Shown here in pieces: positions 1 through 64,000 of a stretch of 64,000 nt of DNA. The notes below the pieces were generated by a model. It saw only the letters and a program-made list of their open reading frames with translations. It was not told the origin of the DNA and searched no databases. Source of the DNA: Natronorubrum texcoconense (lineage in GTDB: Archaea > Halobacteriota > Halobacteria > Halobacteriales > Natrialbaceae); the NCBI RefSeq assembly GCF_900100335.1, contig NZ_FNFE01000002.1:62001-126000 (forward strand), written 5' to 3'. The position numbers and the translations under genes are program-made. Within the stretch, counting starts at the first letter, position 1, and each line of letters starts with the position of its first letter.

Positions 1-1013
1 ACGAACTCGTGGCCACGTACGATCCGGACTCCGCGGTCGTCGTCATCGACAGCGCGGAGGACGAGCGACTGGTGCCGATCGTCGAGAGCCGCGTGCAGGT
101 CGACTCCGTCGACCGCGTCGTCGTTCGACAGGCGCGGGACATCGAGTCGACGTACTACCTGCTCAAGCAGTTCCTCGCCGACGAAGAGCTCCGCCAGACC
201 GTGCTGGTGCCGATCGGGCTGACGTTTCTGGTCTTCCCGATGTTGGCGACGTTCCTCGGTCCCGCACAGGGAGCGGCCGCCATCACGACCGTCATCGGCG
301 TCTTTCTGCTATACAAGGGGTTCAATATCGACGACTGGATAGCCAGAGTCGCCCATCAGGTTCGCGAATCGCTGTACTCCGGGCAGGTCTCGGTCGTCAC
401 CTACGTCGTCGCCGCCGGCTTGACCCTCGTCGGACTCTTCGCCGGGGTCCTCGGCGTCTCGAGTCTCGACGATCCACCGGGTGTCGTGATCCCGGCGATG
501 CAGTTCGTCTTCGATGCCGTCCCGTGGCTCGCGATGGCCGCCCTAACGGCCAGCGCCGGCCGACTGCTCGACGAGGCCATCAGCGACGAGCCGATCCGGT
601 CGTCCTTCCTCAACCTTCCCTTTATCGTCGTCTCCGTCTCGCTGGTGGTTCGCGGGTTCTCTGCGTACTTCCTCGAGCAACAGGGCGTCGAAGAGCCGTT
701 CTCGGTGCCGGCCTACGAGTTCGGCGTGGTGTCGAACGAGAGCTTCGCGATCACGGCCGGCGAGCGACTCGCGCTGTTCGTCGTCGTCGCGATCGTGGTC
801 AGTCTGGTCGGCGCGCGGGTCGCGTCGTACTTCAGCGGGACCCGAAACGAGGACGAGGCGGAGCTCGCGGACGGCTCCGGCTCGACGATCTCCGAATCGG
901 ATCGAGAGTCGAACGCAGACGTCCCATCAGAACTCACAGACGGCGGGCCCGCGAGGGAGTCGACACCGACGATCGATTCGGAGTCAGACGGCGACCCGGA
1001 TTCGATGGAGTAA
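1..1013 (+). CDS. DUF373 family membrane protein, 5' end cut off by window
   Basis: The reading frame is open from base 3 through a GTG at 9, and the preceding codons read Glu-Leu, so the true start lies upstream of the window. The visible 334 residues begin with a soluble part (AVVVIDSAEDERLVPIV) that matches my recollection of the conserved DUF373 core, followed by about six hydrophobic segments between residues 60 and 270 and an acidic Ser/Asp/Glu-rich tail of about 55 residues. This is a conserved haloarchaeal integral membrane protein of unknown function. Dph6 follows on the same strand after 54 bases but has its own TATA-like element, so co-transcription is not required. Confidence 0.85.
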   Translation, partial: ELVATYDPDSAVVVIDSAEDERLVPIVESRVQVDSVDRVVVRQARDIESTYYLLKQFLADEELRQTVLVPIGLTFLVFPMLATFLGPAQGAAAITTVIGVFLLYKGFNIDDWIARVAHQVRESLYSGQVSVVTYVVAAGLTLVGLFAGVLGVSSLDDPPGVVIPAMQFVFDAVPWLAMAALTASAGRLLDEAISDEPIRSSFLNLPFIVVSVSLVVRGFSAYFLEQQGVEEPFSVPAYEFGVVSNESFAITAGERLALFVVVAIVVSLVGARVASYFSGTRNEDEAELADGSGSTISESDRESNADVPSELTDGGPARESTPTIDSESDGDPDSME

Positions 1014-1038
1014 CGCCCGCACAGGACGACTCGGTACC

Positions 1039-1046
1039 CATTTACT
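1039..1046 (+). promoter_or_regulatory. TATA-like box of dph6
   Basis: The A/T-rich stretch CATTTACT lies about 25 bases before the dph6 ATG at 1068, the spacing expected of a leaderless haloarchaeal gene whose transcript starts at or beside the start codon. Assignment is by position and composition only. Confidence 0.4.
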
Positions 1047-1067
1047 CCTGTACACGTACTGACGACC

Positions 1068-1793
1068 ATGAGCGACACAGACGGCACGTGGGTGAGTCTC
1101 TTTTCGGGCGGCAAGGATTCCTCCTGGGCACTGTACCGGGCCCTCGAGGACGGACTCGAGGTCTCCCGGCTCGTCACCGTCCATCCGACGGGTGACTCCT
1201 ACATGTATCACGTCCCCGCGACGGCTCTCGCCGCGCTCGCGGCTGAAAGCACCGGGATCCCGCTCGTCGACGTCGAGCCCGAGGACTTCGAGGCCGCCGA
1301 CGCCGCCGACTCGGGAACGCAGGGCGACGACGAACTCGAACCGCTCGAGGTCGCGCTGACCGAACTCGATTCGGAACTCGAGAGCGGCATCGCCGGCGTC
1401 ACCGCCGGCGCCGTCGAGAGCGAGTATCAGACGAGCCGCATCCAGGGGATGTGCGACCGACTCGGCTGTGAGCTGTACGCCCCGCTCTGGCAGGAGGAGC
1501 CCCGCGAACTCGCGGACGCGATGCTCGAGGCCGGCTTCGAGATCACAATCATCCAGGTCGCGGCCGAAGGGCTGGACGAGTCGTGGCTCGGTCGAACGCT
1601 CGACCGCGAGGCCATCGAGGAACTCGAGGAACTACACGAGGAGTACGGCGTCCACATCCTCGGAGAGGGCGGCGAGTTTGAGACCTTGGTCGTGGACGGG
1701 CCGCATATGGAGCAGCGGATCGGTCTCGAGTACGAGACCGAGTGGGAAGGAACGCGGGGACGGTTGCGGATTACGGATGCGCGGCTCGAGTAA
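1068..1793 (+). CDS. dph6: diphthine--ammonia ligase (Dph6 family)
   Basis: Dph6 carries out the last step of diphthamide synthesis, ATP-dependent amidation of diphthine on translation elongation factor 2. The 241-residue protein starts with the PP-loop ATPase signature SGGKDS at about residues 13-18 in the context LFSGGKDSSWALYRAL. The family motif EGGEFETLVVDGP lies near residue 200, and the length is normal for archaeal single-domain members. The ATG at 1068 is 25 bases downstream of a TATA-like box. Its last 19 codons and stop recur, diverged, at 1959-2018 (see findings). Confidence 0.9.
   Translation: MSDTDGTWVSLFSGGKDSSWALYRALEDGLEVSRLVTVHPTGDSYMYHVPATALAALAAESTGIPLVDVEPEDFEAADAADSGTQGDDELEPLEVALTELDSELESGIAGVTAGAVESEYQTSRIQGMCDRLGCELYAPLWQEEPRELADAMLEAGFEITIIQVAAEGLDESWLGRTLDREAIEELEELHEEYGVHILGEGGEFETLVVDGPHMEQRIGLEYETEWEGTRGRLRITDARLE
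1734..1793 (+). repeat. direct repeat copy 1: functional 3' end of dph6
   Basis: These 60 bases encode the C-terminal residues ETEWEGTRGRLRITDARLE and the stop of dph6. A second copy with the same reading frame, mostly silent differences and one Leu-to-Val change lies 225 bases downstream. Confidence 0.85.
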
Positions 1794-2042
1794 GGGATTC
1801 TGCACCGCGAGTGAACGGAGTGAACGAGCGGCTCTTTTTCGATCTCTTCACGAGCAGAGCGAGCGAAGGTCAGCGGGAGCGAAGTTCTCGCCAGACAGAT
1901 TTTTTGCGTGAGCGGTGGCGAACGGTGTGAGCCACCCGAACGGAAAAAAGGTGGTACTGAGACGGAGTGGGAGGGAACGCGTGGGCGGGTACGGATTACG
2001 GACGCACGGCTCGAGTGAAGAGTACTGTACCCAGAGTCGCGA
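1794..2042. other. intergenic GAGCGAAGCGA-type low-complexity spacer
   Basis: No gene was found here. Bases 1805-1920 are made of variations on GAGTGAACG, GAGCGAGCG and GGGAGCGAAG, a spacer style common in haloarchaeal genomes. A run of six T at 1900-1905 could serve as an archaeal terminator, and a purine run (GGAAAAAAGG) lies near 1941. The end of the interval holds the second copy of the dph6 3' end. Confidence 0.6.
1959..2018 (+). pseudogene. direct repeat copy 2: orphan dph6 3'-end remnant
   Basis: Reading from 1959 gives ETEWEGTRGRVRITDARLE and a TGA stop, nearly identical to the end of dph6 at 1734-1793, but with no gene in front of it. The differences are mainly at third codon positions, with the stop TGA instead of TAA. 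That pattern implies the copy diverged while it was still coding, rather than decaying after a simple tandem duplication. Confidence 0.75.
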
Positions 2043-2756
2043 TCAGCCGTGATCGGCGGTCGATCCGTCCGCCTCGAGAACCACCTCGCGGTCGTCCGCG
2101 TCGGTGAACGTCCACCAGGCGAGCCGATCTATTTCCAGCGGCGTATACGACGACTCGAGCGCCAGCCACTCGCCGGAGGCGATGGTCCGCAGATCGGTCG
2201 CCGTATCGAGGGGAGACGACTCGAGGTCGTCGTCGACGGCGTTGATCAGCGCCACGACCGTCGAATCGGGCGTGATCGTCTCGATTCCCGCGAGCTGGCG
2301 GAGGGACTGAAAACTCGAGGGGCCGACGCCGGCGATCGATCCGACGGGATCTGCATCGTAGCGGTAGGGGTCCGCATCGCTTGCCCAGCCGACGAGCGCG
2401 GCCAGATCGTCGGCTTCCGGCCGTTCCGCGAGCACGCGGGCGGCCTCGAGCAGGACGTGGCGTTTTCGCTGCGCGCCGAACGCGTCGATCAGGCCCTCGT
2501 CCTCGAGATCGAGCGCCGCGAGCGCGTCGAACGAATCGATGCGGCCGGTCGTCACGAACGCCTCACGGAATCGTTCGACGGTCGGCTTGACGCCGCCGAC
2601 GAACCCCTGGCCGGTCGTCGACGCGGCGGCCTCGGCCAGCAGGAGCAGGGGATCGTCGCCGCTCCAGCGGCGATGCTCGTGGAAGGCGGCTGCGAGCTCC
2701 TCGCAGGGAACGCCCTCGGCGTGCCGGTCGAGGATGGACTGCACCCTCTCGGACAT
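2043..2756 (-). CDS. conserved hypothetical protein with HhH-GPD-like motif
   Basis: This 237-residue acidic protein starts at the ATG at 2756; an in-frame GTG at 2771 would add five residues. Its recognisable part is IAGVGPSSFQSLRQLAGI followed by ITPDSTVVALI near residues 140-170. This looks like the helix-hairpin-helix plus Gly-Pro-Asp region of endonuclease III-type DNA glycosylases, where the hairpin grips the DNA backbone and a following Asp is catalytic. No iron-sulfur cysteine cluster is present, and the usual catalytic Lys position is not evident, so enzymatic activity is uncertain. It is a monocistronic gene on the minus strand between dph6 and the nucleotidyltransferase. Confidence 0.65.
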   Translation of the reverse strand: MSERVQSILDRHAEGVPCEELAAAFHEHRRWSGDDPLLLLAEAAASTTGQGFVGGVKPTVERFREAFVTTGRIDSFDALAALDLEDEGLIDAFGAQRKRHVLLEAARVLAERPEADDLAALVGWASDADPYRYDADPVGSIAGVGPSSFQSLRQLAGIETITPDSTVVALINAVDDDLESSPLDTATDLRTIASGEWLALESSYTPLEIDRLAWWTFTDADDREVVLEADGSTADHG

Positions 2757-2863
2757 GTAACTTGTCGACACACATCACACGGGAGACGTATAGCTGTATC
2801 GTCCAGCGGCGGCGTCGACTGCGGTTCGCTCGGTGGTGGGTGTGCGAACACCGGACGGTCTGC

Positions 2864-3838
2864 TCACTTCGGCGAACCGTTCGTAATCGTCGTGTGGGCT
2901 CCGATGAGCGCGCCGGCGAGATCCAGATCCTCGAGGTGGGTTCCCTCGTCGATGATCGAGCGACGGATGTCGCCGTTTCTGACGGTCGCCTTCGGGAAGA
3001 TCACCGCCTGATCGAGGTTCGTGTTCTCGAGGGTGACGTCGGCCATCACGTGGACGTTGTCGCCGATCGTGGCGTTCTCGAGGGACGCCGAATCGTCGAC
3101 CATCGACTCGCCGTCTAAGTGCCAGGCGACGGCGTCGAGGTAGCTCTCTGGGGTGCCGATGTCGAACCACGCGTCCTCGAACGTGTAGGCGTAGGTCGCC
3201 TCGCGCGCTTGGAGCCACTGGACGAACCAGCCGGGTTCGTCGGGGTTGTTCCCGTCCTCGAGGTACGTCGAGAGCAGGGTGAGCGAGTCGGCGGGGAACG
3301 CGTAGCAGGCGATCGAGACGAGCGTGCTCTTGGGGTCGTCGGGTTTCTCCTGAAAGTTGACCACCCGCTCGCCGTCGAGTTCGACCAGCCCGTAGGATTT
3401 GGCCTTCTCGCGCGAGCCGACGTCGTAAGCGGCCAGCGTCGGTGCCCCTCGTTGCTCGAAGTCGTCGATAAAGTCGGCGACGTCGAAGCTGATCAGGTTG
3501 TCTCCGGCGATGACCAGCAGATCGTCGGTGACGGTCTCGCGGTCGATCAGCTGGGCGAGCGCGCCGACGACGCCGAACTTGTCGTCTTCCTCGCTCGTCT
3601 CCTCGATCGACAGCGTCGGTTTGTCGAACTCGCTGTCGGCGAGGTGGGCCTCGAAGTCGGGCGCGAACCGCTCGTTCGTGCTGACGTAGACCTCGTCGAT
3701 CCGGTCGTCCGCCTCGAGTTCGGCGAAGATACGATCGATGACGGTCGACTCACCGATCGGGAGGAACATCTTCGGCCGATGCTTCGTGATCGGCCACATC
3801 CGAGTCGCGTATCCGCCGGCAAGGACGACGGCCTTCAT
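2864..3838 (-). CDS. sugar-phosphate nucleotidyltransferase (NTP transferase family)
   Basis: This is a 324-residue cytoplasmic enzyme that would join a sugar 1-phosphate to an NTP to make a nucleotide sugar. It starts at the ATG at 3838 with the family opening VVLAGGYATRMWPITKHRPK, which holds the GG and the basic residues that bind the nucleotide phosphates. FQEKPDDPKS lies about halfway and DIGTPESYLDAV near residue 225. The last 85 residues show a left-handed beta-helix-like pattern (SASLENATIGDNVHV), as in GlmU and glucose-1-phosphate thymidylyltransferases. The reading frame stays open much further upstream, but the conserved N-terminus fixes the start. The nucleotide and sugar specificity cannot be read from sequence. 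Confidence 0.88.
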   Translation of the reverse strand: MKAVVLAGGYATRMWPITKHRPKMFLPIGESTVIDRIFAELEADDRIDEVYVSTNERFAPDFEAHLADSEFDKPTLSIEETSEEDDKFGVVGALAQLIDRETVTDDLLVIAGDNLISFDVADFIDDFEQRGAPTLAAYDVGSREKAKSYGLVELDGERVVNFQEKPDDPKSTLVSIACYAFPADSLTLLSTYLEDGNNPDEPGWFVQWLQAREATYAYTFEDAWFDIGTPESYLDAVAWHLDGESMVDDSASLENATIGDNVHVMADVTLENTNLDQAVIFPKATVRNGDIRRSIIDEGTHLEDLDLAGALIGAHTTITNGSPK

Positions 3839-3944
3839 GTCACGGTGTTCACCTGCGCGGGGTAAGTGGTTTGTCCTTTCAGCAGTTCGCGAGTCGCCGA
3901 ACGCGAGCGGGAGATGTAAGGGGCCGACGACCGTGCGTCCGAGT

Positions 3945-4241
3945 ATGCGCGAGGCCGACGAAACGACGCGACAACGACTTGCAGACGCCCTCCGTGAAGA
4001 CCCCGCAACGCCGAGCGAGCTCGCGGTCGAACTCGATCTCACCCCCCACTCGGTGCTCCGACACGCCGAACACGTCTTCCGGTCGGTGGACAGCGCGGAG
4101 ACGGACGAACAGCTACTCGTCGCACCGCCGACGTGTCGCGACTGCGGTTTCGACGACTTCGACGACCTGCTGAACCTGCCGTCGCGATGTCCCAGTTGCA
4201 AGAGCGAGGCCGTCTCCGAGCCGACGCTGACGATCGAGTGA
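3945..4241 (+). CDS. small winged-HTH protein with C-terminal zinc ribbon
   Basis: The 98-residue protein has an ArsR/MarR-like helix-turn-helix in the first 50 residues (TPSELAVELDLTPHSVLRHA). It is followed by two zinc-binding knuckles, CRDCG at about residue 66 and CPSCKS near 84. This HTH-plus-zinc-ribbon layout is typical of a family of small archaeal predicted transcriptional regulators. The gene is divergent from the nucleotidyltransferase at 2864, with about 100 bases between their starts, so it may share or control that promoter region. Its target genes are unknown. Confidence 0.75.
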   Translation: MREADETTRQRLADALREDPATPSELAVELDLTPHSVLRHAEHVFRSVDSAETDEQLLVAPPTCRDCGFDDFDDLLNLPSRCPSCKSEAVSEPTLTIE

Positions 4242-4300
4242 GACGTACCCCTCGGCTGGACAGTCACTTTTGGCTGACAACCTGAAACGGATTCGATACT

Positions 4301-4308
4301 AATATTTA
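4301..4308 (+). promoter_or_regulatory. TATA-like box upstream of the DUF7344 gene
   Basis: AATATTTA is one of the clearest TATA elements in the window. Transcription would begin near 4330, giving the gene at 4446 a 5' leader of roughly 115 bases. That is unusual among the mostly leaderless neighbours, and it rules out the in-frame GTG at 4311 as a start. Confidence 0.5.
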
Positions 4309-4445
4309 CCGTGGAGGCGAGAAACCGGTACGAACCCTCGAGCGACGGACGGTCGACTCCGCGCAGGTCCGACCGCCGCTCCCTCACCTCTCGTCTTCAC
4401 GTCGCGGGAGGTCGTTCGTTCCGAGCGGTCTCACGGAATATACAC

Positions 4446-4808
4446 ATGACTGCCACACCCCCTACCGAGTCCGACTGCGTCGAGTTCGTGCTGGCGGTCC
4501 TCGACAACCTCGACTCCTGTGAGGCGTCGGCGAGGACGGTCGATCAGGCGTTCGGGCTGCTCTCCGACCAGCGCAGACGGCACTTCCTCGAGGTGATGCG
4601 CACGTACGGCGAATCGCTGACGCTGCCGGACGCCGCCGAGGAGGTCGCCGTTCGCGAAACCGGCTGTAAGGTGACGAACATCTCGGCCGAGCGCGTCCAC
4701 GAGGTCTACATCTCGCTCTACCACGATCATCTGCCCCGACTGGTCGACGCCGGATTGCTCGAGTACGACCAGGAACGAGATCTGGTCTCCCCCGCGGCAC
4801 TCCGTTGA
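4446..4808 (+). CDS. DUF7344-type winged-helix protein
   Basis: The 120-residue protein fits the haloarchaeal DUF7344 family of small predicted DNA-binding proteins. The diagnostic core is LLSDQRRRHFLEVMRTYGE followed by LPDAAEEVAVRE and a wing-like LPRLVDAGLLEYDQERDLV. Such proteins are thought to be transcriptional regulators. The ATG at 4446 gives the family's normal N-terminus; the frame is open upstream, but the TATA box at 4301 argues that this region is an untranslated leader. The next gene converges from the other strand, eight bases past the stop. Confidence 0.72.
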   Translation: MTATPPTESDCVEFVLAVLDNLDSCEASARTVDQAFGLLSDQRRRHFLEVMRTYGESLTLPDAAEEVAVRETGCKVTNISAERVHEVYISLYHDHLPRLVDAGLLEYDQERDLVSPAALR

Positions 4809-4815
4809 TCAGAAT

Positions 4816-5313
4816 CTAGATTTTGACGTTCGACGTCGAGGTGAGGTCGTCGTCGTCGTCGATCGGCCCCTCGCCGACGAACGAGTAGTCGTCGTCGGTC
4901 AGATAGACGTCGCCGTCGTCGACGGTGATCTCGAGGTCGTTCAAATACGCGCCCTCGCAGGGGCCGTACGTACACTCGCCCGAGTCGCTGTCGAAGTACG
5001 CGCCGTGGTTGGCACAGACGAGTTCACCGTCTCGCATGGGGGCACCCGACCCTTTGTCGATCTTGATATGAGTGAGGTGTTGACAGTAGTTCAACCAGCA
5101 GGAGAGTTGCAGTCCGTCGGCGAGTTCTGCGGTCCGTTCGGTCTCACAGCCGTCGTGTAGGCCGTCATCGCAGCCGCCAGACGGACCGTCAGCGCCGTCG
5201 CCCGTGACGAGAATTGCCTCCCGTTCTTCGCCCTCGTCGTCTCTCACTCGAAAGAGCAGCGTCGACTCCGACGGCACCTCCTCGAGCGCGGCAATCCGCT
5301 CTGAGACGTCCAT
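4816..5313 (-). CDS. Rieske [2Fe-2S] domain protein
   Basis: The 165-residue soluble protein carries the Rieske cluster ligands as Cys77-Gln-His79 (NYCQHLTH) and Cys100-Ala-Asn-His103 (CANHGAYF), the C-x-H...C-x2-H pattern. A second cysteine pair (CTYGPCEG) follows. There is no membrane anchor, so it resembles a ferredoxin-like electron carrier rather than the Rieske subunit of a bc1 complex. An acidic insert rich in Gly and Cys lies at residues 40-58. The ATG at 5313 is preferred over an in-frame TTG two codons upstream. The redox partner is unknown; the divergent reductase at 5406 is only a neighbour. Confidence 0.85.
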   Translation of the reverse strand: MDVSERIAALEEVPSESTLLFRVRDDEGEEREAILVTGDGADGPSGGCDDGLHDGCETERTAELADGLQLSCWLNYCQHLTHIKIDKGSGAPMRDGELVCANHGAYFDSDSGECTYGPCEGAYLNDLEITVDDGDVYLTDDDYSFVGEGPIDDDDDLTSTSNVKI

Positions 5314-5405
5314 TGGCAACCCGGTTATCGACCGGAAATCCTGAACGTTTCGATATGGGACCCGTCTGACGCAACTTTAACACCCTGAGAACCAAACGAC
5401 GGCCA

Positions 5406-6524
5406 ATGGACTCCCTCCTCATCTACGGCTCGTACGGCTACACTGGTCGGCTGATCGCCCGCGAGGCCGTCTCTCGAGGAGGTTCGCCGGCCATCGCCGG
5501 TCGCGACGGTCGAGCCGTCGCGCGTCAAGCGGACGAACTCGGCGTCGAAGGACGCACGTTCGGCCTCGGTGACGACGTCACGTCCCACATCCGGAATTTC
5601 GACGCCGTGTTGAACTGTGCGGGCCCGTTCGTGAAGACGGTCAATCCGCTCGTCGAAGCCTGTCTCGAGACCGAAACCGATTACCTCGACATCACGGGCG
5701 AGTTCCGCGTCTTCGAGCGACTGCGACGACGAGACGACGCGGCTCGAGACGCGAACGTGACGATGCTTCCCGGCGTCGGCTTCGAGGTCGTCCCGTCGGA
5801 CTGCCTGGCGGCGTTTCTCCACGAGCAGCTGCCGTCGGCGACCGGGCTCTCGTTAGGTGTCAAGGGGAACGGCCCACTCTCGCGGGGAACCGCCCGGACG
5901 TTCGTCGAACAGCTCGGAACCGACGGCGTCGTTCGTCGAAACGGCCGACTGATCAAGGTGCCGATGGGCTTTCGGACGCGCGATATCGATTTCGGTACCG
6001 GTCCCGAGCACGCGGTCTCGGTCCCGTGGGCCGACGTCGTCACCGCCGCACACAGTACCGGAATCGACTCGATCGAGGTGTACGCGGCCGTGCCGTCGTG
6101 GGCGACCCGGGGGATGGCCGTCGTCGACTCCCTGGGCTGGCTGCTCGAGCGACGCCCGATCAAAGGCGGACTGCGGCGGCTGGTCGATTCGCAGGCCGAC
6201 GGTCCCGACGAACGGGAACTCGCCACCGATACGGCGACGGTCTGGGGAGATGCGGTCGACGAATCGACCGGCCGTCGCGCCCGCGCTCGAGTCCGCACGC
6301 CGAACCCGTACGCGCTCACGGCCGAGAGCGCGGTGACCGCCGCCGAACGGCTCCTCGACGGGCACGACCGGCCCCGAAAGCGGATTCCGGCCGGCTTCCA
6401 GACGCCGGCGTCGGCGTTCGGCAGCGAGTTCGTCCTCGAACTGTCGGGAACGGACCGCGAACTCCTCGCGGCGCCGAGCGAATCCGGAGAGCCCGAACGG
6501 TCGCCGCTCGAGTCCGACGATTAA
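5406..6524 (+). CDS. saccharopine dehydrogenase-like NAD(P)-dependent reductase
   Basis: The 372-residue protein opens with a Rossmann nucleotide-binding motif, LLIYGSYGYTGRLIAREA. It continues with AVLNCAGPFVKTVNPLVEAC, DYLDITGEF and PGVGFEVVPSDCLA, the layout of the saccharopine-dehydrogenase/trans-acting enoyl reductase group. Members reduce or oxidise varied substrates, including polyketide and lipid intermediates, so the family name does not imply lysine metabolism here. The gene is divergent from the Rieske gene, with 92 bases between starts, and converges on the MATE gene three bases after its stop. Confidence 0.82.
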   Translation: MDSLLIYGSYGYTGRLIAREAVSRGGSPAIAGRDGRAVARQADELGVEGRTFGLGDDVTSHIRNFDAVLNCAGPFVKTVNPLVEACLETETDYLDITGEFRVFERLRRRDDAARDANVTMLPGVGFEVVPSDCLAAFLHEQLPSATGLSLGVKGNGPLSRGTARTFVEQLGTDGVVRRNGRLIKVPMGFRTRDIDFGTGPEHAVSVPWADVVTAAHSTGIDSIEVYAAVPSWATRGMAVVDSLGWLLERRPIKGGLRRLVDSQADGPDERELATDTATVWGDAVDESTGRRARARVRTPNPYALTAESAVTAAERLLDGHDRPRKRIPAGFQTPASAFGSEFVLELSGTDRELLAAPSESGEPERSPLESDD

Positions 6525-6527
6525 CGG

Positions 6528-7910
6528 TCAATTCTCGCCGGGCGTGCTGCCGCGCTCGTCCATCATCGTTTGCGTTCGCTCGATCCAGGCGCCGCGATAG
6601 AAGCCGATGGCGACGTAGACGGTCGCCCAGACGTAGTAGATCACGATCGATGCGTAGATCGCCGGTACGCCGTAGCCCAGATAGATGCCACCGACGGCGG
6701 AGACGCCGAGCATGCCAACGAACATTCCCGAGACGCGGGCGATGAGCGGCGTCTGCGTGTCGCTCCCGCTCGTGAGCGCGCCCGCGAGGACGATGTACAG
6801 CGCCGTAACGGGTGCGGCGAGCGCGTAGGCGCGAGCGAAGCCGCTCGCGTAGGACAGCGTCTCCGGATCGTCGGTGAACAACGCGACCAGCGGTTCGGCG
6901 GCCGCAAAGAGGACCGCGCCGAGCGTACCGATAGTTATCACGGCGAGTGCGGCGGCGGCCCAACCGTTGTACCGCGCTCCGGCGGGATCGCCGTCGCCCA
7001 GCGTCTGGCCGACGACGATACTCGTTCCGGTGCGATAGCCCCGGGAGAGCGGGCCGGTGAGTTGCTGGTAGACGCGGCGACCGATCTGGTAGGCGGCGTT
7101 TACCTCCGTCCCGAAGTACAGCAGGATCGAGTTGAACGGGAACTCGATGATGGTCGTCGCCAGCCCCTCAGCGATCCGCGGGGCGCTGATCGCGAGCAGT
7201 TGCCGCGTGATCGTCCACTGACGCGGGCGGACGAATCCCGCGGGCGTCCACGATCGCTGGATGGCTACGACGAGCACGACCGCGGAGAAGACGTTCCCGA
7301 AGGCGGTTGCGATACCTACGCCGACGATCTGTAGCTCCGGGGCAGGGCCGAGCCCCAGTCCAAGCACGAGCGTTCCGACGATGTTGAGCCCGTTCGAAAC
7401 GCCGTTGACGTACATCGGGGTCCGCGTGTCGCCGGCTCCCTGGATCGACCGCGCGGCGACCAGCGTGACGTGTCTGGCGGGGGTCGTCGCGAAGATGATC
7501 GCGAGGTAGAGCCCGCCCATGCGGGCGACCTCCGACTCGGCCCCAAGTACGTCGATCGCCCACCGGCCGAAGAGGAAGCCGAACAGGACGAACGGTACCC
7601 CGGCGACTGCCCCGATCAGGATCGCCTGCGTGATCGCTTCGTCCCGGTTCGTCGTCGCGCCGCTGCCCGTGTCCTGACTCGAGAGTGCGATGACGCCGCT
7701 GCCGAGCCCCAGGCCGATCCGGAGCGGCAGCCGAGCGTAGAGGTCCGCCAGCCCGACGGCTGCCACCGCCGCGGGGGAGAACAGCGCCGTGACGACGATG
7801 TCCGTCGTCCGCATCAGCGTCCGGAGGAACTGTTCGACCATCACCGGCCACGAGAGGTCGAAGATGCGCCGCCAGACCGCGAACAGCCGTCGTCGTCCGC
7901 CGGGAAGCAC
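6528..7910 (-). CDS. MATE family efflux transporter
   Basis: The 460-residue integral membrane protein has about twelve hydrophobic segments in two homologous halves, normal for MATE exporters, which drive drug or metabolite efflux with a Na+ or H+ gradient. Family signatures include FDLSWPVMVEQFLRTLMRT at the start of TM1, ALGLGPAPELQIVGVGIATA mid-protein and GTEVNAAYQIGRRVYQ in the second half. The start is a GTG at 7910, which adds a basic N-terminus (GGRRRLFAVWRR). A second, quite different MATE gene lies at 33463. The substrate is unknown. Confidence 0.88.
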   Translation of the reverse strand: MLPGGRRRLFAVWRRIFDLSWPVMVEQFLRTLMRTTDIVVTALFSPAAVAAVGLADLYARLPLRIGLGLGSGVIALSSQDTGSGATTNRDEAITQAILIGAVAGVPFVLFGFLFGRWAIDVLGAESEVARMGGLYLAIIFATTPARHVTLVAARSIQGAGDTRTPMYVNGVSNGLNIVGTLVLGLGLGPAPELQIVGVGIATAFGNVFSAVVLVVAIQRSWTPAGFVRPRQWTITRQLLAISAPRIAEGLATTIIEFPFNSILLYFGTEVNAAYQIGRRVYQQLTGPLSRGYRTGTSIVVGQTLGDGDPAGARYNGWAAAALAVITIGTLGAVLFAAAEPLVALFTDDPETLSYASGFARAYALAAPVTALYIVLAGALTSGSDTQTPLIARVSGMFVGMLGVSAVGGIYLGYGVPAIYASIVIYYVWATVYVAIGFYRGAWIERTQTMMDERGSTPGEN

Positions 7911-8074
7911 ACGAGAAGGTCGACTCCTTCGACGCTTGAACCTAGTGAAGGCGGCACTCGAGGTGAATCGTCGGCGCGGAACTAAGTGTGGCGGACGGGT
8001 CGCGGGACGATTGCGGTCGCGTTCGGGCTACGTTTCCGTGACTGATCGAGCCGCGCTTCCGCGACCGACAGTAC
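7911..8074. other. intergenic gap between MATE gene and pabC
   Basis: These 164 bases hold no convincing gene. Both neighbours are on the minus strand, so the gap should contain the end of the pab operon transcript and the promoter of the MATE gene. No strong TATA box or T-run stands out. Confidence 0.4.
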
Positions 8075-8974
8075 TCACTCGTAACACGCCCGCTCGACGC
8101 GCTCGTCGTACAGCCGCGAGAGCCGTTCCGTAATCGGGCCGCCACCGATCGCTCGTCCGTCGAGCGTCGCGATCGGCCGCAGTTCCCAGGTGCGGTTCGT
8201 CAGAAACGCCTCGTCAGCGGCGCGAACATCCTCGAGTTCGTACCGACCGTCTCGAACCGGAACGTCGGCCTCAGCGGCCAGTTCGAGCACGATCGCCCGC
8301 GTAATCCCGGGCAACACGTCGCCGTCGGTCGTCGGCGTCTGCAGGACGCCGTCCCGGACGAAAAACAGGTTACTCGTCGCGCCTTCGGCGACGCAGCCCT
8401 CGAGATCGCACACGAGCGCTTCGTCCGCCTCACTGGCTTCGTCCTCGGTCGCGGCTCGCAGTTCCGCCCGCGCCAGAATCCCGTTGAGGTAGTTGTGCGT
8501 CTTCGCGGCGGCTGGAATCGACTCATCGGGGATTCGGCGGGTTTCGACCGTCCGGACGGTCGCCACGTCGTCCCAGACGGACTCGCCGTCGACTCCCCCG
8601 CGCGGAAGCGGTTTTGCGTAGATGACGACCGTCGGGTCGACCTCCGGCTGGGGCGTCAGTTTGCCCGGCTGGACGCCCCGCGTGATCGAGAGTCGGACGT
8701 AGGCGTCCTCGAGGTCGTTCGCCGCGAGCGTCTCGTCGATACGGCCCCGGAGGTCGTCGCCGGAGAGACCGTGTGCGAGCGAGAGCGCGTCGCAGGTGGC
8801 CTCGAGTCGCTCGAGGTGAGCCCCCCACTCGAAGATCGTCCCGCCGTAGGCGCGCAGGGTCTCGAAGGCGGCGTCTCCGTACCGAAAACCGCGGTCGTCG
8901 ACGCTGACGGTCGCCTCGCTCGCGGGGACGAGGTCGCCGTCGACGTGGTAGATCGGGTCGCGCTCGTCAGCCAT
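8075..8974 (-). CDS. pabC: aminodeoxychorismate lyase-like class IV aminotransferase
   Basis: This is a 299-residue PLP enzyme of fold type IV. The conserved features are VSVDDRGFRYGDAAFETLRAY near the N-terminus, the PLP lysine in PAAAKTHNYLNGILARAEL (about residue 150), and EGATSNLFFVRDGVLQTP with LPGITR in the second half. With pabA and pabB in front, the expected reaction is release of pyruvate from aminodeoxychorismate to give p-aminobenzoate. Branched-chain or D-amino acid aminotransferases share the fold and cannot be excluded by motif alone. The ATG overlaps the pabA stop by eight bases, with GGAGG just upstream. Confidence 0.82.
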   Translation of the reverse strand: MADERDPIYHVDGDLVPASEATVSVDDRGFRYGDAAFETLRAYGGTIFEWGAHLERLEATCDALSLAHGLSGDDLRGRIDETLAANDLEDAYVRLSITRGVQPGKLTPQPEVDPTVVIYAKPLPRGGVDGESVWDDVATVRTVETRRIPDESIPAAAKTHNYLNGILARAELRAATEDEASEADEALVCDLEGCVAEGATSNLFFVRDGVLQTPTTDGDVLPGITRAIVLELAAEADVPVRDGRYELEDVRAADEAFLTNRTWELRPIATLDGRAIGGGPITERLSRLYDERVERACYE

Positions 8975-9668
8975 GCCGTTCCTCCGCGGCGAACCGACAG
9001 AAGTTCGCGATCATTCGCTTGCCGACCTCGAGCGAGATGCCGTCCCCGTCCGCAGCCCCGCCGTGACTGCGCGTGAGTATGCTCTCGGGGTGGAACTGGA
9101 CGCCGATATGGGGCTTCTCGCGGTGGCGAACCGCCATCAACACGCCGCGCTCGTCGGTCGTCCGGGCCGTCTCGAGGAGTTCGTCGGGGAGATCCTGCCG
9201 CTCGACCGCCAGCGAGTGATAGCGCCCGACCTGGAAGGTCTCGGGAAGTCCGTCGAAGAGTCCGTCGCCCTCGTGATCCACCGTCGAGGGCTTGCCGTGG
9301 ACGACGTGGGGTGCGTGGACGACTGGCGCCCCGTTGGCCGCACACAGGGCCTGATGTCCGAGACAGACGCCGAGAATCGGATACTCGGTCTCGGCGAACA
9401 GCGGGATCGAGATTCCGGCCTCCTCCGGCGTTCCCGGTCCCGGCGAGACGACGATGCCCGTGGGATCGATCGCCTCGACGTCCGAGAGGTCGATCTCGTC
9501 GTTTCGCCGGACCACGACCCGGTCTGCGACCTCGCCGGCGTCCTGCGACGGCGTCGCAGGGCCCGCAGAAATGATCGCTTCGGCGACGTACTGGACGAGG
9601 TTGTACGCGAAAGAGTCGTAGTTGTCGATAACGAGGATTCGGTTCGCAGCGCCCGTCGTGTCACTCAT
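8967..9668 (-). CDS. pabA: glutamine amidotransferase of aminodeoxychorismate/anthranilate synthase
   Basis: This 233-residue class I glutamine amidotransferase supplies ammonia to the chorismate-using partner encoded upstream. It shows [17 protein letters not shown] at the N-terminus, [10 protein letters not shown], the nucleophile Cys in [10 protein letters not shown], and the His-Glu pair in [12 protein letters not shown] Shine-Dalgarno sequence GGAGGTGA lies seven bases before the ATG at 9668 and decides this start over an in-frame ATG at 9683. The gene overlaps the end of pabB by eight bases and the start of pabC by eight bases, a tight translationally coupled operon. Confidence 0.9.
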
Positions 9669-11310
9669 CTGTGTCACCTCCATCGGTCTCGAGCGCCATC
9701 CCGGCCCGCTCGCCGAGCGCCTCGTCGACGGCGGTGAGCAGCGCGCGAGCCTTGTCCAGCGTTTCGTCGTACTCGAGGTCGGGCTCCGAGTCGTGGACGA
9801 TGCCCGCGCCGACGCGAAGGTGGTACTCCTCGCCGTGGCGGACCAGCGTCCGAATGACGATGTTGAGCGTCGCCCGCCCGTCGAAGCCGAAGATTCCCAT
9901 ACTCCCTGTGTAGGGTCCGCGTCGGGTCGCCTCGAGTTCGTCGATGATCTCCATCGTTCGGGGTTTCGGCGCGCCCGTGATCGTCCCGCCGGGGAACACC
10001 GCGGCGACCGCGTCGGCCAGCGTTTCGTTGGGCCGGAGACGCCCCGTCACGTTCGAGACGAGGTGCATCACCTCGGAGTAGCGGTCGATCCGTCGGTACT
10101 CCTCGACCTCGACGGAGCCGTACTCGCTGACCTTGCCGAGGTCGTTTCGCTCGAGATCGACCAGCATCGCGTGCTCGGCGCGTTCCTTCTCGTCGGTGCG
10201 CAGATCCTCCTCGAGCGCCGCGTCCTCCGCGGCCGTCTCGCCGCGCGGTCGCGTGCCCGCGATCGGTTCCGTGCGGAGGAACTCGCCGCCGCGCGCTCGC
10301 GGATCCTGAGCGGAATCCGGGGCGCGCGGTTCCCCCAGCTCGAGCAGCAGTTCGGGACTGGCACTCACCAGATCGGCCGCGCGCAACTCGAGCAGTCCGG
10401 AGTAGGGCGCCGGGTTGACCCGCCGGAGCGCGTCGTAGGCCGCGACGGGGTGGACGGCGGCCGGGGCGACCAGCCGCTGAGAGATGTTCGCCTGGAAGGT
10501 GTCACCGTCACGAATGTATGCTTTCACCTGGCGGACGCGGTCCGCGAACGCCTCGCGACCGCAGTCGCTCTCGAAGGTCGCCGCCGGTGTCTCGACCGCC
10601 GGCTCGCCGACGGTCGGATCGCCCTCGAGTGCGGCCCGCGCGAGTTCGAGCGCGCGCTCGCAGCCGCGGTCGTAGGCCGCTTCGACGGTGTCGTCGTCTG
10701 GAGCAGCCGCGTCACCATCGGCATCGAGAGCGAGTCGCGGACAGGCGGTCACTCGCAGCGTCACCCCTTCGGCGGAGTCGTCGACGGGTTCCTCCCAGGT
10801 GGCCAGCCGGTCGTAGACGCCGACCTCGAGTCGCGGCAGGTCGCGGTCGTCGTCGGCCGATTCGGGGAGTGCTTCGAGCTCCCGGACGACGTCGTAGGAG
10901 AGCCAGCCGACCGCGCCGCAGGGGTAGGGGACGTCGCAGTCGCCGCGAGCCAGTTCGTCCCGCTCGAGGAGTCCCTCGAGCGCCTTGAGCGTTGGCGAGC
11001 CGTCGTCGGTTCGCGGGTGCGTCACCGCGTCGGGACCGACCGTCAGCCGATCGACGGGGTCGACGCCGAAGTAGCCCCAGCCGGGTTGGCCGCCGGTCGT
11101 CTCGAGGAAGGCGCCGCCCGTTCCCTGTGGCGCACGGGCTCGACGGTAGGCGAGAAACGGATCGTCGACCGTGACTCGGAGTTCGACGGGAACGCGAATT
11201 CCACTGCTGTGCGTCGTCGAGTCAGGGGTCCCTCGAGCACCGGTCTCGAGCCGGTCGGTGAGGGCGGCTCGAAACGACTCGAGCGAGGTGACGACGCGCG
11301 GATCGCTCAT
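9661..11310 (-). CDS. pabB: chorismate-binding synthase component I (PabB/TrpE family)
   Basis: The 549-residue protein aminates chorismate using ammonia from the partner at 8967. The chorismate-binding domain fills the second half, with [12 protein letters not shown] at about residues 268-279, [12 protein letters not shown] at 348-359, [39 protein letters not shown] and [12 protein letters not shown]. The operon contains a class IV PLP lyase, which points to p-aminobenzoate synthesis, yet the active-site loop reads PIAGT (Ala351), the anthranilate-synthase form, rather than PIKGT typical of PabB. A 30-residue Asp/Ala-rich insert near residue 200 is a haloarchaeal embellishment. First gene of the pabB-pabA-pabC operon. 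Confidence 0.85.
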
Positions 11311-11465
11311 GTGCCTCGAGAGGGGGTGGGAGCCTAATCTTCTTGCGGTTCGGGCGCGGAATCCGCATCCTCCAGAAACAGAAGTACTCGACCGTCCTCG
11401 TGACGGCCGGTAAATCGCTGAAGGGGTGAGAGGAGAGCGGTGGGACGATTCGAGACGCGGAGACG

Positions 11466-12281
11466 TTATCGGACTTCCGCGCGGTCGATCCAGCCCTGGA
11501 GGCGTTTTTCGGAGATATCGGTCTGTCCGGACAGTTCGGCAGCGTCCGCGCTGGCGAGGTCGGCGACGGTCTCGACGCCGGCACTCGCGAGGCGGTCGGC
11601 GTAGGCGGGTCCGATGCCCTTAATCGAGTCGACCGGCTCCTGAGTACCGGCGTCGTCCGCCGGCTCGTCCGCTTCGGCGTCGGATTCCGTCTCCGTTTCT
11701 TGCACCGAGTCCACGTCCGCGTCGTCGATGTCGGTCTCCGGTTCGGTCTCGTCGACGTCGGACTCGGATTCGGCTTCGTCTTCGGACTCGGTCTCGAGGT
11801 CGTCTTCCTCGACCGATTCCGGGTCGGAGTCGTCCGCCTCGATCTCCTCGGCCAGTTCTTCGGGCTCGGCCTCCTCGACCGGCACCTCCTCCTCGGAGAT
11901 GTCGGGCGTCTTCTCGTCCGTCGGCGTCGCGTCTGCCGAGGACGGCCCCGTCGCTTCGGCGGGCTCGGCCGCCTCCTCGGGCCCGTCCGACGGCTCCGTC
12001 ATCGAGTCCGTCGACGCCGCAGCGGTCGTCTCGGCGGCTGCCGATTCGTCGGCGTCAGCCGCTGCGTCGTCATCGTCGTCGGATTCGGTCTCCGAAGCGT
12101 CAGCGGGACTCGACGGCGCCGCCGGCTCCGACTCCGGTTCGGTCTCGGTCGTCGTCGATTCGGGTCCGTCCTCCTGTGCCCCTTCCCGCTCGACTGTTAC
12201 CCCGACCTCTCGACTGCGCCCTCGCTCCGGATCCGAGTCACCGAACCCCAGCAGCGATTTTATCTTCTGGAGGATTGCCAT
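11466..12281 (-). CDS. acidic protein with C-terminal helix-hairpin-helix domain
   Basis: The 271-residue protein has three parts. Residues 1-15 ([15 protein letters not shown]) form a short amphipathic helix. Residues 25-215 are an extremely acidic, low-complexity Asp/Glu/Ser/Thr/Ala linker. The last 55 residues hold a helix-hairpin-helix DNA-binding domain ([25 protein letters not shown]) like the C-terminal domains of topoisomerase and RadA-type proteins. It probably binds nucleic acid through the tail, but no enzymatic domain is present. The gene stands alone on the minus strand between pabB and aroE. Confidence 0.72.
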
Positions 12282-12362
12282 TGTGCCGATATAGTTGGTT
12301 CCATCACTTAAATTCGCCTGATACGATCCTCTACCGGGTCGATACCGGGCCGATCCGTCGGC

Positions 12363-13169
12363 TCAGAGGTGTGCGCGGAGGGTCTCGTTCATCGCGTCGA
12401 CCGGCGCGTCCCGCCCCGTCCACAGTTCGAGGGCCTCGACGCCCTGGTAGAGCAGCATCCACGCGCCGTCGACGGTCGTCGCGCCCGCGTCGGCCGCGTC
12501 CCGGAGGAGTCGCGTCTCGAGCGGCCGGTAAACCGCGTCCAGAACCGCCAACTCCCCGTGGAGGGCCTCGGCGGGCACCGGCGTCGCGTGCTCCTCCATC
12601 CCGACGCTGGTGGCGTTGACCAGCACGTCGGCGTCCGCGAGCAGGTCTGCGAGTTCGTCCGTCTCGAGTCCGTGTCCCGTCGCGTTCGGGACGTCCGCGG
12701 CGAGGTCGTGGGCCGTCGACTCGGTTCGGTTGGCGATTGCGACCGTCGCGCCCGCGTCGGCGAGGCCGAATGCGATCGCTCGGCCGGCGCCACCCGCGCC
12801 GACGACGACCGCGCGCGCATCCTCGACCGTCACGTCGTGGTCCCGCAGCGCGCGGAGCGCGCCGACCGCGTCGGTGTTGTGACCCGTCGGCGTCTCTCCG
12901 GTGAAGTCGATCGTGTTGACCGCGCCGATTCGGGTCGCGAGTTCGTCCGCCTCGACGGATTCGAGGACGTCCCGTTTGAAGGGGATCGTCACGTTCAGCC
13001 CCGTGATTCCGAGCGCTTCGGCCCCGTCGATCGCGGCCGCGATATCCGCGGGCTCGGGTTCGAAGGTAACGTATCGGGCCTCGAGACCGAGTTCGTCGTA
13101 GGCCGCTTCGTGCATCGGCGGCGACAGCGAGTGACCGACCGGATTGCCGAGCAACCCGAAGACGTCCAT
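12363..13169 (-). CDS. aroE: shikimate dehydrogenase
   Basis: AroE reduces 3-dehydroshikimate to shikimate with NADPH, the fourth step of the shikimate pathway that makes chorismate for the pab enzymes nearby. The 268-residue protein opens with [21 protein letters not shown] (shikimate binding), followed by [13 protein letters not shown] with the catalytic Lys, GHNTDAVG, and the Rossmann loop [13 protein letters not shown] near residue 125. NRT and ATSVGM follow as in typical AroE. The ATG at 13169 gives the standard N-terminus; another in-frame ATG sits two codons upstream at 13175. Confidence 0.92.
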
Positions 13170-13254
13170 AGCCATACGGGACAGTCGATCCGGCGGGGAT
13201 ATAACGAGTGTGACTTCCAAGACGGAACCCCCAGAGTGTGGGAGTGAGTCCCGT

Positions 13255-13262
13255 CACTTATG
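13255..13262 (+). promoter_or_regulatory. TATA-like box of uspA-type gene
   Basis: The A/T-rich stretch around CACTTATG lies about 27 bases before the ATG at 13286, consistent with a leaderless transcript. Confidence 0.35.
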
Positions 13263-13285
13263 GGGACATGCGCCGAACTGCCAGT

Positions 13286-13702
13286 ATGAATCTCCTCGTG
13301 CCTATCGACGACTCGGAGCCGGCCCGCGCGGCGCTCGAACACGCGGTCCGCGAGTACCCGGACGCGACGATCACGGTGTTGCACGTCGTCGACGCGAACA
13401 TGTCGCGGTACGGAGAAGGCGGAGTCTACGCCTACGAGTCGCTGATCGAATCGGGCCAAGAAGCCGCCGAGGACCTGTTCGAGGACGCCGCCGAGGTCGC
13501 AGCGGCCCACGACGCGTCGATCACGACCGAGACCGTCGTCGGCCAGCCCGCTCGAGAGATCGTCGACTACGCCGACGAGCACGAGATCGATCACATCGTC
13601 ATCGGGAGCCAGGGTCGAGACGGTGCGAGTCGCGTCCTGCTCGGCAGCGTCGCCGAGCGCGTCGTCCGTCGGGCGGCCGTTCCGGTGACGATCGTCCGGT
13701 AA
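13286..13702 (+). CDS. universal stress protein (UspA family)
   Basis: The 138-residue single-domain protein starts NLLVPIDDSEPARAALEHAV and ends with GSQGRDGASRVLLGSVAERVVRRAAVPVTIV. It keeps the Usp nucleotide-binding pattern G-x2-G-x9-G(S/T), so it probably binds ATP. Such proteins modulate stress tolerance; haloarchaeal genomes carry many copies and individual roles are usually unknown. The ATG at 13286 follows a TATA-like element by about 27 bases. The start of aroE is divergent, 117 bases away. Confidence 0.9.
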   Translation: MNLLVPIDDSEPARAALEHAVREYPDATITVLHVVDANMSRYGEGGVYAYESLIESGQEAAEDLFEDAAEVAAAHDASITTETVVGQPAREIVDYADEHEIDHIVIGSQGRDGASRVLLGSVAERVVRRAAVPVTIVR

Positions 13703-13782
13703 GGGTGGGAATCGCCGTCCGATCGTCGGGGACCACACTCAGTTCCGGGCCGCTTTTACGCTGTTCGCGTGTAGCCGCGGCC

Positions 13783-14727
13783 ATGCTCTCCGGTATTCCG
13801 CTCTATCTGGTGCTCCTCGCCGCCGGCGTCGTCGCGCTGTACGCCGGCGCCGAGTTGCTCGTCGCCGGAGCCGGACGACTCGCACTCGGAATCGGCCTTC
13901 GAGCGGCGACCGTCGGCGTGACCGTGATCGCGTTCGCGACGACCGCGCCCGAACTGTTCGTCGCGACCATCGGCGCGCTGGACGTCTCGACCGACATCGG
14001 TCTCGGCGCGGTGATCGGCTCGAACATCGCCAACATCGGGCTGGTGTTGGGGCTGGCCGCACTGATCAAACCGCTGCAGATCAGCTCGATCGTCATGCGT
14101 CGGCACGTCCCGTTTATGCTGTTTTCGGCCCTCTTGCTCGTCGTTCTCGGTGCCAACGGAACGATCGGACGGCTCGAGGGCGCGATACTCCTCCTCGTTC
14201 TCGCCGGTTTCACGGGCTATCTGGTCTACTACGTCAGCGCGGATCCGGCACCGATGGTCGACGACCCGGAGGCCGGAGACGGGGTCGAGCTCCGAGACGT
14301 CGCGCTCGTCCTCGGCGGCCTCGTCGCGCTCCTGATCGGTTCGCGCTGGCTGGTCTCGGGCGGTACCAGCCTGCTCTCGGCGTTCGGCTTCTCGGATCTC
14401 TTCATCGGGCTCACCGTGCTCGCACTCGGCACCTCGTTGCCGGAGCTGGCGGCCTCGGTCGTCGGCGCCCTCCGCGGCGAGACCGGGTTCGCCATCGGCA
14501 ACGTCGTCGGCTCGAACATCTACAACATCCTCGCCGTCCTCGGCATCGTCGCGCTGATCACGCCGATCGAGATCGCGCCGAGTACGCTCAGACTCGAGCT
14601 CCCGGTGTTGGTCGTCTTTACGCTCGTCCTGGTCGGAATGATGGGCTACGGTCGCCGGCTCACGCGCCTCGACGGGGCGGGGCTCGTCCTCGGCTACGCT
14701 ATCTTTCTCTACCTCCTGTATCCGTGA
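13783..14727 (+). CDS. calcium/sodium antiporter (CaCA family)
   Basis: The 314-residue membrane protein has about ten hydrophobic segments and two inverted alpha repeats that form the ion-binding centre. The first contains AFATTAPELFVATIGAL and GSNIANIGLVLGL, and the second LALGTSLPELAASVVGAL and VVGSNIYNILAVLGI. This is the YrbG/NCX_Mj arrangement, which exchanges Na+ for Ca2+ across the membrane. The two acidic Glu residues in the paired PEL motifs are present, supporting a working exchanger. A TTTTA element at 13754 sits 28 bases before the ATG, suggesting a leaderless gene. Confidence 0.9.
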   Translation: MLSGIPLYLVLLAAGVVALYAGAELLVAGAGRLALGIGLRAATVGVTVIAFATTAPELFVATIGALDVSTDIGLGAVIGSNIANIGLVLGLAALIKPLQISSIVMRRHVPFMLFSALLLVVLGANGTIGRLEGAILLLVLAGFTGYLVYYVSADPAPMVDDPEAGDGVELRDVALVLGGLVALLIGSRWLVSGGTSLLSAFGFSDLFIGLTVLALGTSLPELAASVVGALRGETGFAIGNVVGSNIYNILAVLGIVALITPIEIAPSTLRLELPVLVVFTLVLVGMMGYGRRLTRLDGAGLVLGYAIFLYLLYP

Positions 14728-14772
14728 CAATCCTATATCGGTGACAACGGAACGCAAAACTGATCCGAACCG

Positions 14773-16119
14773 TCAGTCGTCGAGGTGCTGTGACGCCTGC
14801 GACGGCGGTGCGCCGTGGGGTTCTGCGGCGGGTTGGTCGGTCTGTTCCGGCGTGTCGCTCTCGACGACCGGCCGCGCGTCCTCGTTTTCGACGGTCTCGT
14901 CGTCGGCCGACGGCGTCGCTGATCTACTCGCTCGCCACGCCTGCACGAGGTTCAGTCCGTCCTGGAAGAACGGCGCCGGATCGTCGGCGACCGCGTAGTC
15001 GAATCGCGGCTCGCGAACGAGAGACGTTGCGACGTCACGCAGCGCGCCGACGAACGACGGCCGTTCGACCATCGGATACTCCTCCGTCGCGACGCTGTGG
15101 AGGTAGCTCAGCTCTCCCCGAAGCAGGTGGCCGCCCGTCCCGGGCTCGTACGTCGCATCTGACTCGACTCGCTGGCCGATCGCCTGCTGCCAGTAGTAGT
15201 ACGGAAAGTCCGCGCCCGCAGTGACGGAAAACGGGAGCGACGACCAGAAGCGAGGGTTGATCTCCATGAGCTTGTACTCCTCTTCCTCGGTGTCGCGCAG
15301 GAACTCGACCATCGCGAGCCCGTGCCACTCGAGTTCGTCGAGCAGGTCCCGGCCGGCGGTCTCGAGGTCGGGATCGTAGACGGCTTCCCGGTAGGCGCTC
15401 GGGCCGCCGCAGTACTTCCAGCCGCGGCGCTGGCAGTGTTGGAAGGTAGCGACCGCCTCACCCTCGTCGTAGAGGGCGAAGAAGGCGAACTCCCGCGAGT
15501 CGGGGATCCGCTCCTGGACGAGCGGCACGTGGCCGCGTCGTTCGACGGCGGCCTGCAAATCCGGCGGCGAGCCCGGCCGCTGGTACTCCGTCGAGCCGAT
15601 CTCTACGCGCCCGGTGTCGGTGCCGAGATAGCCGGGTGCGGCGACCGTATATCGTGGCTTCACGATCGTCTCGCTGTCCCAGTCGTCCCACTGGTCGAGC
15701 AGCGCCGTTTCGGGAACCGCCACGTCGGCCGCGTCGGCCGCGGCGAAGAGTTCGACGCGGTCCTGGACCTGTCGAAGCGTCTCGAAGTCGGGCCAGTTCG
15801 TGTCGACGACCTCGGCGAACGCATCTTTCCGGTCGGCGAGTACGTACACGTCCTCCTCGCGAACCGGGATAACCGTTCGAACGTCCGGCCGTTCGGCGAG
15901 TTCGAGCAACGCGTCACCGTATGCGGTGATATCGTCTGCCGGGTCCGGCACGCGGACGAACTCGTCACAGTACTTCGAGGCGGCTGCGGGCGTCGCCGGC
16001 GAGTCCGAGGCGACGACGGTGTGGACGCCGCGCGGCCGGAGCGACCGCAGGCAGGCGACGGTGCTCGGCGCGTCGATACCGGGGACGAGGACACCTGCGT
16101 CAGTTTTCTCTCGTTGCAT
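14773..16119 (-). CDS. ATP-grasp carboxylate-amine ligase-like protein
   Basis: The 448-residue protein is a predicted ATP-grasp enzyme that would couple ATP hydrolysis to joining a carboxylate and an amine. The N-terminal pre-ATP-grasp domain (GVLVPGIDAPSTVACLRSL) is followed by ETIVKPRYT, PLVQERIPDSREFAFFALY and the metal-binding end of the grasp fold MVEFLRDTEEEEYKLMEINPRFW. The last 60 residues are an acidic, low-complexity tail. The ATG at 16119 is taken as the start; an in-frame GTG/ATG region up to 16146 would add nine residues. Related genes occur in cell-surface and cofactor pathways, but the substrate cannot be inferred. Confidence 0.78.
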   Translation of the reverse strand: MQREKTDAGVLVPGIDAPSTVACLRSLRPRGVHTVVASDSPATPAAASKYCDEFVRVPDPADDITAYGDALLELAERPDVRTVIPVREEDVYVLADRKDAFAEVVDTNWPDFETLRQVQDRVELFAAADAADVAVPETALLDQWDDWDSETIVKPRYTVAAPGYLGTDTGRVEIGSTEYQRPGSPPDLQAAVERRGHVPLVQERIPDSREFAFFALYDEGEAVATFQHCQRRGWKYCGGPSAYREAVYDPDLETAGRDLLDELEWHGLAMVEFLRDTEEEEYKLMEINPRFWSSLPFSVTAGADFPYYYWQQAIGQRVESDATYEPGTGGHLLRGELSYLHSVATEEYPMVERPSFVGALRDVATSLVREPRFDYAVADDPAPFFQDGLNLVQAWRASRSATPSADDETVENEDARPVVESDTPEQTDQPAAEPHGAPPSQASQHLDD

Positions 16120-16209
16120 GCGTGAAGAATGCTGATCGACTGTCATCGGTATGAGGTGGATACTTCGGATCGGTGGTCGGAATTCGAGTGCTGTTTCACG
16201 GACACGGTG

Positions 16210-16644
16210 TTAGTGGGCGAACCGCTGTTGCTCGAGTGCGGTGTCGGTGTACGCCCGACAGCTCCGGATCGTTTCGTCGTCGAGTTCGTAGACGTGGACG
16301 AACGCGATATCGAACGGGGCACCGTCGGCCGTCCCGACGTATGCTCCCTCTACTACGACGGTTTCACCCGCCTCCGTGAACCGCTCCGGAAGGGCTTGCA
16401 GGTGATCCGCCCCATCGCGGAGTCCCGCGGCGACGTTTTCGATAACGTCGTCGACACCCGTATAGGTTTGTTCCGTCGCCTCGCCGCTCGTCATCGTCGT
16501 CCAGCTGACGTCGTCGGCCAGCGCCGCAACCACGTCCGCTCGCCCACCACGGTTCGTAACGAAGCGGTTAAACCCGGCGTACAACTCGGTGAGCAGTTCC
16601 CGGTTCACCGTTCCCTCCGTCGGTCGATTCGTGTTCGCTTCCAT
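16210..16644 (-). CDS. SnoaL-like / NTF2-fold protein
   Basis: The 144-residue protein matches the NTF2-like, SnoaL/ketosteroid-isomerase fold. It has an N-terminal helix ELLTELYAGFNRF, DDVSWTTMTSG, a central YTGVDDVIENVAAGL, and the strand pattern ETVVVEGAYVGTADGAPFDIAFVHVYELDDETI. Such cone-shaped domains bind small hydrophobic ligands and may be enzymes or binding proteins. Catalytic residues cannot be assigned. It stands alone, 90 bases upstream of the ATP-grasp gene on the same strand. Confidence 0.75.
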   Translation of the reverse strand: MEANTNRPTEGTVNRELLTELYAGFNRFVTNRGGRADVVAALADDVSWTTMTSGEATEQTYTGVDDVIENVAAGLRDGADHLQALPERFTEAGETVVVEGAYVGTADGAPFDIAFVHVYELDDETIRSCRAYTDTALEQQRFAH

Positions 16645-16853
16645 TGTCCTGATATATCACGTCGATACCGCGAACGCACAAAATAGCTCACTCCGTTCAC
16701 ACGGCGTGAAAATACACTGCTCAAGGAAAGTAATCGCTGACCAGGTGTCAGTGCCAGCGGCGCGGGACAGCGATGGCTACGACGGGTGTCTCGAGACGCT
16801 GTGCGGTCCAAAAACGAGAGAAAACTGCAACTGCGCCGGTAGACGAGATCGAC

Positions 16854-17735
16854 CTAGAGCAGCCCCGTCTTCTGGAGCTTCATCAGGTCCTCGGTGTCGA
16901 GGGTTTCGCCTTCCTTGAACTTCTGGTAAATCTCCTCGGCCTCCTCCTTGGCCTCCTCTTTCTTCTTGTCGCGCTCGGACTTGCGCTCTTGCTCTTCTTC
17001 CTTGTCCAGTTCGCGCAGACGCTTCTGGACGCGGACGAAGTCCTCGTGGTGCTGGTCGGCGGCCTCCTGGGCCTCGACGAAGGACTCGTGCATGTCGTCG
17101 GCGTCGTCGCGGATGTCGTCGGCCTCGCGATAGGCCTCGATCATCTGGTTGTGGTGCTCCTGGGCCTTGTCAGCGAGCTCCGTCACCTTCTGGTGGTGCT
17201 GGGAGGCGTCCGATCGCACTTCCTCGGCTTCCTCGACGAGCTCCTCGAGATCCTCGTTCTGATCGAGTTTTCCCTTCCGGTCTTCGTACTCCTCGCGTTT
17301 GCCCTCGATCTTCTCGATGAGCTCCTTTTCCTCCTCGCTCGAGAGGACTTCGGTCTGCTGTTTGAACTCGAGTTGCTCGATCTCCTCTTTGAGCTTGTCG
17401 AGGTCCTTGCCCTCGTCGAGCTCCATGTCCGATTTGAGCTTCTCGACCTTGTCGAACAGTTCGTTGGCCTCGGCGTTGAGCTCATTGCGCTTGTCCTTGT
17501 GCTCCTGAACCTTCTCGTTGAGCTCGTCGCGTTTCTCGCGGTGTTCCTGGGCTTCGTCGACTTTCTCGCGCGTCTTGGCGTTGAGATCGTCGCGTTTGGA
17601 AGCCCGGTCGGAGGCCATCTGGTTCAGCTCGTTTCGCCGGTCTCGCAGCTGCCCGGCCATCTTGATGAGCTGTCCTTTCGATTTGTTCTCTAGGTCGTCC
17701 TCTGTCAGTTCGATGTTTTTCGATTCGTCTACCAT
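16854..17735 (-). CDS. archaeal coiled-coil protein (COG1340 type)
   Basis: The 293-residue protein is almost entirely charged heptad-like helix (for example LIKMAGQLRDRRNELNQMASDR and RKSERDKKKEEAKEEAEEI), ending in GETLDTEDLMKLQKTGLL. This is the layout of the conserved archaeal coiled-coil family COG1340; some databases call members phosphoserine phosphatase, for which there is no evidence here. The C-terminal segment is the best conserved and may contact a partner such as the ribosome, by family inference only. Its Lys/Glu use is far higher than that of neighbouring proteins, as expected for a long coiled coil. Confidence 0.82.
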   Translation of the reverse strand: MVDESKNIELTEDDLENKSKGQLIKMAGQLRDRRNELNQMASDRASKRDDLNAKTREKVDEAQEHREKRDELNEKVQEHKDKRNELNAEANELFDKVEKLKSDMELDEGKDLDKLKEEIEQLEFKQQTEVLSSEEEKELIEKIEGKREEYEDRKGKLDQNEDLEELVEEAEEVRSDASQHHQKVTELADKAQEHHNQMIEAYREADDIRDDADDMHESFVEAQEAADQHHEDFVRVQKRLRELDKEEEQERKSERDKKKEEAKEEAEEIYQKFKEGETLDTEDLMKLQKTGLL

Positions 17736-18050
17736 GTGTTAGTCAAACCTCTGTGCCATACCCGCACCGGAGCGCCGGTCACCCGCCTCGAGTACGACCC
17801 GTACCCGTCGGTCGGGTGCGTGTCGTAGGTGAGAGACGAGTGGCCGTGTACAGCGTTCGCTCAGGATCTGCGAAACCTCGGTGAATAAGTTTCCTGTCAT
17901 CGATCGTCGAGCGATACGCGCCCCGGTGGCGTTCTGGTACTCACACCTACTGGCGCCTTCAATTTAAATGTACCGGTACGGTAACCCCTGAAAACAGTTA
18001 GCAGGGGCCTCCACGGACTGTGTCGGCCTGTAACATGGTTTTCGAGATGC
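17736..18050. other. 315-base gap with TATA-like boxes and a possible 53-codon leader ORF
   Basis: The gap lies upstream of the coiled-coil gene on the minus strand. An AATTTAAAT element at 17961-17969 is the best TATA box for that gene and would give a leader of about 200 bases. Within that leader, on the minus strand, an ORF runs from an ATG at 17900 to a TAA at 17739-17741, three bases before the coiled-coil ATG. A TTATAAA-type element near 18050 sits at the end of the GH2-like gene. No structured RNA was recognised. Confidence 0.5.
17739..17900 (-). CDS. possible 53-residue leader ORF before the coiled-coil gene
   Basis: The frame starts MTGNLFTEVSQILSERC, ends AGMAQRFD and stops three bases before the next start, the position of a translationally coupled uORF. 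Third-position GC looks clearly lower than in the surrounding genes, which argues against a normal protein gene. I recognise no family. It may be a regulatory leader peptide or chance. Confidence 0.25.
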   Translation of the reverse strand: MTGNLFTEVSQILSERCTRPLVSHLRHAPDRRVRVVLEAGDRRSGAGMAQRFD

Positions 18051-19982
18051 TTATAAACGATACCGGTTACGGACCTGCCGTTCGCCGACCGTGACGGTCA
18101 GTTCGATTCGGGTCGCCGTCCCGGAGATCCTGGCCGTTCCAGCGGCCGTCGTCTCGAGGGGATCGACCGCGACCGTCGTCTCGCCCTCGTCGTCGTCGGC
18201 CACCCAGGAGACGGTCGCCTCGAGCGCGTCGTGCGTGTCGTTACAGAGCGTGATCCCGACGGACCCGGGCGTCGGCGGGCCATCGAGGACCGCCTGCACC
18301 GGCTCGAGCGACCGAGCGAGTGCGCGATACGCCGGCTTCTCCTCGCCGTCGTGGCTCACGACACCCATCCCGCCGCCGGGAGCCGCGTCACGGAGCGGAG
18401 GGCCCGTCAACAGACTCGACTCGTGGCGACGAAGCGTCTCCGCGACCGTCTTCAGCGTCTCCGTCTGATAGCGCTGGGACTCCTCGAGACCCGCGTCGGC
18501 CCCGACGCGTCGCTCGAGTACCGCCGCGTCGAACCCAGGAATCTCGGCGGGATCGGCGTCGCCCGAAGCCAGCGATCCCGCATCGAAGCCCGCGACGAGC
18601 CGTCCCAGCGTGCGATCGCGCTCGAGTAGCCACTCGAGGTCCGCGGCCGAGAGGTACTCCCAGCCGAGCGAGAGCCGCGTCGCGTCGGCGTCGGTTCCCG
18701 GCGGTCCGGTACTCGAGACGACGGCGGGAGAGCCCGGCATCGACTCGTCGGCGGCTTCGGCGGTGGATTCGGCGACCGTCTCCGCGACTCGCTGCGCAAC
18801 TGCGTCGGCGACCGATTCGGCTGCACCGTGATCGACGTCCGCTCGCCGCGCGCGATAGCGGAACCGAAGTTTCGTCAGGAACCCGCTTCCGTACAGTCCG
18901 TCGAAGGGGGCAGACGACTCGTCAGAAACGCCGTAGATCGCGGCGCTCGGACGGTGGGCGTGCCGCTTCGCGAGCGTCGCTGCGAGCACGTCGGCTTCGT
19001 CGGTCGACGGCTCGTCGTTCGGTCCGACTTCCGCGACGTCCTGCCAGACGAGGAGTCCGGCCTCGTCGCAGGCTGCGTACAGTGACTCCGGGGGAACGTG
19101 CCCGTTCGCGCGCACGAACGTCGCGTTCGCGGCAGCGGCGCGTTCGACGTCCGCGACGGGGTCACCGCCCGGGAGCCGCGCGAACCCGCGGAGCCAAACC
19201 GGCCGACCGTTGATCAGGAACTCGTCACCGTCGCGTTCGACGTTGCAGAAGCCGACCGTCTTCGAAATCGCGTCGTCGCCGAGTTTCGCCCGCACCGTGT
19301 ACCGATGCTGGGGACCGTACCCCTGCGGCCACCACAGCGACGGCTCGCGGATCTCGAGCGTGTCTGACACCGTCACTCGCTCGCCCGCGCCCACCCGAAT
19401 CGGCACCCGCTGCATCGCCGCGCTCCCGCGAAACCCCTCCGGTCGCAGCGAGAGCGTGATCGCGTCGTCGACCGCCTCGCCCGCGTCGACCTCGCACTCG
19501 ACGTCGATGACGCCGCCGTCCTCGGTGAATCGGGGACGGGCCTCGAGACGGCGACAGAACGTCTGCGGTCGGGCCTCGACGTCGACCGCCCACGGGACGC
19601 CGGACGTCCCGTGTTCGGTCGCATCGGTGGACTCCCCAGTGTCGACCACCGCGCTCGGGCGCTCACAGATGACGATCAACTCGTTCTCCGGTTGCGGGTC
19701 GAATACGGTTCGAAACGGACCAACGAACGGTTCGCGGTGACCGACGCAGGTTCCGTTCAGCCATATTTCGGCTCGAGACGCGTTCCCGCGAAGTTTCAGC
19801 AGTGCGCGATCGCGCTCGTCCGCGCGCGGATCCGCGACCGTCGTTCGGTAGGCCATCGGCTCCGTCGCGTCCGCGAACGACGCCCGCGTTCCGGGGACGG
19901 CGACCGACCGCCACTCCTCGACCGTCGGCGGGCTATCGTCGGTGTGTCCGTCGACGATTCCGCCGGTCCACTCGCCACTCAT
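18051..19982 (-). CDS. glycoside hydrolase family 2-like protein with altered catalytic motif
   Basis: The 643-residue protein follows the GH2 plan. A jelly-roll sugar-binding domain (RGNASRAEIWLNGTCVGHREPF) comes first. An immunoglobulin-like domain ends in SLWWPQGYGPQHRYTV at about residue 215-230. Then comes the start of the TIM barrel (FLINGRPVWLRGFARLPGGDP, YAACDEAGLLVWQDV). Where active GH2 enzymes have Asn-Glu after the HPS segment, this one reads HRPSAAIYGVSDESS (residues 345-357), so the Asn before the acid/base Glu is gone. The barrel is also shortened and broken by an Ala/Glu-rich insert. No signal peptide is present. It is either a diverged hydrolase or a non-catalytic relative. 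The ATG at 19982 is preferred to a GTG at 19994. Confidence 0.7.
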   Translation of the reverse strand: MSGEWTGGIVDGHTDDSPPTVEEWRSVAVPGTRASFADATEPMAYRTTVADPRADERDRALLKLRGNASRAEIWLNGTCVGHREPFVGPFRTVFDPQPENELIVICERPSAVVDTGESTDATEHGTSGVPWAVDVEARPQTFCRRLEARPRFTEDGGVIDVECEVDAGEAVDDAITLSLRPEGFRGSAAMQRVPIRVGAGERVTVSDTLEIREPSLWWPQGYGPQHRYTVRAKLGDDAISKTVGFCNVERDGDEFLINGRPVWLRGFARLPGGDPVADVERAAAANATFVRANGHVPPESLYAACDEAGLLVWQDVAEVGPNDEPSTDEADVLAATLAKRHAHRPSAAIYGVSDESSAPFDGLYGSGFLTKLRFRYRARRADVDHGAAESVADAVAQRVAETVAESTAEAADESMPGSPAVVSSTGPPGTDADATRLSLGWEYLSAADLEWLLERDRTLGRLVAGFDAGSLASGDADPAEIPGFDAAVLERRVGADAGLEESQRYQTETLKTVAETLRRHESSLLTGPPLRDAAPGGGMGVVSHDGEEKPAYRALARSLEPVQAVLDGPPTPGSVGITLCNDTHDALEATVSWVADDDEGETTVAVDPLETTAAGTARISGTATRIELTVTVGERQVRNRYRL

Positions 19983-20035
19983 TGACACACCCACGGAACC
20001 CGAACGAAAAAGCCCTTCCGACGTATCGGCAGGAG

Positions 20036-21124
20036 CTAGAAGAGGTTCTCGAGGCGGTCGTCCGCGAACTGTTCTGCGGGGTCCGATCGCTCTTCTTCGC
20101 GTTCCTGAGCCCGGTTCGCCTCACGTGCGCGATCCATGAACGCCCGTACGCGATCGGAGCGTTCGGCCCCGCCGAGCAGGACCAGCGCGCCGAGTCGATC
20201 GCTGTCGAGCGGGAAGTCGCCCCCCCGGACCTGCATGCTGCCGGTCTCGTCCTCGAGCCAGCGGCGCGCGCGTTCGACACCTTTGCGGGGAATTCGGTCG
20301 GGTTCGCCGGCGATGACCAGCAGGGCCGCTTCGGCCGTCGTCGCGTCCGGGAGGCTCGTGCCCGTCAAGAGGGCCTGCCGGGAGACGCTCATGGCGGTGT
20401 TGATGTTCTCCGCGCTGTCCTCGCTCGCGAGTTCGGTCGCGTAGCCGAGCGCCGAGACGCCGCCTGCGCGGAGCGTGTTGATGACCTCGCTCGAGTCGAC
20501 CACGCTTTCCCCGACGCCCTCGACCGCCTCGCCGGACGCGAAGAGGAGGCCGACCCGCTGGGCGATTTTGCCGTTGATCGTCTCGAAGGCGCCGTCCATG
20601 CTCTCGCCCTGTTCGTGCCACGCGTCGTTATCGATGAGCAGCGTCGAGTCGGCCTCGCGGATGAGCGTCTTCAGGGATCGACCGGCGTTGGCCTGGTAGA
20701 GCGCGCCCTCGTTCCGACCGGGGAGAACGCCGAGCGTATAGACCGGTACGTCGTAGACCTGCTGGAGGTGGTGGACGAGCACCGGCGCGCCGCCGCTGCC
20801 CGTTCCGCCGCCGAGACCCGCGACGACGAAAATAGCCTCGGCGCTCGAGGTGACGCGCCCGTCGAGCGCGCCGAGCACCTGCTGGATGTCCGACTGCATG
20901 ACTTCGGTGCCGAGTTCGTTGTCGCCGCCGACGCCGTGTCCGTTGACGCGATCCGCGCCGATCAACAGGGTGTCGGCGAACTCGAGCGACTGGAGGTCCG
21001 CTTCCGCGGAGTTGACGGCCAGTGCGCCCTGAACGGCTCCGAAACCCATCTCCGCGTCGAAGCGGGTGAGCCGTTCAGCGACCTTGCCACCGGCCTGACC
21101 AACCCCGATCAGGGCAACTTTCAT
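20036..21124 (-). CDS. cetZ: CetZ-family tubulin-like GTPase
   Basis: CetZ proteins are archaeal tubulin-superfamily GTPases that polymerise and influence cell shape and motility. The 362-residue protein starts KVALIGVGQAGGKVAERL, has GHGVGGDNELG near residue 62, the tubulin signature GLGGGTGSGGAP at about 103-114, and the T7-loop region LLIDNDAWHEQGESMDGAFETINGKIA. A short C-terminal tail ends in RLENLF, as CetZs do. It lacks the long inserts of CetZ1 that I recall, so assignment to a numbered subgroup is left open. A TTCAATTACC element on the minus strand about 25 bases before the ATG suggests leaderless transcription. Confidence 0.88.
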   Translation of the reverse strand: MKVALIGVGQAGGKVAERLTRFDAEMGFGAVQGALAVNSAEADLQSLEFADTLLIGADRVNGHGVGGDNELGTEVMQSDIQQVLGALDGRVTSSAEAIFVVAGLGGGTGSGGAPVLVHHLQQVYDVPVYTLGVLPGRNEGALYQANAGRSLKTLIREADSTLLIDNDAWHEQGESMDGAFETINGKIAQRVGLLFASGEAVEGVGESVVDSSEVINTLRAGGVSALGYATELASEDSAENINTAMSVSRQALLTGTSLPDATTAEAALLVIAGEPDRIPRKGVERARRWLEDETGSMQVRGGDFPLDSDRLGALVLLGGAERSDRVRAFMDRAREANRAQEREEERSDPAEQFADDRLENLF

Positions 21125-21332
21125 ACGGATTTCATGTAAGCACGGGTAATTGAACGTTCCGGTGGACAAGTACATCGAGGGTGGACGAACGTACTCGTTC
21201 ACGGACGAGGAGGTCAGCCAGCGGGGTGTCAGTATCCCCGCACGGACGACCCCGGCATCGCCAATATCGTAACAACTGAAACGATTTGCACACTGATCGC
21301 ATAGCTCGCGGGTCGTTCCTCTCCGTCTGCTC

Positions 21333-21351
21333 ACGGGCGCTGTGCGCCCGT
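21333..21351. repeat. perfect inverted repeat, 8-base arms
   Basis: ACGGGCGC and GCGCCCGT flank a TGT loop, giving a GC-only hairpin in the cetZ upstream gap. Confidence 0.8.
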
Positions 21352-21363
21352 TCGCATGGTCCC

Positions 21364-21380
21364 CGGGATCTCCGATCCCG
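21364..21380. repeat. perfect inverted repeat, 7-base arms
   Basis: CGGGATC and GATCCCG flank a TCC loop, 12 bases after the preceding hairpin. Confidence 0.8.
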
Positions 21381-21578
21381 CGCTACTCGTTTGTCGCGGT
21401 TCTCGCCCTTCGGCTCACGGATCACTTCGTTCCCCGCTCGCTTCGCGGTTCTCGCTCATTTCATTCGCTCCGAACCGCGCTCGCTCCGAATCGCGCTACT
21501 GTCGTGCGATCAGGTGCGCATTGACTTTCAGCGGCTACGATAACAATCCCTTTCAGCGAGATACCCGTTTCGTCGCAC

Positions 21579-22004
21579 ATGTTCTACGACCAGCGGATGA
21601 CCGTCCCCGACTCGCCCGCCGACCTCCGCGCCGAGTACGAGGACGACCTGCGGGCCGTCGTCGACCAGCACGGAGCCGACGCCGTCGCCGAGCAGACCGA
21701 CGTGGATCGGGACGCTGCCGAGGCGCTGCTCGAGTCCGAGTCACCCGACCTCACTATCGCAGAAGTCGCCCAGATTCAGTCGCTCGAAGCGGGCGAACCC
21801 GAGCCGGACGAGATGGTGACCATCGCCTGCGAGCACCTCCTGTTGGGGATGTCGACGGCCGTGCTCGACGTCGATTCCATCGAGAGCGAACTCGAGATCG
21901 AACTGGACGCCAAGGAAGTACAGCAGAAACTCGAACAGCGCGCGCCGATGTCGCTCGAGGAGTTCGTTCACATCCAGTACGTGATCGCCGACGGCGCGCC
22001 CTGA
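21579..22004 (+). CDS. DUF5791 family protein
   Basis: The 141-residue acidic soluble protein starts FYDQRMTVPDSPADLRAEYEDDL, which matches my memory of the haloarchaeal DUF5791 family. It continues with TIAEVAQIQSLEAGEPEPDE and LLGMSTAVLDVDSIESEL. The sequence looks all-helical, with a helix-turn-helix-like middle, and is thought to be conserved across Halobacteria with no known function. The gene is monocistronic. Confidence 0.7.
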   Translation: MFYDQRMTVPDSPADLRAEYEDDLRAVVDQHGADAVAEQTDVDRDAAEALLESESPDLTIAEVAQIQSLEAGEPEPDEMVTIACEHLLLGMSTAVLDVDSIESELEIELDAKEVQQKLEQRAPMSLEEFVHIQYVIADGAP

Positions 22005-22179
22005 CCGGGGTCGGCCGGCCGGTGGCGCACGTCCCACTCACGACGCCGTGAGTTTCTACACAATCATTACATATGATTATATTCTGAGATGGCGTACTAG
22101 CTCCGATTACGATGAAATCACCAACACGTATCGAGCAGCAGGTATCGACAGTGAGCGCGCGTCTTAGCGCGGTGGGACG
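22005..22179. other. A/T-rich promoter region with a 6-base inverted repeat
   Basis: AATCAT at 22062-22067 and ATGATT at 22073-22078 form a dyad directly before a TTATATTC TATA-like element at about 22078-22085. This is a plausible operator/promoter for the membrane protein gene at 22180, whose leader would then be about 70 bases. Confidence 0.4.
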
Positions 22180-23040
22180 ATGAGTTTCGCCACGTCGACG
22201 AGGGCCGCCGGCAACCGAGTTCGGGGCACCGTCGAAGACGGTACGCACCGAGCGCGAAAGCCCGCGTTCTACTTCGTCACGGCCGCCTTCGTCGCGTTTC
22301 TCCTGTTCGCGCTGCGCGAATCGATGGTGATGGTCGGAACCGCCTGGACGGGCGGCTACGCGTTCCCGGTCCACCGCGTCCACCACATGATGATTGGCGG
22401 GATGCTGACGGTGTTCGCCGCGACGGTCGCCGTCCAGCTCTATCGCCCGGCGAAGCGAGTGGGGGCGCTCCAAGCCGCGATCGCCTTCGCGATTTCAGCG
22501 TTCGTCCTCACGGCCGTCGCCTCCGGTCTCGCGGCGGCCGGCGAGATCCTCGTCTTCATGGTTCCGGTCCTGCTCATCGCCCTGTTACACCCGGCTCGCA
22601 GAGAAATCCTGCCGAGCTTCGAGGGGATGGATACCCGGCTGGTCGCACTCGCCGCCATCGGCGCGCTCGGCATGGCGGCCGTCGCCGTCGGCGAGTACGC
22701 GAGCCACACGACGCTCACCAACGAACACGTCACGTTCGGTCACTTCGAGTTCATGCTGTTCGCGACCGTCTCGATCGGCCTGTTCGCGCTGCTGGGCGCC
22801 CTCCGACCGACCGGCTGGCGCGCACTGGTCTACGCCGCCGCCGCGATGGCCGTCCTCTTCGCCGCCGGCTCGCTCGCGTTCCCCGGAATCGAGCAGGGCT
22901 CGAGCCTCGGTACCGCCGGCGCGCTCGCAACCGTCGCGTGGGCCATCGCGTTCGTCGTCCTCGCGGAGTACGTCGACCGCACCGACTCGATCGAATCGGA
23001 ATCGACCGACGCGGAACCGGCCCTCACGGAGTCGGCCTGA
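22180..23040 (+). CDS. polytopic membrane protein of unknown function
   Basis: The 286-residue protein has about eight predicted hydrophobic segments, from AFYFVTAAFVAFLLFAL to TAGALATVAWAIAFVVLAEYV, with a charged cytoplasmic-looking tail. Two histidine-containing loops stand out: VHRVHHMMIGGM near residue 68 and TNEHVTFGHFEFM near residue 185. They could bind metal or haem, but I recognise no family. The gene is preceded by an A/T-rich dyad and followed by a short gap before the SDR gene. Confidence 0.7.
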   Translation: MSFATSTRAAGNRVRGTVEDGTHRARKPAFYFVTAAFVAFLLFALRESMVMVGTAWTGGYAFPVHRVHHMMIGGMLTVFAATVAVQLYRPAKRVGALQAAIAFAISAFVLTAVASGLAAAGEILVFMVPVLLIALLHPARREILPSFEGMDTRLVALAAIGALGMAAVAVGEYASHTTLTNEHVTFGHFEFMLFATVSIGLFALLGALRPTGWRALVYAAAAMAVLFAAGSLAFPGIEQGSSLGTAGALATVAWAIAFVVLAEYVDRTDSIESESTDAEPALTESA

Positions 23041-23150
23041 GCCGCGCTGACTCGGTCCAGTCGGACCGGTTCCGGGCGACGACCACACCGTGAACGGTTA
23101 ATTTTCGCTTCGAACCTCGAGATTATGTACGCGCACCTACGAGACGACGT

Positions 23151-24041
23151 ATGAACGTCGCAATTCTGGGCTGTGGCCACGTTGGCCTCGAGTTGGGCCG
23201 CCAACTCACCGAGCGCGGTCACGAGGTGACCGGCGTGCGTCGCTCCGACGGCGGCGTCGAGAAAATCGAGGCAACTGGATTCGACGCTGTCAAGGCTGAT
23301 GTCACCGAACGGAATGCGCTCGAGGCCGTTCCAGACGTCGACGCCATCGTCTTCGCGGCCAGCAGCGGCGGCCGGGGCGCGAACGCAGCCCGCGAGGTCT
23401 ACGTCGAGGGTCTGCGGACGGCCATCCAGCAGTTCGGCGAGCGCGAGAACGGCCCCGACAGGCTGGTCTACACCTCCTCGACGGGTGTCCACGGCGATCA
23501 CGACGGCGACTGGGTGGACGAGGAGACCGAACTCGATCCGACCACCGAGAAGACCGCGGTGCTCGCCGAGGCCGAACGGATCGCCCTCGAGTTACCTCCC
23601 GAGTACGGCTTCGAAGGCACCGTCGCACGCTACGCCGGCCTCTACGGCCCCGGTCGCTACCGCCTCGAGCGCTACCTCGAGGGCCCGGTCACCGAGGGCT
23701 ACCTGAACATGGTCCACCGCGACGACGCGGCGGGAGCCGTCCGCTACCTCCTCGAAGAGGACCTTGCGCGCGGCGAGGTAGTGCAGGTCGTCGACGACGA
23801 ACCCGCCCCAAAGTGGGCGTTCGCCGACTGGCTGGCCGAGCAGTGCGGCCTCGAACAGCCGCCGAAGCAGACGAAAGCCGAGCGACTCGCGGAGGGAGAC
23901 GTTTCGGAGGCCGGCAAACGCCGCATTCTGACCAGCAAACGCTGTTCCAACGACAAACTGCGGGAGCTGGGCTACGAGTTCGCGTACCCGACGTATCGGG
24001 AGGGGTACCGGGACGCGATCGATGACTATCTCGGTCGCTGA
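23151..24041 (+). CDS. NAD(P)-binding SDR / nucleotide-sugar epimerase-like protein
   Basis: The 296-residue protein is an extended short-chain dehydrogenase-like protein. The Rossmann loop reads AILGCGHVGLELGRQL, and the catalytic-type segment is LVYTSSTGVHGDHDGDWVDE. It resembles the YeeZ/ylbE group of atypical SDRs, which keep the nucleotide fold but often lack the Tyr-x3-Lys pair; I do not see that pair in the usual place. NMVHRDDAAGAVRYLLEE is a typical later motif. GATTATGT at 23121-23128 lies 28 bases before the ATG, so the transcript is probably leaderless. Confidence 0.78.
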   Translation: MNVAILGCGHVGLELGRQLTERGHEVTGVRRSDGGVEKIEATGFDAVKADVTERNALEAVPDVDAIVFAASSGGRGANAAREVYVEGLRTAIQQFGERENGPDRLVYTSSTGVHGDHDGDWVDEETELDPTTEKTAVLAEAERIALELPPEYGFEGTVARYAGLYGPGRYRLERYLEGPVTEGYLNMVHRDDAAGAVRYLLEEDLARGEVVQVVDDEPAPKWAFADWLAEQCGLEQPPKQTKAERLAEGDVSEAGKRRILTSKRCSNDKLRELGYEFAYPTYREGYRDAIDDYLGR

Positions 24042-24130
24042 CGGCGCTACCACGCCGATACGCGCAGATATTGACGACAAACGGTCGCCAGAGGGGGAAA
24101 TTTCTTAGTGATTCACTTTGATTGTCGGGT

Positions 24131-25318
24131 ATGAGCGACCGGGACCTCTCGATCAGCAGCGTCTCTCTCGAGCCCGACACGTTGCTGGTCGAGAGCGTCG
24201 TCGACGAACTCCAGGCCCTCGAGCCCCTGGTGCTCTCCCTGCTCGTCCTCGCGACCGTGGCCGTCGTCGTCGGCAGCTGGTGGGTCGTCCGCTGGTTTCG
24301 ACGACCGCCCGGCGTCCGCATTCAGCGCTTGCTGGGAAACTACGACGAAATTGCGGTGTTGATGCACCCGAACCCGGATCCAGACGCTATGTCCTGTGCG
24401 ATGGGAATCGCCCGAATCGCCGAGGCCGTCGACACCGAGGCGACGCTGCAGTACGCCGGCGAAATTCGCCACCAGGAAAATCGCGCGTTCCGAACCGTTC
24501 TCGATCTCGAACTCGAGTCGATCGAATCGAGCTCGCAGCTCGCCGCCGACGCCGTCGTCCTCGTCGATCACAACACGCCGCGCGGGTTTGCGGGCTCACA
24601 GACTGTCGAACCCATCGCTGTCGTCGACCACCACCCCGGCAACGGGGCTGGGACGGAGTTCACCGACGTTCGGACCGACTACGGTGCCGCGTCGACGATC
24701 CTCGTCGAGTATCTGGACGAACTCGGCGCGACGATGGCGGCGGAGGGCGGCAACGGGTTCGAGATCTCGGAGGAGCTCGCCACGGGGCTCCTGTACGGCA
24801 TTCAGTCGGATACGAACCAGTTGACGAACGGCTGCTCGCGGGCCGAGTTCGACGCCTGCGCCTCGCTGTTTTCGGGTATCGACGAGGACCTCCTCGATCG
24901 GATCGCCAACCCGCAGGTCAGCGACGACGTTTTACGGGTCAAAGCGACGGCCATCACCGAAAAACGCGTCGAAGGTCCGTTCGCCGTCTGCGACGTGGGC
25001 GAGCTCTCGAACACCGACGCGATCCCGCAGGCCGCGGACGAACTGATGCACTTAGAGGGCGTCACGGCGGTCGTCGTCTACGGCCAGAACGACAACACGA
25101 TCCACCTCTCGGGGCGCTCGCGGGACGACCGGGTCCACATGGGCGAGACCCTGCGCCACGCCATCAGCGACATTCCGATGGCCAACGCGGGCGGCCACGC
25201 CCGGATGGGCGGCGGACAGGTGTCCGTCGACCACATGAACGGGATCGGTCCCTCCGACGGCATCAGCAAACCAGAGTTCGAAGAGCGGCTCTTTTCGGCG
25301 ATGGCCGGCGAACGGTAA
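24131..25318 (+). CDS. membrane-anchored DHH-family phosphoesterase
   Basis: The 395-residue protein has one N-terminal transmembrane helix (residues 33-55, LVLSLLVLATVAVVVGSWWV) followed by a DHH domain: LMHPNPDPDAM with His79, Asp83 and Asp85, Asp146 in VLVDHNTP, and Asp-His-His at 166-168. A DHHA1 domain ends in NAGGHARMGGGQVS near residue 350. All metal ligands are present, so it should be active. Soluble relatives hydrolyse nanoRNA or pAp, and membrane-tethered relatives in bacteria (GdpP) degrade c-di-AMP. The ATG at 24131 is preferred to a TTG at 24122; a TTTCTTAG element lies 28 bases upstream. Confidence 0.85.
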   Translation: MSDRDLSISSVSLEPDTLLVESVVDELQALEPLVLSLLVLATVAVVVGSWWVVRWFRRPPGVRIQRLLGNYDEIAVLMHPNPDPDAMSCAMGIARIAEAVDTEATLQYAGEIRHQENRAFRTVLDLELESIESSSQLAADAVVLVDHNTPRGFAGSQTVEPIAVVDHHPGNGAGTEFTDVRTDYGAASTILVEYLDELGATMAAEGGNGFEISEELATGLLYGIQSDTNQLTNGCSRAEFDACASLFSGIDEDLLDRIANPQVSDDVLRVKATAITEKRVEGPFAVCDVGELSNTDAIPQAADELMHLEGVTAVVVYGQNDNTIHLSGRSRDDRVHMGETLRHAISDIPMANAGGHARMGGGQVSVDHMNGIGPSDGISKPEFEERLFSAMAGER

Positions 25319-25418
25319 TCGACTGGTCCAAAGAATAAGACGGACACGAAGGGCAGCGACCGCTCGAGCGTGTCGCTTCCGTCGAATCGAATCCCCGCGT
25401 TCGAGTCGGAACCGCGCG

Positions 25419-26777
25419 CTACTCAGCGGACGGCGTTTCGGTGGTCCCGCGCGGTTCGCCTCCGTCGGTCGCCGCGAGGACGATCTCGCGAGCGTCTTCG
25501 AACAGCTCCTCGGCTCGCTCCGGATCGCGCGCCTCGGCCGTGATCCGAACGACCGATTCGGTCCCGCTCGGACGGACGAGCGTCCAGCCGTCGCCGTGAT
25601 CGATCCGAACGCCGTCCAGCGCGTCGACCTCGAGATCCCGCTCTCGAACCGTCGCCTCGACGCGCTCCATGACGGCCGTCTTGTCCGTCACGTCGATCGA
25701 CGTCCGGCGGATCGGGTAGGTCTCGAGGTCGTCGACCAGCCCGGCGAGCGAGCCCGCGCGTTTGGTCATCGCGGCGAGTTTCGCGGCCGCGAGCGGGCCG
25801 TCCGGGCAGAGCGTCTCCTCGGGCCAGATCCACGCGCCGCTCGGTTCGCCGCCGAAGACGACGTCGGGTTCGGTCGCCCGCTCCGCGACGTAGACGTCGC
25901 CGACGGCCGTTCGCGTCACCGAGGCGCCCGCGGCCGCTACCGCATCGTCGACCGCGAGGCTCGTATCCACCGGCGCGGCGATCCGGTCGCCGTCGCCGGC
26001 CATCTCCCGGGCGAACAGCGCGAGCAGGAGGTCTTTCGGAACGAACCGGCCGCGTTCGTCCACCGCCACCATGCGGTCGCCGTCGCCGTCGTGGGCGATT
26101 CCGAGGTCAGCGTCCGTCGCGCCGACCAGCCGCTGGAGGTCCTCGAGGGTCTCCTCGTTCGGCTCGCTCGGCCGGCCCGGGAAGCGGCCGTCCTGCTGGG
26201 CGTTGAGCGTTCGCACCTCACAGCCGAGGTCGACCAGGGCTTCCGCCGTGACGCTGCCCGCGCCGTTGCCGACGTCGACGACCACGTCGAGCCCCGAGAG
26301 GTCGTCGACGGTGTCCGTGATCGTCTCGGCGTGGCGCTCGAGCAGTCCCTCGTGGTGTCTCCGGTCGCCGATCCCGTCCCAGCGCTCGAGGTCGTAGCGC
26401 TCGTTCTCGACTCGGTCCGTGATCGCCGCGCGGCGCTCGGTGTCGAACGCCTGGCCGGAAGGCGACCAGAGTTTGATCCCGTTGTCCGTCTTCGGGTTGT
26501 GGGAGGCGGTGATCACGACGCCCGCGTCCGCGTCGAGCCAGTCGATGCCGCGGGCGACGGTCGGCGTCGGGGCGATCCCGATCTCGATAACGTCGCCGCC
26601 ACACTCCCGTATCCCGGCGGAGAGTGCGTCGACCAGCATCGTCCCGCTCTCGCGGACGTCGCGGCCGACGACGACGCGTTCGTACCCCTCGGATGCCAGC
26701 GCACGGCCGACGGCGAGCGCCAGTTCGGCCGTTACCTCCTCGCCCACCGCCCCGCGAATTCCGCTCGTTCCGAACAT
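25419..26777 (-). CDS. glmM: phosphoglucosamine mutase (phosphohexomutase family)
   Basis: The 452-residue enzyme interconverts the 6- and 1-phosphates of glucosamine, or of related hexoses, for nucleotide-sugar synthesis. It begins FGTSGIRGAVGEEVTAELAL. The phosphoserine loop is VITASHNPKTDNGIK near residue 90, the metal loop AHDGDGDRMVAV near 230, the sugar-specificity loop GGEPSGAWIWPE near 310, and the phosphate-binding loop VRPSGTESVVRITAEA near the end. The ATG at 26777 gives the conserved start. Glucosamine specificity rather than mannose or glucose is by family resemblance only. Confidence 0.85.
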   Translation of the reverse strand: MFGTSGIRGAVGEEVTAELALAVGRALASEGYERVVVGRDVRESGTMLVDALSAGIRECGGDVIEIGIAPTPTVARGIDWLDADAGVVITASHNPKTDNGIKLWSPSGQAFDTERRAAITDRVENERYDLERWDGIGDRRHHEGLLERHAETITDTVDDLSGLDVVVDVGNGAGSVTAEALVDLGCEVRTLNAQQDGRFPGRPSEPNEETLEDLQRLVGATDADLGIAHDGDGDRMVAVDERGRFVPKDLLLALFAREMAGDGDRIAAPVDTSLAVDDAVAAAGASVTRTAVGDVYVAERATEPDVVFGGEPSGAWIWPEETLCPDGPLAAAKLAAMTKRAGSLAGLVDDLETYPIRRTSIDVTDKTAVMERVEATVRERDLEVDALDGVRIDHGDGWTLVRPSGTESVVRITAEARDPERAEELFEDAREIVLAATDGGEPRGTTETPSAE

Positions 26778-26957
26778 AACCGGTGCTACCACGACCGGGT
26801 ATATAAAAATCGGAACATCGTCCTGCGTTTTGAGAGCCCTTATCACGGGAGTCGACGATCGATTGAGACGTCGGACGATCTGAGGCATCCGTTCGTCCGT
26901 ACAGCTGCGGGTGCGAACGTGTTCGCCCCGTCACCACCGATGGCTCCAAACGGGTCG

Positions 26958-26965
26958 CTTAAGTC
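26958..26965 (+). promoter_or_regulatory. TATA-like box of tfs
   Basis: CGCTTAAG lies about 28 bases before the tfs ATG, the leaderless spacing. Confidence 0.4.
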
Positions 26966-26991
26966 TCTCGGCCGACGTAGCCCGGACACTA

Positions 26992-27300
26992 ATGGAATTC
27001 TGCGACGAATGCGGTTCGATGATGAAAGCCGACGACGGGCTGTGGGAGTGTGGCAGCTGTGGCTTTACGAAGCCGAAAGGTGACGCGGACGAGTACATCG
27101 TGACGGACGACCAGGAGGCGAGCGAGATCATCGAGTCCTCCGGCGAGACCTCCCTGCCGGAGACCGACGCGCTCTGTCCCGAGTGCGGTCACGACCGAGC
27201 CTACTGGTACATGCAACAGATTCGGTCGGCCGACGAGAGCGAGACGCGCTTTTTCATCTGTTCGGAGTGCGAGCACAAGTGGCGCGAAGACGACAACTGA
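26992..27300 (+). CDS. tfs: transcription factor S (TFIIS-like RNA cleavage factor)
   Basis: TFS stimulates transcript cleavage by stalled archaeal RNA polymerase. The 102-residue protein has the N-terminal zinc ribbon Cys4-Cys7-Cys20-Cys23 (FCDECGSM, ECGSCGF) and the C-terminal ribbon Cys62-Cys65-Cys90-Cys93. The catalytic acidic pair Asp81-Glu82 is in QQIRSADESETRF. All residues needed for cleavage activity are present, so this is an active TFS rather than an inhibitory paralogue. It leads the tfs, coiled-coil, smc, scpA run, though the next gene has its own promoter. Confidence 0.92.
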   Translation: MEFCDECGSMMKADDGLWECGSCGFTKPKGDADEYIVTDDQEASEIIESSGETSLPETDALCPECGHDRAYWYMQQIRSADESETRFFICSECEHKWREDDN

Positions 27301-27421
27301 CCGACTCGCCCGTCCTCACCATCCGTTCTCACCACCCATCCGGAACAGTAGTGTCGAACGGACAGCGACCGATCATCAGCCAGGCAGAATGTACCAGCCA
27401 AATTAATTTTGTCTGACGTAC

Positions 27422-27429
27422 GTTTATGT
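27422..27429 (+). promoter_or_regulatory. TATA-like box before the bZIP-like gene
   Basis: GTTTATGT lies about 27 bases before the ATG at 27453; an A/T-rich AAATTAATTTT tract lies 20 bases further upstream. Confidence 0.35.
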
Positions 27430-27452
27430 GGCCGGACGGACCCCTAGGAGAT

Positions 27453-27767
27453 ATGTCGAAAAATCGCGTCGAGGAACTCGAATCGACGGTTGCGGAACTC
27501 GAGTCGACGGTAGAAGGGCTGACGGACGAACTCATCGAATCCAAGGAGCGCATTCGCGTGCTCGAGGCCGAACTCGACACCGAGTCGCCGACCCGCGTCC
27601 CCGAGCGACGCGGCGGCAAAGAAGCGGAGTCGGCGGACGAGGTGACACAGGAAGCCGCACCGGACGAGGTTGCGGAAGCCGCAGCCGATGCCGACGCCGA
27701 CAGCGAGGAGGCGACGGCCCAGGACGAAGCGGAAGACTCAGGTAGCGACGACATTATTGTCGCATAA
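27453..27767 (+). CDS. bZIP-like coiled-coil protein (DUF7518 type)
   Basis: The 104-residue protein has a leucine-zipper-like coiled coil over residues 5-42 (VEELESTVAELESTVEGLTD). A Glu/Ala/Asp-rich, probably disordered tail ends in DDIIVA. Haloarchaeal annotations call such proteins bZIP transcription factors, but the basic DNA-contacting region of a true bZIP is missing. An AGGAG Shine-Dalgarno sequence precedes the ATG. The constant position between tfs and smc invites a link to SMC, but nothing in the sequence proves one. Confidence 0.7.
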   Translation: MSKNRVEELESTVAELESTVEGLTDELIESKERIRVLEAELDTESPTRVPERRGGKEAESADEVTQEAAPDEVAEAAADADADSEEATAQDEAEDSGSDDIIVA

Positions 27768-27877
27768 CTGCGTGGCGACGGCGCGGCCGCGGTCGACCGT
27801 CGACGGTGTCGACGGCAGCCGACCCCGCGACGAAACTCGTCACGATCCCCGGGAGAGACGGAGGGCTCGAGAAGAGA

Positions 27878-30800
27878 ATGTATATCAAGGCACTCGTTCT
27901 GGACAATTTCAAGAGCTTCGGCCGAAAGACGAAGATACCCTTTTACGAGGATTTCACGGTCGTCACGGGACCGAACGGTTCCGGGAAATCGAACATCATC
28001 GACGCCGTCCTCTTCGCGCTCGGACTGGCCCGAACGCGCGGGATCCGCGCGGAGAAACTGACCGATCTCATCTACAACCCCGGTCACGAGGACGGTAACG
28101 ACTCCGGCGGCCCGCGCGAAGCGACCGTCGAAGTGATTTTAGATAACTCCGATCACACCCTCGAGCGGACGCAGGTCGTCAACGCCGCCGGCAGCGACGA
28201 CGTCGGCGACGTCGACGAGATTCGCATCCGCCGGCGGGTCAAGGAGACCGAGGACAACTACTACTCCTACTACTACCTCAACGATCGCTCGGTCAATCTC
28301 TCTGACATCCAGGACTTACTCGCCCAGGCCGGCGTCACGCCGGAGGGATACAACGTCGTCATGCAGGGCGACGTGACCGAGATCATCAACATGACGCCCC
28401 ACGCACGCCGGCAGATCATCGACGAGATCGCGGGGGTCGCCGAGTTCGACGCGAAGAAGGAGGACGCGTTCGGTGAACTCGAGGTCGTCGAGGAGCGCAT
28501 CGACGAGGCCGAGTTGCGAATCGAGGAGAAACGCGACCGACTCGCCCAGCTCGAGGACGAGCGACGAGAGGCCCTGCGCTACCGCCGGCTCCGACGCGAG
28601 AAGGAGGAGTACGAGGGCTACAAGAAGGCGAGCGAACTCGAGGAGAAGCGCGCGGATCTCGAATCCGCCCAGTCGAAAGCCGAGGGGCTCGCGGAGGACT
28701 TAGAAGAACTCCAGCGCGAACTCGACGAGCGCGAAGGGACGGTGCTCCGCCTGCAGGAGGACCTCGAGGATTTGAACGCCGAGATCGAGCGGAAGGGCGA
28801 GGACGAGCAGCTGCGAATCAAAAGCGAGATCGAGGAGATCAAAGGCGAGATCTCGCGGTTCGAGGACAAGATCGAAGCCAGCGAGGAGGCGATCGAGGAG
28901 GCGGAATCCAACCGCCGCGAGGCGTTCGTCCAGATCGACCGCAAACAGGAGACGATCGAGGAACTCGGCGACGAGATGCGCGAGCACAAACTCGAGAAGG
29001 CCTCGATCACGAGCGAGATTCAAGAGCGCGAGACCGAACGCGACGAACTCGAGGCCGAGATCGACGCCGTCGACACCGAGTTCGACGAGCTCAAAGCGGA
29101 TCTGTCCGACCGGAAGGACGATCTCGAGGAGGCAAAAACGACCAAGAACGACCTCCAGCGCGAGCAGGACCGCCTGTTGGACGAGGCGCGCCGGCGCTCG
29201 AACGAGATCAGCGAGAAGGAGGCGACGATCGAAGAGCGCCGCGAGGAGATCCCCGAAATCGAGAGCAAGCGCTCCGAACTCGAGCGAGAGCTCGAGAAGG
29301 CGGAGAAGAACCGCGCGAACATCGCGGGCGTCGTCGACGACCTCAAGGGAGAGAAACGACGCCTCCAGTCGGACGTCGACGACGTCGACGACGACATCCA
29401 GGCGAAACAACAGGAGTACGCCGAACTCGAGGCCAACGCGGGCGAGAGCGGCGACTCCTCCTTCGGTCGCGCGGTGACGACCATCCTCAACGCGGGGATC
29501 AACGGCGTCCACGGCGCGGTCGCCCAGTTGGGGACCGTTGCCGGCGAGTACGCCGTCGCCTGTGAGACCGCGGCGGGCGGGCGACTCGCGAACGTGGTCG
29601 TTTCCGACGACGTCATCGGCCAGCAGTGTATCGACCACCTCAAGTCGCGCAACGCGGGGCGGGCGACGTTCCTCCCGATGACGGACATGAGCCAGCGGCG
29701 GCTTCCTAACGCGCCCAGCGACCCGGGTATCGTCGACTTCGCATACAATCTGGTCGACTTCGATCAACAGTACGCCGGCGTCTTTTCCTACGTGCTCGGC
29801 GACACGTTAGTTGTCGAGGACTTAGAGACCGCCCGCTCGTACATGGGCGACTACCGGATGGTCACCCTCGACGGCGACTTAGTCGAGAAGAGCGGCGCGA
29901 TGACCGGCGGTTCGGGCGGCGGGTCCCGCTACTCCTTTACCGGGGGCGGCGAGGGCCAACTCGAGCGCGTCGCGAAACAGATCACCGAGTTACAGGACGA
30001 ACGCGAGGAACTTCGCGAAGAACTGCGTGACGTCGAGGAGCGACTCGACAACGCTCGCGACCGCAAGACCGACGCGGCCGACGAGGTGCGTTCGATCGAG
30101 AGCAGCCTCGAGAGTCTCACGGAGCGACGCGAGTCCGTCGAGGAGGAGATCGAGACGCTCGAGGACGACCTCGCGGAACTCGAGGACGAACGCGAGTCCG
30201 TCGACGAACGGATGACCGAGATCTCGGGCGAGATCGAGGAGAAGACGGCCGCGGTCGAGGCAATCGAAGCAGATATCGACGAACTCGAGACCGAACTCGC
30301 CGACTCGAAGATTCCGGAACTTACGGAACAGATCGAAGAGTTAGAAGCCGAGGTCGACGAACGCGAGGACCGCATCTCGAACATCGACAGCAAACTCAAC
30401 GAGCTGAGCTTAGAGAAGGAGTACGCCGAGGACGCAATCGAAGACCTCCACGACGACATCGAGACGGCTCAGAACCGCAAAGCGGAGCACGAAGACCGGA
30501 TCGAGGAGTACGAGGCGAAGATCGAGGACAAACGCGAGACGCTCGAGGGCAAACACGAAGCCGTCGCGGACTTAGAGGACGAACTCGCCGAGTTGAAAGA
30601 CGAGCGCGGTGACCTCAAAGAGGAGCTCTCCGAGGCCCGAACGAGCCGCGACCAACAACAGGACCGGGTCAACGCCGTCGAGAGCAAACTCGAAAACACC
30701 CGCAGCAAAGTCGGCGACCTCGAGTGGGAGATCGAGAGCCTCGAGAGCGAGGTCGGCGACTACGACCCCGAGGACGTGCCGGATCACGAGACGGTCCTCG

Positions 30801-31465
30801 AGATGATCGAGTACCTCACCGCGGACATGGAGGCGATGGAGCCCGTGAACATGCTCGCGATCGACGAGTACGACGACGTCCGGAGCGATCTCGAGGAACT
30901 CGAGGACGCGCGGGCGACGCTGGTCGAGGAGGCCGAGGGCATCCGCGACAGGATCGAGCAGTACGAGACCCAGAAGAAGCGGACGTTCATGGACTCCTAC
31001 GACGAGATCGCCGCTCAGTTTACGGAGATCTTCGAGAAGCTCTCGGAGGGGACCGGAACGCTGCACTTAGAGGACGAGGCCGATCCGTTCGAGGGCGGGT
31101 TGACGATGAAGGCCCAGCCGGGCGACAAGCCGATCCAGCGCCTCGACGCGATGTCCGGCGGGGAGAAGTCCCTGACCGCGCTCGCCTTTATCTTCGCCAT
31201 CCAGCGACATAATCCGGCGCCGTTCTACGCGTTAGACGAGGTCGACGCCTTCCTCGATGCGGTCAACGCCGACCGGATCGGCGAGATGGTCGACGAGCTC
31301 TCCGAGAAGGCCCAGTTCGTCGTCGTCTCCCACCGCAGCGCGATGCTCGACCGCTCCGAGCGAGCGATCGGCGTCACGATGCAACAGGACAACGTCAGCG
31401 CGGTAACGGGCATCGACCTGAGCGACGGCTCCGACGAGGGTGAGGAGGTGCCAGCGAGTGACTAA
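27878..31465 (+). CDS. smc: chromosome segregation protein SMC
   Basis: SMC is the ATPase of the condensin complex that organises and segregates the chromosome. The 1195-residue protein starts YIKALVLDNFKSFGRKTKI. The Walker A motif GPNGSGKSNI is at 31-40. A first coiled coil of about 320 residues is followed by the hinge at roughly 500-660 and the returning coil. The head at the C-terminus has the ABC signature MSGGEKSLTALAFIFAI at 1092 and Walker B FYALDEVDAFLD near 1116. The ATG at 27878 is chosen because it gives the conserved N-terminus; the frame extends to a GTG at 27806. Its end overlaps the scpA start by eight bases. Confidence 0.95.
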   Translation: MYIKALVLDNFKSFGRKTKIPFYEDFTVVTGPNGSGKSNIIDAVLFALGLARTRGIRAEKLTDLIYNPGHEDGNDSGGPREATVEVILDNSDHTLERTQVVNAAGSDDVGDVDEIRIRRRVKETEDNYYSYYYLNDRSVNLSDIQDLLAQAGVTPEGYNVVMQGDVTEIINMTPHARRQIIDEIAGVAEFDAKKEDAFGELEVVEERIDEAELRIEEKRDRLAQLEDERREALRYRRLRREKEEYEGYKKASELEEKRADLESAQSKAEGLAEDLEELQRELDEREGTVLRLQEDLEDLNAEIERKGEDEQLRIKSEIEEIKGEISRFEDKIEASEEAIEEAESNRREAFVQIDRKQETIEELGDEMREHKLEKASITSEIQERETERDELEAEIDAVDTEFDELKADLSDRKDDLEEAKTTKNDLQREQDRLLDEARRRSNEISEKEATIEERREEIPEIESKRSELERELEKAEKNRANIAGVVDDLKGEKRRLQSDVDDVDDDIQAKQQEYAELEANAGESGDSSFGRAVTTILNAGINGVHGAVAQLGTVAGEYAVACETAAGGRLANVVVSDDVIGQQCIDHLKSRNAGRATFLPMTDMSQRRLPNAPSDPGIVDFAYNLVDFDQQYAGVFSYVLGDTLVVEDLETARSYMGDYRMVTLDGDLVEKSGAMTGGSGGGSRYSFTGGGEGQLERVAKQITELQDEREELREELRDVEERLDNARDRKTDAADEVRSIESSLESLTERRESVEEEIETLEDDLAELEDERESVDERMTEISGEIEEKTAAVEAIEADIDELETELADSKIPELTEQIEELEAEVDEREDRISNIDSKLNELSLEKEYAEDAIEDLHDDIETAQNRKAEHEDRIEEYEAKIEDKRETLEGKHEAVADLEDELAELKDERGDLKEELSEARTSRDQQQDRVNAVESKLENTRSKVGDLEWEIESLESEVGDYDPEDVPDHETVLEMIEYLTADMEAMEPVNMLAIDEYDDVRSDLEELEDARATLVEEAEGIRDRIEQYETQKKRTFMDSYDEIAAQFTEIFEKLSEGTGTLHLEDEADPFEGGLTMKAQPGDKPIQRLDAMSGGEKSLTALAFIFAIQRHNPAPFYALDEVDAFLDAVNADRIGEMVDELSEKAQFVVVSHRSAMLDRSERAIGVTMQQDNVSAVTGIDLSDGSDEGEEVPASD

Positions 31466-32642
31466 CGAGGAGGTCGAGGAGCCGGAGGCGACGACGGGAT
31501 CCTCGAATACGCGAACGGAAAGTGACGCGAACCGTGAGCGAAGCGAACGGCCCGAGGAACCGGAGACGGCGACGGAGACGGAGTTTTCGAATACGCGAAC
31601 GGAGAGCGACGCGAAGGGTGGACGAAGCGAACGGCGCGATGAGGATTTCTATACGGACGGCGGGAAGGACGACATTCCGCTGAATATCGCGGGTCACGAG
31701 GATCGGGAGCCGCCGGGATCTAACTCGAGCGACGCTCCCGAGTCGCCGGGCGACGGATCGGTCCTCGAGTTCTCCGAAGACGACGACCTGGGCGGGGATG
31801 TCGACGTCGAAGACGGGCAGGACGAAGACGACGAGGTCGAACCCGTCGAACTGCTGGTCCAACTCGCCAAGGACGGCGAGATCGACCCCTGGGACATCGA
31901 CATCGTCGCGGTGACGGACAAGTTCCTCGAGGCGATCGAGGACGCCGACCTCCGCACCTCGGGTCGGGCGCTGTTCTACGCGAGCGTCCTTCTGCGGATG
32001 AAAAGCGACGAACTGTTCGCTCCCGACGAACCCGAGGAGGATGAACTCCCACCGTGGGAGGCGCCGTTCGCCGACGAGGGACCGATGGACGGCGGCGAGG
32101 ACGGCAGCGATGGCGGCCCGCCCGGCTTCGACCCCGTCGAGGGCCTCGAGGCGGAGATGGAACGTCGCCTCGAGCGCAAGCAGGCCCGTGGGAAGCCCGA
32201 AACGCTCGACGAACTGGTGCGGGAGTTGCGCGGGGCCGAACGCGGCACCTGGTGGAAGGAGTCCCGAACCTACGACACGAGCGACTCGCCGCGGGGCTAC
32301 GACCGCGGGATGCAGGAGCTGAACTACCACTCGGGCGACGACTTCCGGGTGGACGACGAGCCGACGAGCGACGACGTCACCCACACGACCCACGAGGAGG
32401 ACATCGAAGCGGTCATCGACGACGTCGAGTCGGAACTCGAGTCCCAGTACGAACAGGGCCGCGAGGAGGTGCTGTACGCCGAAATCGATGGTATCGGCGG
32501 CACTCGCGTGATGACCTACCTGGCACTCCTCTTTCTCGCCCACCGGGGCCGGGTGCGCCTCGAGCAGGACGAACTGTTCGGCGATCTCTGGGTTCAGGAC
32601 GCGACGGTCGAGACGGAAGCGACCGAAGCGGTTGCGGACTGA
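31458..32642 (+). CDS. scpA: segregation and condensation protein A (kleisin)
   Basis: ScpA is the kleisin that bridges the SMC heads. The conserved part begins near residue 120 with VEPVELLVQLAKDGEIDPWDIDIVAVTDKFLE and ends with the winged-helix C-terminus (YLALLFLAHRGRVRLEQDELFGDLWV). The start is the GTG at 31458, set by a GGAGGTG Shine-Dalgarno inside smc and the eight-base overlap. The N-terminal 110 residues are an unconserved acidic extension containing two 48-base direct repeats, each encoding SNTRTESDA. Because smc and scpA overlap, they are translationally coupled, as expected of complex partners. No scpB was seen next to it. Confidence 0.92.
   Translation: MTNEEVEEPEATTGSSNTRTESDANRERSERPEEPETATETEFSNTRTESDAKGGRSERRDEDFYTDGGKDDIPLNIAGHEDREPPGSNSSDAPESPGDGSVLEFSEDDDLGGDVDVEDGQDEDDEVEPVELLVQLAKDGEIDPWDIDIVAVTDKFLEAIEDADLRTSGRALFYASVLLRMKSDELFAPDEPEEDELPPWEAPFADEGPMDGGEDGSDGGPPGFDPVEGLEAEMERRLERKQARGKPETLDELVRELRGAERGTWWKESRTYDTSDSPRGYDRGMQELNYHSGDDFRVDDEPTSDDVTHTTHEEDIEAVIDDVESELESQYEQGREEVLYAEIDGIGGTRVMTYLALLFLAHRGRVRLEQDELFGDLWVQDATVETEATEAVAD
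31503..31550 (+). repeat. scpA internal direct repeat, copy A
   Basis: These 48 bases encode SNTRTESDANRERSER. Copy B lies exactly 84 bases (28 codons) further on with about 41 of 48 bases identical by eye. The segment ends in the GAGCGAAGCGAACGG unit seen in non-coding spacers. Confidence 0.85.
31587..31634 (+). repeat. scpA internal direct repeat, copy B
   Basis: These 48 bases encode SNTRTESDAKGGRSER, in the same frame as copy A. Confidence 0.85.
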
Positions 32643-32734
32643 CTCGAGCGGAGGTGAAACTGACGGGCGGTCGTGGGTAACCGACTGCGGAACTGCCACA
32701 AACGTTTACCGAGCGCCGTTCGAACGTCGGGTCG

Positions 32735-33388
32735 ATGTCCAGACCAGCCGACGCGCGACCGGACGACGCGGCCTTTCGCGTCCGCGTCGAGACGTTTGCC
32801 CTCCTGCGGCGGCTACTCCCGGTCGGGGCCCTCGCGGGGTCGCTCGTCGGCCCGTTCGTCTTCGTCGACTCGAGCACCGCAGTCTGGCTCTCGATGGCGC
32901 TCTTCTTCGGGACGCTGTTCGTGTGTTGGACACTTCAGGGACTCCCGCTGTATCCGGCCCACACGTTCGGAATCGAGTACCGATTCGAAGACGAGCGCTT
33001 CGCGTCGGATCGGCGGCAGTGCATTCGCTGTGAGGCGGTGATCGAGGACGGAACGCACCGTCGCTACGCGCGTCAGTTCGTCGTTCTCGGGGTTCCGGTT
33101 CACACGCTCGCGTGGGGAGACAACGAGTTCTGTCCGGACTGCCTCGAGGCCGACCCGGACGTCGCAAGCGGCTCCGAATCACGAGAGACCCGCGAGTCGG
33201 CGCCCGGAGCGGGCGGGTCGGGGAACTCGAGGGAAGAGACAGAACGGACACATTCGGCCGGTGACACCACATACACCCAGCAGGCCGGCAAGGGGCCTGG
33301 AACCGACATTGTCCGCCGCATCGACCTCAACGACGAGCGGACGGCGCTCGAGGTCGAGCGGGCCTTCGACGGCGGCGACTCGTATTAA
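32735..33388 (+). CDS. membrane protein with a CxxC pair domain
   Basis: The 217-residue protein has two hydrophobic segments (residues 30-48 and 54-72) and then a soluble domain. That domain has CIRCEAVIEDGTHRRYARQFVVLGVPVHTLAWGDNEFCPDCLEAD, with Cys97/Cys100 and Cys139/Cys142 as approximate positions, a likely zinc or redox site. A Ser/Gly/Glu-rich stretch precedes the conserved-looking end NDERTALEVERAFDGGDSY. It looks like a haloarchaeal conserved membrane protein of unknown role (I recall DUF8108-type proteins). It sits between scpA and a MATE gene with no overlap. Confidence 0.65.
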   Translation: MSRPADARPDDAAFRVRVETFALLRRLLPVGALAGSLVGPFVFVDSSTAVWLSMALFFGTLFVCWTLQGLPLYPAHTFGIEYRFEDERFASDRRQCIRCEAVIEDGTHRRYARQFVVLGVPVHTLAWGDNEFCPDCLEADPDVASGSESRETRESAPGAGGSGNSREETERTHSAGDTTYTQQAGKGPGTDIVRRIDLNDERTALEVERAFDGGDSY

Positions 33389-33462
33389 TGTGTGTGCACG
33401 ATAGTGGTTGACGATATCACACCTCACGAGAAAACAAGTAAGTCGAGCGATAGGCAGGTAGT

Positions 33463-34926
33463 ATGTCCTCCGGCGAGTCGCCGGACGAGAGTGATCTCAC
33501 GGAGGGGTCGCTCGTCCGGCCGATGTTCAAGTTGGCGTGGCCGCTCGTGGTCATCCAGCTCCTGCAGGTCGCCTACAACGTCGGCGACACCTTCTGGCTC
33601 GGTGCGCTCTCGCCCGACGCCGTGGGCGCGGTGAGCCTCGCCTTTCCGCTGCTCTTTCTGGTGATCGCAGTCGGTGCCGGCTTCACGACGGCCGGCGCGA
33701 TCCTGATCGCCCAGCACACGGGTGCCGACAGCGGGAAGGGGGGTCTGATCGCCGGTCAGACCATCTCGTTCATCTCGATCGTCGCGGTCGTCCTCGGCAT
33801 TATCGGCTACTTCGCGACCCAGCCGATGCTCGACGTCCTCCCCGCCGACAGCGACACCCAGGAGGCGATCCTCCCGCTGGCGGCTGACTACCTCCAGATC
33901 TTCTTCCTCGGCGTGCCCTTCGTCTTCGGCTTTTTCGTCTTCGCCGCGCTCATGCGAGGGTACGGTAACACCCGCGCGCCGATGCGGGTGATGTTCATCA
34001 GCGTCATCATCAACCTCGTGATCGACCCGCTGCTCATCTTCGGCGTCGGGCCGCTCCCACGCCTCGAGATCGCCGGCGCCGCCGTCGCGACCGTGATCTC
34101 TCGCGGGATCGCGACGCTGATCGGCTTCTACCTGCTGTACTACACGGATGTCGGTCCCGATATCGAGTTCGGCCACCTCCGTCCGCGCCTCGAGTACGTC
34201 TCCGAAATCACCCGGCTGGGCGTCCCGACGGCGCTCGAGCAGTCGATGACGGCGCTGGCGCTGGTCGGTATGACCGCGATGGTCGTCACCTTCCCGCCGG
34301 CGGTCGTCGCGGCCTACGGGCTGGGCAACCGGCTGATCTCGCTCGCGTTCCTGCCGGCGATGGGGGTGGGACAGGCGACGGACTCGATCGTCGGTCAGAA
34401 CCTGGGCGCTGGCAAGGCCGAACGAGCCGAAAAAGCGACCTGGATCGCCTCGGGCGTCGTCGCGGGGATCATGTTCGTCGCCGGTGCGCTCGCCTTCCTC
34501 TTCCCGGAGCCGTTCGTCGCGGTGTTCCTCACGGCTGAAGAGGCGGGCCGCGCCGAGACCCTCGCATACGGCGTCACCTACCTCCAGTTTGCCGCGTTCG
34601 CGTTCGTCTTCATGGGCGTCATGCAGGTCATTCAGGGCGCGTTCCGGGGTGCTGGGAACACGAAGACGGCGCTCGCGTTCGCGGTTCTCGGTCTCTGGGT
34701 CGTTCGCGTGCCGGTCACCTACTACCTGATCTTCGTCGCCGGCTGGGGAACGACGGGGATCTGGACCGGCGTCATCGTCGGCGATATCGTCGGCGCAATC
34801 GCCGCCGTCGCGTGGTTTACGCGGGGCACGTGGAAGGAGTCGCTGCTCGACGATGGTGGCGACGGCGGGACGGATTCGATGACGGGAGCGACCGACTCGA
34901 GCGACGCCGAATCGGTCGCCGAGTAA
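33463..34926 (+). CDS. MATE family efflux transporter (second copy type)
   Basis: The 487-residue protein has about twelve membrane segments. It starts with the MATE motif GSLVRPMFKLAWPLVVIQLLQVAYNVGDTFWLG and shows MRGYGNTRAPMRVMFI and QGAFRGAGNTKTALAF at the equivalent places of its two halves, plus NRLISLAFLPAMGVGQATDSIVGQNLG. It belongs to the DinF/NorM-like branch and differs strongly from the MATE protein at 6528. A 25-residue acidic tail closes the protein. The exported substrate is unknown. Confidence 0.9.
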   Translation: MSSGESPDESDLTEGSLVRPMFKLAWPLVVIQLLQVAYNVGDTFWLGALSPDAVGAVSLAFPLLFLVIAVGAGFTTAGAILIAQHTGADSGKGGLIAGQTISFISIVAVVLGIIGYFATQPMLDVLPADSDTQEAILPLAADYLQIFFLGVPFVFGFFVFAALMRGYGNTRAPMRVMFISVIINLVIDPLLIFGVGPLPRLEIAGAAVATVISRGIATLIGFYLLYYTDVGPDIEFGHLRPRLEYVSEITRLGVPTALEQSMTALALVGMTAMVVTFPPAVVAAYGLGNRLISLAFLPAMGVGQATDSIVGQNLGAGKAERAEKATWIASGVVAGIMFVAGALAFLFPEPFVAVFLTAEEAGRAETLAYGVTYLQFAAFAFVFMGVMQVIQGAFRGAGNTKTALAFAVLGLWVVRVPVTYYLIFVAGWGTTGIWTGVIVGDIVGAIAAVAWFTRGTWKESLLDDGGDGGTDSMTGATDSSDAESVAE

Positions 34927-35090
34927 CGGACGCGTTGGATTCGGTATCTATCCGTTCGAAACGGTGTCGAAACCGATAGCGGGAATCGATGCGACGGCAC
35001 GACCTCTCAACCACGAACACGTACTGCATTTCCTTCAACCCTAATCTGTTTGGAAAATCCCTCAAGCAGGGTGGTGATGTACGAGAGCGT

Positions 35091-35282
35091 ATGCTCACGA
35101 ACAGGGAGTCAACCGATGTGGACGACGGACCGAAGCAGTACCTGGTGACGTGCGAGAGTTGCTCGTTCGAACACGCGGCCGACGGTCGCGAGCGCGCGAC
35201 GGCGATCGGCACGGATCACCACCGGGAGACGCACCACGAAGTCGTCGCCTTCGAGGTTCCGCCCTCGCTCGGGTCGCCGTAA
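35091..35282 (+). CDS. small haloarchaeal protein with a CxxC knuckle
   Basis: The 63-residue acidic protein contains YLVTCESCSFEHAADGR and then DHHRETHHEVVAFEVP, with one Cys-x2-Cys pair and a His-rich helix that together could bind a single zinc ion. Small proteins of this form are common and uncharacterised in haloarchaea. The ATG at 35091 is chosen because the upstream in-frame codons (from 34989) lack the local codon bias. Confidence 0.6.
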   Translation: MLTNRESTDVDDGPKQYLVTCESCSFEHAADGRERATAIGTDHHRETHHEVVAFEVPPSLGSP

Positions 35283-35389
35283 GCTCCGTCCGGCCTCGAG
35301 TCGAACGCGGCCGCCTCGAGTCACGGCGTTACGGTCGCGTTCGGATCCGGTCGATCCGCCAGGCAATCGCGCCCAGCGCGTAAACGCAG

Positions 35390-36088
35390 TCAGTCGTCGC
35401 CGAGCGTCCACTCGCCCGGCCCGGCGGACTCGAGGACGTCGCGTCGCTCCATCTCGTTTAGCACTTCCGGAACCCGGTTCGGCTGGGCGATCTCCATCTC
35501 GATGCGATCGATGCCGTGGAACTCGGCGAGATAGTGACGGATCTCCTCCTGCGTGAACGACTCCTGTTCGGCCTGCTGCATCACGCCTGAGACGAGATCG
35601 ACCATGTCTTCGATGAAATTCCAGGGGTAAACGATCCAGGTCCACTCGTCTAAGTGTTCGCCGACGTAGTCGGGTTCGAACTCGCTGGTTCCGAGCAACT
35701 GGAGCGTCGCGGTTCGAACCTCGCCGGCGCCCCGGTCGGTAACGTACTCGTGGGCGCGCTCGATGGAGCCGCCGGTGTCGGCGATATCGTCGATGATGAG
35801 GACGTCCTTCCCCTCGACGCTGCCCTCCGGCATGGGGTAGCGGACGGTGGGTTCGCCGCTCTTCTCGGCGGTCCCGACGTAGTGTTCCATCTTTAGGCTC
35901 GTCAGGTCGTCCAGCCCGAGGAAGTCACAGAGACAGCGGCCCGCGAACCAGCCCCCGCGGGCGAGCGCGACGACGACGTCGGGTTCGAAGGCATCGTCGC
36001 GAACCTCGTCGCCGACGTCGCGACACAGGCCGTAGATGTACTCCCAGGTAGTGATCGTACAGTCGAAATCGTCCGGTAGATCGGACAT
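35390..36088 (-). CDS. phosphoribosyltransferase with C-terminal helical extension
   Basis: The 232-residue protein is a type I phosphoribosyltransferase. The PRPP-binding loop is VLIIDDIADTGGSIERA near residues 95-111, and the upstream ARGGWFAGRCLCDFLGL is the first PRPP-contact region. The layout is close to xanthine-guanine/hypoxanthine transferases, so a purine salvage role is likely but not proven. A C-terminal part of about 80 residues (QEEIRHYLAEFHGIDRIEMEI...VPEVLNEMERRDVL) looks like a winged helix, suggesting a regulatory or dimer role. The ATG at 36088 is used; the frame runs on to 36154. Confidence 0.82.
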   Translation of the reverse strand: MSDLPDDFDCTITTWEYIYGLCRDVGDEVRDDAFEPDVVVALARGGWFAGRCLCDFLGLDDLTSLKMEHYVGTAEKSGEPTVRYPMPEGSVEGKDVLIIDDIADTGGSIERAHEYVTDRGAGEVRTATLQLLGTSEFEPDYVGEHLDEWTWIVYPWNFIEDMVDLVSGVMQQAEQESFTQEEIRHYLAEFHGIDRIEMEIAQPNRVPEVLNEMERRDVLESAGPGEWTLGDD

Positions 36089-36222
36089 CTGTTGGCACCT
36101 GTTCGGTCGCAGGGTGGCGACGCTCATAAGTGGGCTGAAACCCGCCGTCCTCACTGCGTGTCGCGTTCGATTAAATTCAATACGTAGCGGTTAGGATATT
36201 GTGTAGAACGGTGCAATAGCCC

Positions 36223-37545
36223 ATGCCAACCACCCAGGACTACGAGTACCTTCTCGAGTGCAAGAACGTGATCGGCGTCGACTACGACGAGCGGGAGGAC
36301 CGAGTAACCGTCTTCGTCACCCAGAAGGAGTCGGACGACTGTCTCGCCGACGAAGACCACGTCGCAAAGCGCGTCGCCGACGCGGGCGACGACGTGACCA
36401 TCGACGTCGTGGACGCGGGCTACGGCGAGGAGCGCGAGGGGTTCGACGCGCTGTCGATCTACGAGACGGTCCCCGAAGCCGCACCCGGACGCGAGGGACG
36501 CCACCGACCCGTGCCCGCGGGCGTCAGCGAGAGCAACGCGAACCTGACGGCGGGAACCGCCGGTCCCTACCCGGCTCGAGTGACCGATCCCGGCGACGGA
36601 GACGTCGTCTGGCGCGACGACATCGAGCCGGGAGACCTCGTTCGACTCTCGAACAACCACGTCTACGCCCGCTCGAACGAAGCGGACCCCGGCGCGCCGA
36701 TCCGCCAACCCTCGCCTCGCGACGGCGGCACCGAGGACGACGCGGTCGGCGACCTCGTCGGCTACGTCCCCATCGAAGAGGGCGTTCGGGTCGACGTCGC
36801 CGCTCGGTCGGCCGGCCCGGATCGGGACGCGGCCGACTACTTCGAACTCGAGGATGCGTGGCCGACCGGCGTTCGCCGCGATGACTACGAGACACTACGT
36901 GGCGAGACGGTGACGAAAACGGGGCGTACGACGGGCGTGACGGATGCCGAAATCGAGGCGACGAGCGCCAGCGTTCGCGTGAACTTCGGCGACGAGCACG
37001 GGCCCGTACTGCTTCGCGAGCAGTTAGTCACCGGCTCGATGTCCGAGGGCGGCGACAGCGGGTCGCCGGTATTTCTCGAGGACGGTGCGCTCGTCGGCCT
37101 GCTCTTCGCCGGCTCTGCCGAGCAGACGATCTGCAACCGGATCGGACTGGTCGAGTCCGAACTCGGCGTCGAGATTCTGACGGCGGAGCCGGACGCGAAC
37201 GGCAGTACCGACGGAAGTGACGAGGTCGCCGTCCACACGACGACGCTCGATCACACCGTCTCGGTCGACCTCGAACCGTCGTCGCTCTCGCTCGAGTCGA
37301 TTCGGTTCGAGGATCGGATTCGGCCCGGCGAGCGCGTCGAGGCTGCGGTCACCGTCGGTGCCGAGCCCGGGACGTACTGGCTCGCCATCGAGGACGAGCG
37401 GACGACGGTTACGGTCCCGAAGAACGGCGACGGCGATGGATCTCGAGGACGAGCGACGGCAAGTATTCTCGTCTCGGTCCCCGACGATGTCGACGACTCG
37501 CTGACGGTTCGGATTCGCGGTGGACCCGTCGGGTCGCTCGAGTGA
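36223..37545 (+). CDS. NAL1-like serine peptidase with C-terminal beta domain
   Basis: The 440-residue protein has an N-terminal domain (residues 1-75, YLLECKNVIGVDYDERED) found in front of NAL1-like trypsin-fold peptidases. The peptidase domain contains SNANLTAGTAGPY, the His in RLSNNHVYAR, an Asp candidate in VRVDVAARSAG, GRTTGVTDAEI, and the Ser in EGGDSGSPVFLEDGALVGLLF. The full catalytic triad seems intact. Residues 345-440 form a beta-rich, Ig-like extension not typical of the family. No signal peptide or Tat motif is visible, so it acts inside the cell. Substrates are unknown. Confidence 0.78.
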   Translation: MPTTQDYEYLLECKNVIGVDYDEREDRVTVFVTQKESDDCLADEDHVAKRVADAGDDVTIDVVDAGYGEEREGFDALSIYETVPEAAPGREGRHRPVPAGVSESNANLTAGTAGPYPARVTDPGDGDVVWRDDIEPGDLVRLSNNHVYARSNEADPGAPIRQPSPRDGGTEDDAVGDLVGYVPIEEGVRVDVAARSAGPDRDAADYFELEDAWPTGVRRDDYETLRGETVTKTGRTTGVTDAEIEATSASVRVNFGDEHGPVLLREQLVTGSMSEGGDSGSPVFLEDGALVGLLFAGSAEQTICNRIGLVESELGVEILTAEPDANGSTDGSDEVAVHTTTLDHTVSVDLEPSSLSLESIRFEDRIRPGERVEAAVTVGAEPGTYWLAIEDERTTVTVPKNGDGDGSRGRATASILVSVPDDVDDSLTVRIRGGPVGSLE

Positions 37546-37580
37546 GCGGTCGGAGGCGTGCTACGGACGTCAGCAGTGTG

Positions 37581-38303
37581 TTAGGATGGCGCGACGAGGC
37601 GAAAACAGAGGAAGTTCGGACGAGTCGCCTCGTACTCGTACCGTTCCGGGTTCGCCTCGCGGTACGCTTCCGTCGGCGTCGGTTCGAGCAGTCGGTCGAG
37701 CCGGAACCCGGCCTCGAGCGCGGGGGACAGCATCGCGGAGAGCGGGCGACGGTACGCCGGAACGTCGACCTCGCTACCGAAGGCGTCCCACGTCGCCGAA
37801 ACCAGTTCCAGCTCGTGATAGTTCTCGGCGTCGTCGTACTCCTCGAAGTCGGCGTGGGGATGTTGCACCGAGCAAACGATCCAGCCGCCGGGAGTCAGGA
37901 CCCGGCGGAGTTCGCGAAACAGCGAGGCCCACTCTTTCACGTAGTGAAACGCCAGCGAACTGGTGACGCCGTCGAACGCATTATCAGCGAACGGAAGCTC
38001 TCCCTCGAGATCGGCCCGAAGGAAGTCGGCATCGGGGACCCGTCCCCGTGCGTACGCGAGCATCTCGCGACTCGCGTCGAGACCGACGACGGTCGCACCG
38101 CGATCGGCGAGTTCGTCCGCGAGGTGACCGGCACCGCATCCGGCGTCGAGAACGCGTTTCCCCTCGGTCTCGGGGAGCAAGGAGAGCGTTGCCGGCCGTT
38201 CGAGATAGGCGTTCGACGGCTTCGTATCGCCCTCGCGGTCGTACCCCGCCGCGAGTTCCTCGTAGGCCCGCTGGGCTATTGGGTGGTCCGGCGTCTCGGG
38301 CAT
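37581..38303 (-). CDS. class I SAM-dependent methyltransferase
   Basis: The 240-residue protein has the motif I loop VLDAGCGAGHLADELADRG near residue 50, an acidic motif II in VVGLDASREML, and LPFADNAFDGVTSSLAFHYV as the post-motif region, the UbiE/COQ5-like methyltransferase arrangement. The substrate cannot be predicted; the C-terminal EPTPTEAYREANPERYEYEATRPNFLCFRL resembles bacterial SmtA-like proteins. The start is the ATG at 38303; the frame remains open to 38333. The gene is divergent from thiC. Confidence 0.85.
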   Translation of the reverse strand: MPETPDHPIAQRAYEELAAGYDREGDTKPSNAYLERPATLSLLPETEGKRVLDAGCGAGHLADELADRGATVVGLDASREMLAYARGRVPDADFLRADLEGELPFADNAFDGVTSSLAFHYVKEWASLFRELRRVLTPGGWIVCSVQHPHADFEEYDDAENYHELELVSATWDAFGSEVDVPAYRRPLSAMLSPALEAGFRLDRLLEPTPTEAYREANPERYEYEATRPNFLCFRLVAPS

Positions 38304-38410
38304 TAAACGCACAGATACACCGTTCGCATACAAATCTGTACATCTTCCGCGCTGGGTTCGACGGCGTGCTACCAGTGTTTGTTCGCGCGATCTACGGCCA
38401 ACGTCAGAGC

Positions 38411-38417
38411 TATATAA
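38411..38417 (+). promoter_or_regulatory. TATA box of thiC
   Basis: TATATAA lies 31 bases before the thiC ATG, so transcription starts within a few bases of it and thiC mRNA is almost leaderless. There is therefore no room for a TPP riboswitch. Confidence 0.65.
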
Positions 38418-38426
38418 CTCGATGAT

Positions 38427-38439
38427 ACAACCTAGTTGT
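38427..38439. promoter_or_regulatory. candidate thiC operator, 13-base palindrome
   Basis: ACAAC-CTA-GTTGT is a perfect inverted repeat sitting between the TATA box and the thiC start codon, the position where a repressor would block polymerase recruitment. It could be the binding site of an archaeal thiamine-responsive regulator, but I cannot name the protein. Confidence 0.45.
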
Positions 38440-38441
38440 CA

Positions 38442-39932
38442 ATGGCGCAAACACAGATCCAAGCCGCCCGCGAGGGGACGGTTACCGACGCGATGAAACG
38501 GGTTGCCGAACGGGAGAACCGAGAGCCGGAGTTCGTCCGAGAACAGGTCGCCGAGGGACAGGCCGTGATTCCGGCGAACGTCAATCACGACGCGCTCGAT
38601 CCGATGATCATCGGCCGCGAGTTCGCGACGAAAGTCAACGCGAACATCGGCAACAGCGAGACGACGAGCGACCTCGAGGAGGAGTTGCGAAAGCTCCACA
38701 CCGCGGTCCACTACGGCGCGGACACGGTGATGGACCTCGGCACCGGGAGCGATCTCGACGAGATACGCGAAACGCACGTCGACCACTCGCCGGTGCCGAT
38801 CGGCACGGTGCCGCTGTACGAGGCGGTAAAGCGAGCGGGAGGTCCCGAGGAACTCACGACGGAGCTGTTGCTCGAGGTCATCGAGAAACAGGCCGAGCAG
38901 GGCGTCGACTACATGACCATCCACGCCGGCATTCTCGCGGAGCACTTGTCGCTGACCGACGGCCGCAAGACGGGAATCGTCTCCAGGGGCGGGTCGATCA
39001 TGGCGTCGTGGATGGTGAGCCACGGCGAGCAGAACCCGCTGTTTCAGGTGTACGACGAGATCTGCGAGATCTTTGCCGAGCACGACGTTACCTTCAGCCT
39101 CGGGGACAGTCTCCGGCCGGGGTCGCTGGCCGACGCCTGTGACGAGGCTCAGTACGCCGAGTTGGACACCCTTGGCGAACTGACCCGTCGCGCCTGGAAG
39201 TACAATGTACAGGTGATGGTCGAAGGGCCGGGTCACGTTCCGATGCACAAAGTCGCCGAGAACGTCGAGCGCCAGCAGGAAGTCTGTGACGGCGCCCCGT
39301 TCTACGTCCTCGGCCCGCTCGTGACCGACATCGCGCCCGGCTACGATCACATCACGAGTGCCATCGGTGCCGCGATGGCCGCCGAGGCCGGCGCGGCGAT
39401 GCTCTGCTACGTTACCCCGAAAGAGCACCTCGGGCTCCCCGACGAGGAGGACGTCCGCGACGGACTCGCGGCCTACCGAATCGCCGCCCACTCCGGCGAC
39501 GTCGCGAACGAACGCCCCGGCGCGCGCGACTGGGACGACGCGCTCTCGGAGGCCCGCTATAATTTCGAGTGGCGCGAGCAGTTCGGCCTCGCGCTCGACC
39601 CCGACCGCGCCCGCGACTATCACGACCAGACGCTCCCCGAGGACAACTACAAGGAGGCCCGCTTCTGCTCGATGTGCGGCGTCGAGTTCTGTTCGATGCG
39701 GATCGATCGAGACGCTCGAGAATCGCGCCGCGGTTCTCGAAGCGGTCAGAGTCCAGAGGGATCCGACCAGCCACGCGAGGGCGGCGAGATGAACCGACTC
39801 GAGTCGACGACCGATCTCGAGGCCTCCCCCGCAGCCGAGGTGAATCGCCCGCCGGTCGGGACGCACGATTCCGACGCTCTATCGGCGGTCGGAGACGACA
39901 GTCAGTCCGTCGAGCAGGCCGGCGACGACTGA
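38442..39932 (+). CDS. thiC: phosphomethylpyrimidine synthase ThiC
   Basis: ThiC is a radical SAM enzyme that rearranges aminoimidazole ribotide to the pyrimidine of thiamine. The 496-residue protein has the full family core, including [25 protein letters not shown] and [11 protein letters not shown]. The [4Fe-4S] site is Cys409-x2-Cys412-x4-Cys417 in [12 protein letters not shown]. About 75 residues after the cluster are a polar, low-complexity tail with no family counterpart, longer than I expect. The ATG at 38442 is decided by the TATA spacing rather than the TTG at 38436. Confidence 0.95.
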
Positions 39933-40023
39933 GAATCGGTCGAGGAACCGTGCCGTCCGGATCGGCGGCCACGACAATGCCGAGGACAGCAGATTGATAC
40001 GTTGGTCGTCCCACGGGGAAGGT

Positions 40024-40923
40024 ATGGACACGATTCGGATCTTGCAGGTCGACGCCTTTACCGACGAGCCGATGGCGGGGAATCCCGCCGGGGTCGTCCC
40101 CGAGGCCGATGGACTCTCCGACGATCAGATGCAGTCGATCGCCGCCGAGATGGCCGTCAGCGAGACGGCGTTCCTTCGTTCGAGCGAGACCGCCGACTAT
40201 CGCATTCGGTACTTCACCCCCACCCAGGAGGTCGACCTCTGCGGGCACGCGACGATCGGCAGCTTCGCCCACCTCCACGACGAGGGGCTCGAGGCCGGGA
40301 CCTACACCCTCGAGACGAACGTCGGCGAACTCGAGATCGAACTCGAGTCGGACGGAACGGTCTGGATGACGCAGGACACCCCGCAAATTCGCGAGGTCGA
40401 CGTCGGCTACGGCCGCGTCGCCGACGCGCTCGGCGTCGGTCAGGCGGCCCTCGAAGGGGCGAGCGACGACATTCCGCTCGCGGTCTCCTCGACCGGCCTC
40501 TCCTTCCTGATCGTCCCGATCACCTACCTCTCGGACCTCGGAAGCGCCGATCCCGATATGCACGCGATCGAGAAGTTGACCGAGGAGGTTGACGCTACCG
40601 GCGTCTACCTCTTCACGTTCGACGCGCTCGACCGCGAGTCGACGCTCCACGGCCGAATGTTCGCCCCGGGAGCCGGCGTGCCCGAGGACCCGGTCACCGG
40701 CACCGCGAGCGGCTCCGTCAGCGCGTATCTCGACCGGTTCGGCGCGTTCGACGACGACTTTCCCGACGAACTCCGCCTCGAGCAGGGCCACTACGTCGAC
40801 CGCCCGGGGCTGGTCCGGGCGCGCGTCGGGAGCGCAGTCGAAGTCGGCGGGCGCGGCGTGACCGTCCTGGACGGCTCGCTGGTCGTCCCCGAGGACGACG
40901 AGGACGAGATTCTCGAGGCTTGA
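40024..40923 (+). CDS. PhzF family isomerase/epimerase-like protein
   Basis: The 299-residue protein has the two-lobed PhzF/diaminopimelate-epimerase fold: FTDEPMAGNPAGVV, the catalytic Glu in AVSETAFLR near residue 45, EVDLCGHATIGSFAHL, and DPVTGTASGSVSAYL in the second lobe. PhzF enzymes isomerise small carboxylates; no phenazine genes are near, so this is the widespread PhzF-like form of unknown substrate. The ATG at 40024 gives the family start. Confidence 0.88.
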   Translation: MDTIRILQVDAFTDEPMAGNPAGVVPEADGLSDDQMQSIAAEMAVSETAFLRSSETADYRIRYFTPTQEVDLCGHATIGSFAHLHDEGLEAGTYTLETNVGELEIELESDGTVWMTQDTPQIREVDVGYGRVADALGVGQAALEGASDDIPLAVSSTGLSFLIVPITYLSDLGSADPDMHAIEKLTEEVDATGVYLFTFDALDRESTLHGRMFAPGAGVPEDPVTGTASGSVSAYLDRFGAFDDDFPDELRLEQGHYVDRPGLVRARVGSAVEVGGRGVTVLDGSLVVPEDDEDEILEA

Positions 40924-41023
40924 TACGGTTTGCTGTAACGGTTTGTCGGTGGGACCGCAGGGCGAATCGCGGTCTCACCGGAAATGACTTACAGCAGACA
41001 GTATGTGTCGGTCGCGGATCGTA

Positions 41024-41635
41024 TTACTCGCGTTCGTCGCGTTCGACGTCGTCCGCACGACTCCTGCCGGATGCGACACCCGAGGACCGCGGCGTCGAAA
41101 CCGGCTCGGATGTTGATCGGTCCCTCGCGTCGCCAGTCGACGTGTCGCGTCGCGTCTCGTCGCTCGACCGAGCAGGCCGGGAGTCCGACTCGAGGAGGTC
41201 GCGTTCGTCGAACGCCGCAGTAGTCTCGCCGCGTTCTAACGCCTGTATCTCCCGCCTCGTCTCCGCGATTTCGGCCTCCATACTGGCGAGACGCTCGTCG
41301 AGGTTCTTCAGCGTCACGCGCGACCGTCCCTTCGAGCCGAGTTTGCGGGCCGCAGCGCGGCCGGACGCACGAGGGAGCGTAAAAAAGAGCGCGTACGCCT
41401 TACCGAACTGCCAGACGACGATACCGAGCAGGCAGAACAGCAGCGTGATCGACGGGTTCGCCTGCTCGATCGCGGGCCCTGGATTCAACGGGTCCGCGAA
41501 GAGCAAGAGGAGCGCCGTTCGAAAGCCGGCGATGAACCCGAACGCGACGACCGCTACGCCGGCTACGAGCGCACCGACCGTGAGCGCCCGGTAGATGATC
41601 GCCCACCGGACGGGATGGCTGAGATCGAGATCCAT
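41024..41635 (-). CDS. membrane protein with cytoplasmic coiled-coil tail
   Basis: The 203-residue protein has two hydrophobic segments (residues 12-40 and 58-80) and a short coiled coil NLDERLASMEAEIAETRREIQALERG near 110-135. A 65-residue Arg/Ser/Asp-rich disordered tail follows. I recognise no family. The start at 41635 is the ATG directly before the first membrane helix; the frame continues to 41695. Confidence 0.6.
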   Translation of the reverse strand: MDLDLSHPVRWAIIYRALTVGALVAGVAVVAFGFIAGFRTALLLLFADPLNPGPAIEQANPSITLLFCLLGIVVWQFGKAYALFFTLPRASGRAAARKLGSKGRSRVTLKNLDERLASMEAEIAETRREIQALERGETTAAFDERDLLESDSRPARSSDETRRDTSTGDARDRSTSEPVSTPRSSGVASGRSRADDVERDERE

Positions 41636-41748
41636 GCCGGAGACAGTCACCAGATCGGTATAATCGCTTTGACCGATACGGTCGGGTAGTGACACCTCCT
41701 GTGGCGTTCCGTTGCGATTTTAACACAGCGTCGACGACGGCGTGAAAA

Positions 41749-42465
41749 TCAGTGCGCTCCGCCGTCGTCGATGTTCTCGAGCGCCGTCAACGCCGCCTTC
41801 AGCACCTTTCGCTCGCTCCGACGGAGGTTCATCGAGACGGCGGTCTTCGAGATATCGAAGTGATCCGCCAACTCCTCGAGCGTCGTCTCGCGCGGCGTCT
41901 CGTAGTAGCCCGCTCTGGAGGCGGCCTCGAACGTCGTGCGTTCGGTCTCGGTGAGAGATCGACAGCCCTCGAGCAGTCGCATCGCGCTATCGGAGTTCTC
42001 CAGTAAGTCGAACAGGGCTGTCGGGCCGAGCTGGTCGCGATCCTCGACGGTGAAGTCGTTGTGTCGCTCGAGTTCGGCGAGCGTGCGATCCTCGTCGCCG
42101 TCGTCGTCGAAGCCGACGTGCCACCGTTCGCGGCCGTCTTCGATCCGGAACGGGCCGGTGATGTAGCCGCCGTTCCGATCGATCGTTCGCATCGCGTTCG
42201 TCTCCTCGATCGTCGTGCCGATCTGGGCGACGGCGTCGCGCTTCGAAAGGATGTAACACTCCGTCATGTTCGGGTGCTCGCGAAGTTCGCGGAGTCCGGT
42301 CTCGAGTGCCCCGGCCGTCTCCCCTTTCGCGATGAGCCGGGTCTCGAGTGTTTCGTCGTCGGTGTCCAGTTGCCACTGGACGGCCGAGAAGGCGATATCG
42401 ACGTCATCGGTCGTGTCGATGAACGGACAATCGTACTGTCGCATGTCGATATCGAGATCGATCAT
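41749..42465 (-). CDS. HTH-10 (bacterio-opsin activator-like) transcriptional regulator
   Basis: The 238-residue protein belongs to the haloarchaeal HTH-10 family. The N-terminal domain of about 170 residues should sense a signal, and the C-terminal HTH reads LTETERTTFEAASRAGYYETPRETTLEELADHFDISKTAVSMNLRRSERKVL. It is divergent from the 3-hydroxybutyrate dehydrogenase gene at 42710, with 244 bases between starts, so it may control that operon. A TTAATATTT element at 42494-42502 lies about 30 bases before its ATG. Confidence 0.85.
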   Translation of the reverse strand: MIDLDIDMRQYDCPFIDTTDDVDIAFSAVQWQLDTDDETLETRLIAKGETAGALETGLRELREHPNMTECYILSKRDAVAQIGTTIEETNAMRTIDRNGGYITGPFRIEDGRERWHVGFDDDGDEDRTLAELERHNDFTVEDRDQLGPTALFDLLENSDSAMRLLEGCRSLTETERTTFEAASRAGYYETPRETTLEELADHFDISKTAVSMNLRRSERKVLKAALTALENIDDGGAH

Positions 42466-42709
42466 TACTAGGTGGGAAATCACATACAAGGTCTTAATAT
42501 TTACCATCAGTAATCATATCCCTATGTCTCGAATGTACCAGTATCAATGACAGATCGGTGCAGTTTCTCTCGAACGTGAGCCAAGAAGCCAATTTCGGGA
42601 ATTGCACCGCTGTGCAGACACCGGCACGAACTGCAAGCGAAAACGACCGTTGATATGTTAACGGACGGCTTTTAGCGCGTGCCAAGGTAACGTACATCGA
42701 GCGAAAGCT
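42466..42709. other. divergent promoter region between the HTH-10 regulator and hydroxybutyrate genes
   Basis: The minus-strand TATA element at 42494-42502 serves the regulator, and a TTTTAG element near 42670 could serve the plus-strand operon. CAATT-TCGGG-AATTG, around 42592, is a 5-base inverted repeat between them and a possible operator. No gene is visible. Confidence 0.45.
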
Positions 42710-43567
42710 ATGTCTCAGGATCAGGTGACCCCACCGACGGTGACGGAAGACGATATTCAATCAATCGACGACGACGCGTTCACGAGTCGGAACGTCTGTC
42801 TCGTCACGGGCGGCGGATCGGGGATCGGCAGAGCGACGGCCCTCGCCGCCGCCGGAAACGGACTCACGGTCGCCGCGACGGACATCGACGAGGACGGCCT
42901 TCAGGGGACGATCGAACGCGGCGAGGAGCTCGGTCTCGAGGGCGATATCGAATCGATCGTGGGGGATTTGACCGACGACGCTCACCTCGAGCGGATCGTC
43001 GAGGAGGCCGCAGAGTACGGCGATCTCAAGTACCTCGCGAACGTCGCGGGGATGCAACACATCGACTCGATCGAGAACTTTCCGATGGAAACCTACGATC
43101 GAATGCACGAGATCATGCTTCGAGCGCCGCTCTATCTCTCGAAGCTCTGCATGCCACACTTCCGGGAGACCGAGGACGGACGGGGCTGTATCGGCAACAT
43201 GTGTTCGGTTCACGGCCACTACGTCACCAGCGACAAGGTGGGGTACAACGTCTCGAAGTTCGGCCTTCGGGGACTCACGCAGTCGATCGCCGCCGAAGGC
43301 GACGGCGACATTCGCGCGTTCTCGATCAGCACCGGCTACGTGAAGACCCCGCTCGTGACGGACCAGCTCGCGGACACCGCAGAACAACGCGGTATCTCCG
43401 TCGACGAGGTGATTCAGGACGTGATGCTCGGCCAGTCCCGCGTCAAAGAGATGATGGAACCGGTCGACGTCGCCAACCTCTACCTGATCGGCTTCTCCGA
43501 TCTCGGCCGCCACCTCGACGGCGGCGACCTAGTGTTTGATGGCGGCATGACGCTAACGTACGAGTAA
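42710..43567 (+). CDS. 3-hydroxybutyrate dehydrogenase-like SDR
   Basis: The 285-residue classical short-chain dehydrogenase would oxidise 3-hydroxybutyrate to acetoacetate with NAD. It has the cofactor loop LVTGGGSGIGRATAL at about residues 31-45, NVAGMQHIDSIENF, the catalytic Ser in NMCSVHGHYV, and Tyr-x3-Lys in GYNVSKFGLRGL. FSISTGYVKTPLVTDQ is the typical later motif of this subgroup. The AMP-forming ligase gene starts three bases after its stop, fitting a two-step use of 3-hydroxybutyrate. Confidence 0.82.
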   Translation: MSQDQVTPPTVTEDDIQSIDDDAFTSRNVCLVTGGGSGIGRATALAAAGNGLTVAATDIDEDGLQGTIERGEELGLEGDIESIVGDLTDDAHLERIVEEAAEYGDLKYLANVAGMQHIDSIENFPMETYDRMHEIMLRAPLYLSKLCMPHFRETEDGRGCIGNMCSVHGHYVTSDKVGYNVSKFGLRGLTQSIAAEGDGDIRAFSISTGYVKTPLVTDQLADTAEQRGISVDEVIQDVMLGQSRVKEMMEPVDVANLYLIGFSDLGRHLDGGDLVFDGGMTLTYE

Positions 43568-43569
43568 CG

Positions 43570-45648
43570 ATGACAGGGAACACTACCGATCCGAGTCTCG
43601 AGGACGTCGACGAGATCGTTCACGAACCGAGTCAAGAGTTCGTCGAGTCGACGAACGTCTACGAGTTCATGCAGACGTACGGGATCGACGACTACGACGA
43701 CCTCATCGAGCGGACGACGAGCGAGGTCGACGGCATCGAGGAGTCGGGCGTCGACTGGTTCTGGGACGAACTCGTCGACTACCTCGATATCGAGTTCTAC
43801 GAGGGGTACGATGAGGTACGGGATAACAGCAAGGGGCCGCAGTTCACCGACTGGTATCCCGGCGGGGAGCTCAACGTCGCCCACAACGTCGTGGATCGCC
43901 ACGCCGCCGTCGACGAGGAACGGCGAAATAAGGTCGCGACGATCTGGGAGGGCGAAGACGGCGAAGTCCGGGAGGTAACCTACCACGAACTCCACCGGCA
44001 GTCGAATCAGGTCGCGAACGCACTCGAGGAACGCGGCATCGAGACCGGCGACACCGTCGGACTCTACATGCCGATGGTCCCGGAGGTCGTCTCGATCCTC
44101 TACGGCTGTTTCAAGGCCGGCGCGATCGCGGTCCCCATCTTCTCGGGCTTCGGCGTCGACGCGGCTGCAACCCGAATCGCGGACTCCGAATGTTCAGTGT
44201 TGTTCACGGGTGACGGGTTCTATCGACGTGGGAATCCGGTCTTCCTCAAATCGGCGGCCGACGAGGCCATCGAGGAGGCCGGCCACGTCGAGGACACGAT
44301 CGTCTTCGACCGACTCGGTTCCAGCGACACGGCCAGCGAGCACGAAATTCCGTGGGACGACGGCCGCGACGAGTGGTGGACCGACGCCGTCGAAACGCAG
44401 GACGACGCCTACGAGTCGAAGTCGCTCGACTCGAGCCAGGAGTCGATGCTGCTGTACTCCTCGGGGACGACGGGCAAACCGAAGGGGATCGTCCACACCC
44501 ACGCGGGCGTGCAGGTCCAATGCGCGAAGGAGGTCTACTTCGGGATGGATCTGAAGCCCTCGGACCGCTTTTTCTGGGTCTCCGACATCGGCTGGATGAT
44601 GGGGCCGTGGACGCTCATCGGCACCCACACCTTCGGCGGGACGGTCTTCATGTACGAGGGCGCGCCAGATCACCCCGAACCCGACAGATTCTGGGAGATG
44701 ATCGATCGACACAAGCTGACGCAGTTCGGCATCTCGCCGACCGCGATTCGCGCGCTGCGAAAACACGGCGACCGTCAGACGCCGTCTGACGAGCCATCCG
44801 GCTCCGACGGAGCCGGAGACGACGACTGGCTCTCCGGGCACGATCTCTCCTCGCTCCGTCTCCTGGGATCGACCGGCGAGCCCTGGGACCCCGAATCCTG
44901 GCTGTGGTTCTACGAGAACGTCGGCGGCGGCGAAGCACCGATCATCAACATCTCCGGCGGCACCGAGATCTGTGGCTGTTTCCTGATGCCGATGCCGACC
45001 GAACCGCTCAAACCCTGTACGCTCGGCGGGCCGGGGATCGGGATGGACATCGATATCGTCGATCAGCAGGGGAATTCGGTGAAGGAGGACCACGAGCGCG
45101 GCTTCCTCGTCGCGAGGGACTCCTGTCCGTCGATGACGAAATCGCTCTGGTCGGGCGACGAGCGCTACCTGAAGGAGTACTGGTCGACGTTCGAGGACAT
45201 GTGGAACCACGGCGACTGGGCCCAGCAGGACGAAGACGGCTTCTGGTTCCTCCACGGCCGGGCCGACGACGCGCTCAACGTGGCCGGCCGAAAGGTCGGC
45301 CCCGCGGAGGTCGAGGGTGCGCTCATCGACCACGAAGCCGTCAATCAGGCCGCGGCCATCGGCGCACCCGACGACACCACCGGAACCGCCGTCGTCACCT
45401 ACGTCGTCCTCGAGGACGGCTACGAGGAGACCGACGAGTTGCGCGAGGAACTGCGCGCACAGGTCGGCGAGGAGTTAGGGAAGCCGTTCCGGCCGCGCGA
45501 AATCCTGTTCGTCGATGAGTTCCCCAAAACGCAGTCGGGCAAGATCATCCGGCGGGCGATCCAGGCCACGTACACGGGCGAAGACTTGGGCGACATGAGC
45601 AGCATCGAGAATCCGGCGGCGCTCGAGGAACTCGAGGACGCCAGATAG
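43570..45648 (+). CDS. AMP-forming acyl-CoA synthetase (acetoacetyl-/acetyl-CoA synthetase type)
   Basis: The 692-residue enzyme activates a short carboxylate as acyl-AMP and then acyl-CoA. The N-terminal ACS domain (residues 40-110) is followed by the P-loop LLYSSGTTGKPKGIVHTH near 295, NISGGTEICGCF, GDWAQQDEDGFWFLHGRADDALNVAGRKVGP and the acetylatable lysine region FPKTQSGKIIRRAI. Being translationally adjacent to the 3-hydroxybutyrate dehydrogenase, its most likely substrate is acetoacetate; acetate or propionate remain possible. It is longer than the 620-650 usual because of an insert after HGDRQTP near 405. Confidence 0.85.
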   Translation: MTGNTTDPSLEDVDEIVHEPSQEFVESTNVYEFMQTYGIDDYDDLIERTTSEVDGIEESGVDWFWDELVDYLDIEFYEGYDEVRDNSKGPQFTDWYPGGELNVAHNVVDRHAAVDEERRNKVATIWEGEDGEVREVTYHELHRQSNQVANALEERGIETGDTVGLYMPMVPEVVSILYGCFKAGAIAVPIFSGFGVDAAATRIADSECSVLFTGDGFYRRGNPVFLKSAADEAIEEAGHVEDTIVFDRLGSSDTASEHEIPWDDGRDEWWTDAVETQDDAYESKSLDSSQESMLLYSSGTTGKPKGIVHTHAGVQVQCAKEVYFGMDLKPSDRFFWVSDIGWMMGPWTLIGTHTFGGTVFMYEGAPDHPEPDRFWEMIDRHKLTQFGISPTAIRALRKHGDRQTPSDEPSGSDGAGDDDWLSGHDLSSLRLLGSTGEPWDPESWLWFYENVGGGEAPIINISGGTEICGCFLMPMPTEPLKPCTLGGPGIGMDIDIVDQQGNSVKEDHERGFLVARDSCPSMTKSLWSGDERYLKEYWSTFEDMWNHGDWAQQDEDGFWFLHGRADDALNVAGRKVGPAEVEGALIDHEAVNQAAAIGAPDDTTGTAVVTYVVLEDGYEETDELREELRAQVGEELGKPFRPREILFVDEFPKTQSGKIIRRAIQATYTGEDLGDMSSIENPAALEELEDAR

Positions 45649-45697
45649 GCGACTCCGTCCCGTTACGTTTTACCCCCACGGGCCCGAACCGCCTCCA

Positions 45698-47194
45698 ATG
45701 ACTGCCCAGACCGTCCAGCAGGGCGACCTCGTCACCGTCATCGGCCTCGAGGTCCACGTCCAACTGGAGACCGACACGAAGATCTTCTGTGGCTGTTCGA
45801 CCGACCGGACCGACGAACCCAACGAGAACGTCTGTCCGGTCTGTCTCGGCCTACCCGGCGCGCTCCCGGTCCTGAACGAAGCCGCCGTCGAGGGGGCCGT
45901 GAAGATCGGCAAGGCGATCGACGCCGACATCCCCGAGGAGACCCGATTCCACCGGAAGAACTACTACTACCCCGACCTGCCCAAGAACTTCCAGATCACC
46001 CAGTACGACGAGCCGATCTGTCAGGAGGGCGAACTCGAGGTCTCCGTCGAGGGCGATCGCCGGACGGTCGCGATCGAGCGCGCACACTTAGAGGAGGACC
46101 CGGGCAGCCTCCAACACGTCGGCGGCGGTGGCGGCATCGACTCGGCTGAGTACACGCTCGTCGACTACAACCGCGCGGGGACGCCGCTGATGGAGATCGT
46201 CACGGCTCCCGACTTCCGCAGTCCGAGCGAGGTTCGAGCCTTCCTCGCGAAACTCGAGGAAGTCCTCGAGTACCTAGGCGTCTTCGACGCCGAACGGGAC
46301 GGCAGCCTGCGGATCGACGCCAACCTCTCGATCATTCCCGAAGAGGAGATCGAAAGCGGCGACGTCACCGACATCGGCGCGGAGGCACTCGCCGCAGCGA
46401 ACCGCACCGAGGTCAAGAACATCTCGAGTCACAAGGGCGCCGAGAAGGCCCTGGCCTACGAGGAGACTCGCCAGAAGAACGCGATCCAGCGCGGGCGCGC
46501 GGTCGAACAGGAGACCCGCCACTGGGACGAGTCCCGCGGGATCACGGTCTCGATGCGATCGAAAGAGGAGGAGAAGGACTACCGTTACTTCGAGGAGGCC
46601 GACCTGCCGCCGCTGCAGGTCGCCCACTGGAAGGACGAGATCTCGATTCCGGAGCTCCCCTCGGCGCGACGCGAGCGCTTCCAGGACGAGTACGGGCTGA
46701 ACGAGGAGGCCGCCTCGAAGCTGACCTCGACGAAGCAGGTCGCGGACTTCTACGAGGACGTCGCGAGCGAGTTCGATCCCGATCTGGCTGCGACGTGGGT
46801 CGCGGACAACTTGCTGGGCGAACTCAACTACCGCGATATGGCGATTACCGATCTCGAGGGGCGCTTCGAGGAGGTGACGCGACTCGTCGAACTCGTCGCG
46901 GAGGAGGAGATCACGGCGAAAAACGCCCGCGAGACGGTGCTGCGATCGATGCTCGACGACGAGAAGGCTCCGGACGCGATCGTCGAAGACGAAGGGCTCG
47001 GCAAGACCGACGAGGACGAAGTCCAGCAAGCGGTCGTCGCGGCCATCGACGAGAACCCCGACGCCGTCGACGACTACGCGTCGGGCGACGACGGGGCGAT
47101 CAACTTCCTCGTCGGGCAGGTCATGCAGAAAACTGGGGGGAGTGCGGATCCGGGTGACGTGAATCAGTTGCTTCGGGCCGAACTCGAGGGATAG
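45698..47194 (+). CDS. gatB: Asp-tRNA(Asn)/Glu-tRNA(Gln) amidotransferase subunit B
   Basis: GatB is the kinase-like subunit of the amidotransferase that converts mischarged Asp-tRNA(Asn) or Glu-tRNA(Gln). The 498-residue protein shows GLEVHVQLETDTKIFCGC at the start, NVCPVCLGLPGALPVLN, KNYYYPDLPKNFQITQYD and DYNRAGTPLMEIVT. The YqeY-like tail domain is complete at the C-terminus (AINFLVGQVMQKTGGSADPG). A TTTTACC element 28 bases before the ATG marks a leaderless start. No gatA or gatC is adjacent. Confidence 0.95.
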   Translation: MTAQTVQQGDLVTVIGLEVHVQLETDTKIFCGCSTDRTDEPNENVCPVCLGLPGALPVLNEAAVEGAVKIGKAIDADIPEETRFHRKNYYYPDLPKNFQITQYDEPICQEGELEVSVEGDRRTVAIERAHLEEDPGSLQHVGGGGGIDSAEYTLVDYNRAGTPLMEIVTAPDFRSPSEVRAFLAKLEEVLEYLGVFDAERDGSLRIDANLSIIPEEEIESGDVTDIGAEALAAANRTEVKNISSHKGAEKALAYEETRQKNAIQRGRAVEQETRHWDESRGITVSMRSKEEEKDYRYFEEADLPPLQVAHWKDEISIPELPSARRERFQDEYGLNEEAASKLTSTKQVADFYEDVASEFDPDLAATWVADNLLGELNYRDMAITDLEGRFEEVTRLVELVAEEEITAKNARETVLRSMLDDEKAPDAIVEDEGLGKTDEDEVQQAVVAAIDENPDAVDDYASGDDGAINFLVGQVMQKTGGSADPGDVNQLLRAELEG

Positions 47195-47222
47195 GTACTG
47201 TACCCGTACGAGAATCGATGTC

Positions 47223-47696
47223 TCACGGTGGATCGTCGAGACCGTTCGGGTCGGTGGTCGCTCCGCTATCGTACATCGCTCTCCACAGTTTGATCGTTGC
47301 TCTGGCAACGTACTCGACATCCGAGACGCTGATGCACGACGCCTCGACATCACCGTCGTCGTTCGATGCATCCGGTGGTGGGTGGAAATGTGACTCATCG
47401 CTCGGCGCCGTATAATCGTGTGGGTGGAAATCCCACCGTAGATCTCGGCCATCGTCTGTGTAGTGGATGTTGTAATCTCCATCGACCGTCCATCCAACGT
47501 CGAACCTCCCAGACGTCGCATCCCCGATGCCGTCTGAGAAAAAGATACGTAGCTCTTCAGGCTCGATCGGATCATCGAATTCGGCCCGTGCTAACGGCTC
47601 CTGTGCGATGACCTCGTCGCGAAATGTGATCAGTCCACGACGATCAGTTGCACCGCGTATCGAGTGAGATTCTGAGCTGTGGCTCCCTGGCGACAT
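47223..47696 (-). CDS. TumE-like (DUF6516-type) putative toxin
   Basis: The 157-residue acidic protein contains VDGDYNIHYTDDGRDLRWDFHPHDY and ESHFHPPPD. This pattern of a tyrosine-rich strand followed by an Arg-Trp-Asp...His-Pro-His cluster resembles the TumE toxin family. It starts two bases after the HTH gene's stop, on the same strand, which is the usual antitoxin-first order. The base composition is lower in GC than its neighbours, which fits an acquired module. A toxin function is inferred from this resemblance and arrangement only. Confidence 0.5.
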   Translation of the reverse strand: MSPGSHSSESHSIRGATDRRGLITFRDEVIAQEPLARAEFDDPIEPEELRIFFSDGIGDATSGRFDVGWTVDGDYNIHYTDDGRDLRWDFHPHDYTAPSDESHFHPPPDASNDDGDVEASCISVSDVEYVARATIKLWRAMYDSGATTDPNGLDDPP

Positions 47697-47698
47697 CG

Positions 47699-48208
47699 CT
47701 ATGCGTCCGCCTGCCGGTCGACGATATCTTCGGCCTGGTCGAGCGCGAGTGCGACTTTCGCGAAGCTGAGGTTTCGCTCGGTCGTCTTCCACGTTCTAAT
47801 CATCTCCTCGTCGAGCTCCGTATCGTTCCACGCGATGTCCTCTGGGCTATCCACGCCAGTAGTCTCCTGAAACCCTCTGATCCGCTCTCTCATCTCGTTT
47901 ACCTTCTGAAGCAGCGTCTCCGAATCCGTCTGATCAGCTATATCTCGGGCCTGCTCTAAGACTAACGACTGCCACGATCGAAGGTACAGCGTCGCACCGC
48001 TCGTCGGATCCGACGTTTTCTCGACGAACCCATCGTCTGCGAGATCCTCGAGGTGAGAACGAGCAGTGGATTCTGCGACCAACGCTCGGTCGGCAATATC
48101 ACGTGCCGTCTCACCGTCATACGTCCCTCCAATTATCGACTTCACTCGCTGAAACGCTGTTGTATCCTCCTTCCACTCCTCTTTAACTACGTCATTAACA
48201 TCAGCCAT
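47699..48208 (-). CDS. winged-HTH protein (DUF7342 type), putative antitoxin or regulator
   Basis: The 169-residue protein has a helix-turn-helix near residues 35-65 (TARDIADRALVAESTARSHLEDLADDGFVEKT) and then a long helical part (LLQKVNEMRERIRGFQETTG). It matches the haloarchaeal DUF7342 type. It is the upstream member of a two-gene unit with the TumE-like protein. The ATG at 48208 is preferred to a GTG/ATG two codons earlier. In many such pairs the HTH protein represses its own operon. Confidence 0.65.
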   Translation of the reverse strand: MADVNDVVKEEWKEDTTAFQRVKSIIGGTYDGETARDIADRALVAESTARSHLEDLADDGFVEKTSDPTSGATLYLRSWQSLVLEQARDIADQTDSETLLQKVNEMRERIRGFQETTGVDSPEDIAWNDTELDEEMIRTWKTTERNLSFAKVALALDQAEDIVDRQADA

Positions 48209-48459
48209 GCCCACGGAACACTACCGCACGAGTAATAATCAATCTGCGGGTCAGTATATCAATCTCAGTGAGCCATAGTCCCTGTGATCTCCACGACTCG
48301 AACCACCCATCGAGAGGCTCACTAATCTCGATCGATTTTGCCTGCCGCTTGTCGGCGACGACGCCACTATCGTCCATCCGTGGAGGAGAATTCGGAGGTC
48401 CCAGAATCGGCGTTCCGCTACCAGTACAGTTACCAACGGACGACGTGTGCAGTGTCGAC
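48209..48459. other. 251-base gap between the candidate toxin-antitoxin unit and the MBL gene
   Basis: This less GC-rich gap holds the promoter of the HTH gene on the minus strand. It can be read in both strands as a short open frame, but neither has a family match, a convincing start or normal codon bias. It could hide the edge of an acquired segment. Confidence 0.4.
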
Positions 48460-49443
48460 ATGGACCGTATCACGTTGGGGAACGACGAGTTCGAAGGGCG
48501 TAACAACGCGTACGTCCTCGCCGGCGAGGAGAGCGAGACGCCTCCGGAATCTCGTAGAGGCGGCGAAGCTGGCGACGACGAACTCACGCTCGTCGATACC
48601 GGACTCGCGACGGAAGGGATTCGAGCGGAACTGCGGGAGGGACTGGCCGAACGCGGCTACGCGTTTTCCGACGTCGACAACATCGTTCTGACCCACTTTC
48701 ACGTCGATCACACGGGACTCGCCGGCGAGATTCAGGCCGAAAGCGGCGCGACGGTGTACGCCCACGAGGCCGACGCGCCGCTGATCGAGCAGGATCCCGA
48801 CGCGGTGGCTGCCGTAGAGGAGCGGCGACGGGAGTACCTCGAGCGGTGGGGCGTCCCCGACGACGCCCAGGAGACGTTGCTGGAGTTCTTCGAGCAGGCC
48901 GCCCACCTCGAGGGCGAACCGGCCGAGGTCACGCCGATCGAAGACGGCGAGGTGCTCGAGGTCGGCGGTCGAACGCTCGAGGCGGTCCACGCACCGGGAC
49001 ACGCGGCGGGGCTCTGCTGCTTCGAAATCGAAACGGACGACAGATCGGAAGCGTTCGTCGGCGACGCCGTCCTCCCCGTCTACACGCCGAACGTCGGGGG
49101 CGCGGACGTCCGCGTCGAGCGCCCGCTCGAGCGGTACCTCACGACCCTCCGACGACTGGCCGATCGCGAGTACGACCGGCTCTGGCCCGGCCACCGCGAT
49201 CCGATCGACGACCCCCGGGACCGGGCGCTCGAGATCGTCGACCACCACCGCGAGCGAAGCGAAAAGGTCCTCGGGATCCTCGAGGACCACGGCCCGGCCG
49301 ACGCCTGGGAGGTGAGCGGACACCTGTTCGGAGAGCTCGAGGGAATCCACATCGTCCACGGACCGGGTGAGGCGTTCGCACATCTCGATCATCTCCACCA
49401 CGAGGGCGTCGTCTCACTCGAGGGAGACACGTACCGAGCGTGA
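48460..49443 (+). CDS. MBL-fold metallo-hydrolase
   Basis: The 327-residue protein has the metallo-beta-lactamase motif VLTHFHVDHTGLAG at about residues 75-88, a second His in VHAPGHAAGLC, FVGDAVLP, and a final WPGHRDPIDD. The C-terminal 70 residues (VLGILEDHGPADAWEVSGHLFGEL) look like the winged-helix domain of LACTB2-like proteins. It probably hydrolyses a small ester, thioester or phosphodiester; the substrate is unknown. The ATG at 48460 is chosen because the family N-terminus begins there. Confidence 0.85.
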   Translation: MDRITLGNDEFEGRNNAYVLAGEESETPPESRRGGEAGDDELTLVDTGLATEGIRAELREGLAERGYAFSDVDNIVLTHFHVDHTGLAGEIQAESGATVYAHEADAPLIEQDPDAVAAVEERRREYLERWGVPDDAQETLLEFFEQAAHLEGEPAEVTPIEDGEVLEVGGRTLEAVHAPGHAAGLCCFEIETDDRSEAFVGDAVLPVYTPNVGGADVRVERPLERYLTTLRRLADREYDRLWPGHRDPIDDPRDRALEIVDHHRERSEKVLGILEDHGPADAWEVSGHLFGELEGIHIVHGPGEAFAHLDHLHHEGVVSLEGDTYRA

Positions 49444-49553
49444 ACGACACGGTTACTTTCAGTACACTCGAGCGCATCGTCCGGTAATTCGTCGATATTT
49501 TCCGCTGTAAGGAGATCGTTCCGCAACCGCTTCTATTCGTGTATTGTTATCGT

Positions 49554-49570
49554 CAGACAATAGTAGTCTG
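49554..49570. promoter_or_regulatory. inverted repeat upstream of the liv operon
   Basis: CAGAC and GTCTG arms (five bases each) flank seven bases, ending about 16 bases before the TATA box. The position suits an operator or activator site, but such short arms are often chance. Confidence 0.3.
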
Positions 49571-49585
49571 TTAACTACCCTCATC

Positions 49586-49594
49586 TTTAATATA
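49586..49594 (+). promoter_or_regulatory. TATA box of the liv operon
   Basis: TTTAATATA lies 44 bases before the LivK ATG, so this operon has a short leader of about 17 bases. It contains GGAAGGACGGAGAG as a purine-rich ribosome-binding region, in contrast to most neighbours. Confidence 0.6.
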
Positions 49595-49637
49595 GCGTGA
49601 TTGGAAAGGAAGGACGGAGAGCCAATAGTGGTGAACA

Positions 49638-50945
49638 ATGGTTAACAATGGTCGAAAACGCGGTGGACGATCTGGGATTGGACGACGAACATTTATCGGA
49701 GCAGCCGGAGCCGGTGCAGTAGCGACGACGTTTGCCGGCTGTCTCGGCGAAGACGACGACGACATCATCCGTATCGGTCACCTCGGGCCGGTCCAGATGG
49801 ACATGGGGGCGGGGGCGGAGAACAGCGCCCAACTCGCGGTCGATCAGGTCAACGACGACGGTGGGATTCTCGACCAGGAGGTCGAACTGATCTCCGAGGA
49901 CTCCCTCGCTGACCCCGGAGAGTCGATGACTGCGACCGAGCGCATGGTCGAACAGGAGAACATCGACGTCCTGATAGGGACGTTCGTGAGCGAGGTCACG
50001 CAGGGAATCGTCGACTACGTGGGCGAGGTCGACATCCCGTTCCTGATCACCGGGTCGGCGGATCCGATCACGCTCACCGATACGGTAGGTGAGGACTACG
50101 ACCAGTTCAAGAACATCTTCCGGTCGGGCCCGATCAACTCCGACCTGCAGGCGCTCGGTATGGCAGACTACGCCGAGTTCCTCGCCGACGAACACGGCTG
50201 GACGGACTTCGCACACATCGCGGACGACGCCGCCTGGACGGTCCCGTTCTCCGAGAACCTCCCGGACGAACTCGAGGACCGCGGACTCAACGTCGTCCAC
50301 GAGGATCGGCTGGCGCCGGGAACCGACGACTTCTCGCCGATGCTCAGCGACGTCAGCAGCGCCGACGCCGACGCGATGCTGCGCTTTTTCGCACACAACG
50401 TCGGCACGGGGATGCTCGTCAACTGGCGGGAAAACGAGTACGAGTTCGGTATCGAAGGGATTCACGTTCCAGGGATGTCGCCCGAGTTCTGGGACGACTC
50501 CGAAGGTGCAGCACTGTACGAAACGACGTCGCAGTCGGGGGCCGCGGGCGCCGCAGAGATCACCGAAGAGACGGTCCCGTTCACCGAAGCCTACGTCGAG
50601 GAGTACGGCGACAGTCGACCGAGTCTCCCGATGTACATGGGGTACAACTCCTACGACGCCGTCTTCGTCTACAAGAACGCCGTCGAGCGCGCCGGCACGG
50701 CCGACTATCAGGCGGATATCGATACGATCGTCGACGAACTACTCGAGACCGATCACACCGGTGCAACGGGGGAGATCGAGTTCTACGGCCCCGACTCGGA
50801 GTACCCCCACGACGTCATGGAAACGGAAGTGGACGGCACCATTTCGAACTTCCCCGTCACGCAGTGGCAGGACGAGGGCGAGTTCGAGTGCGTCTTCCCT
50901 CGCGACTTCGCGAGCGCCGACCACCTCGCACCCGACTGGATGTGA
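49638..50945 (+). CDS. livK: ABC transporter substrate-binding lipoprotein (LivK type)
   Basis: The 435-residue protein is an exported solute-binding protein of the branched-chain amino acid/urea/aromatic family. It has a Tat-type signal with Arg16-Arg17 (GIGRRTFIGAAGAGA) and a lipobox ending at Cys35 (TFAGCLG), so it should be lipid-anchored outside the cell. The binding domain is a type I periplasmic-binding fold: IRIGHLGPVQMDMGAGAEN, QVNDDGGILDQEVELI and SLPMYMGYNSYDAVFVYKNAVE. It starts the five-gene LivKHMGF operon. The true ligand may be an amino acid, urea or an aromatic acid. Confidence 0.9.
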   Translation: MVNNGRKRGGRSGIGRRTFIGAAGAGAVATTFAGCLGEDDDDIIRIGHLGPVQMDMGAGAENSAQLAVDQVNDDGGILDQEVELISEDSLADPGESMTATERMVEQENIDVLIGTFVSEVTQGIVDYVGEVDIPFLITGSADPITLTDTVGEDYDQFKNIFRSGPINSDLQALGMADYAEFLADEHGWTDFAHIADDAAWTVPFSENLPDELEDRGLNVVHEDRLAPGTDDFSPMLSDVSSADADAMLRFFAHNVGTGMLVNWRENEYEFGIEGIHVPGMSPEFWDDSEGAALYETTSQSGAAGAAEITEETVPFTEAYVEEYGDSRPSLPMYMGYNSYDAVFVYKNAVERAGTADYQADIDTIVDELLETDHTGATGEIEFYGPDSEYPHDVMETEVDGTISNFPVTQWQDEGEFECVFPRDFASADHLAPDWM

Positions 50946-50948
50946 GAC

Positions 50949-51839
50949 ATGTTAGGTGCACTTATTTCGGTACTGGTAACGGGAGCGATGATCAGCGCCG
51001 TCTACGCGCTGATCGCGATCGGCTTTACGATGATTTTCGGCGTCGGCGGCGTGTTGAACCTCGCTCACGGCGCGTTGATCATGATCGGGGCGTACAGCTT
51101 TCTCGTCGTCACGTCAGGATCGACACTCGGAATACTGTCGCTTCCGACGGGGATCGGACTCATCGTCGCGATCGCCGTCGCCGCGGCCGCCTCGTACGTG
51201 CTCTACATCGGCCTCGTCGAGCACATCGAGGAGAATCCGGTGATCACGTTTCTCGCGACGCTCGTCGTCGCACTGATCCTCTCGGAACTGTTCGTGATGG
51301 GCTTCTCCTCGAGTCCGCGAACGCTGATCAACCTCGTTCCGGGGAGTATTCACGTCGAGCAGTTCGGCGTTCGCGTCACGAACATCGAGGTCGTCGGCTT
51401 CGTCGTCTCCTGGATCGCGATCGGGTTGCTGTGGTACTACGTGACCCGAACCGACGAGGGGAGATCGATCCTCGCGACGTCGATGAGCGAACGCGGCGCG
51501 CAGCTAACCGGCGTCGATCTTCCGAAGATCAAAGCCCGGACCTGGCTGATCGCGGGCGCGTTCGCCGGTCTCGCCGGCGTGTTCATCGGGACGCTTCAGT
51601 CGACGAGTCCGATCATGTGGCTCGATCCATTGGCGCTCGCGTTCATCATCGTCGTCATCGGCGGCATCGGTTCGATCAAGGGCTCGATCGTCGCGGCGTA
51701 CCTGATCGGCTACCTCGAGACGCTGACCGTGGAGCTTCTCGGAGCCGGATTCAGGGGCACGTTCTCGTTGCTCGTGCTCGTCATCGTACTGCTCGTAATG
51801 CCACAGGGTCTGTTCGGGAGGGAGTGGGTCCATGAGTAG
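50949..51839 (+). CDS. livH: branched-chain amino acid-type ABC permease LivH
   Basis: The 296-residue protein has about eight membrane helices and the LivH motifs GFTMIFGVGGVLNLAHGALIMIGAYSF and IKARTWLIAGAFAGLAGVF, and ends with MPQGLFGREWVHE. It is one of two channel-forming subunits of the importer and starts three bases after livK. Its stop overlaps the start of livM by eight bases, so the two are translationally coupled. Confidence 0.92.
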   Translation: MLGALISVLVTGAMISAVYALIAIGFTMIFGVGGVLNLAHGALIMIGAYSFLVVTSGSTLGILSLPTGIGLIVAIAVAAAASYVLYIGLVEHIEENPVITFLATLVVALILSELFVMGFSSSPRTLINLVPGSIHVEQFGVRVTNIEVVGFVVSWIAIGLLWYYVTRTDEGRSILATSMSERGAQLTGVDLPKIKARTWLIAGAFAGLAGVFIGTLQSTSPIMWLDPLALAFIIVVIGGIGSIKGSIVAAYLIGYLETLTVELLGAGFRGTFSLLVLVIVLLVMPQGLFGREWVHE

Positions 51840-52908
51840 TGACACCGGCCGTCTCGGCGGCCCGCTCAACTCGATCGCAGACGGCTACAACGACCGCTTC
51901 GGACAGGTGTTCGGCGAGTTGAACGGCTTGCAGTTCGCGCTGATTATCGGCTCGCTACTCGTCTTGCTGCTCGTTCCCGTCTGGGCACCGCTGCTCGGCA
52001 TGAGTGGTCTCCTGCGGACGCTCGCGCTCGCGTCGATCTGGGCTATCCTGGCGATGGGCTGGGACATCCAGAGCGGCTATACGGGCTACATCAGCTTCGG
52101 TCACGCCGTTCTCTCCGGCGGAGCCGCGTACACCACTGCGTTGCTTATCGGGAACGTCAACCCTGATCTCTCGCTCGCGGTGACGCTGCCGCTATCGGTC
52201 CTCGCCGCGTTGACGATCGGCCTCGTGATCGCCGTTCCGTCGTTGCGGCTCAAGGGGCCGTACTTCTCGCTGGTCACGTTCGTCGCCGGCCTGATATTTT
52301 ACCAGCTCACCTACGCGTTCAGTGACTACACGGGTGGTGAACTCGGTGTGCGGGTCGGCCGGATCGACTTTACCGTCGGCGGATTCGAAATCACAACCTT
52401 CGATCCGGTGATGCGGTACTACGTCATGCTGGTCCCGATGCTGTTGATCGCGGTCACGCTGCTGTACGTCGCTCGATCGAACGTCGGGATGATCTTCGTC
52501 GCGATTCGGGAGAACGAGACGGCCGTCTCCGCCGCCGGGATCGACACGACCAAGTTCAAGATCTGGTCGTTCGTGCTGAGTTCGATCCCGATGGGGATCG
52601 GCGGCTGGCTGCTCGCACACTTCTACGGCACCGTGAACCCGTTGAACTTCCTGCTGGTCGACCGGAGCATCGAACTGATCGCGATGGCCGTCGTCGGTGG
52701 GATGAGTTCGATCCTCGGACCGATCGGCGGCGCGTTCCTCGTGATCGTCCTCCGCGAAGAGGTGTTGCGAATCTTCGGTGCGACGGGCCGTTGGGTCATG
52801 CTCTGGACGCTGATCCTGCTCGTGCTCGTCTTCGCCCGCGACGGGCTGTTCCGCAAACTATGGCACTATCTCGGGCGACTCGGCTCCCGAGACGGAGGTG
52901 AGAACTGA
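51832..52908 (+). CDS. livM: branched-chain amino acid-type ABC permease LivM
   Basis: The 358-residue permease partner of LivH carries SIWAILAMGWDIQSGYTGYISFGHAVLSGGAAY, SLRLKGPYFSLVTF and AIRENETAVSAAGIDTTKFKIWSFVLSS, the signatures of LivM. About nine membrane helices follow a short cytoplasmic N-terminus. It overlaps livH by eight bases and its stop shares one base with the livG start. Confidence 0.92.
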   Translation: MSSDTGRLGGPLNSIADGYNDRFGQVFGELNGLQFALIIGSLLVLLLVPVWAPLLGMSGLLRTLALASIWAILAMGWDIQSGYTGYISFGHAVLSGGAAYTTALLIGNVNPDLSLAVTLPLSVLAALTIGLVIAVPSLRLKGPYFSLVTFVAGLIFYQLTYAFSDYTGGELGVRVGRIDFTVGGFEITTFDPVMRYYVMLVPMLLIAVTLLYVARSNVGMIFVAIRENETAVSAAGIDTTKFKIWSFVLSSIPMGIGGWLLAHFYGTVNPLNFLLVDRSIELIAMAVVGGMSSILGPIGGAFLVIVLREEVLRIFGATGRWVMLWTLILLVLVFARDGLFRKLWHYLGRLGSRDGGEN

Positions 52909-53639
52909 TGAGTCTGTTCAGGTTAGACGGATTGACGAAGCGATTCGGTGGACTGGTCGCCGTCGACGACCTCTCGTTCGAGGTCGATCGCGGTGAGATC
53001 GTCGGTCTGATCGGGCCGAACGGGTCGGGCAAGTCGACCGTGTTCAACTGTACGATGGGACGGTACAAGGTCAGCGACGGGTCGATCCACTTCGACGGCT
53101 CCGAGATCACCGACTACAGAACACACGAAGTCGTCGAGAACGGTCTCTCGAGGGTGTCTCAGGAGTCCAACCCGATCACGGAGATGCCCGTCGCAGCCAA
53201 CATCAAGCTGTTCACCCTTCCGAACAGCGTGCTGGCGTTCCGCGGCGGAGCCACCGACGAAGAGATCTACCAGTACGCGGCGCGAATCGATCTCGAGGAC
53301 AAACTCGAGGAGATGCCCGACGAGTTGCCACACGCAGATATCCGGCGACTCGAGATCGCGAAGGCGCTCGCGACGGAGCCCGAGATGCTGTTGCTCGACG
53401 AGCCCTTCGCCGGGATGAACCAACAGGAGATCAACGATCTGGTCGATAAGTTCGAGGAGTTGCGGGAAGAGGGAATCACGATGATCGTCGTCGATCACAA
53501 CATGGGCGGACTGATGAAGCTCGCAGATCGGATCGTCGTGATCCACAACGGAAGCAAGATCGCCGAGGGGTCGCCCGAGGAAATCGCCGAGAACGAGGCG
53601 GTCAAACGGGCGTACCTCGGCAGTACGGAGGCGATGTAG
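52908..53639 (+). CDS. livG: ABC ATP-binding protein LivG with a degenerate signature motif
   Basis: The 243-residue nucleotide-binding subunit has Walker A LIGPNGSGKSTVFNCTMG near residue 33, a Q-loop SQESNPITEMP, Walker B MLLLDEPFAGMNQQEI and the switch His in IVVDHNMGGLM. The segment that should be the ABC signature (LSGGQ or LSYGQ) reads LPHADIRRLEIAKAL at residues 140-154. Because each ATP in an ABC dimer is sandwiched between one Walker A and the other subunit's signature, this would weaken one of the two ATP sites. Its start overlaps the livM stop by one base. Confidence 0.9.
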   Translation: MSLFRLDGLTKRFGGLVAVDDLSFEVDRGEIVGLIGPNGSGKSTVFNCTMGRYKVSDGSIHFDGSEITDYRTHEVVENGLSRVSQESNPITEMPVAANIKLFTLPNSVLAFRGGATDEEIYQYAARIDLEDKLEEMPDELPHADIRRLEIAKALATEPEMLLLDEPFAGMNQQEINDLVDKFEELREEGITMIVVDHNMGGLMKLADRIVVIHNGSKIAEGSPEEIAENEAVKRAYLGSTEAM

Positions 53640-54368
53640 ATGTCAGACAGCACCACGCCACACCTCGAGATCGACGATCTCCACGTCTACTACGGTAAAG
53701 CACACGCACTGCAGGGCGTCTCGATCGACGTCGACAACGGAGAGATATTCGGCGTCATCGGCCCCAACGGAGCCGGGAAGACGACCATGCTGAACGCGAT
53801 CGCCGGCTTCCTCGAATACGACGGATCGATCCACTACGACGGTGTCGACCTCGCGACCGTCAGCCCTCGAGATATCGTCACTGACGGGCTCGTCTACTGT
53901 ACGGAAGATCGGGACCTGTTCCCGTTCTTTACCGTCCACGAGAACCTGCAGATGGGCGCGCAGTTCCGGGACGACCGCGAGGCCGTCGAGGAGGACATGC
54001 GGATGGTCTACGACCTGTTCCCGCGGCTCGACGAACGCCGCGATCAGGAGGCCGAAACGATGAGCGGTGGCGAACAACAGATGCTCGCCATCGGTCGCGC
54101 GCTGATGAGCGATCCCGATCTGTTGATGTTGGACGAGCCGACGCTCGGGTTGGCACCGATCATCATCGAGGACATCAACGACGCGATCGAGAAGTTGAAT
54201 CAGGAAGAGGGACTCACCATCCTGCTAGCCGAGCAGAACTCGACGTTCGCGCTCCGCCACGCCGAACGCCTCGCACTGCTCGAGACCGGGAGTATCGAAC
54301 TCGCGGGATCCGCGGCCGAGTTCCAGGACAACGATTACATCCGCGAGGCGTACATCGGGATCCACTGA
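53640..54368 (+). CDS. livF: ABC ATP-binding protein LivF
   Basis: The 242-residue ATPase is canonical: Walker A VIGPNGAGKTTMLNAIAG, signature ETMSGGEQQMLAIGRALM, Walker B LLMLDEPTLGLAP and the switch His replaced by the usual LAEQNSTFAL of LivF. It starts at the base after the livG stop. It would pair with LivG to power the importer, and here it supplies the only intact signature motif. Confidence 0.93.
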   Translation: MSDSTTPHLEIDDLHVYYGKAHALQGVSIDVDNGEIFGVIGPNGAGKTTMLNAIAGFLEYDGSIHYDGVDLATVSPRDIVTDGLVYCTEDRDLFPFFTVHENLQMGAQFRDDREAVEEDMRMVYDLFPRLDERRDQEAETMSGGEQQMLAIGRALMSDPDLLMLDEPTLGLAPIIIEDINDAIEKLNQEEGLTILLAEQNSTFALRHAERLALLETGSIELAGSAAEFQDNDYIREAYIGIH

Positions 54369-54390
54369 GGCGGTCGCTTCGCGGCTGACG

Positions 54391-54397
54391 TTTTTTT
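54391..54397 (+). terminator. T-run terminator after the liv operon
   Basis: Seven consecutive T, 23 bases after the livF stop, form a typical archaeal U-tract terminator. Confidence 0.65.
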
Positions 54398-54437
54398 GAG
54401 AGTGCGTCGATAGTTCGAGTGACTTCCTCGGGCCGTC

Positions 54438-54899
54438 TCACTCCGGAAGGCCGCCCTGATACGCCGCGACGGCCTCCCGAAACGCGTCGGGGACGGCGAC
54501 CGGCTCCTCGGTCTCGAGGTCGACGGCGACCTGCGTAACGCTGCCGTCGGCGAGCAGTTGGTCGTCGGCGTTTCGTTTCACGCGGTACTCGAACGTGATG
54601 CTGGCCGTCCCCATCTCGACGACGCGCAGTTCGTTGACCAGCACGTCGCCGAACTCGGCCGCGTCGCGGTAGTTCAGCTCCGTGTTGACGACGTGGACCT
54701 GCCAGCCGTCGGTCTCCATCTGCTCGTAGCTGTAATCGATCTCTCGAAAGAACTGGGAGACGGTCTCGTCCTGAAAGGTGAAGTACTCGCCGTAGAAGAC
54801 GATTCCCTGCTGGTCGGTCTCGGCGAATCGGACGCGATTCTCGAAGACTGGCTGGAAGTCGGCTTCGGCAGCGTCGTCAGTATTGTCAGCAGTATCCAT
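54438..54899 (-). CDS. hotdog-fold acyl-CoA thioesterase (YbgC/4HBT family)
   Basis: The 153-residue protein has the 4-hydroxybenzoyl-CoA thioesterase pattern RFAETDQQGIVFYGEYFTFQDE, then TASITFEYRVKRNADDQLLADGSVTQVAV, matching the YbgC hotdog fold. It hydrolyses a short acyl-CoA or aryl-CoA; which one is unknown. The start is the ATG at 54899, with the frame open further upstream. It ends 41 bases past the T-run that closes the liv operon on the other strand. Confidence 0.82.
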   Translation of the reverse strand: MDTADNTDDAAEADFQPVFENRVRFAETDQQGIVFYGEYFTFQDETVSQFFREIDYSYEQMETDGWQVHVVNTELNYRDAAEFGDVLVNELRVVEMGTASITFEYRVKRNADDQLLADGSVTQVAVDLETEEPVAVPDAFREAVAAYQGGLPE

Positions 54900-54956
54900 A
54901 CCACCTACCGTCGTCGCGACGAGCAAAATCGTACCGGACTCGGCAACTGGCCGCCG

Positions 54957-55748
54957 CTACAGCGACTCGAGCGTCTCGAGATCGTCACCGTCGTGACCAC
55001 AGATAACGGTCGCGTCGTGCCGTCGCTCGAGGTCTTTGACCGTCCGGAGGCTCTCGAGCCAGTGGCGTTTGCTCCAGAGTAACTGCCCGCCCATCGGCAG
55101 TTCGTCGTGATAGTTCGCTCGCGTGTAAGCTTGATCGCCAGCGAGGACGACGGTGCCGGCGTCCTCGAGTTCAAGTTGGACCCCGAGCAGGCCGGGCGTA
55201 TGTCCTGGGAGGTGGACGAATTCGAGGTCCTCGACGAAGTACTCCCGGTCGCCGTGAACGATCTCCCAGTTCAGGTCGCGGTCGAAATCACCCGCCACGT
55301 AGGCCTCGTCGCCCGCGTCGGTCTTGGCGCTGTAGTAGGCGAACTGCAGTTCCTCCTCGTGGACGTAGACGGGCGTGTCGGTCCCCTCGAACGCGTACAG
55401 CCCGCCCGCGTGGTCGAGGTGGAGATGGGTCTGGATCACGCAGTCGATATCGGAGACGGCGTAGCCCGCGTCGGCGAGGTCGTCCTCGAGCGGCCGCAAC
55501 CCGGTGTGTTCGAACGCGGCGTAGAGGTCGGCGGGCCAGTGGCCCGAATCGGCCTTCGGATGCGAGCCGGTGTCCCAGAGGATCGTCGCTTCGGGGTGGT
55601 CGATGACGAGGTTGTAGACGGGACCGTCGCCCATCACCGTCTCCGGGTTCGGCTCGTCGTTCGTCCCCAGCGTCGCCCCCTCGATGATGTTGTTGACGTC
55701 GGTGGTGATCGTGCCGCGCTCGATCGGCGTAACGGTCGCAGAAACCAT
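54957..55748 (-). CDS. MBL-fold lactonase-like hydrolase (N-acyl homoserine lactonase family)
   Basis: The 263-residue protein belongs to the AiiA-like branch: TILWDTGSHP, CVIQTHLHLDHAGGLY near residue 105, HLPGHTPGLLGVQLEL, VVLAGDQAYTRANY and a final TVICGHDGDDLE. The HxHxDH motif and later His/Asp ligands are all there, so a dinuclear zinc site is likely. Archaea are not known for AHL quorum sensing in general, so the true lactone or ester is unknown. A TATTAT element on the minus strand about 28 bases before the ATG indicates a leaderless gene. Confidence 0.82.
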   Translation of the reverse strand: MVSATVTPIERGTITTDVNNIIEGATLGTNDEPNPETVMGDGPVYNLVIDHPEATILWDTGSHPKADSGHWPADLYAAFEHTGLRPLEDDLADAGYAVSDIDCVIQTHLHLDHAGGLYAFEGTDTPVYVHEEELQFAYYSAKTDAGDEAYVAGDFDRDLNWEIVHGDREYFVEDLEFVHLPGHTPGLLGVQLELEDAGTVVLAGDQAYTRANYHDELPMGGQLLWSKRHWLESLRTVKDLERRHDATVICGHDGDDLETLESL

Positions 55749-55873
55749 GGTTGACACTGTGGCCGGCCGGGCATAATACCGGCGGCGGGAGCCCGTACCC
55801 GTGTGTCGGCGTTCGGGCCGTTCGCTGTGCATGCCTGCCGCAGGTCTACCTGATAGTTCGTCGTAGCTGTCAC

Positions 55874-56008
55874 ATGGTTCGACTCTCGACGATTATGATC
55901 ATCGCCGGTATCGTGCTCCTGCCAGTCCCGATCCCACCGTTCGCGACCATCGCCGGACTCCTCCTTATCGTCGCGGGGGTCGCCCTCCGAGTGCTGACGG
56001 ATCTGTAG
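55874..56008 (+). CDS. small two-helix membrane protein
   Basis: The 44-residue protein reads as two adjacent hydrophobic helices, TIMIIAGIVLLPVPIPPF and IAGLLLIVAGVALRVL, with a tight Pro-rich turn between them, a common haloarchaeal small membrane protein type. The start is the ATG at 55874. It lies between the lactonase-like gene and the FAD oxidoreductase. No function is known. Confidence 0.6.
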   Translation: MVRLSTIMIIAGIVLLPVPIPPFATIAGLLLIVAGVALRVLTDL

Positions 56009-56080
56009 CGGGCAGTTGGACCGCCCGCGAGCGACCGATGAGCGCCACGATCCGAAAAGCAACTGCATGAGTAGGTCCAC

Positions 56081-56088
56081 GATTTTAC
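56081..56088 (+). promoter_or_regulatory. TATA-like box of the FAD oxidoreductase gene
   Basis: CGATTTTA lies about 28 bases before the ATG at 56113, the leaderless spacing. Confidence 0.4.
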
Positions 56089-56112
56089 GTCCCCCGGCGT
56101 GACGGATGGGGT

Positions 56113-57447
56113 ATGCAGACGACTCCACGGGTGCTCGTCGTCGGCGGCGGACTCGCCGGTCTCGTCGCGGCGCGCCACCTCGCCGGCGGCGGGGCCGACG
56201 TGACGCTCCTCGAGCGCGACGACACGGTCGGCGGCCGGGTTCGGACGCTCGAGCGGGACGGCTACCGATTCGATCGCGGCTTTCAGGTGCTCTTTCCCGC
56301 CTATCCCGCAGTGCGGCGGGAACTGGACCTCGAGGCCCTCGACCTGCGCCGATTCACCTCGGGCGCGACCATCGCGCGACCGGGCCGACGGTCGGTGCTC
56401 GCCGACCCGCGTCAGCGGCCGGGCGCGATACCGGCGACGCTGCGCAACCCCGATATCACGGTGGGCGACCGGCTTCGTGTCGCTCGCCTTTGGTGGGCGT
56501 TGTGGGGACTCGAGCCGGATGACGTCTTCGACGATGCTCGCGAGGAAGACGTCTCGATCGAACGCTACCTGCGCGAGCGCGGCTTCTCCGACGGGTTCGT
56601 CGAGGAGTTCGTCGCGCCGTTCTACGGCGGAATCACCCTCGACCGAACGCTCTCGACCTCGAGTCGGGTCTTCGAGTACACGTTCGCGACCCTCGCGGCT
56701 GGCGGGGCCGCGGTTCCGGCGAGGGGGATGGAAGCGATACCGGCACAGCTCGCCGAGCACGTTCGGGACGTCGACGGGACGATCGAGACCGATATCGCGG
56801 TCGAGTCGGTCTCGAGCGACGAGTCGTCTGCGACCGTCGAGACGGCCGGCGGAGCGACGCACGACGCGGACGCGGTCGTCGTCGCCACCGATCCGCCGGA
56901 CGCACGGGAGTTGACCGGCCTCGAGTCGATCCCGACCGAGGCGCGGGGCTGTGTCACCCAGTACTACGCGCTGCCGGACGAGACGGGTCTCGAGACCGGC
57001 AAGCGATTGGTGTTGAACGCGCTCGAGGACGAGGGACCGAACCACGTCGTCCCGCACAGCGCCGTGGCACCCGAGTACGCGCCCGAAGACACGACTCTCA
57101 TTAGCGCGACCTACCTCGGGTGCGAGGGCCAACGGCCCTCGAAGCGAAGCGACACCAGCCGCGGGGCAGAAGCGAGCGACGCGGAACTGGCCGAACGAAC
57201 GCGACGGGCGCTCGAATCGTGGTATCCGGAACGGCGGTTCGACGGCCTCGAGACGCTGCACACCGATCGAATCCCGTTCGCTCAGTTCGACCAGCCGCCG
57301 GGGATCTACGACCGACTGCCGAACGCCCGCGATCCGGACGGGCCGGTCTACCTGGCGGGCGACTACACCCGCTGGTCGTCGATTCAGGGCGCGATGCGCA
57401 GCGGGCGAGACGCGGCCGGAGCGGTGCTCGAGGACCTGTCCCGATAG
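56113..57447 (+). CDS. NAD(P)/FAD-dependent oxidoreductase (amine oxidase/desaturase type)
   Basis: The 444-residue protein starts with the dinucleotide-binding fold VLVVGGGLAGLVAARHLAGG and TLLERDDTVGGRVRT, and ends with GPVYLAGDYTRWSSIQGAMRSGRDAAG, the FAD-binding return segment. This is the plan of the phytoene-desaturase/protoporphyrinogen-oxidase/amine-oxidase superfamily; carotenoid or haem chemistry is possible but not shown. Residues near 337-356 (GQRPSKRSDTSRGAEASD) are encoded by an in-frame insertion built on a perfect 19-base palindrome. The gene is leaderless. Confidence 0.85.
   Translation: MQTTPRVLVVGGGLAGLVAARHLAGGGADVTLLERDDTVGGRVRTLERDGYRFDRGFQVLFPAYPAVRRELDLEALDLRRFTSGATIARPGRRSVLADPRQRPGAIPATLRNPDITVGDRLRVARLWWALWGLEPDDVFDDAREEDVSIERYLRERGFSDGFVEEFVAPFYGGITLDRTLSTSSRVFEYTFATLAAGGAAVPARGMEAIPAQLAEHVRDVDGTIETDIAVESVSSDESSATVETAGGATHDADAVVVATDPPDARELTGLESIPTEARGCVTQYYALPDETGLETGKRLVLNALEDEGPNHVVPHSAVAPEYAPEDTTLISATYLGCEGQRPSKRSDTSRGAEASDAELAERTRRALESWYPERRFDGLETLHTDRIPFAQFDQPPGIYDRLPNARDPDGPVYLAGDYTRWSSIQGAMRSGRDAAGAVLEDLSR
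57123..57141. repeat. perfect 19-base palindrome inside the FAD oxidoreductase gene
   Basis: CGAGGGCC and GGCCCTCG flank AAC, directly followed by GAAGCGAAGCGAC, the spacer-style unit found in intergenic gaps. It is read through in frame. Confidence 0.85.
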
Positions 57448-57552
57448 CCTCTCGAGTGCGAGCACGCGGTACCCCCGCCGCGGCGTGGACGGTCGAATTC
57501 GGCGATCGATCAGGGATAGTCACTATCCGTCAGCGGGTGGTAGCCTCACGGA

Positions 57553-57711
57553 ATGACGAGAAACGGTACGGGACGACCCGAAGGAGTCGATCGACGGCTC
57601 GCACGGCTGTTCGTAGTCGTTATGAGCCTCTCGCTGACGGTCGCATCGCTGATCGTTTTGCTGTTTCACCGATTCGAAGAGACACTCCGTCGGTGGGTAC
57701 GCCGGAGCTAG
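57553..57711 (+). CDS. small single-helix membrane protein
   Basis: The 52-residue frame reads a basic N-terminus (TGRPEGVDRRLARLF), one hydrophobic segment VVVMSLSLTVASLIVLLF and a basic C-terminus HRFEETLRRWVRRS, a well-formed positive-inside membrane protein. Start and stop are intact. It is convergent with the metallophosphoesterase gene, whose stop is 17 bases further on. No function is known. Confidence 0.55.
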   Translation: MTRNGTGRPEGVDRRLARLFVVVMSLSLTVASLIVLLFHRFEETLRRWVRRS

Positions 57712-57727
57712 CCCGTCACCGAGTCGC

Positions 57728-58435
57728 TCACAGCAGCCGTCGACACTCGCCCAGCGGCGGAAACCACAGCGGCTCCTCGCTCGAGTCGTCCCAAACTGCC
57801 GGATGGAACTGGCCGGGGTTGGTGACCAGCGGCGACTGAAAATCCCGAGCACCCATGCCGTTGACGGTCGCGCCCGACGCCAGCCTCGTAAACGCCGGGC
57901 AGACGATCACGTCGGCTCCTTCGTAGACGCCCGGCCCGTAGAGGAAACACGGCAGTTTGCGGCCGTCGACGGAGAGCGCCGGATGATCGTGACCGACGAC
58001 GTACCGGTCGGCCTCGAGAGCGGGTGCCTCGTGACCGTGACAGACGACCGTCTCGCCGTCCGCGAGACGATACTCGGGGCTCGTGTCGCCGTCGAACGCG
58101 TCCTCGAGCATCGTGTCGTGGTTACCGGGCGTGACGACGAGGGAGGCACCTGCACCGTCGACGACGGTCTCGAGACCCGCCAGATCGCGTTCGACGCCGC
58201 GCGGGAGTCGGCTGAAGGAGTGGAGGAGATCGCCAGCGACGACGACGGTTTCCGGCGCGGTGCGTTCGAGCAGGGACTCGAGTCGGTCGCGGACATCGCT
58301 CCCGTCGTCGATAGGGGCGTCGACGCTCGAGTCGACGGCTTTGCCGAGGTGGAGGTCCGCGACGACGAGCGCGTCGGCGTCGGGGACGAAGAGCGCGCGT
58401 TCGAAGGGCGAAACGGGGAGGTCGACGGCGGTCAC
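57728..58435 (-). CDS. metallophosphoesterase (calcineurin-like)
   Basis: The 235-residue protein has all metal ligands of the calcineurin-like fold: VVADLHLGKA near residue 25, VVVAGDLLHSF near 65, VTPGNHDTML near 100, CHGHEAP and VGHDHPALS. It belongs to the archaeal/bacterial group of small metallophosphoesterases often paired with helicases. It starts at a GTG that overlaps the archaeosortase stop in GTGA, so it is co-translated with artA. No substrate is known. Confidence 0.85.
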   Translation of the reverse strand: MTAVDLPVSPFERALFVPDADALVVADLHLGKAVDSSVDAPIDDGSDVRDRLESLLERTAPETVVVAGDLLHSFSRLPRGVERDLAGLETVVDGAGASLVVTPGNHDTMLEDAFDGDTSPEYRLADGETVVCHGHEAPALEADRYVVGHDHPALSVDGRKLPCFLYGPGVYEGADVIVCPAFTRLASGATVNGMGARDFQSPLVTNPGQFHPAVWDDSSEEPLWFPPLGECRRLL

Positions 58436-59448
58436 TGCTGCTCGGGGCCGCCGTCGGCGCGGACCTCGTCCTTGCCGAGCGCCTCGAACAGGTCGTACTC
58501 GTTGCCCGTGAGGACGAAGAGGACGTCCTCGAGCGGCTCTAAGATCTCGGGGAGGATTTTGACGAGCAGGTAGGTGATCCCGACGAGGGCGACGATCGAC
58601 AGCGACTGGGCGATGTAGTTGTGCGCGACGAGGAAGGACACCCGACTCTCCTCGGCTCCCATGTACGTGACCATGAACGAGACGAGCCAGTCCTGCTGGA
58701 ACCAGCCCCACGGGGAGGCCAGCCCGATGAAGACGTTGCGCACGAGGTTGAGGAACCAGATGACGCCGATGGCCATCGCGAAGGCGATCGCCTTCCGCTT
58801 GAACGGGGCCTTCACCGCGGCGACGAGTCCGCCGAAGATGGCCATGCTGCCGAGTCCCGTACAGGCGAGGATAATGTAGGTGGTCCGCCCGGTTACCGTC
58901 TCGTCGGAGTCGAAGTCGAACCGGCTCTGGTAGCCGTTCGCGCCCTCGTTGATGCCGGGGCTGTGGCCGAGCAGTTCCATCCCGTAGTGGGTCTGGACCG
59001 CGGTCGTCTCGATCAGCCACGTTCGGACGACCGGAATCGTCTCCGCGGGGAGATAGATGAGCCCCATGAACGCGACGGCTTTCGTCAGGAGGAACAGCGA
59101 GTCGCGGCCGTCCCAGAGGAGGTAGCCCGTGTACGCACACAGCGGGAGCGCCGCGAGCGCCAGCACCGTCTGGAGCGGGCTCTGGACGTCGTAGTAGTAG
59201 TACGGCACCATCGTCAGCCAGAAGACGCCGAAAGTGAGCCAGGCCCCCATCGCGAGGTGTCTGGCCGGCTCGGGGACGCCCTGCCATCGGAGAACCAAGG
59301 CGGCCAGAAACGCCGCGATCGCGACCCACGCGAGCAGATCCGTCAACCCCATCGAACCGATAACTGCCGGCGTCAGCGTCGCGCCTACGGCCTCGAGACC
59401 CGCGACCGATCCCGTCTCGGCCGCGGCGGAAGCGGGCGACATATTCAT
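58432..59448 (-). CDS. artA: archaeosortase A
   Basis: Archaeosortase A is a membrane transpeptidase-like enzyme that removes the C-terminal anchor of S-layer and other surface proteins and attaches a lipid. The 338-residue protein has about eight membrane helices. The catalytic Cys is in YIILACTGLGSM (Cys196), the essential Arg in NLVRNVFIGLA (Arg237), and another Arg follows in EESRVSF; the Cys and first Arg are those I recall as catalytic in the family. The ATG at 59448 is one of two close in-frame ATGs. It is followed by an overlapping metallophosphoesterase gene. Confidence 0.92.
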   Translation of the reverse strand: MNMSPASAAAETGSVAGLEAVGATLTPAVIGSMGLTDLLAWVAIAAFLAALVLRWQGVPEPARHLAMGAWLTFGVFWLTMVPYYYYDVQSPLQTVLALAALPLCAYTGYLLWDGRDSLFLLTKAVAFMGLIYLPAETIPVVRTWLIETTAVQTHYGMELLGHSPGINEGANGYQSRFDFDSDETVTGRTTYIILACTGLGSMAIFGGLVAAVKAPFKRKAIAFAMAIGVIWFLNLVRNVFIGLASPWGWFQQDWLVSFMVTYMGAEESRVSFLVAHNYIAQSLSIVALVGITYLLVKILPEILEPLEDVLFVLTGNEYDLFEALGKDEVRADGGPEQQ

Positions 59449-59569
59449 GGAAGACTGAAGGAGGGCGTCGTTATCAACCTGACGCCCTGTATCACATCGT
59501 TCGGACGAGAGAACAGTGGCCGAACGAAGAGCGAGAGCCCCGAACGATGCGATCGACGCGTCTCTCGGG

Positions 59570-59923
59570 TCAGTTGGAACTGTAGACGGCTCCGGAATCG
59601 ATCATCGTCCGCGCGTAGAGGTCGATCGTCGAGAGTGCGATGATCGTCAGCGGAAACGCCACGTCGGCGAAGCTGACCGCCTCGAGTCGGAGCGCGGTCA
59701 CGAGGATCGGTTCGGTGAGCGTCCCGGCGACGAGGAGCGTGCCGGGGCTGAGAAACACGAGCGCGAGCGCGCACAGCGCGGCCCAACTGCACCCGCGTTT
59801 CCACTGGCGGCTGTAGAGGTGGCCGGTGCCCGGGAAGCAGACGGCCAGGAGGTACGCCGGCCACGTCCTCGCGCGTCCGCCGAGACGACGCGGCAGGCGG
59901 ATCATCACCTGCGGTAACGTCAT
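59570..59923 (-). CDS. small membrane protein with PGTGHLY motif
   Basis: The 117-residue protein has about three hydrophobic segments and the motif CFPGTGHLYSRQWKRGC, similar to TM2-like haloarchaeal membrane proteins. The N-terminus is strongly basic (RLPRRLGGRAR), fitting a cytoplasmic start. A second Met at residue 7 (59905) is also possible. No function is known. Confidence 0.65.
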   Translation of the reverse strand: MTLPQVMIRLPRRLGGRARTWPAYLLAVCFPGTGHLYSRQWKRGCSWAALCALALVFLSPGTLLVAGTLTEPILVTALRLEAVSFADVAFPLTIIALSTIDLYARTMIDSGAVYSSN

Positions 59924-60179
59924 CGGTGTCGCCTCCGGCAGGCCGTGGATCGGTGGTCGACGCGATCCGGTTCGACTATCCTCGATGTGTCCATAGTAGC
60001 CGGGTCCACAGTCTCATTGAAAAACGTCAGTCAGACGGTCGCACGACAACGACGCCGCGACCCACCTACCGCGGCCCACGGTCAAACGACGGCGGACGAC
60101 GCAGCGTCTCTTCCGATCGCGTATAATAGCCCACAAAATCCACCGGCCCGTTTTTGTAGACCGGTCACAGAACACGTCT

Positions 60180-60380
60180 ATGGACGACCAGTACGGCGGA
60201 CCGACTCGTCCATCGAGCCACCACCGAGTCGACGAGCCGACCGCGTGTTGTAGCTGCGGAGCCGAGATCGGACCGCGCGAGCGACGCCTGACGTGGCGAG
60301 TCCGCGACGGCGACGACCGTTTTCGGTATCACTACTGCAGCGACGCCTGTCTCCCGACCCCTGGGTTCGGATCGGATTGA
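60180..60380 (+). CDS. small zinc-finger protein (DUF7576 type)
   Basis: The 66-residue protein contains ACCSCGAEIGPRERRLTWRV and HYCSDACLP, a four-cysteine treble-clef-like zinc site. Such small zinc-finger proteins are abundant in haloarchaea and usually uncharacterised. A GTTTTTGTAG element lies about 28 bases before the ATG, so transcription is probably leaderless. Confidence 0.65.
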   Translation: MDDQYGGPTRPSSHHRVDEPTACCSCGAEIGPRERRLTWRVRDGDDRFRYHYCSDACLPTPGFGSD

Positions 60381-60673
60381 CGTCCCGCTCCAGACTCGAA
60401 TTGCTCGAGTCGGCCGGCCACTTCTCGGAACACCCGGGCTGGTAGTCGGCGTGTCACTTCTGCCGATCACCAGCGTGGTCGGCGCGTTCGGCTACCGAGC
60501 GATCGCCACGCTGGAACCGTTCGAAAACGACGTAATAGTCCCCGTTACCGGGATAACGATGGGGCCCTGTTTCGGACTCCTCGTCCGGGTCGTTGCCGTC
60601 GTCACCCGCGAGCAGCGATCGGCGGTAACGGAAGACATTTGTCGCAGCTAACCGATCCACTCGAGGAACACGC
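60381..60673. other. 293-base gap without a confident gene
   Basis: The gap lies between the zinc-finger gene and the membrane protein at 60674. One weak frame (GTG start 60451) and its opposite-strand shadow are visible, neither with a recognisable family. An inverted pair CCCGTTACC/GGGATAACG-like stretch near 60540-60560 is imperfect. No promoter is obvious. Confidence 0.35.
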
Positions 60674-61264
60674 ATGTCCGAGCCGTACGGCCAACGCGGT
60701 CGCGTCCTCGCCGGACTCGTCCTTCTGGCGCTGCTCTTCGGTTGTCTGGTCTGGGCGGGCGCGACGACCGGCGATCTGACGGAGAGTCGATATCCGGACG
60801 AAGTCGAGGTCACGCCGGACCGCGAGTCGTACGTCGGCGACCGGGTCGTCCTCGGCGGGTTCGTCGTCGACACCGACCCGGTCGTCATCGCGACGCGTGC
60901 CAGCGGCTACGGCCGATTTACGCTCGTGGACGCTGACGCACAGCTCAAAAACGATGACGGACCGCTCGAGGAGGGCGATCGAGTGACCGCGTTCGGAACG
61001 CTCGAGGACGAATCCACGCTCGTCGTCGAACGCACGACGACTCGCGAGTCGTCCGAGACGAGCTACATGCTGCTCGTGTCCGCCCTGGGTGGGCTCGTGA
61101 GCGCGTGGTGGTTCGTCCGCCACTGGTGCTTCGACCGGGGCGCGCTCGCGTTCGTGCCGCGAGCGGGTGACGACCCATCGTCCCAGGGCGACGGTCGATC
61201 CGCAATCGAACACGCGGACCAACGCGGACGAGCCGCCTCGGACGGAGGTGACCGACGTGGCTGA
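60674..61264 (+). CDS. membrane protein with OB-like beta domain
   Basis: The 196-residue protein has an N-terminal membrane helix (VLAGLVLLALLFGCLVWAGA) and a beta-rich middle VGDRVVLGGFVVDTD...YGRFTLVDADAQL...GDRVTAFGTLEDESTLVVER. That pattern is like the OB-fold found in NfeD and related membrane proteins. A second helix lies near residue 135, with an acidic-basic tail. It overlaps the next gene by eight bases, a coupled pair. No function is known. Confidence 0.65.
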   Translation: MSEPYGQRGRVLAGLVLLALLFGCLVWAGATTGDLTESRYPDEVEVTPDRESYVGDRVVLGGFVVDTDPVVIATRASGYGRFTLVDADAQLKNDDGPLEEGDRVTAFGTLEDESTLVVERTTTRESSETSYMLLVSALGGLVSAWWFVRHWCFDRGALAFVPRAGDDPSSQGDGRSAIEHADQRGRAASDGGDRRG

Positions 61265-61766
61265 CGTCCTGACGCACGTCCTCGTCGGCTACGTCATCGG
61301 CACGCTCCTCACCTTTCGAGTGGAGTCGCTGGGGCAGGCACACGTCGCGCTGGTCGTGATCGGCGCGCTCTCGCCGGACTTCGTGAAGATTCAGCTCCTG
61401 TTTCCGGACGGCTTCGTCGCGTGGACGCTCGGCGTGCCGTTCTCCTGGAGTCCGCTGCACACCGTCGCGGGCTCCGTCCTCGTAATCGGGCTGGGCAGCC
61501 TGCTCGTGGCACCGGCCCAGCGCAAACGGGCGCTCGCCCTGCTCGCGGTCGGTGCGCTCTCACACCACGTCCTCGATCTTCTGCTGTTGACACCGACGGG
61601 GGAGTCCTACGCCGTCTTCTGGCCGCTGCTCGAGTACCGGTTCCCCTCGGCGGATCTGTACCTGAGCAGCGACCGCTGGCCGGCGGTCGTCGCCGGCTGC
61701 TGTGCCCTCGTCGTCTGGCTCGTCGACCGCTCTCGCACCGCCGCTCCGGAGACGGCCCACGAGTGA
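61257..61766 (+). CDS. DUF457/YdjM-type membrane metal-dependent hydrolase
   Basis: The 169-residue membrane protein starts ADVLTHVLVGYVIGTLLT and has IGALSPDFVKIQ and WSPLHTVAG. With LSHHVLDLLLLTPTG it gives the scattered His/Asp set of the YdjM/LexA-regulated hydrolase family (COG1988-type). A GGAGGTGA Shine-Dalgarno at 61242-61249 lies seven bases before the GTG start at 61257, and the gene overlaps the OB-like protein by eight bases. Confidence 0.78.
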   Translation: MADVLTHVLVGYVIGTLLTFRVESLGQAHVALVVIGALSPDFVKIQLLFPDGFVAWTLGVPFSWSPLHTVAGSVLVIGLGSLLVAPAQRKRALALLAVGALSHHVLDLLLLTPTGESYAVFWPLLEYRFPSADLYLSSDRWPAVVAGCCALVVWLVDRSRTAAPETAHE

Positions 61767-61797
61767 CCGTCCCATCGCCCGCGACCGATCGCACCAG

Positions 61798-61805
61798 TTA
61801 TATTT
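61798..61805 (+). promoter_or_regulatory. TATA box of the second DUF457-type gene
   Basis: TTATATTT ends 24 bases before the ATG at 61830, the leaderless spacing. Confidence 0.5.
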
Positions 61806-61829
61806 CACCTCCACCTCGTCCCGGCCAGT

Positions 61830-62384
61830 ATGTGGCCACTCGGACACGTCGCCGTCGCCTATCTCTGCTATACGGTCGCGACGCGAGCCCGTTTCGACGC
61901 GCCGCCGGCGCAGGTCTCCGTGCTCGCTCTCGTCGTCGGCAGCCAGTTTCCGGACCTCGTGGACAAACCGCTCGCGTGGTATCTGGGCGTCATCCCGACG
62001 GGACGGACGCTCGCACACTCGCTGTTCCTCATCGTCCCGCTCTCGATCGCCCTCTACGTGCTCGCCAGCCGCTACGATCGCAGCGAGTACGGCATCGCCT
62101 TCGCGATCGGCGCGCTCTCGCACGTGCTCGTCGACGCCCTGCCCGTGCTCTGGGGCGTCGAGGGGAGTGCGAACCACCTCCTCTGGCCGGCGATTCCCGT
62201 CGAGGAGTACGAACAGGGGCCGCCGACCGTCCTCGGTCTCCTACGGGAGTCGATGGGCGATCCGTACTTCCTCTCGGAGTTCGTGCTCGCCGCCATCGCC
62301 TTCGTGCTCTGGCGACGTCACGGCTATCCCGGTCTCGAGCCACTATACACCGCACTCGAGCGAGTGCGGCCGACTGCAGGATAG
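61830..62384 (+). CDS. DUF457-type membrane metal-dependent hydrolase (second copy)
   Basis: The 184-residue membrane protein is a relative of its upstream neighbour: PLGHVAVAYLCYTVATRA, GSQFPDLVDKPLAWYLG, RTLAHSLFL and IGALSHVLVDALPVLWG keep the same His/Asp scatter. It has its own TATA box, so it is a separate unit. Its job, presumably on a membrane lipid or phosphoester, is unknown. Confidence 0.8.
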   Translation: MWPLGHVAVAYLCYTVATRARFDAPPAQVSVLALVVGSQFPDLVDKPLAWYLGVIPTGRTLAHSLFLIVPLSIALYVLASRYDRSEYGIAFAIGALSHVLVDALPVLWGVEGSANHLLWPAIPVEEYEQGPPTVLGLLRESMGDPYFLSEFVLAAIAFVLWRRHGYPGLEPLYTALERVRPTAG

Positions 62385-62458
62385 CAGGTTTCGACCCTCG
62401 ACAGCCGACGGCCGATAGCGAGTCGCCAACTGTCCGCGGCGTCGACAGACTGAGACGA

Positions 62459-62629
62459 CTACCGAATCTCCTTCCACTCCGCGGCGCAGTCCGGACAGAT
62501 CCGAACGGTTTTGATCTCGTTCGGGTCGTTCTCGGTCTTCAGGGGCTTTTCGCAGTCACCACAGACGAGCCGATCGTACGTGTCCTTCTCGAGTTCGCCT
62601 TCGCGGAGTGCCTTCCGGACTGATTTCAT
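62459..62629 (-). CDS. HVO_0758-type small zinc ribbon protein
   Basis: A 56-residue protein reads on the minus strand with intact start and stop: KSVRKALREGELEKDTYDRLVCGDCEKPL, then KTVRICPDCAAEWKEIR. Two Cys-x2-Cys knuckles (C25/C28 and C48/C51) form a zinc ribbon. It resembles the small HVO_0758 family of haloarchaea, whose function is unproven. The gene is too short for most gene finders but the pattern is clear. Confidence 0.75.
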   Translation of the reverse strand: MKSVRKALREGELEKDTYDRLVCGDCEKPLKTENDPNEIKTVRICPDCAAEWKEIR

Positions 62630-62848
62630 GTTCGCCCCCTACGAAGGTGGGGGAGAAAAAGACCGGTGCTTATTTCGAGGTCGTGTCGTCACTGATCCAA
62701 CAGTTTCCCTGCAGTGAGTTTCGGTCCGAACGAAGCGGTCGGGTTCACGACCAATCGGACGAACGAGCCGGTGGGAGTCCGCGGTACCCCCGCGGTCTAT
62801 CTGGCCGGAGTCGTGGGCGTTTTACCAGTTCGGCCGAACACTCCACCG

Positions 62849-64000
62849 ATGGAGTACGTACAGGAGCGGATCGCGACGCTCCACGCATTCGGGGGGCGAG
62901 ATGGGGGGTCGGGTGGCACGCTCGCTCATGACACCGCCGATGCGGTCGCCGAGACGACCGTCGTCGTTCCGATGACCGCTCGTGAACACGAGAACCCCGC
63001 CGCCGAGCGCGTCCTCTCGGAACTCGAGACCCTCGAGCCCGCCCCGGCCGCCGTTATCGTCCCCGTTCGAGCCGACGCCGACGAGATCGAGCCGTTTCGG
63101 CGGTGGCTCGAGTCGTTCGCCCTACCGATTCGGGTCTGTTGGTGTAACGCGCCCGCGGTGGAGACGCTGCTCGCGGACGTGGGACTGGCGAACGGCTTCG
63201 GCAAGGGACGGGACGTCTGGCTCGCGCTCGGCCCCGCCGCCGAGTTCGGCGAGTACGTCGTCGTCCACGACGCCGACGCTCGGAGCTACGAGGCCGCACA
63301 CGTCCGCCGGCTGCTCGCCCCGCTCACCATGGAGTTCGAGTTCTCGAAGGGGTACTACGCCCGCGTCGAAGACGATCAGCTCTACGGGCGACTGTTCCGG
63401 CTGTTTTACGCGCCCCTGATCCGAACGCTGTCGGCCGATCACGACGCGCCCGTCCTCGACTATCTCGAGGCGTTCCGGTACGCGCTGGCCGGGGAGTTCG
63501 CCGTCACTGCGGGCCTCGCCCGACAGCTTCGCGCGCCGCGAGCCTGGGGACTCGAGGTTGGCACGCTCGGCGACGCCTTCGACCAGGCCGGGTTCGACGG
63601 CTCCGCGCAGGTGGATCTCGGCCGCCACGAGCACGACCACCGCGCGGTCGCCGGCGATACCGGTCTGGAGGGGATGAGCCGTGAAGTCGCCGCGGAACTG
63701 CTCCGCGTCCTCGAGGAACGCGGCGTCGATCCCGACTACGAAACGCTCGGAGAGCGATATCTCGCGGCCGGCGATCGGTTCGTCCAGCAGTACAGCGCCG
63801 ACGCGGCGTTCAACGGACTCTCCTACGACGCGGCGAACGAGCGCGACCAACTCGCGCGCTACGCGAACTCGATCGCCCCGCCCGGCCCCGACCGACGGCT
63901 GCCGCGATGGCGCGACGCGCCGTTCGAACCGAGCGACGTCCTCGAGGCGGCCCAACCGTGGCAGGTGGGCGGACCGACCGGTCTGCGCCGATCCGAACGG
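62849..64000 (+). CDS. GpgS-like glycosyltransferase, 3' end cut off by window
   Basis: The reading frame is open from the ATG at 62849 to the last base, 384 codons without a stop. The N-terminal part (TTVVVPMTAREHENPAAERVL) and VVVHDADARSYEAAHVRRLL, with an Asp-x-Asp metal site, followed by FEFSKGYYARVEDDQLYGRLFRLFYAPLI, match the GT81-type glucosyl-3-phosphoglycerate synthase/mannosyl-3-phosphoglycerate synthase family. Such enzymes make compatible solutes or glycolipid head groups. Donor and acceptor are not identifiable. A TTTTACC element lies about 27 bases upstream of the ATG. Confidence 0.75.
   Translation, partial: MEYVQERIATLHAFGGRDGGSGGTLAHDTADAVAETTVVVPMTAREHENPAAERVLSELETLEPAPAAVIVPVRADADEIEPFRRWLESFALPIRVCWCNAPAVETLLADVGLANGFGKGRDVWLALGPAAEFGEYVVVHDADARSYEAAHVRRLLAPLTMEFEFSKGYYARVEDDQLYGRLFRLFYAPLIRTLSADHDAPVLDYLEAFRYALAGEFAVTAGLARQLRAPRAWGLEVGTLGDAFDQAGFDGSAQVDLGRHEHDHRAVAGDTGLEGMSREVAAELLRVLEERGVDPDYETLGERYLAAGDRFVQQYSADAAFNGLSYDAANERDQLARYANSIAPPGPDRRLPRWRDAPFEPSDVLEAAQPWQVGGPTGLRRSER

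Follow-up and report, generated by a model that had tools for sequence, protein, structure and literature searches.

A conserved membrane-anchored DHH-DHHA1 phosphoesterase of haloarchaea as a candidate c-di-AMP hydrolase

The window analysed here – 64,000 nucleotides from Natronorubrum texcoconense (contig NZ_FNFE01000002.1, positions 62,001 to 126,000) – contains on its forward strand an open reading frame that runs from the ATG at 24131 to a TAA stop at 25316-25318 and encodes a protein of 395 aa (24131..25318; the features described below lie on the same strand unless stated). A Pfam scan of this protein, referred to here as TM-DHH or type C, finds a DHH domain (residues 74-224, 24350..24802; PF01368, E 7.9e-12) and a DHHA1 domain (residues 283-367, 24977..25231; PF02272, E 4.5e-10), each scoring above the gathering threshold, and no domain beyond these two. 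The motifs that define the DHH-DHHA1 class are all present: motif I, H79-P-N-P-D83-P-D85 (24365..24385); motif II, D146-H147 (24566..24571); motif III, D166-H167-H168 (24626..24634); motif IV, D227 (24809..24811); and, in DHHA1, G354-G355-H356 (25190..25198), together with R329-S330. All 132 distinct orthologues keep H79, D83, D85, D146 (motif II being invariant as a whole), D166-H167-H168, D227, R329 and G354-G355, while H356 is retained in 130/132. An AlphaFold2 model built from a 71-row alignment reached a pLDDT of 92.6 and a pTM of 0.81.

Ahead of the catalytic part lies a single transmembrane helix with an R/K-rich flank behind it (residues 32-56, 24224..24298): it is the sole hydrophobic helix of membrane length in the AlphaFold2 model, and 17 residues separate it from the DHH domain. 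Using a hydropathy criterion (a 19-residue window with a KD value of at least 1.6, located ahead of motif I), a hydrophobic segment was found in 132/132 distinct orthologues vs 1/45, 1/38 and 0/22 members of the paralogue families. The count of K and R is higher after the helix than before it in 131/132 distinct orthologues, which argues that the enzyme sits in the cytoplasm. Since helix and predicted metal ligands alike are kept throughout the 132 orthologues, the feature is a genuine one maintained by selection, and not the product of chance: the intact DHH-DHHA1 enzyme and the single N-terminal transmembrane helix claimed by an earlier, sequence-only reading are both borne out.

The gene is preceded by a BRE/TATA-like block, ggggaaatttctta (24094..24107, -37 to -24 of the ATG). 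Across 130 distinct orthologue upstream regions a conserved G-run (-38 to -36) is followed by an A/T block (-34 to -25), the element lying about 27 nt ahead of the ATG, and an SD-like sequence occurs in just eight of the 130. To judge from its sequence, this arrangement fits a putative BRE/TATA element and supports a leaderless transcript, as had been proposed. The accompanying claim of a monocistronic gene stands in part: the gene's own promoter block and the convergent gene downstream make it plausible, but an SDR/epimerase gene on the same strand (23151..24041) lies directly upstream in 99/120 loci, so that read-through may occur. The gap between the SDR and DHH genes in these 99 loci is 24-197 nt (median 90); the SDR gene stays ahead of the DHH gene in most of the order, and each seemingly has its own promoter. 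This conserved neighbour and the invariance of the membrane anchor are what would be expected if TM-DHH were a membrane phosphoesterase for some other nucleotide or sugar-nucleotide linked to the SDR gene, a reading that we regard as improbable: the DHH gene has a conserved promoter block of its own, no functional tie to the SDR gene is known, and co-loss of the family with the DAC domain (see below) favours c-di-AMP.

Further upstream are a DUF5791 gene (21579..22004), near the DHH gene in 25/40 loci, and, between it and the SDR gene, the gene of a 286-aa protein (22180-23040) with several predicted membrane spans. This protein has no Pfam or NCBIfam match and is missing at the corresponding place in Natronorubrum bangense. 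At a distance of 3 kb from the DHH gene there is a homologue of CetZ2 (20036-21127, reverse strand; 4b45, 1.2e-147), and the two are also near each other in Haloferax and Natronorubrum.

TM-DHH is one of four related proteins in its genome: A (L002) and B (L003) are TrkA_N-DHH-DHHA1 proteins, and D (L005) is a solo DHH-DHHA1 protein; a RecJ-like protein (L006) and a DHHA2 pyrophosphatase (L001) are encoded in addition. The last of these is the genome's true family II Mn-dependent inorganic pyrophosphatase, an identity rejected for TM-DHH, which has no DHHA2 domain and scores 45 bits against an equivalog cut-off of 283. In a midpoint-rooted tree A, B, C and D form separate supported groups, with A joining the single-copy proteins of other Halobacteriota; these single-copy proteins have TrkA_N and intact active sites. 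The RCK_N (TrkA_N)-DHH-DHHA1 proteins of Halobacteriota, including haloarchaeal A and B, share with C the DHH-DHHA1 core, an HQENRA motif and 30-46% identity, but they lack the membrane helix and carry TrkA_N at the N-terminus.

The active sites of the paralogues have fared differently. They are intact in all 30 B and all 30 C proteins, the Asp of motif IV being invariant in both groups; the non-haloarchaeal RCK_N forms have intact sites as well. Glu occupies motif IV in A (30/30) and D (20/20), and the site of haloarchaeal A is degenerate beyond this: 14/30 have no first His and 23/30 no second DHH His, and in 29/30 the GGH motif starts with A instead of G. The midpoint-rooted tree suggests an active ancestral enzyme of which A is the orthologue and whose activity would have been impaired later, in haloarchaea. 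That A-type proteins (L002:1018-2466 in the own genome; also in L041-L070 and L329) lost metal ligands despite their near-universality makes a pseudoenzyme or a nucleotide sensor possible. In two genomes of one genus (g31) the TM-DHH gene is followed directly, on the same strand, by paralogue B (L139:9207-10373 and 10452-11945): a tandem of both intact-site enzymes.

When the profile of C was compared to the PDB, the catalytic domain of GdpP ranked first (5xt3, 7e-14) and full-length GdpP also matched (9n0l, 6e-11); TmPDE (4e-5) and NrnA (6e-3) were weaker, and pyrophosphatases matched the DHH domain only. A Foldseek search with the AlphaFold2 model likewise returned GdpP with pApA at the top (5xsp, 8e-22), followed by TmPDE, Pde2/NrnA, DhhP and CnpB, with TM-scores of just 0.5-0.6 and an rmsd near 5-6 A, the low scores being attributable, in our view, to the domain angle. 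Likeness to GdpP/YybT (catalytic domain 5xsi, 5xsn, 5xsp, 5xt3; full-length 9n0l, 9o3g, 9o9l) comprises the DHH-DHHA1 module with all metal motifs, a QAAD-L-LEG stretch in DHHA1, membrane anchoring and a cytoplasmic catalytic part. C, however, has one helix instead of two, has neither the PAS nor the degenerate GGDEF domain and is only about 21% identical. The description of the protein as reminiscent of GdpP therefore holds for the catalytic domains, which are its nearest relatives of solved structure, and for the anchoring, and fails for the second helix, PAS and GGDEF. Searches with TM-DHH among phages and among viral structures gave distant DHH proteins only.

GdpP-likeness is not peculiar to C. 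That B would be the less GdpP-like of the two was rejected on its match to 9n0l (2.3e-21): B is as GdpP-like as C, so homology cannot choose between them. NrnA, CnpB (Rv2837c), DrRecJ-like and TmPDE, several of which cleave c-di-AMP or pApA, share the fold and motifs with C, but they are soluble and their profile match to it is weaker than that of GdpP. Among them the DrRecJ-like, NrnA-like protein is the best match in a single-sequence PDB search (8ioo, 3e-8), and it prefers pApA over c-di-AMP (PMC11229311). TM-DHH could accordingly be the second-step enzyme, converting mainly pApA (and short RNA) to AMP as NrnA does, while paralogue B opens c-di-AMP: two intact-site paralogues coexist in most haloarchaea, B being the universal one, and H. 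volcanii holds its pApA at very low levels (PMC8646023). We consider this unlikely, because GdpP ranks above NrnA by both profile and fold and because, in the small genomes described below, the membrane form is the sole family member found beside DAC.

An archaeal relative shows how far substrates can vary. The DHH-DHHA1 phosphoesterase of Pyrococcus yayanosii is a strict pAp phosphatase, inactive on c-di-AMP (PMC8268124), and this counts against the c-di-AMP reading; its substrate-binding motif VII has K287 where NrnA has His, whereas C keeps H356. Together with the NrnA annotation carried by related D-type proteins on haloarchaeal plasmids, it invites the view that TM-DHH acts on pAp, or as a general nanoRNase, and has nothing to do with c-di-AMP. 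The co-loss of the DHH family with the cyclase domain and a score of 18.2 bits for TM-DHH with the curated NrnA model NF053633 (cut-off 350) both speak against such an activity, which is accordingly very unlikely.

Co-occurrence with the cyclase was scored in one set of 295 Halobacteriota genomes, in which the DHH family was called by profile A1 (E<=1e-10) and the cyclase by its DAC domain. Both were found in 256 genomes, neither in 20, the DHH family only in 11 and DAC only in 8: with 19 discordant genomes Fisher's test, a simple test that ignores phylogeny, gives p 3.6e-17. Outside the order the corresponding counts are 203, 20, 11 and 8 (p 2e-15, phylogeny again ignored). Both are missing from the sampled genomes of family f33, and within a single genus (g84) two genomes (G286, G381) have both and four (G329, G353, G420, G428) have neither. 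The co-loss ties the family to c-di-AMP; outside haloarchaea the test covers mainly the RCK_N form, and membership in the c-di-AMP pathway is indicated for the DHH family as a whole, not for the membrane form by itself. A second, weak DAC match, in L009 of the own genome, scored 24 bits, below the cut-off, and was dropped.

The distribution of the membrane form is narrower. In a sample of 117 genomes of the order, with C called at E<1e-100, C occurs in 71 and is missing from 46 (about 40%), whole sampled genera (g14, g22 and g32, for example) being without it; A is nearly universal, B is present in nearly all and D is patchy. In the family to which genome G060 belongs, most of 170 genomes have C, and G060 itself does not. 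Since DAC is present in 115/117, the membrane form cannot be the sole c-di-AMP hydrolase of haloarchaea, and that idea was rejected. Two small genomes of family f2 (G018 and G032; about 1 Mb, GC 0.40), about 70% complete, have C and DAC without A, B or D; the idea that family f2 represents an ancestral state was dropped, as its proteins nest inside the haloarchaeal membrane-form clade of the tree. A membrane-form gene (4851-6023; 51% identical) also lies on a plasmid of Salinibaculum sp. KK48 (L333), apart from its usual neighbours; around it are hypothetical genes and genes for a PD-(D/E)XK nuclease and for a DEAD/DEAH helicase. In another genome the gene is in two pieces (G079:C84:90000-91144; residues 15-278 and 281-395), through a frameshift or an assembly error.

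In Haloferax volcanii c-di-AMP is made by the essential DacZ, whose overexpression is lethal; the nucleotide is itself essential, does harm when in excess and has a link to osmoregulation (PMC6741144). An MscS-like channel gene adjoins dacZ in the own genome (L008:702-1466, reverse strand), as described for haloarchaea (PMC6741144). As of 2021 the degrading enzyme of H. volcanii was still unidentified (PMC8646023), and a list of predicted candidates names HVO_0756, HVO_0990 and HVO_1690 (PMC8305020); our survey of the literature on haloarchaeal hydrolase candidates found no biochemical test of them. Synthesis by DacZ and an unsettled hydrolase had both been mentioned by the sequence-only reading. 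HVO_0990 and HVO_1690 are more abundant under hypochlorite stress (PMC10294847).

H. volcanii being outside the loci sampled, these tags were mapped through Haloferax massiliensis (L213) by cetZ2 identity and gene spacing. In H. massiliensis, 7-8 kb separate the C gene from a near-identical counterpart of HvCetZ2 (4b45), which is HVO_0745 (PMC10927574), and a single contig carries C at 1365, B at 1137, dacZ at 479 and A at 437 kb. The spacings (about 229, 658 and 41 kb) agree with the intervals between HVO_0756, 0990, 1660 and 1690 if a gene takes up roughly 1 kb. From synteny and spacing, HVO_0756 is apparently the Haloferax orthologue of C, and by the same argument HVO_0990 would be B and HVO_1690 A. 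The Haloferax A protein has DHF instead of DHH and Glu at motif IV: HVO_1690 appears degenerate and is predicted to be catalytically impaired.

The best single reading of TM-DHH, partly supported by these data, is a c-di-AMP phosphodiesterase that is anchored in the membrane and resembles GdpP in catalytic type, to which we assign a probability of roughly 60%. In favour of the hydrolase first suggested by the sequence-only reading are the top rank of GdpP by profile and fold, the co-loss of the family with DAC, the C-B tandem, the small genomes in which C and DAC occur with no other member, and the invariant ligands and helix; against it stand the absence of the gene from some 40% of the sampled haloarchaeal genomes and the equal candidacy of B. 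What the computations show is the architecture, the orthology, the intact site, the topology signal, the promoter block and, at family level, the co-loss with the cyclase. In the mechanism that we infer – substrate, product, metal, division of labour and physiological role alike – a single N-out/C-in helix would hold the DHH-DHHA1 module at the cytoplasmic face, where two divalent metal ions (Mn2+ by analogy) would be bound by H79, D83, D85, D146, the DHH histidines and D227. These metals would activate water to cut a phosphodiester bond of DacZ-made c-di-AMP, yielding pApA; the nucleotide would be held by DHHA1 through its GGH and R329-S330 motifs. The work would be shared with soluble B: TM-DHH is probably one of two active enzymes, and for the general role its near-universal RCK_N-DHH-DHHA1 paralogue qualifies at least as well.

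A broader scenario is tentative and, we think, stands at well under even odds. An ancestral RCK_N-DHH-DHHA1 c-di-AMP hydrolase of Halobacteriota, tied to DAC, may have expanded in haloarchaea, where A (HVO_1690-like) would have lost metal ligands while remaining nearly universal, perhaps to become a sensor of c-di-AMP or adenine nucleotides, and catalysis would have been divided between soluble B and membrane C, the latter a sensor-less 'minimal GdpP'.

For Haloferax the idea of a c-di-AMP hydrolase is apparently already in print as a prediction (PMC8305020), and what is offered here is a sharpened lead and no discovery. New relative to that prediction are a membrane topology kept throughout the orthologues, the promoter block, and co-loss with the cyclase across the phylum, as evidence that the DHH family is part of the c-di-AMP pathway. 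The three candidates have also been mapped to types C, B and A, and one of them has probably lost its activity. This leaves two of the three with intact sites, HVO_0756 as the membrane form and HVO_0990 as the RCK_N form, and makes the long-standing question of the haloarchaeal hydrolase testable. If the expansion scenario were true, C would place c-di-AMP breakdown at the membrane in organisms that balance molar potassium.
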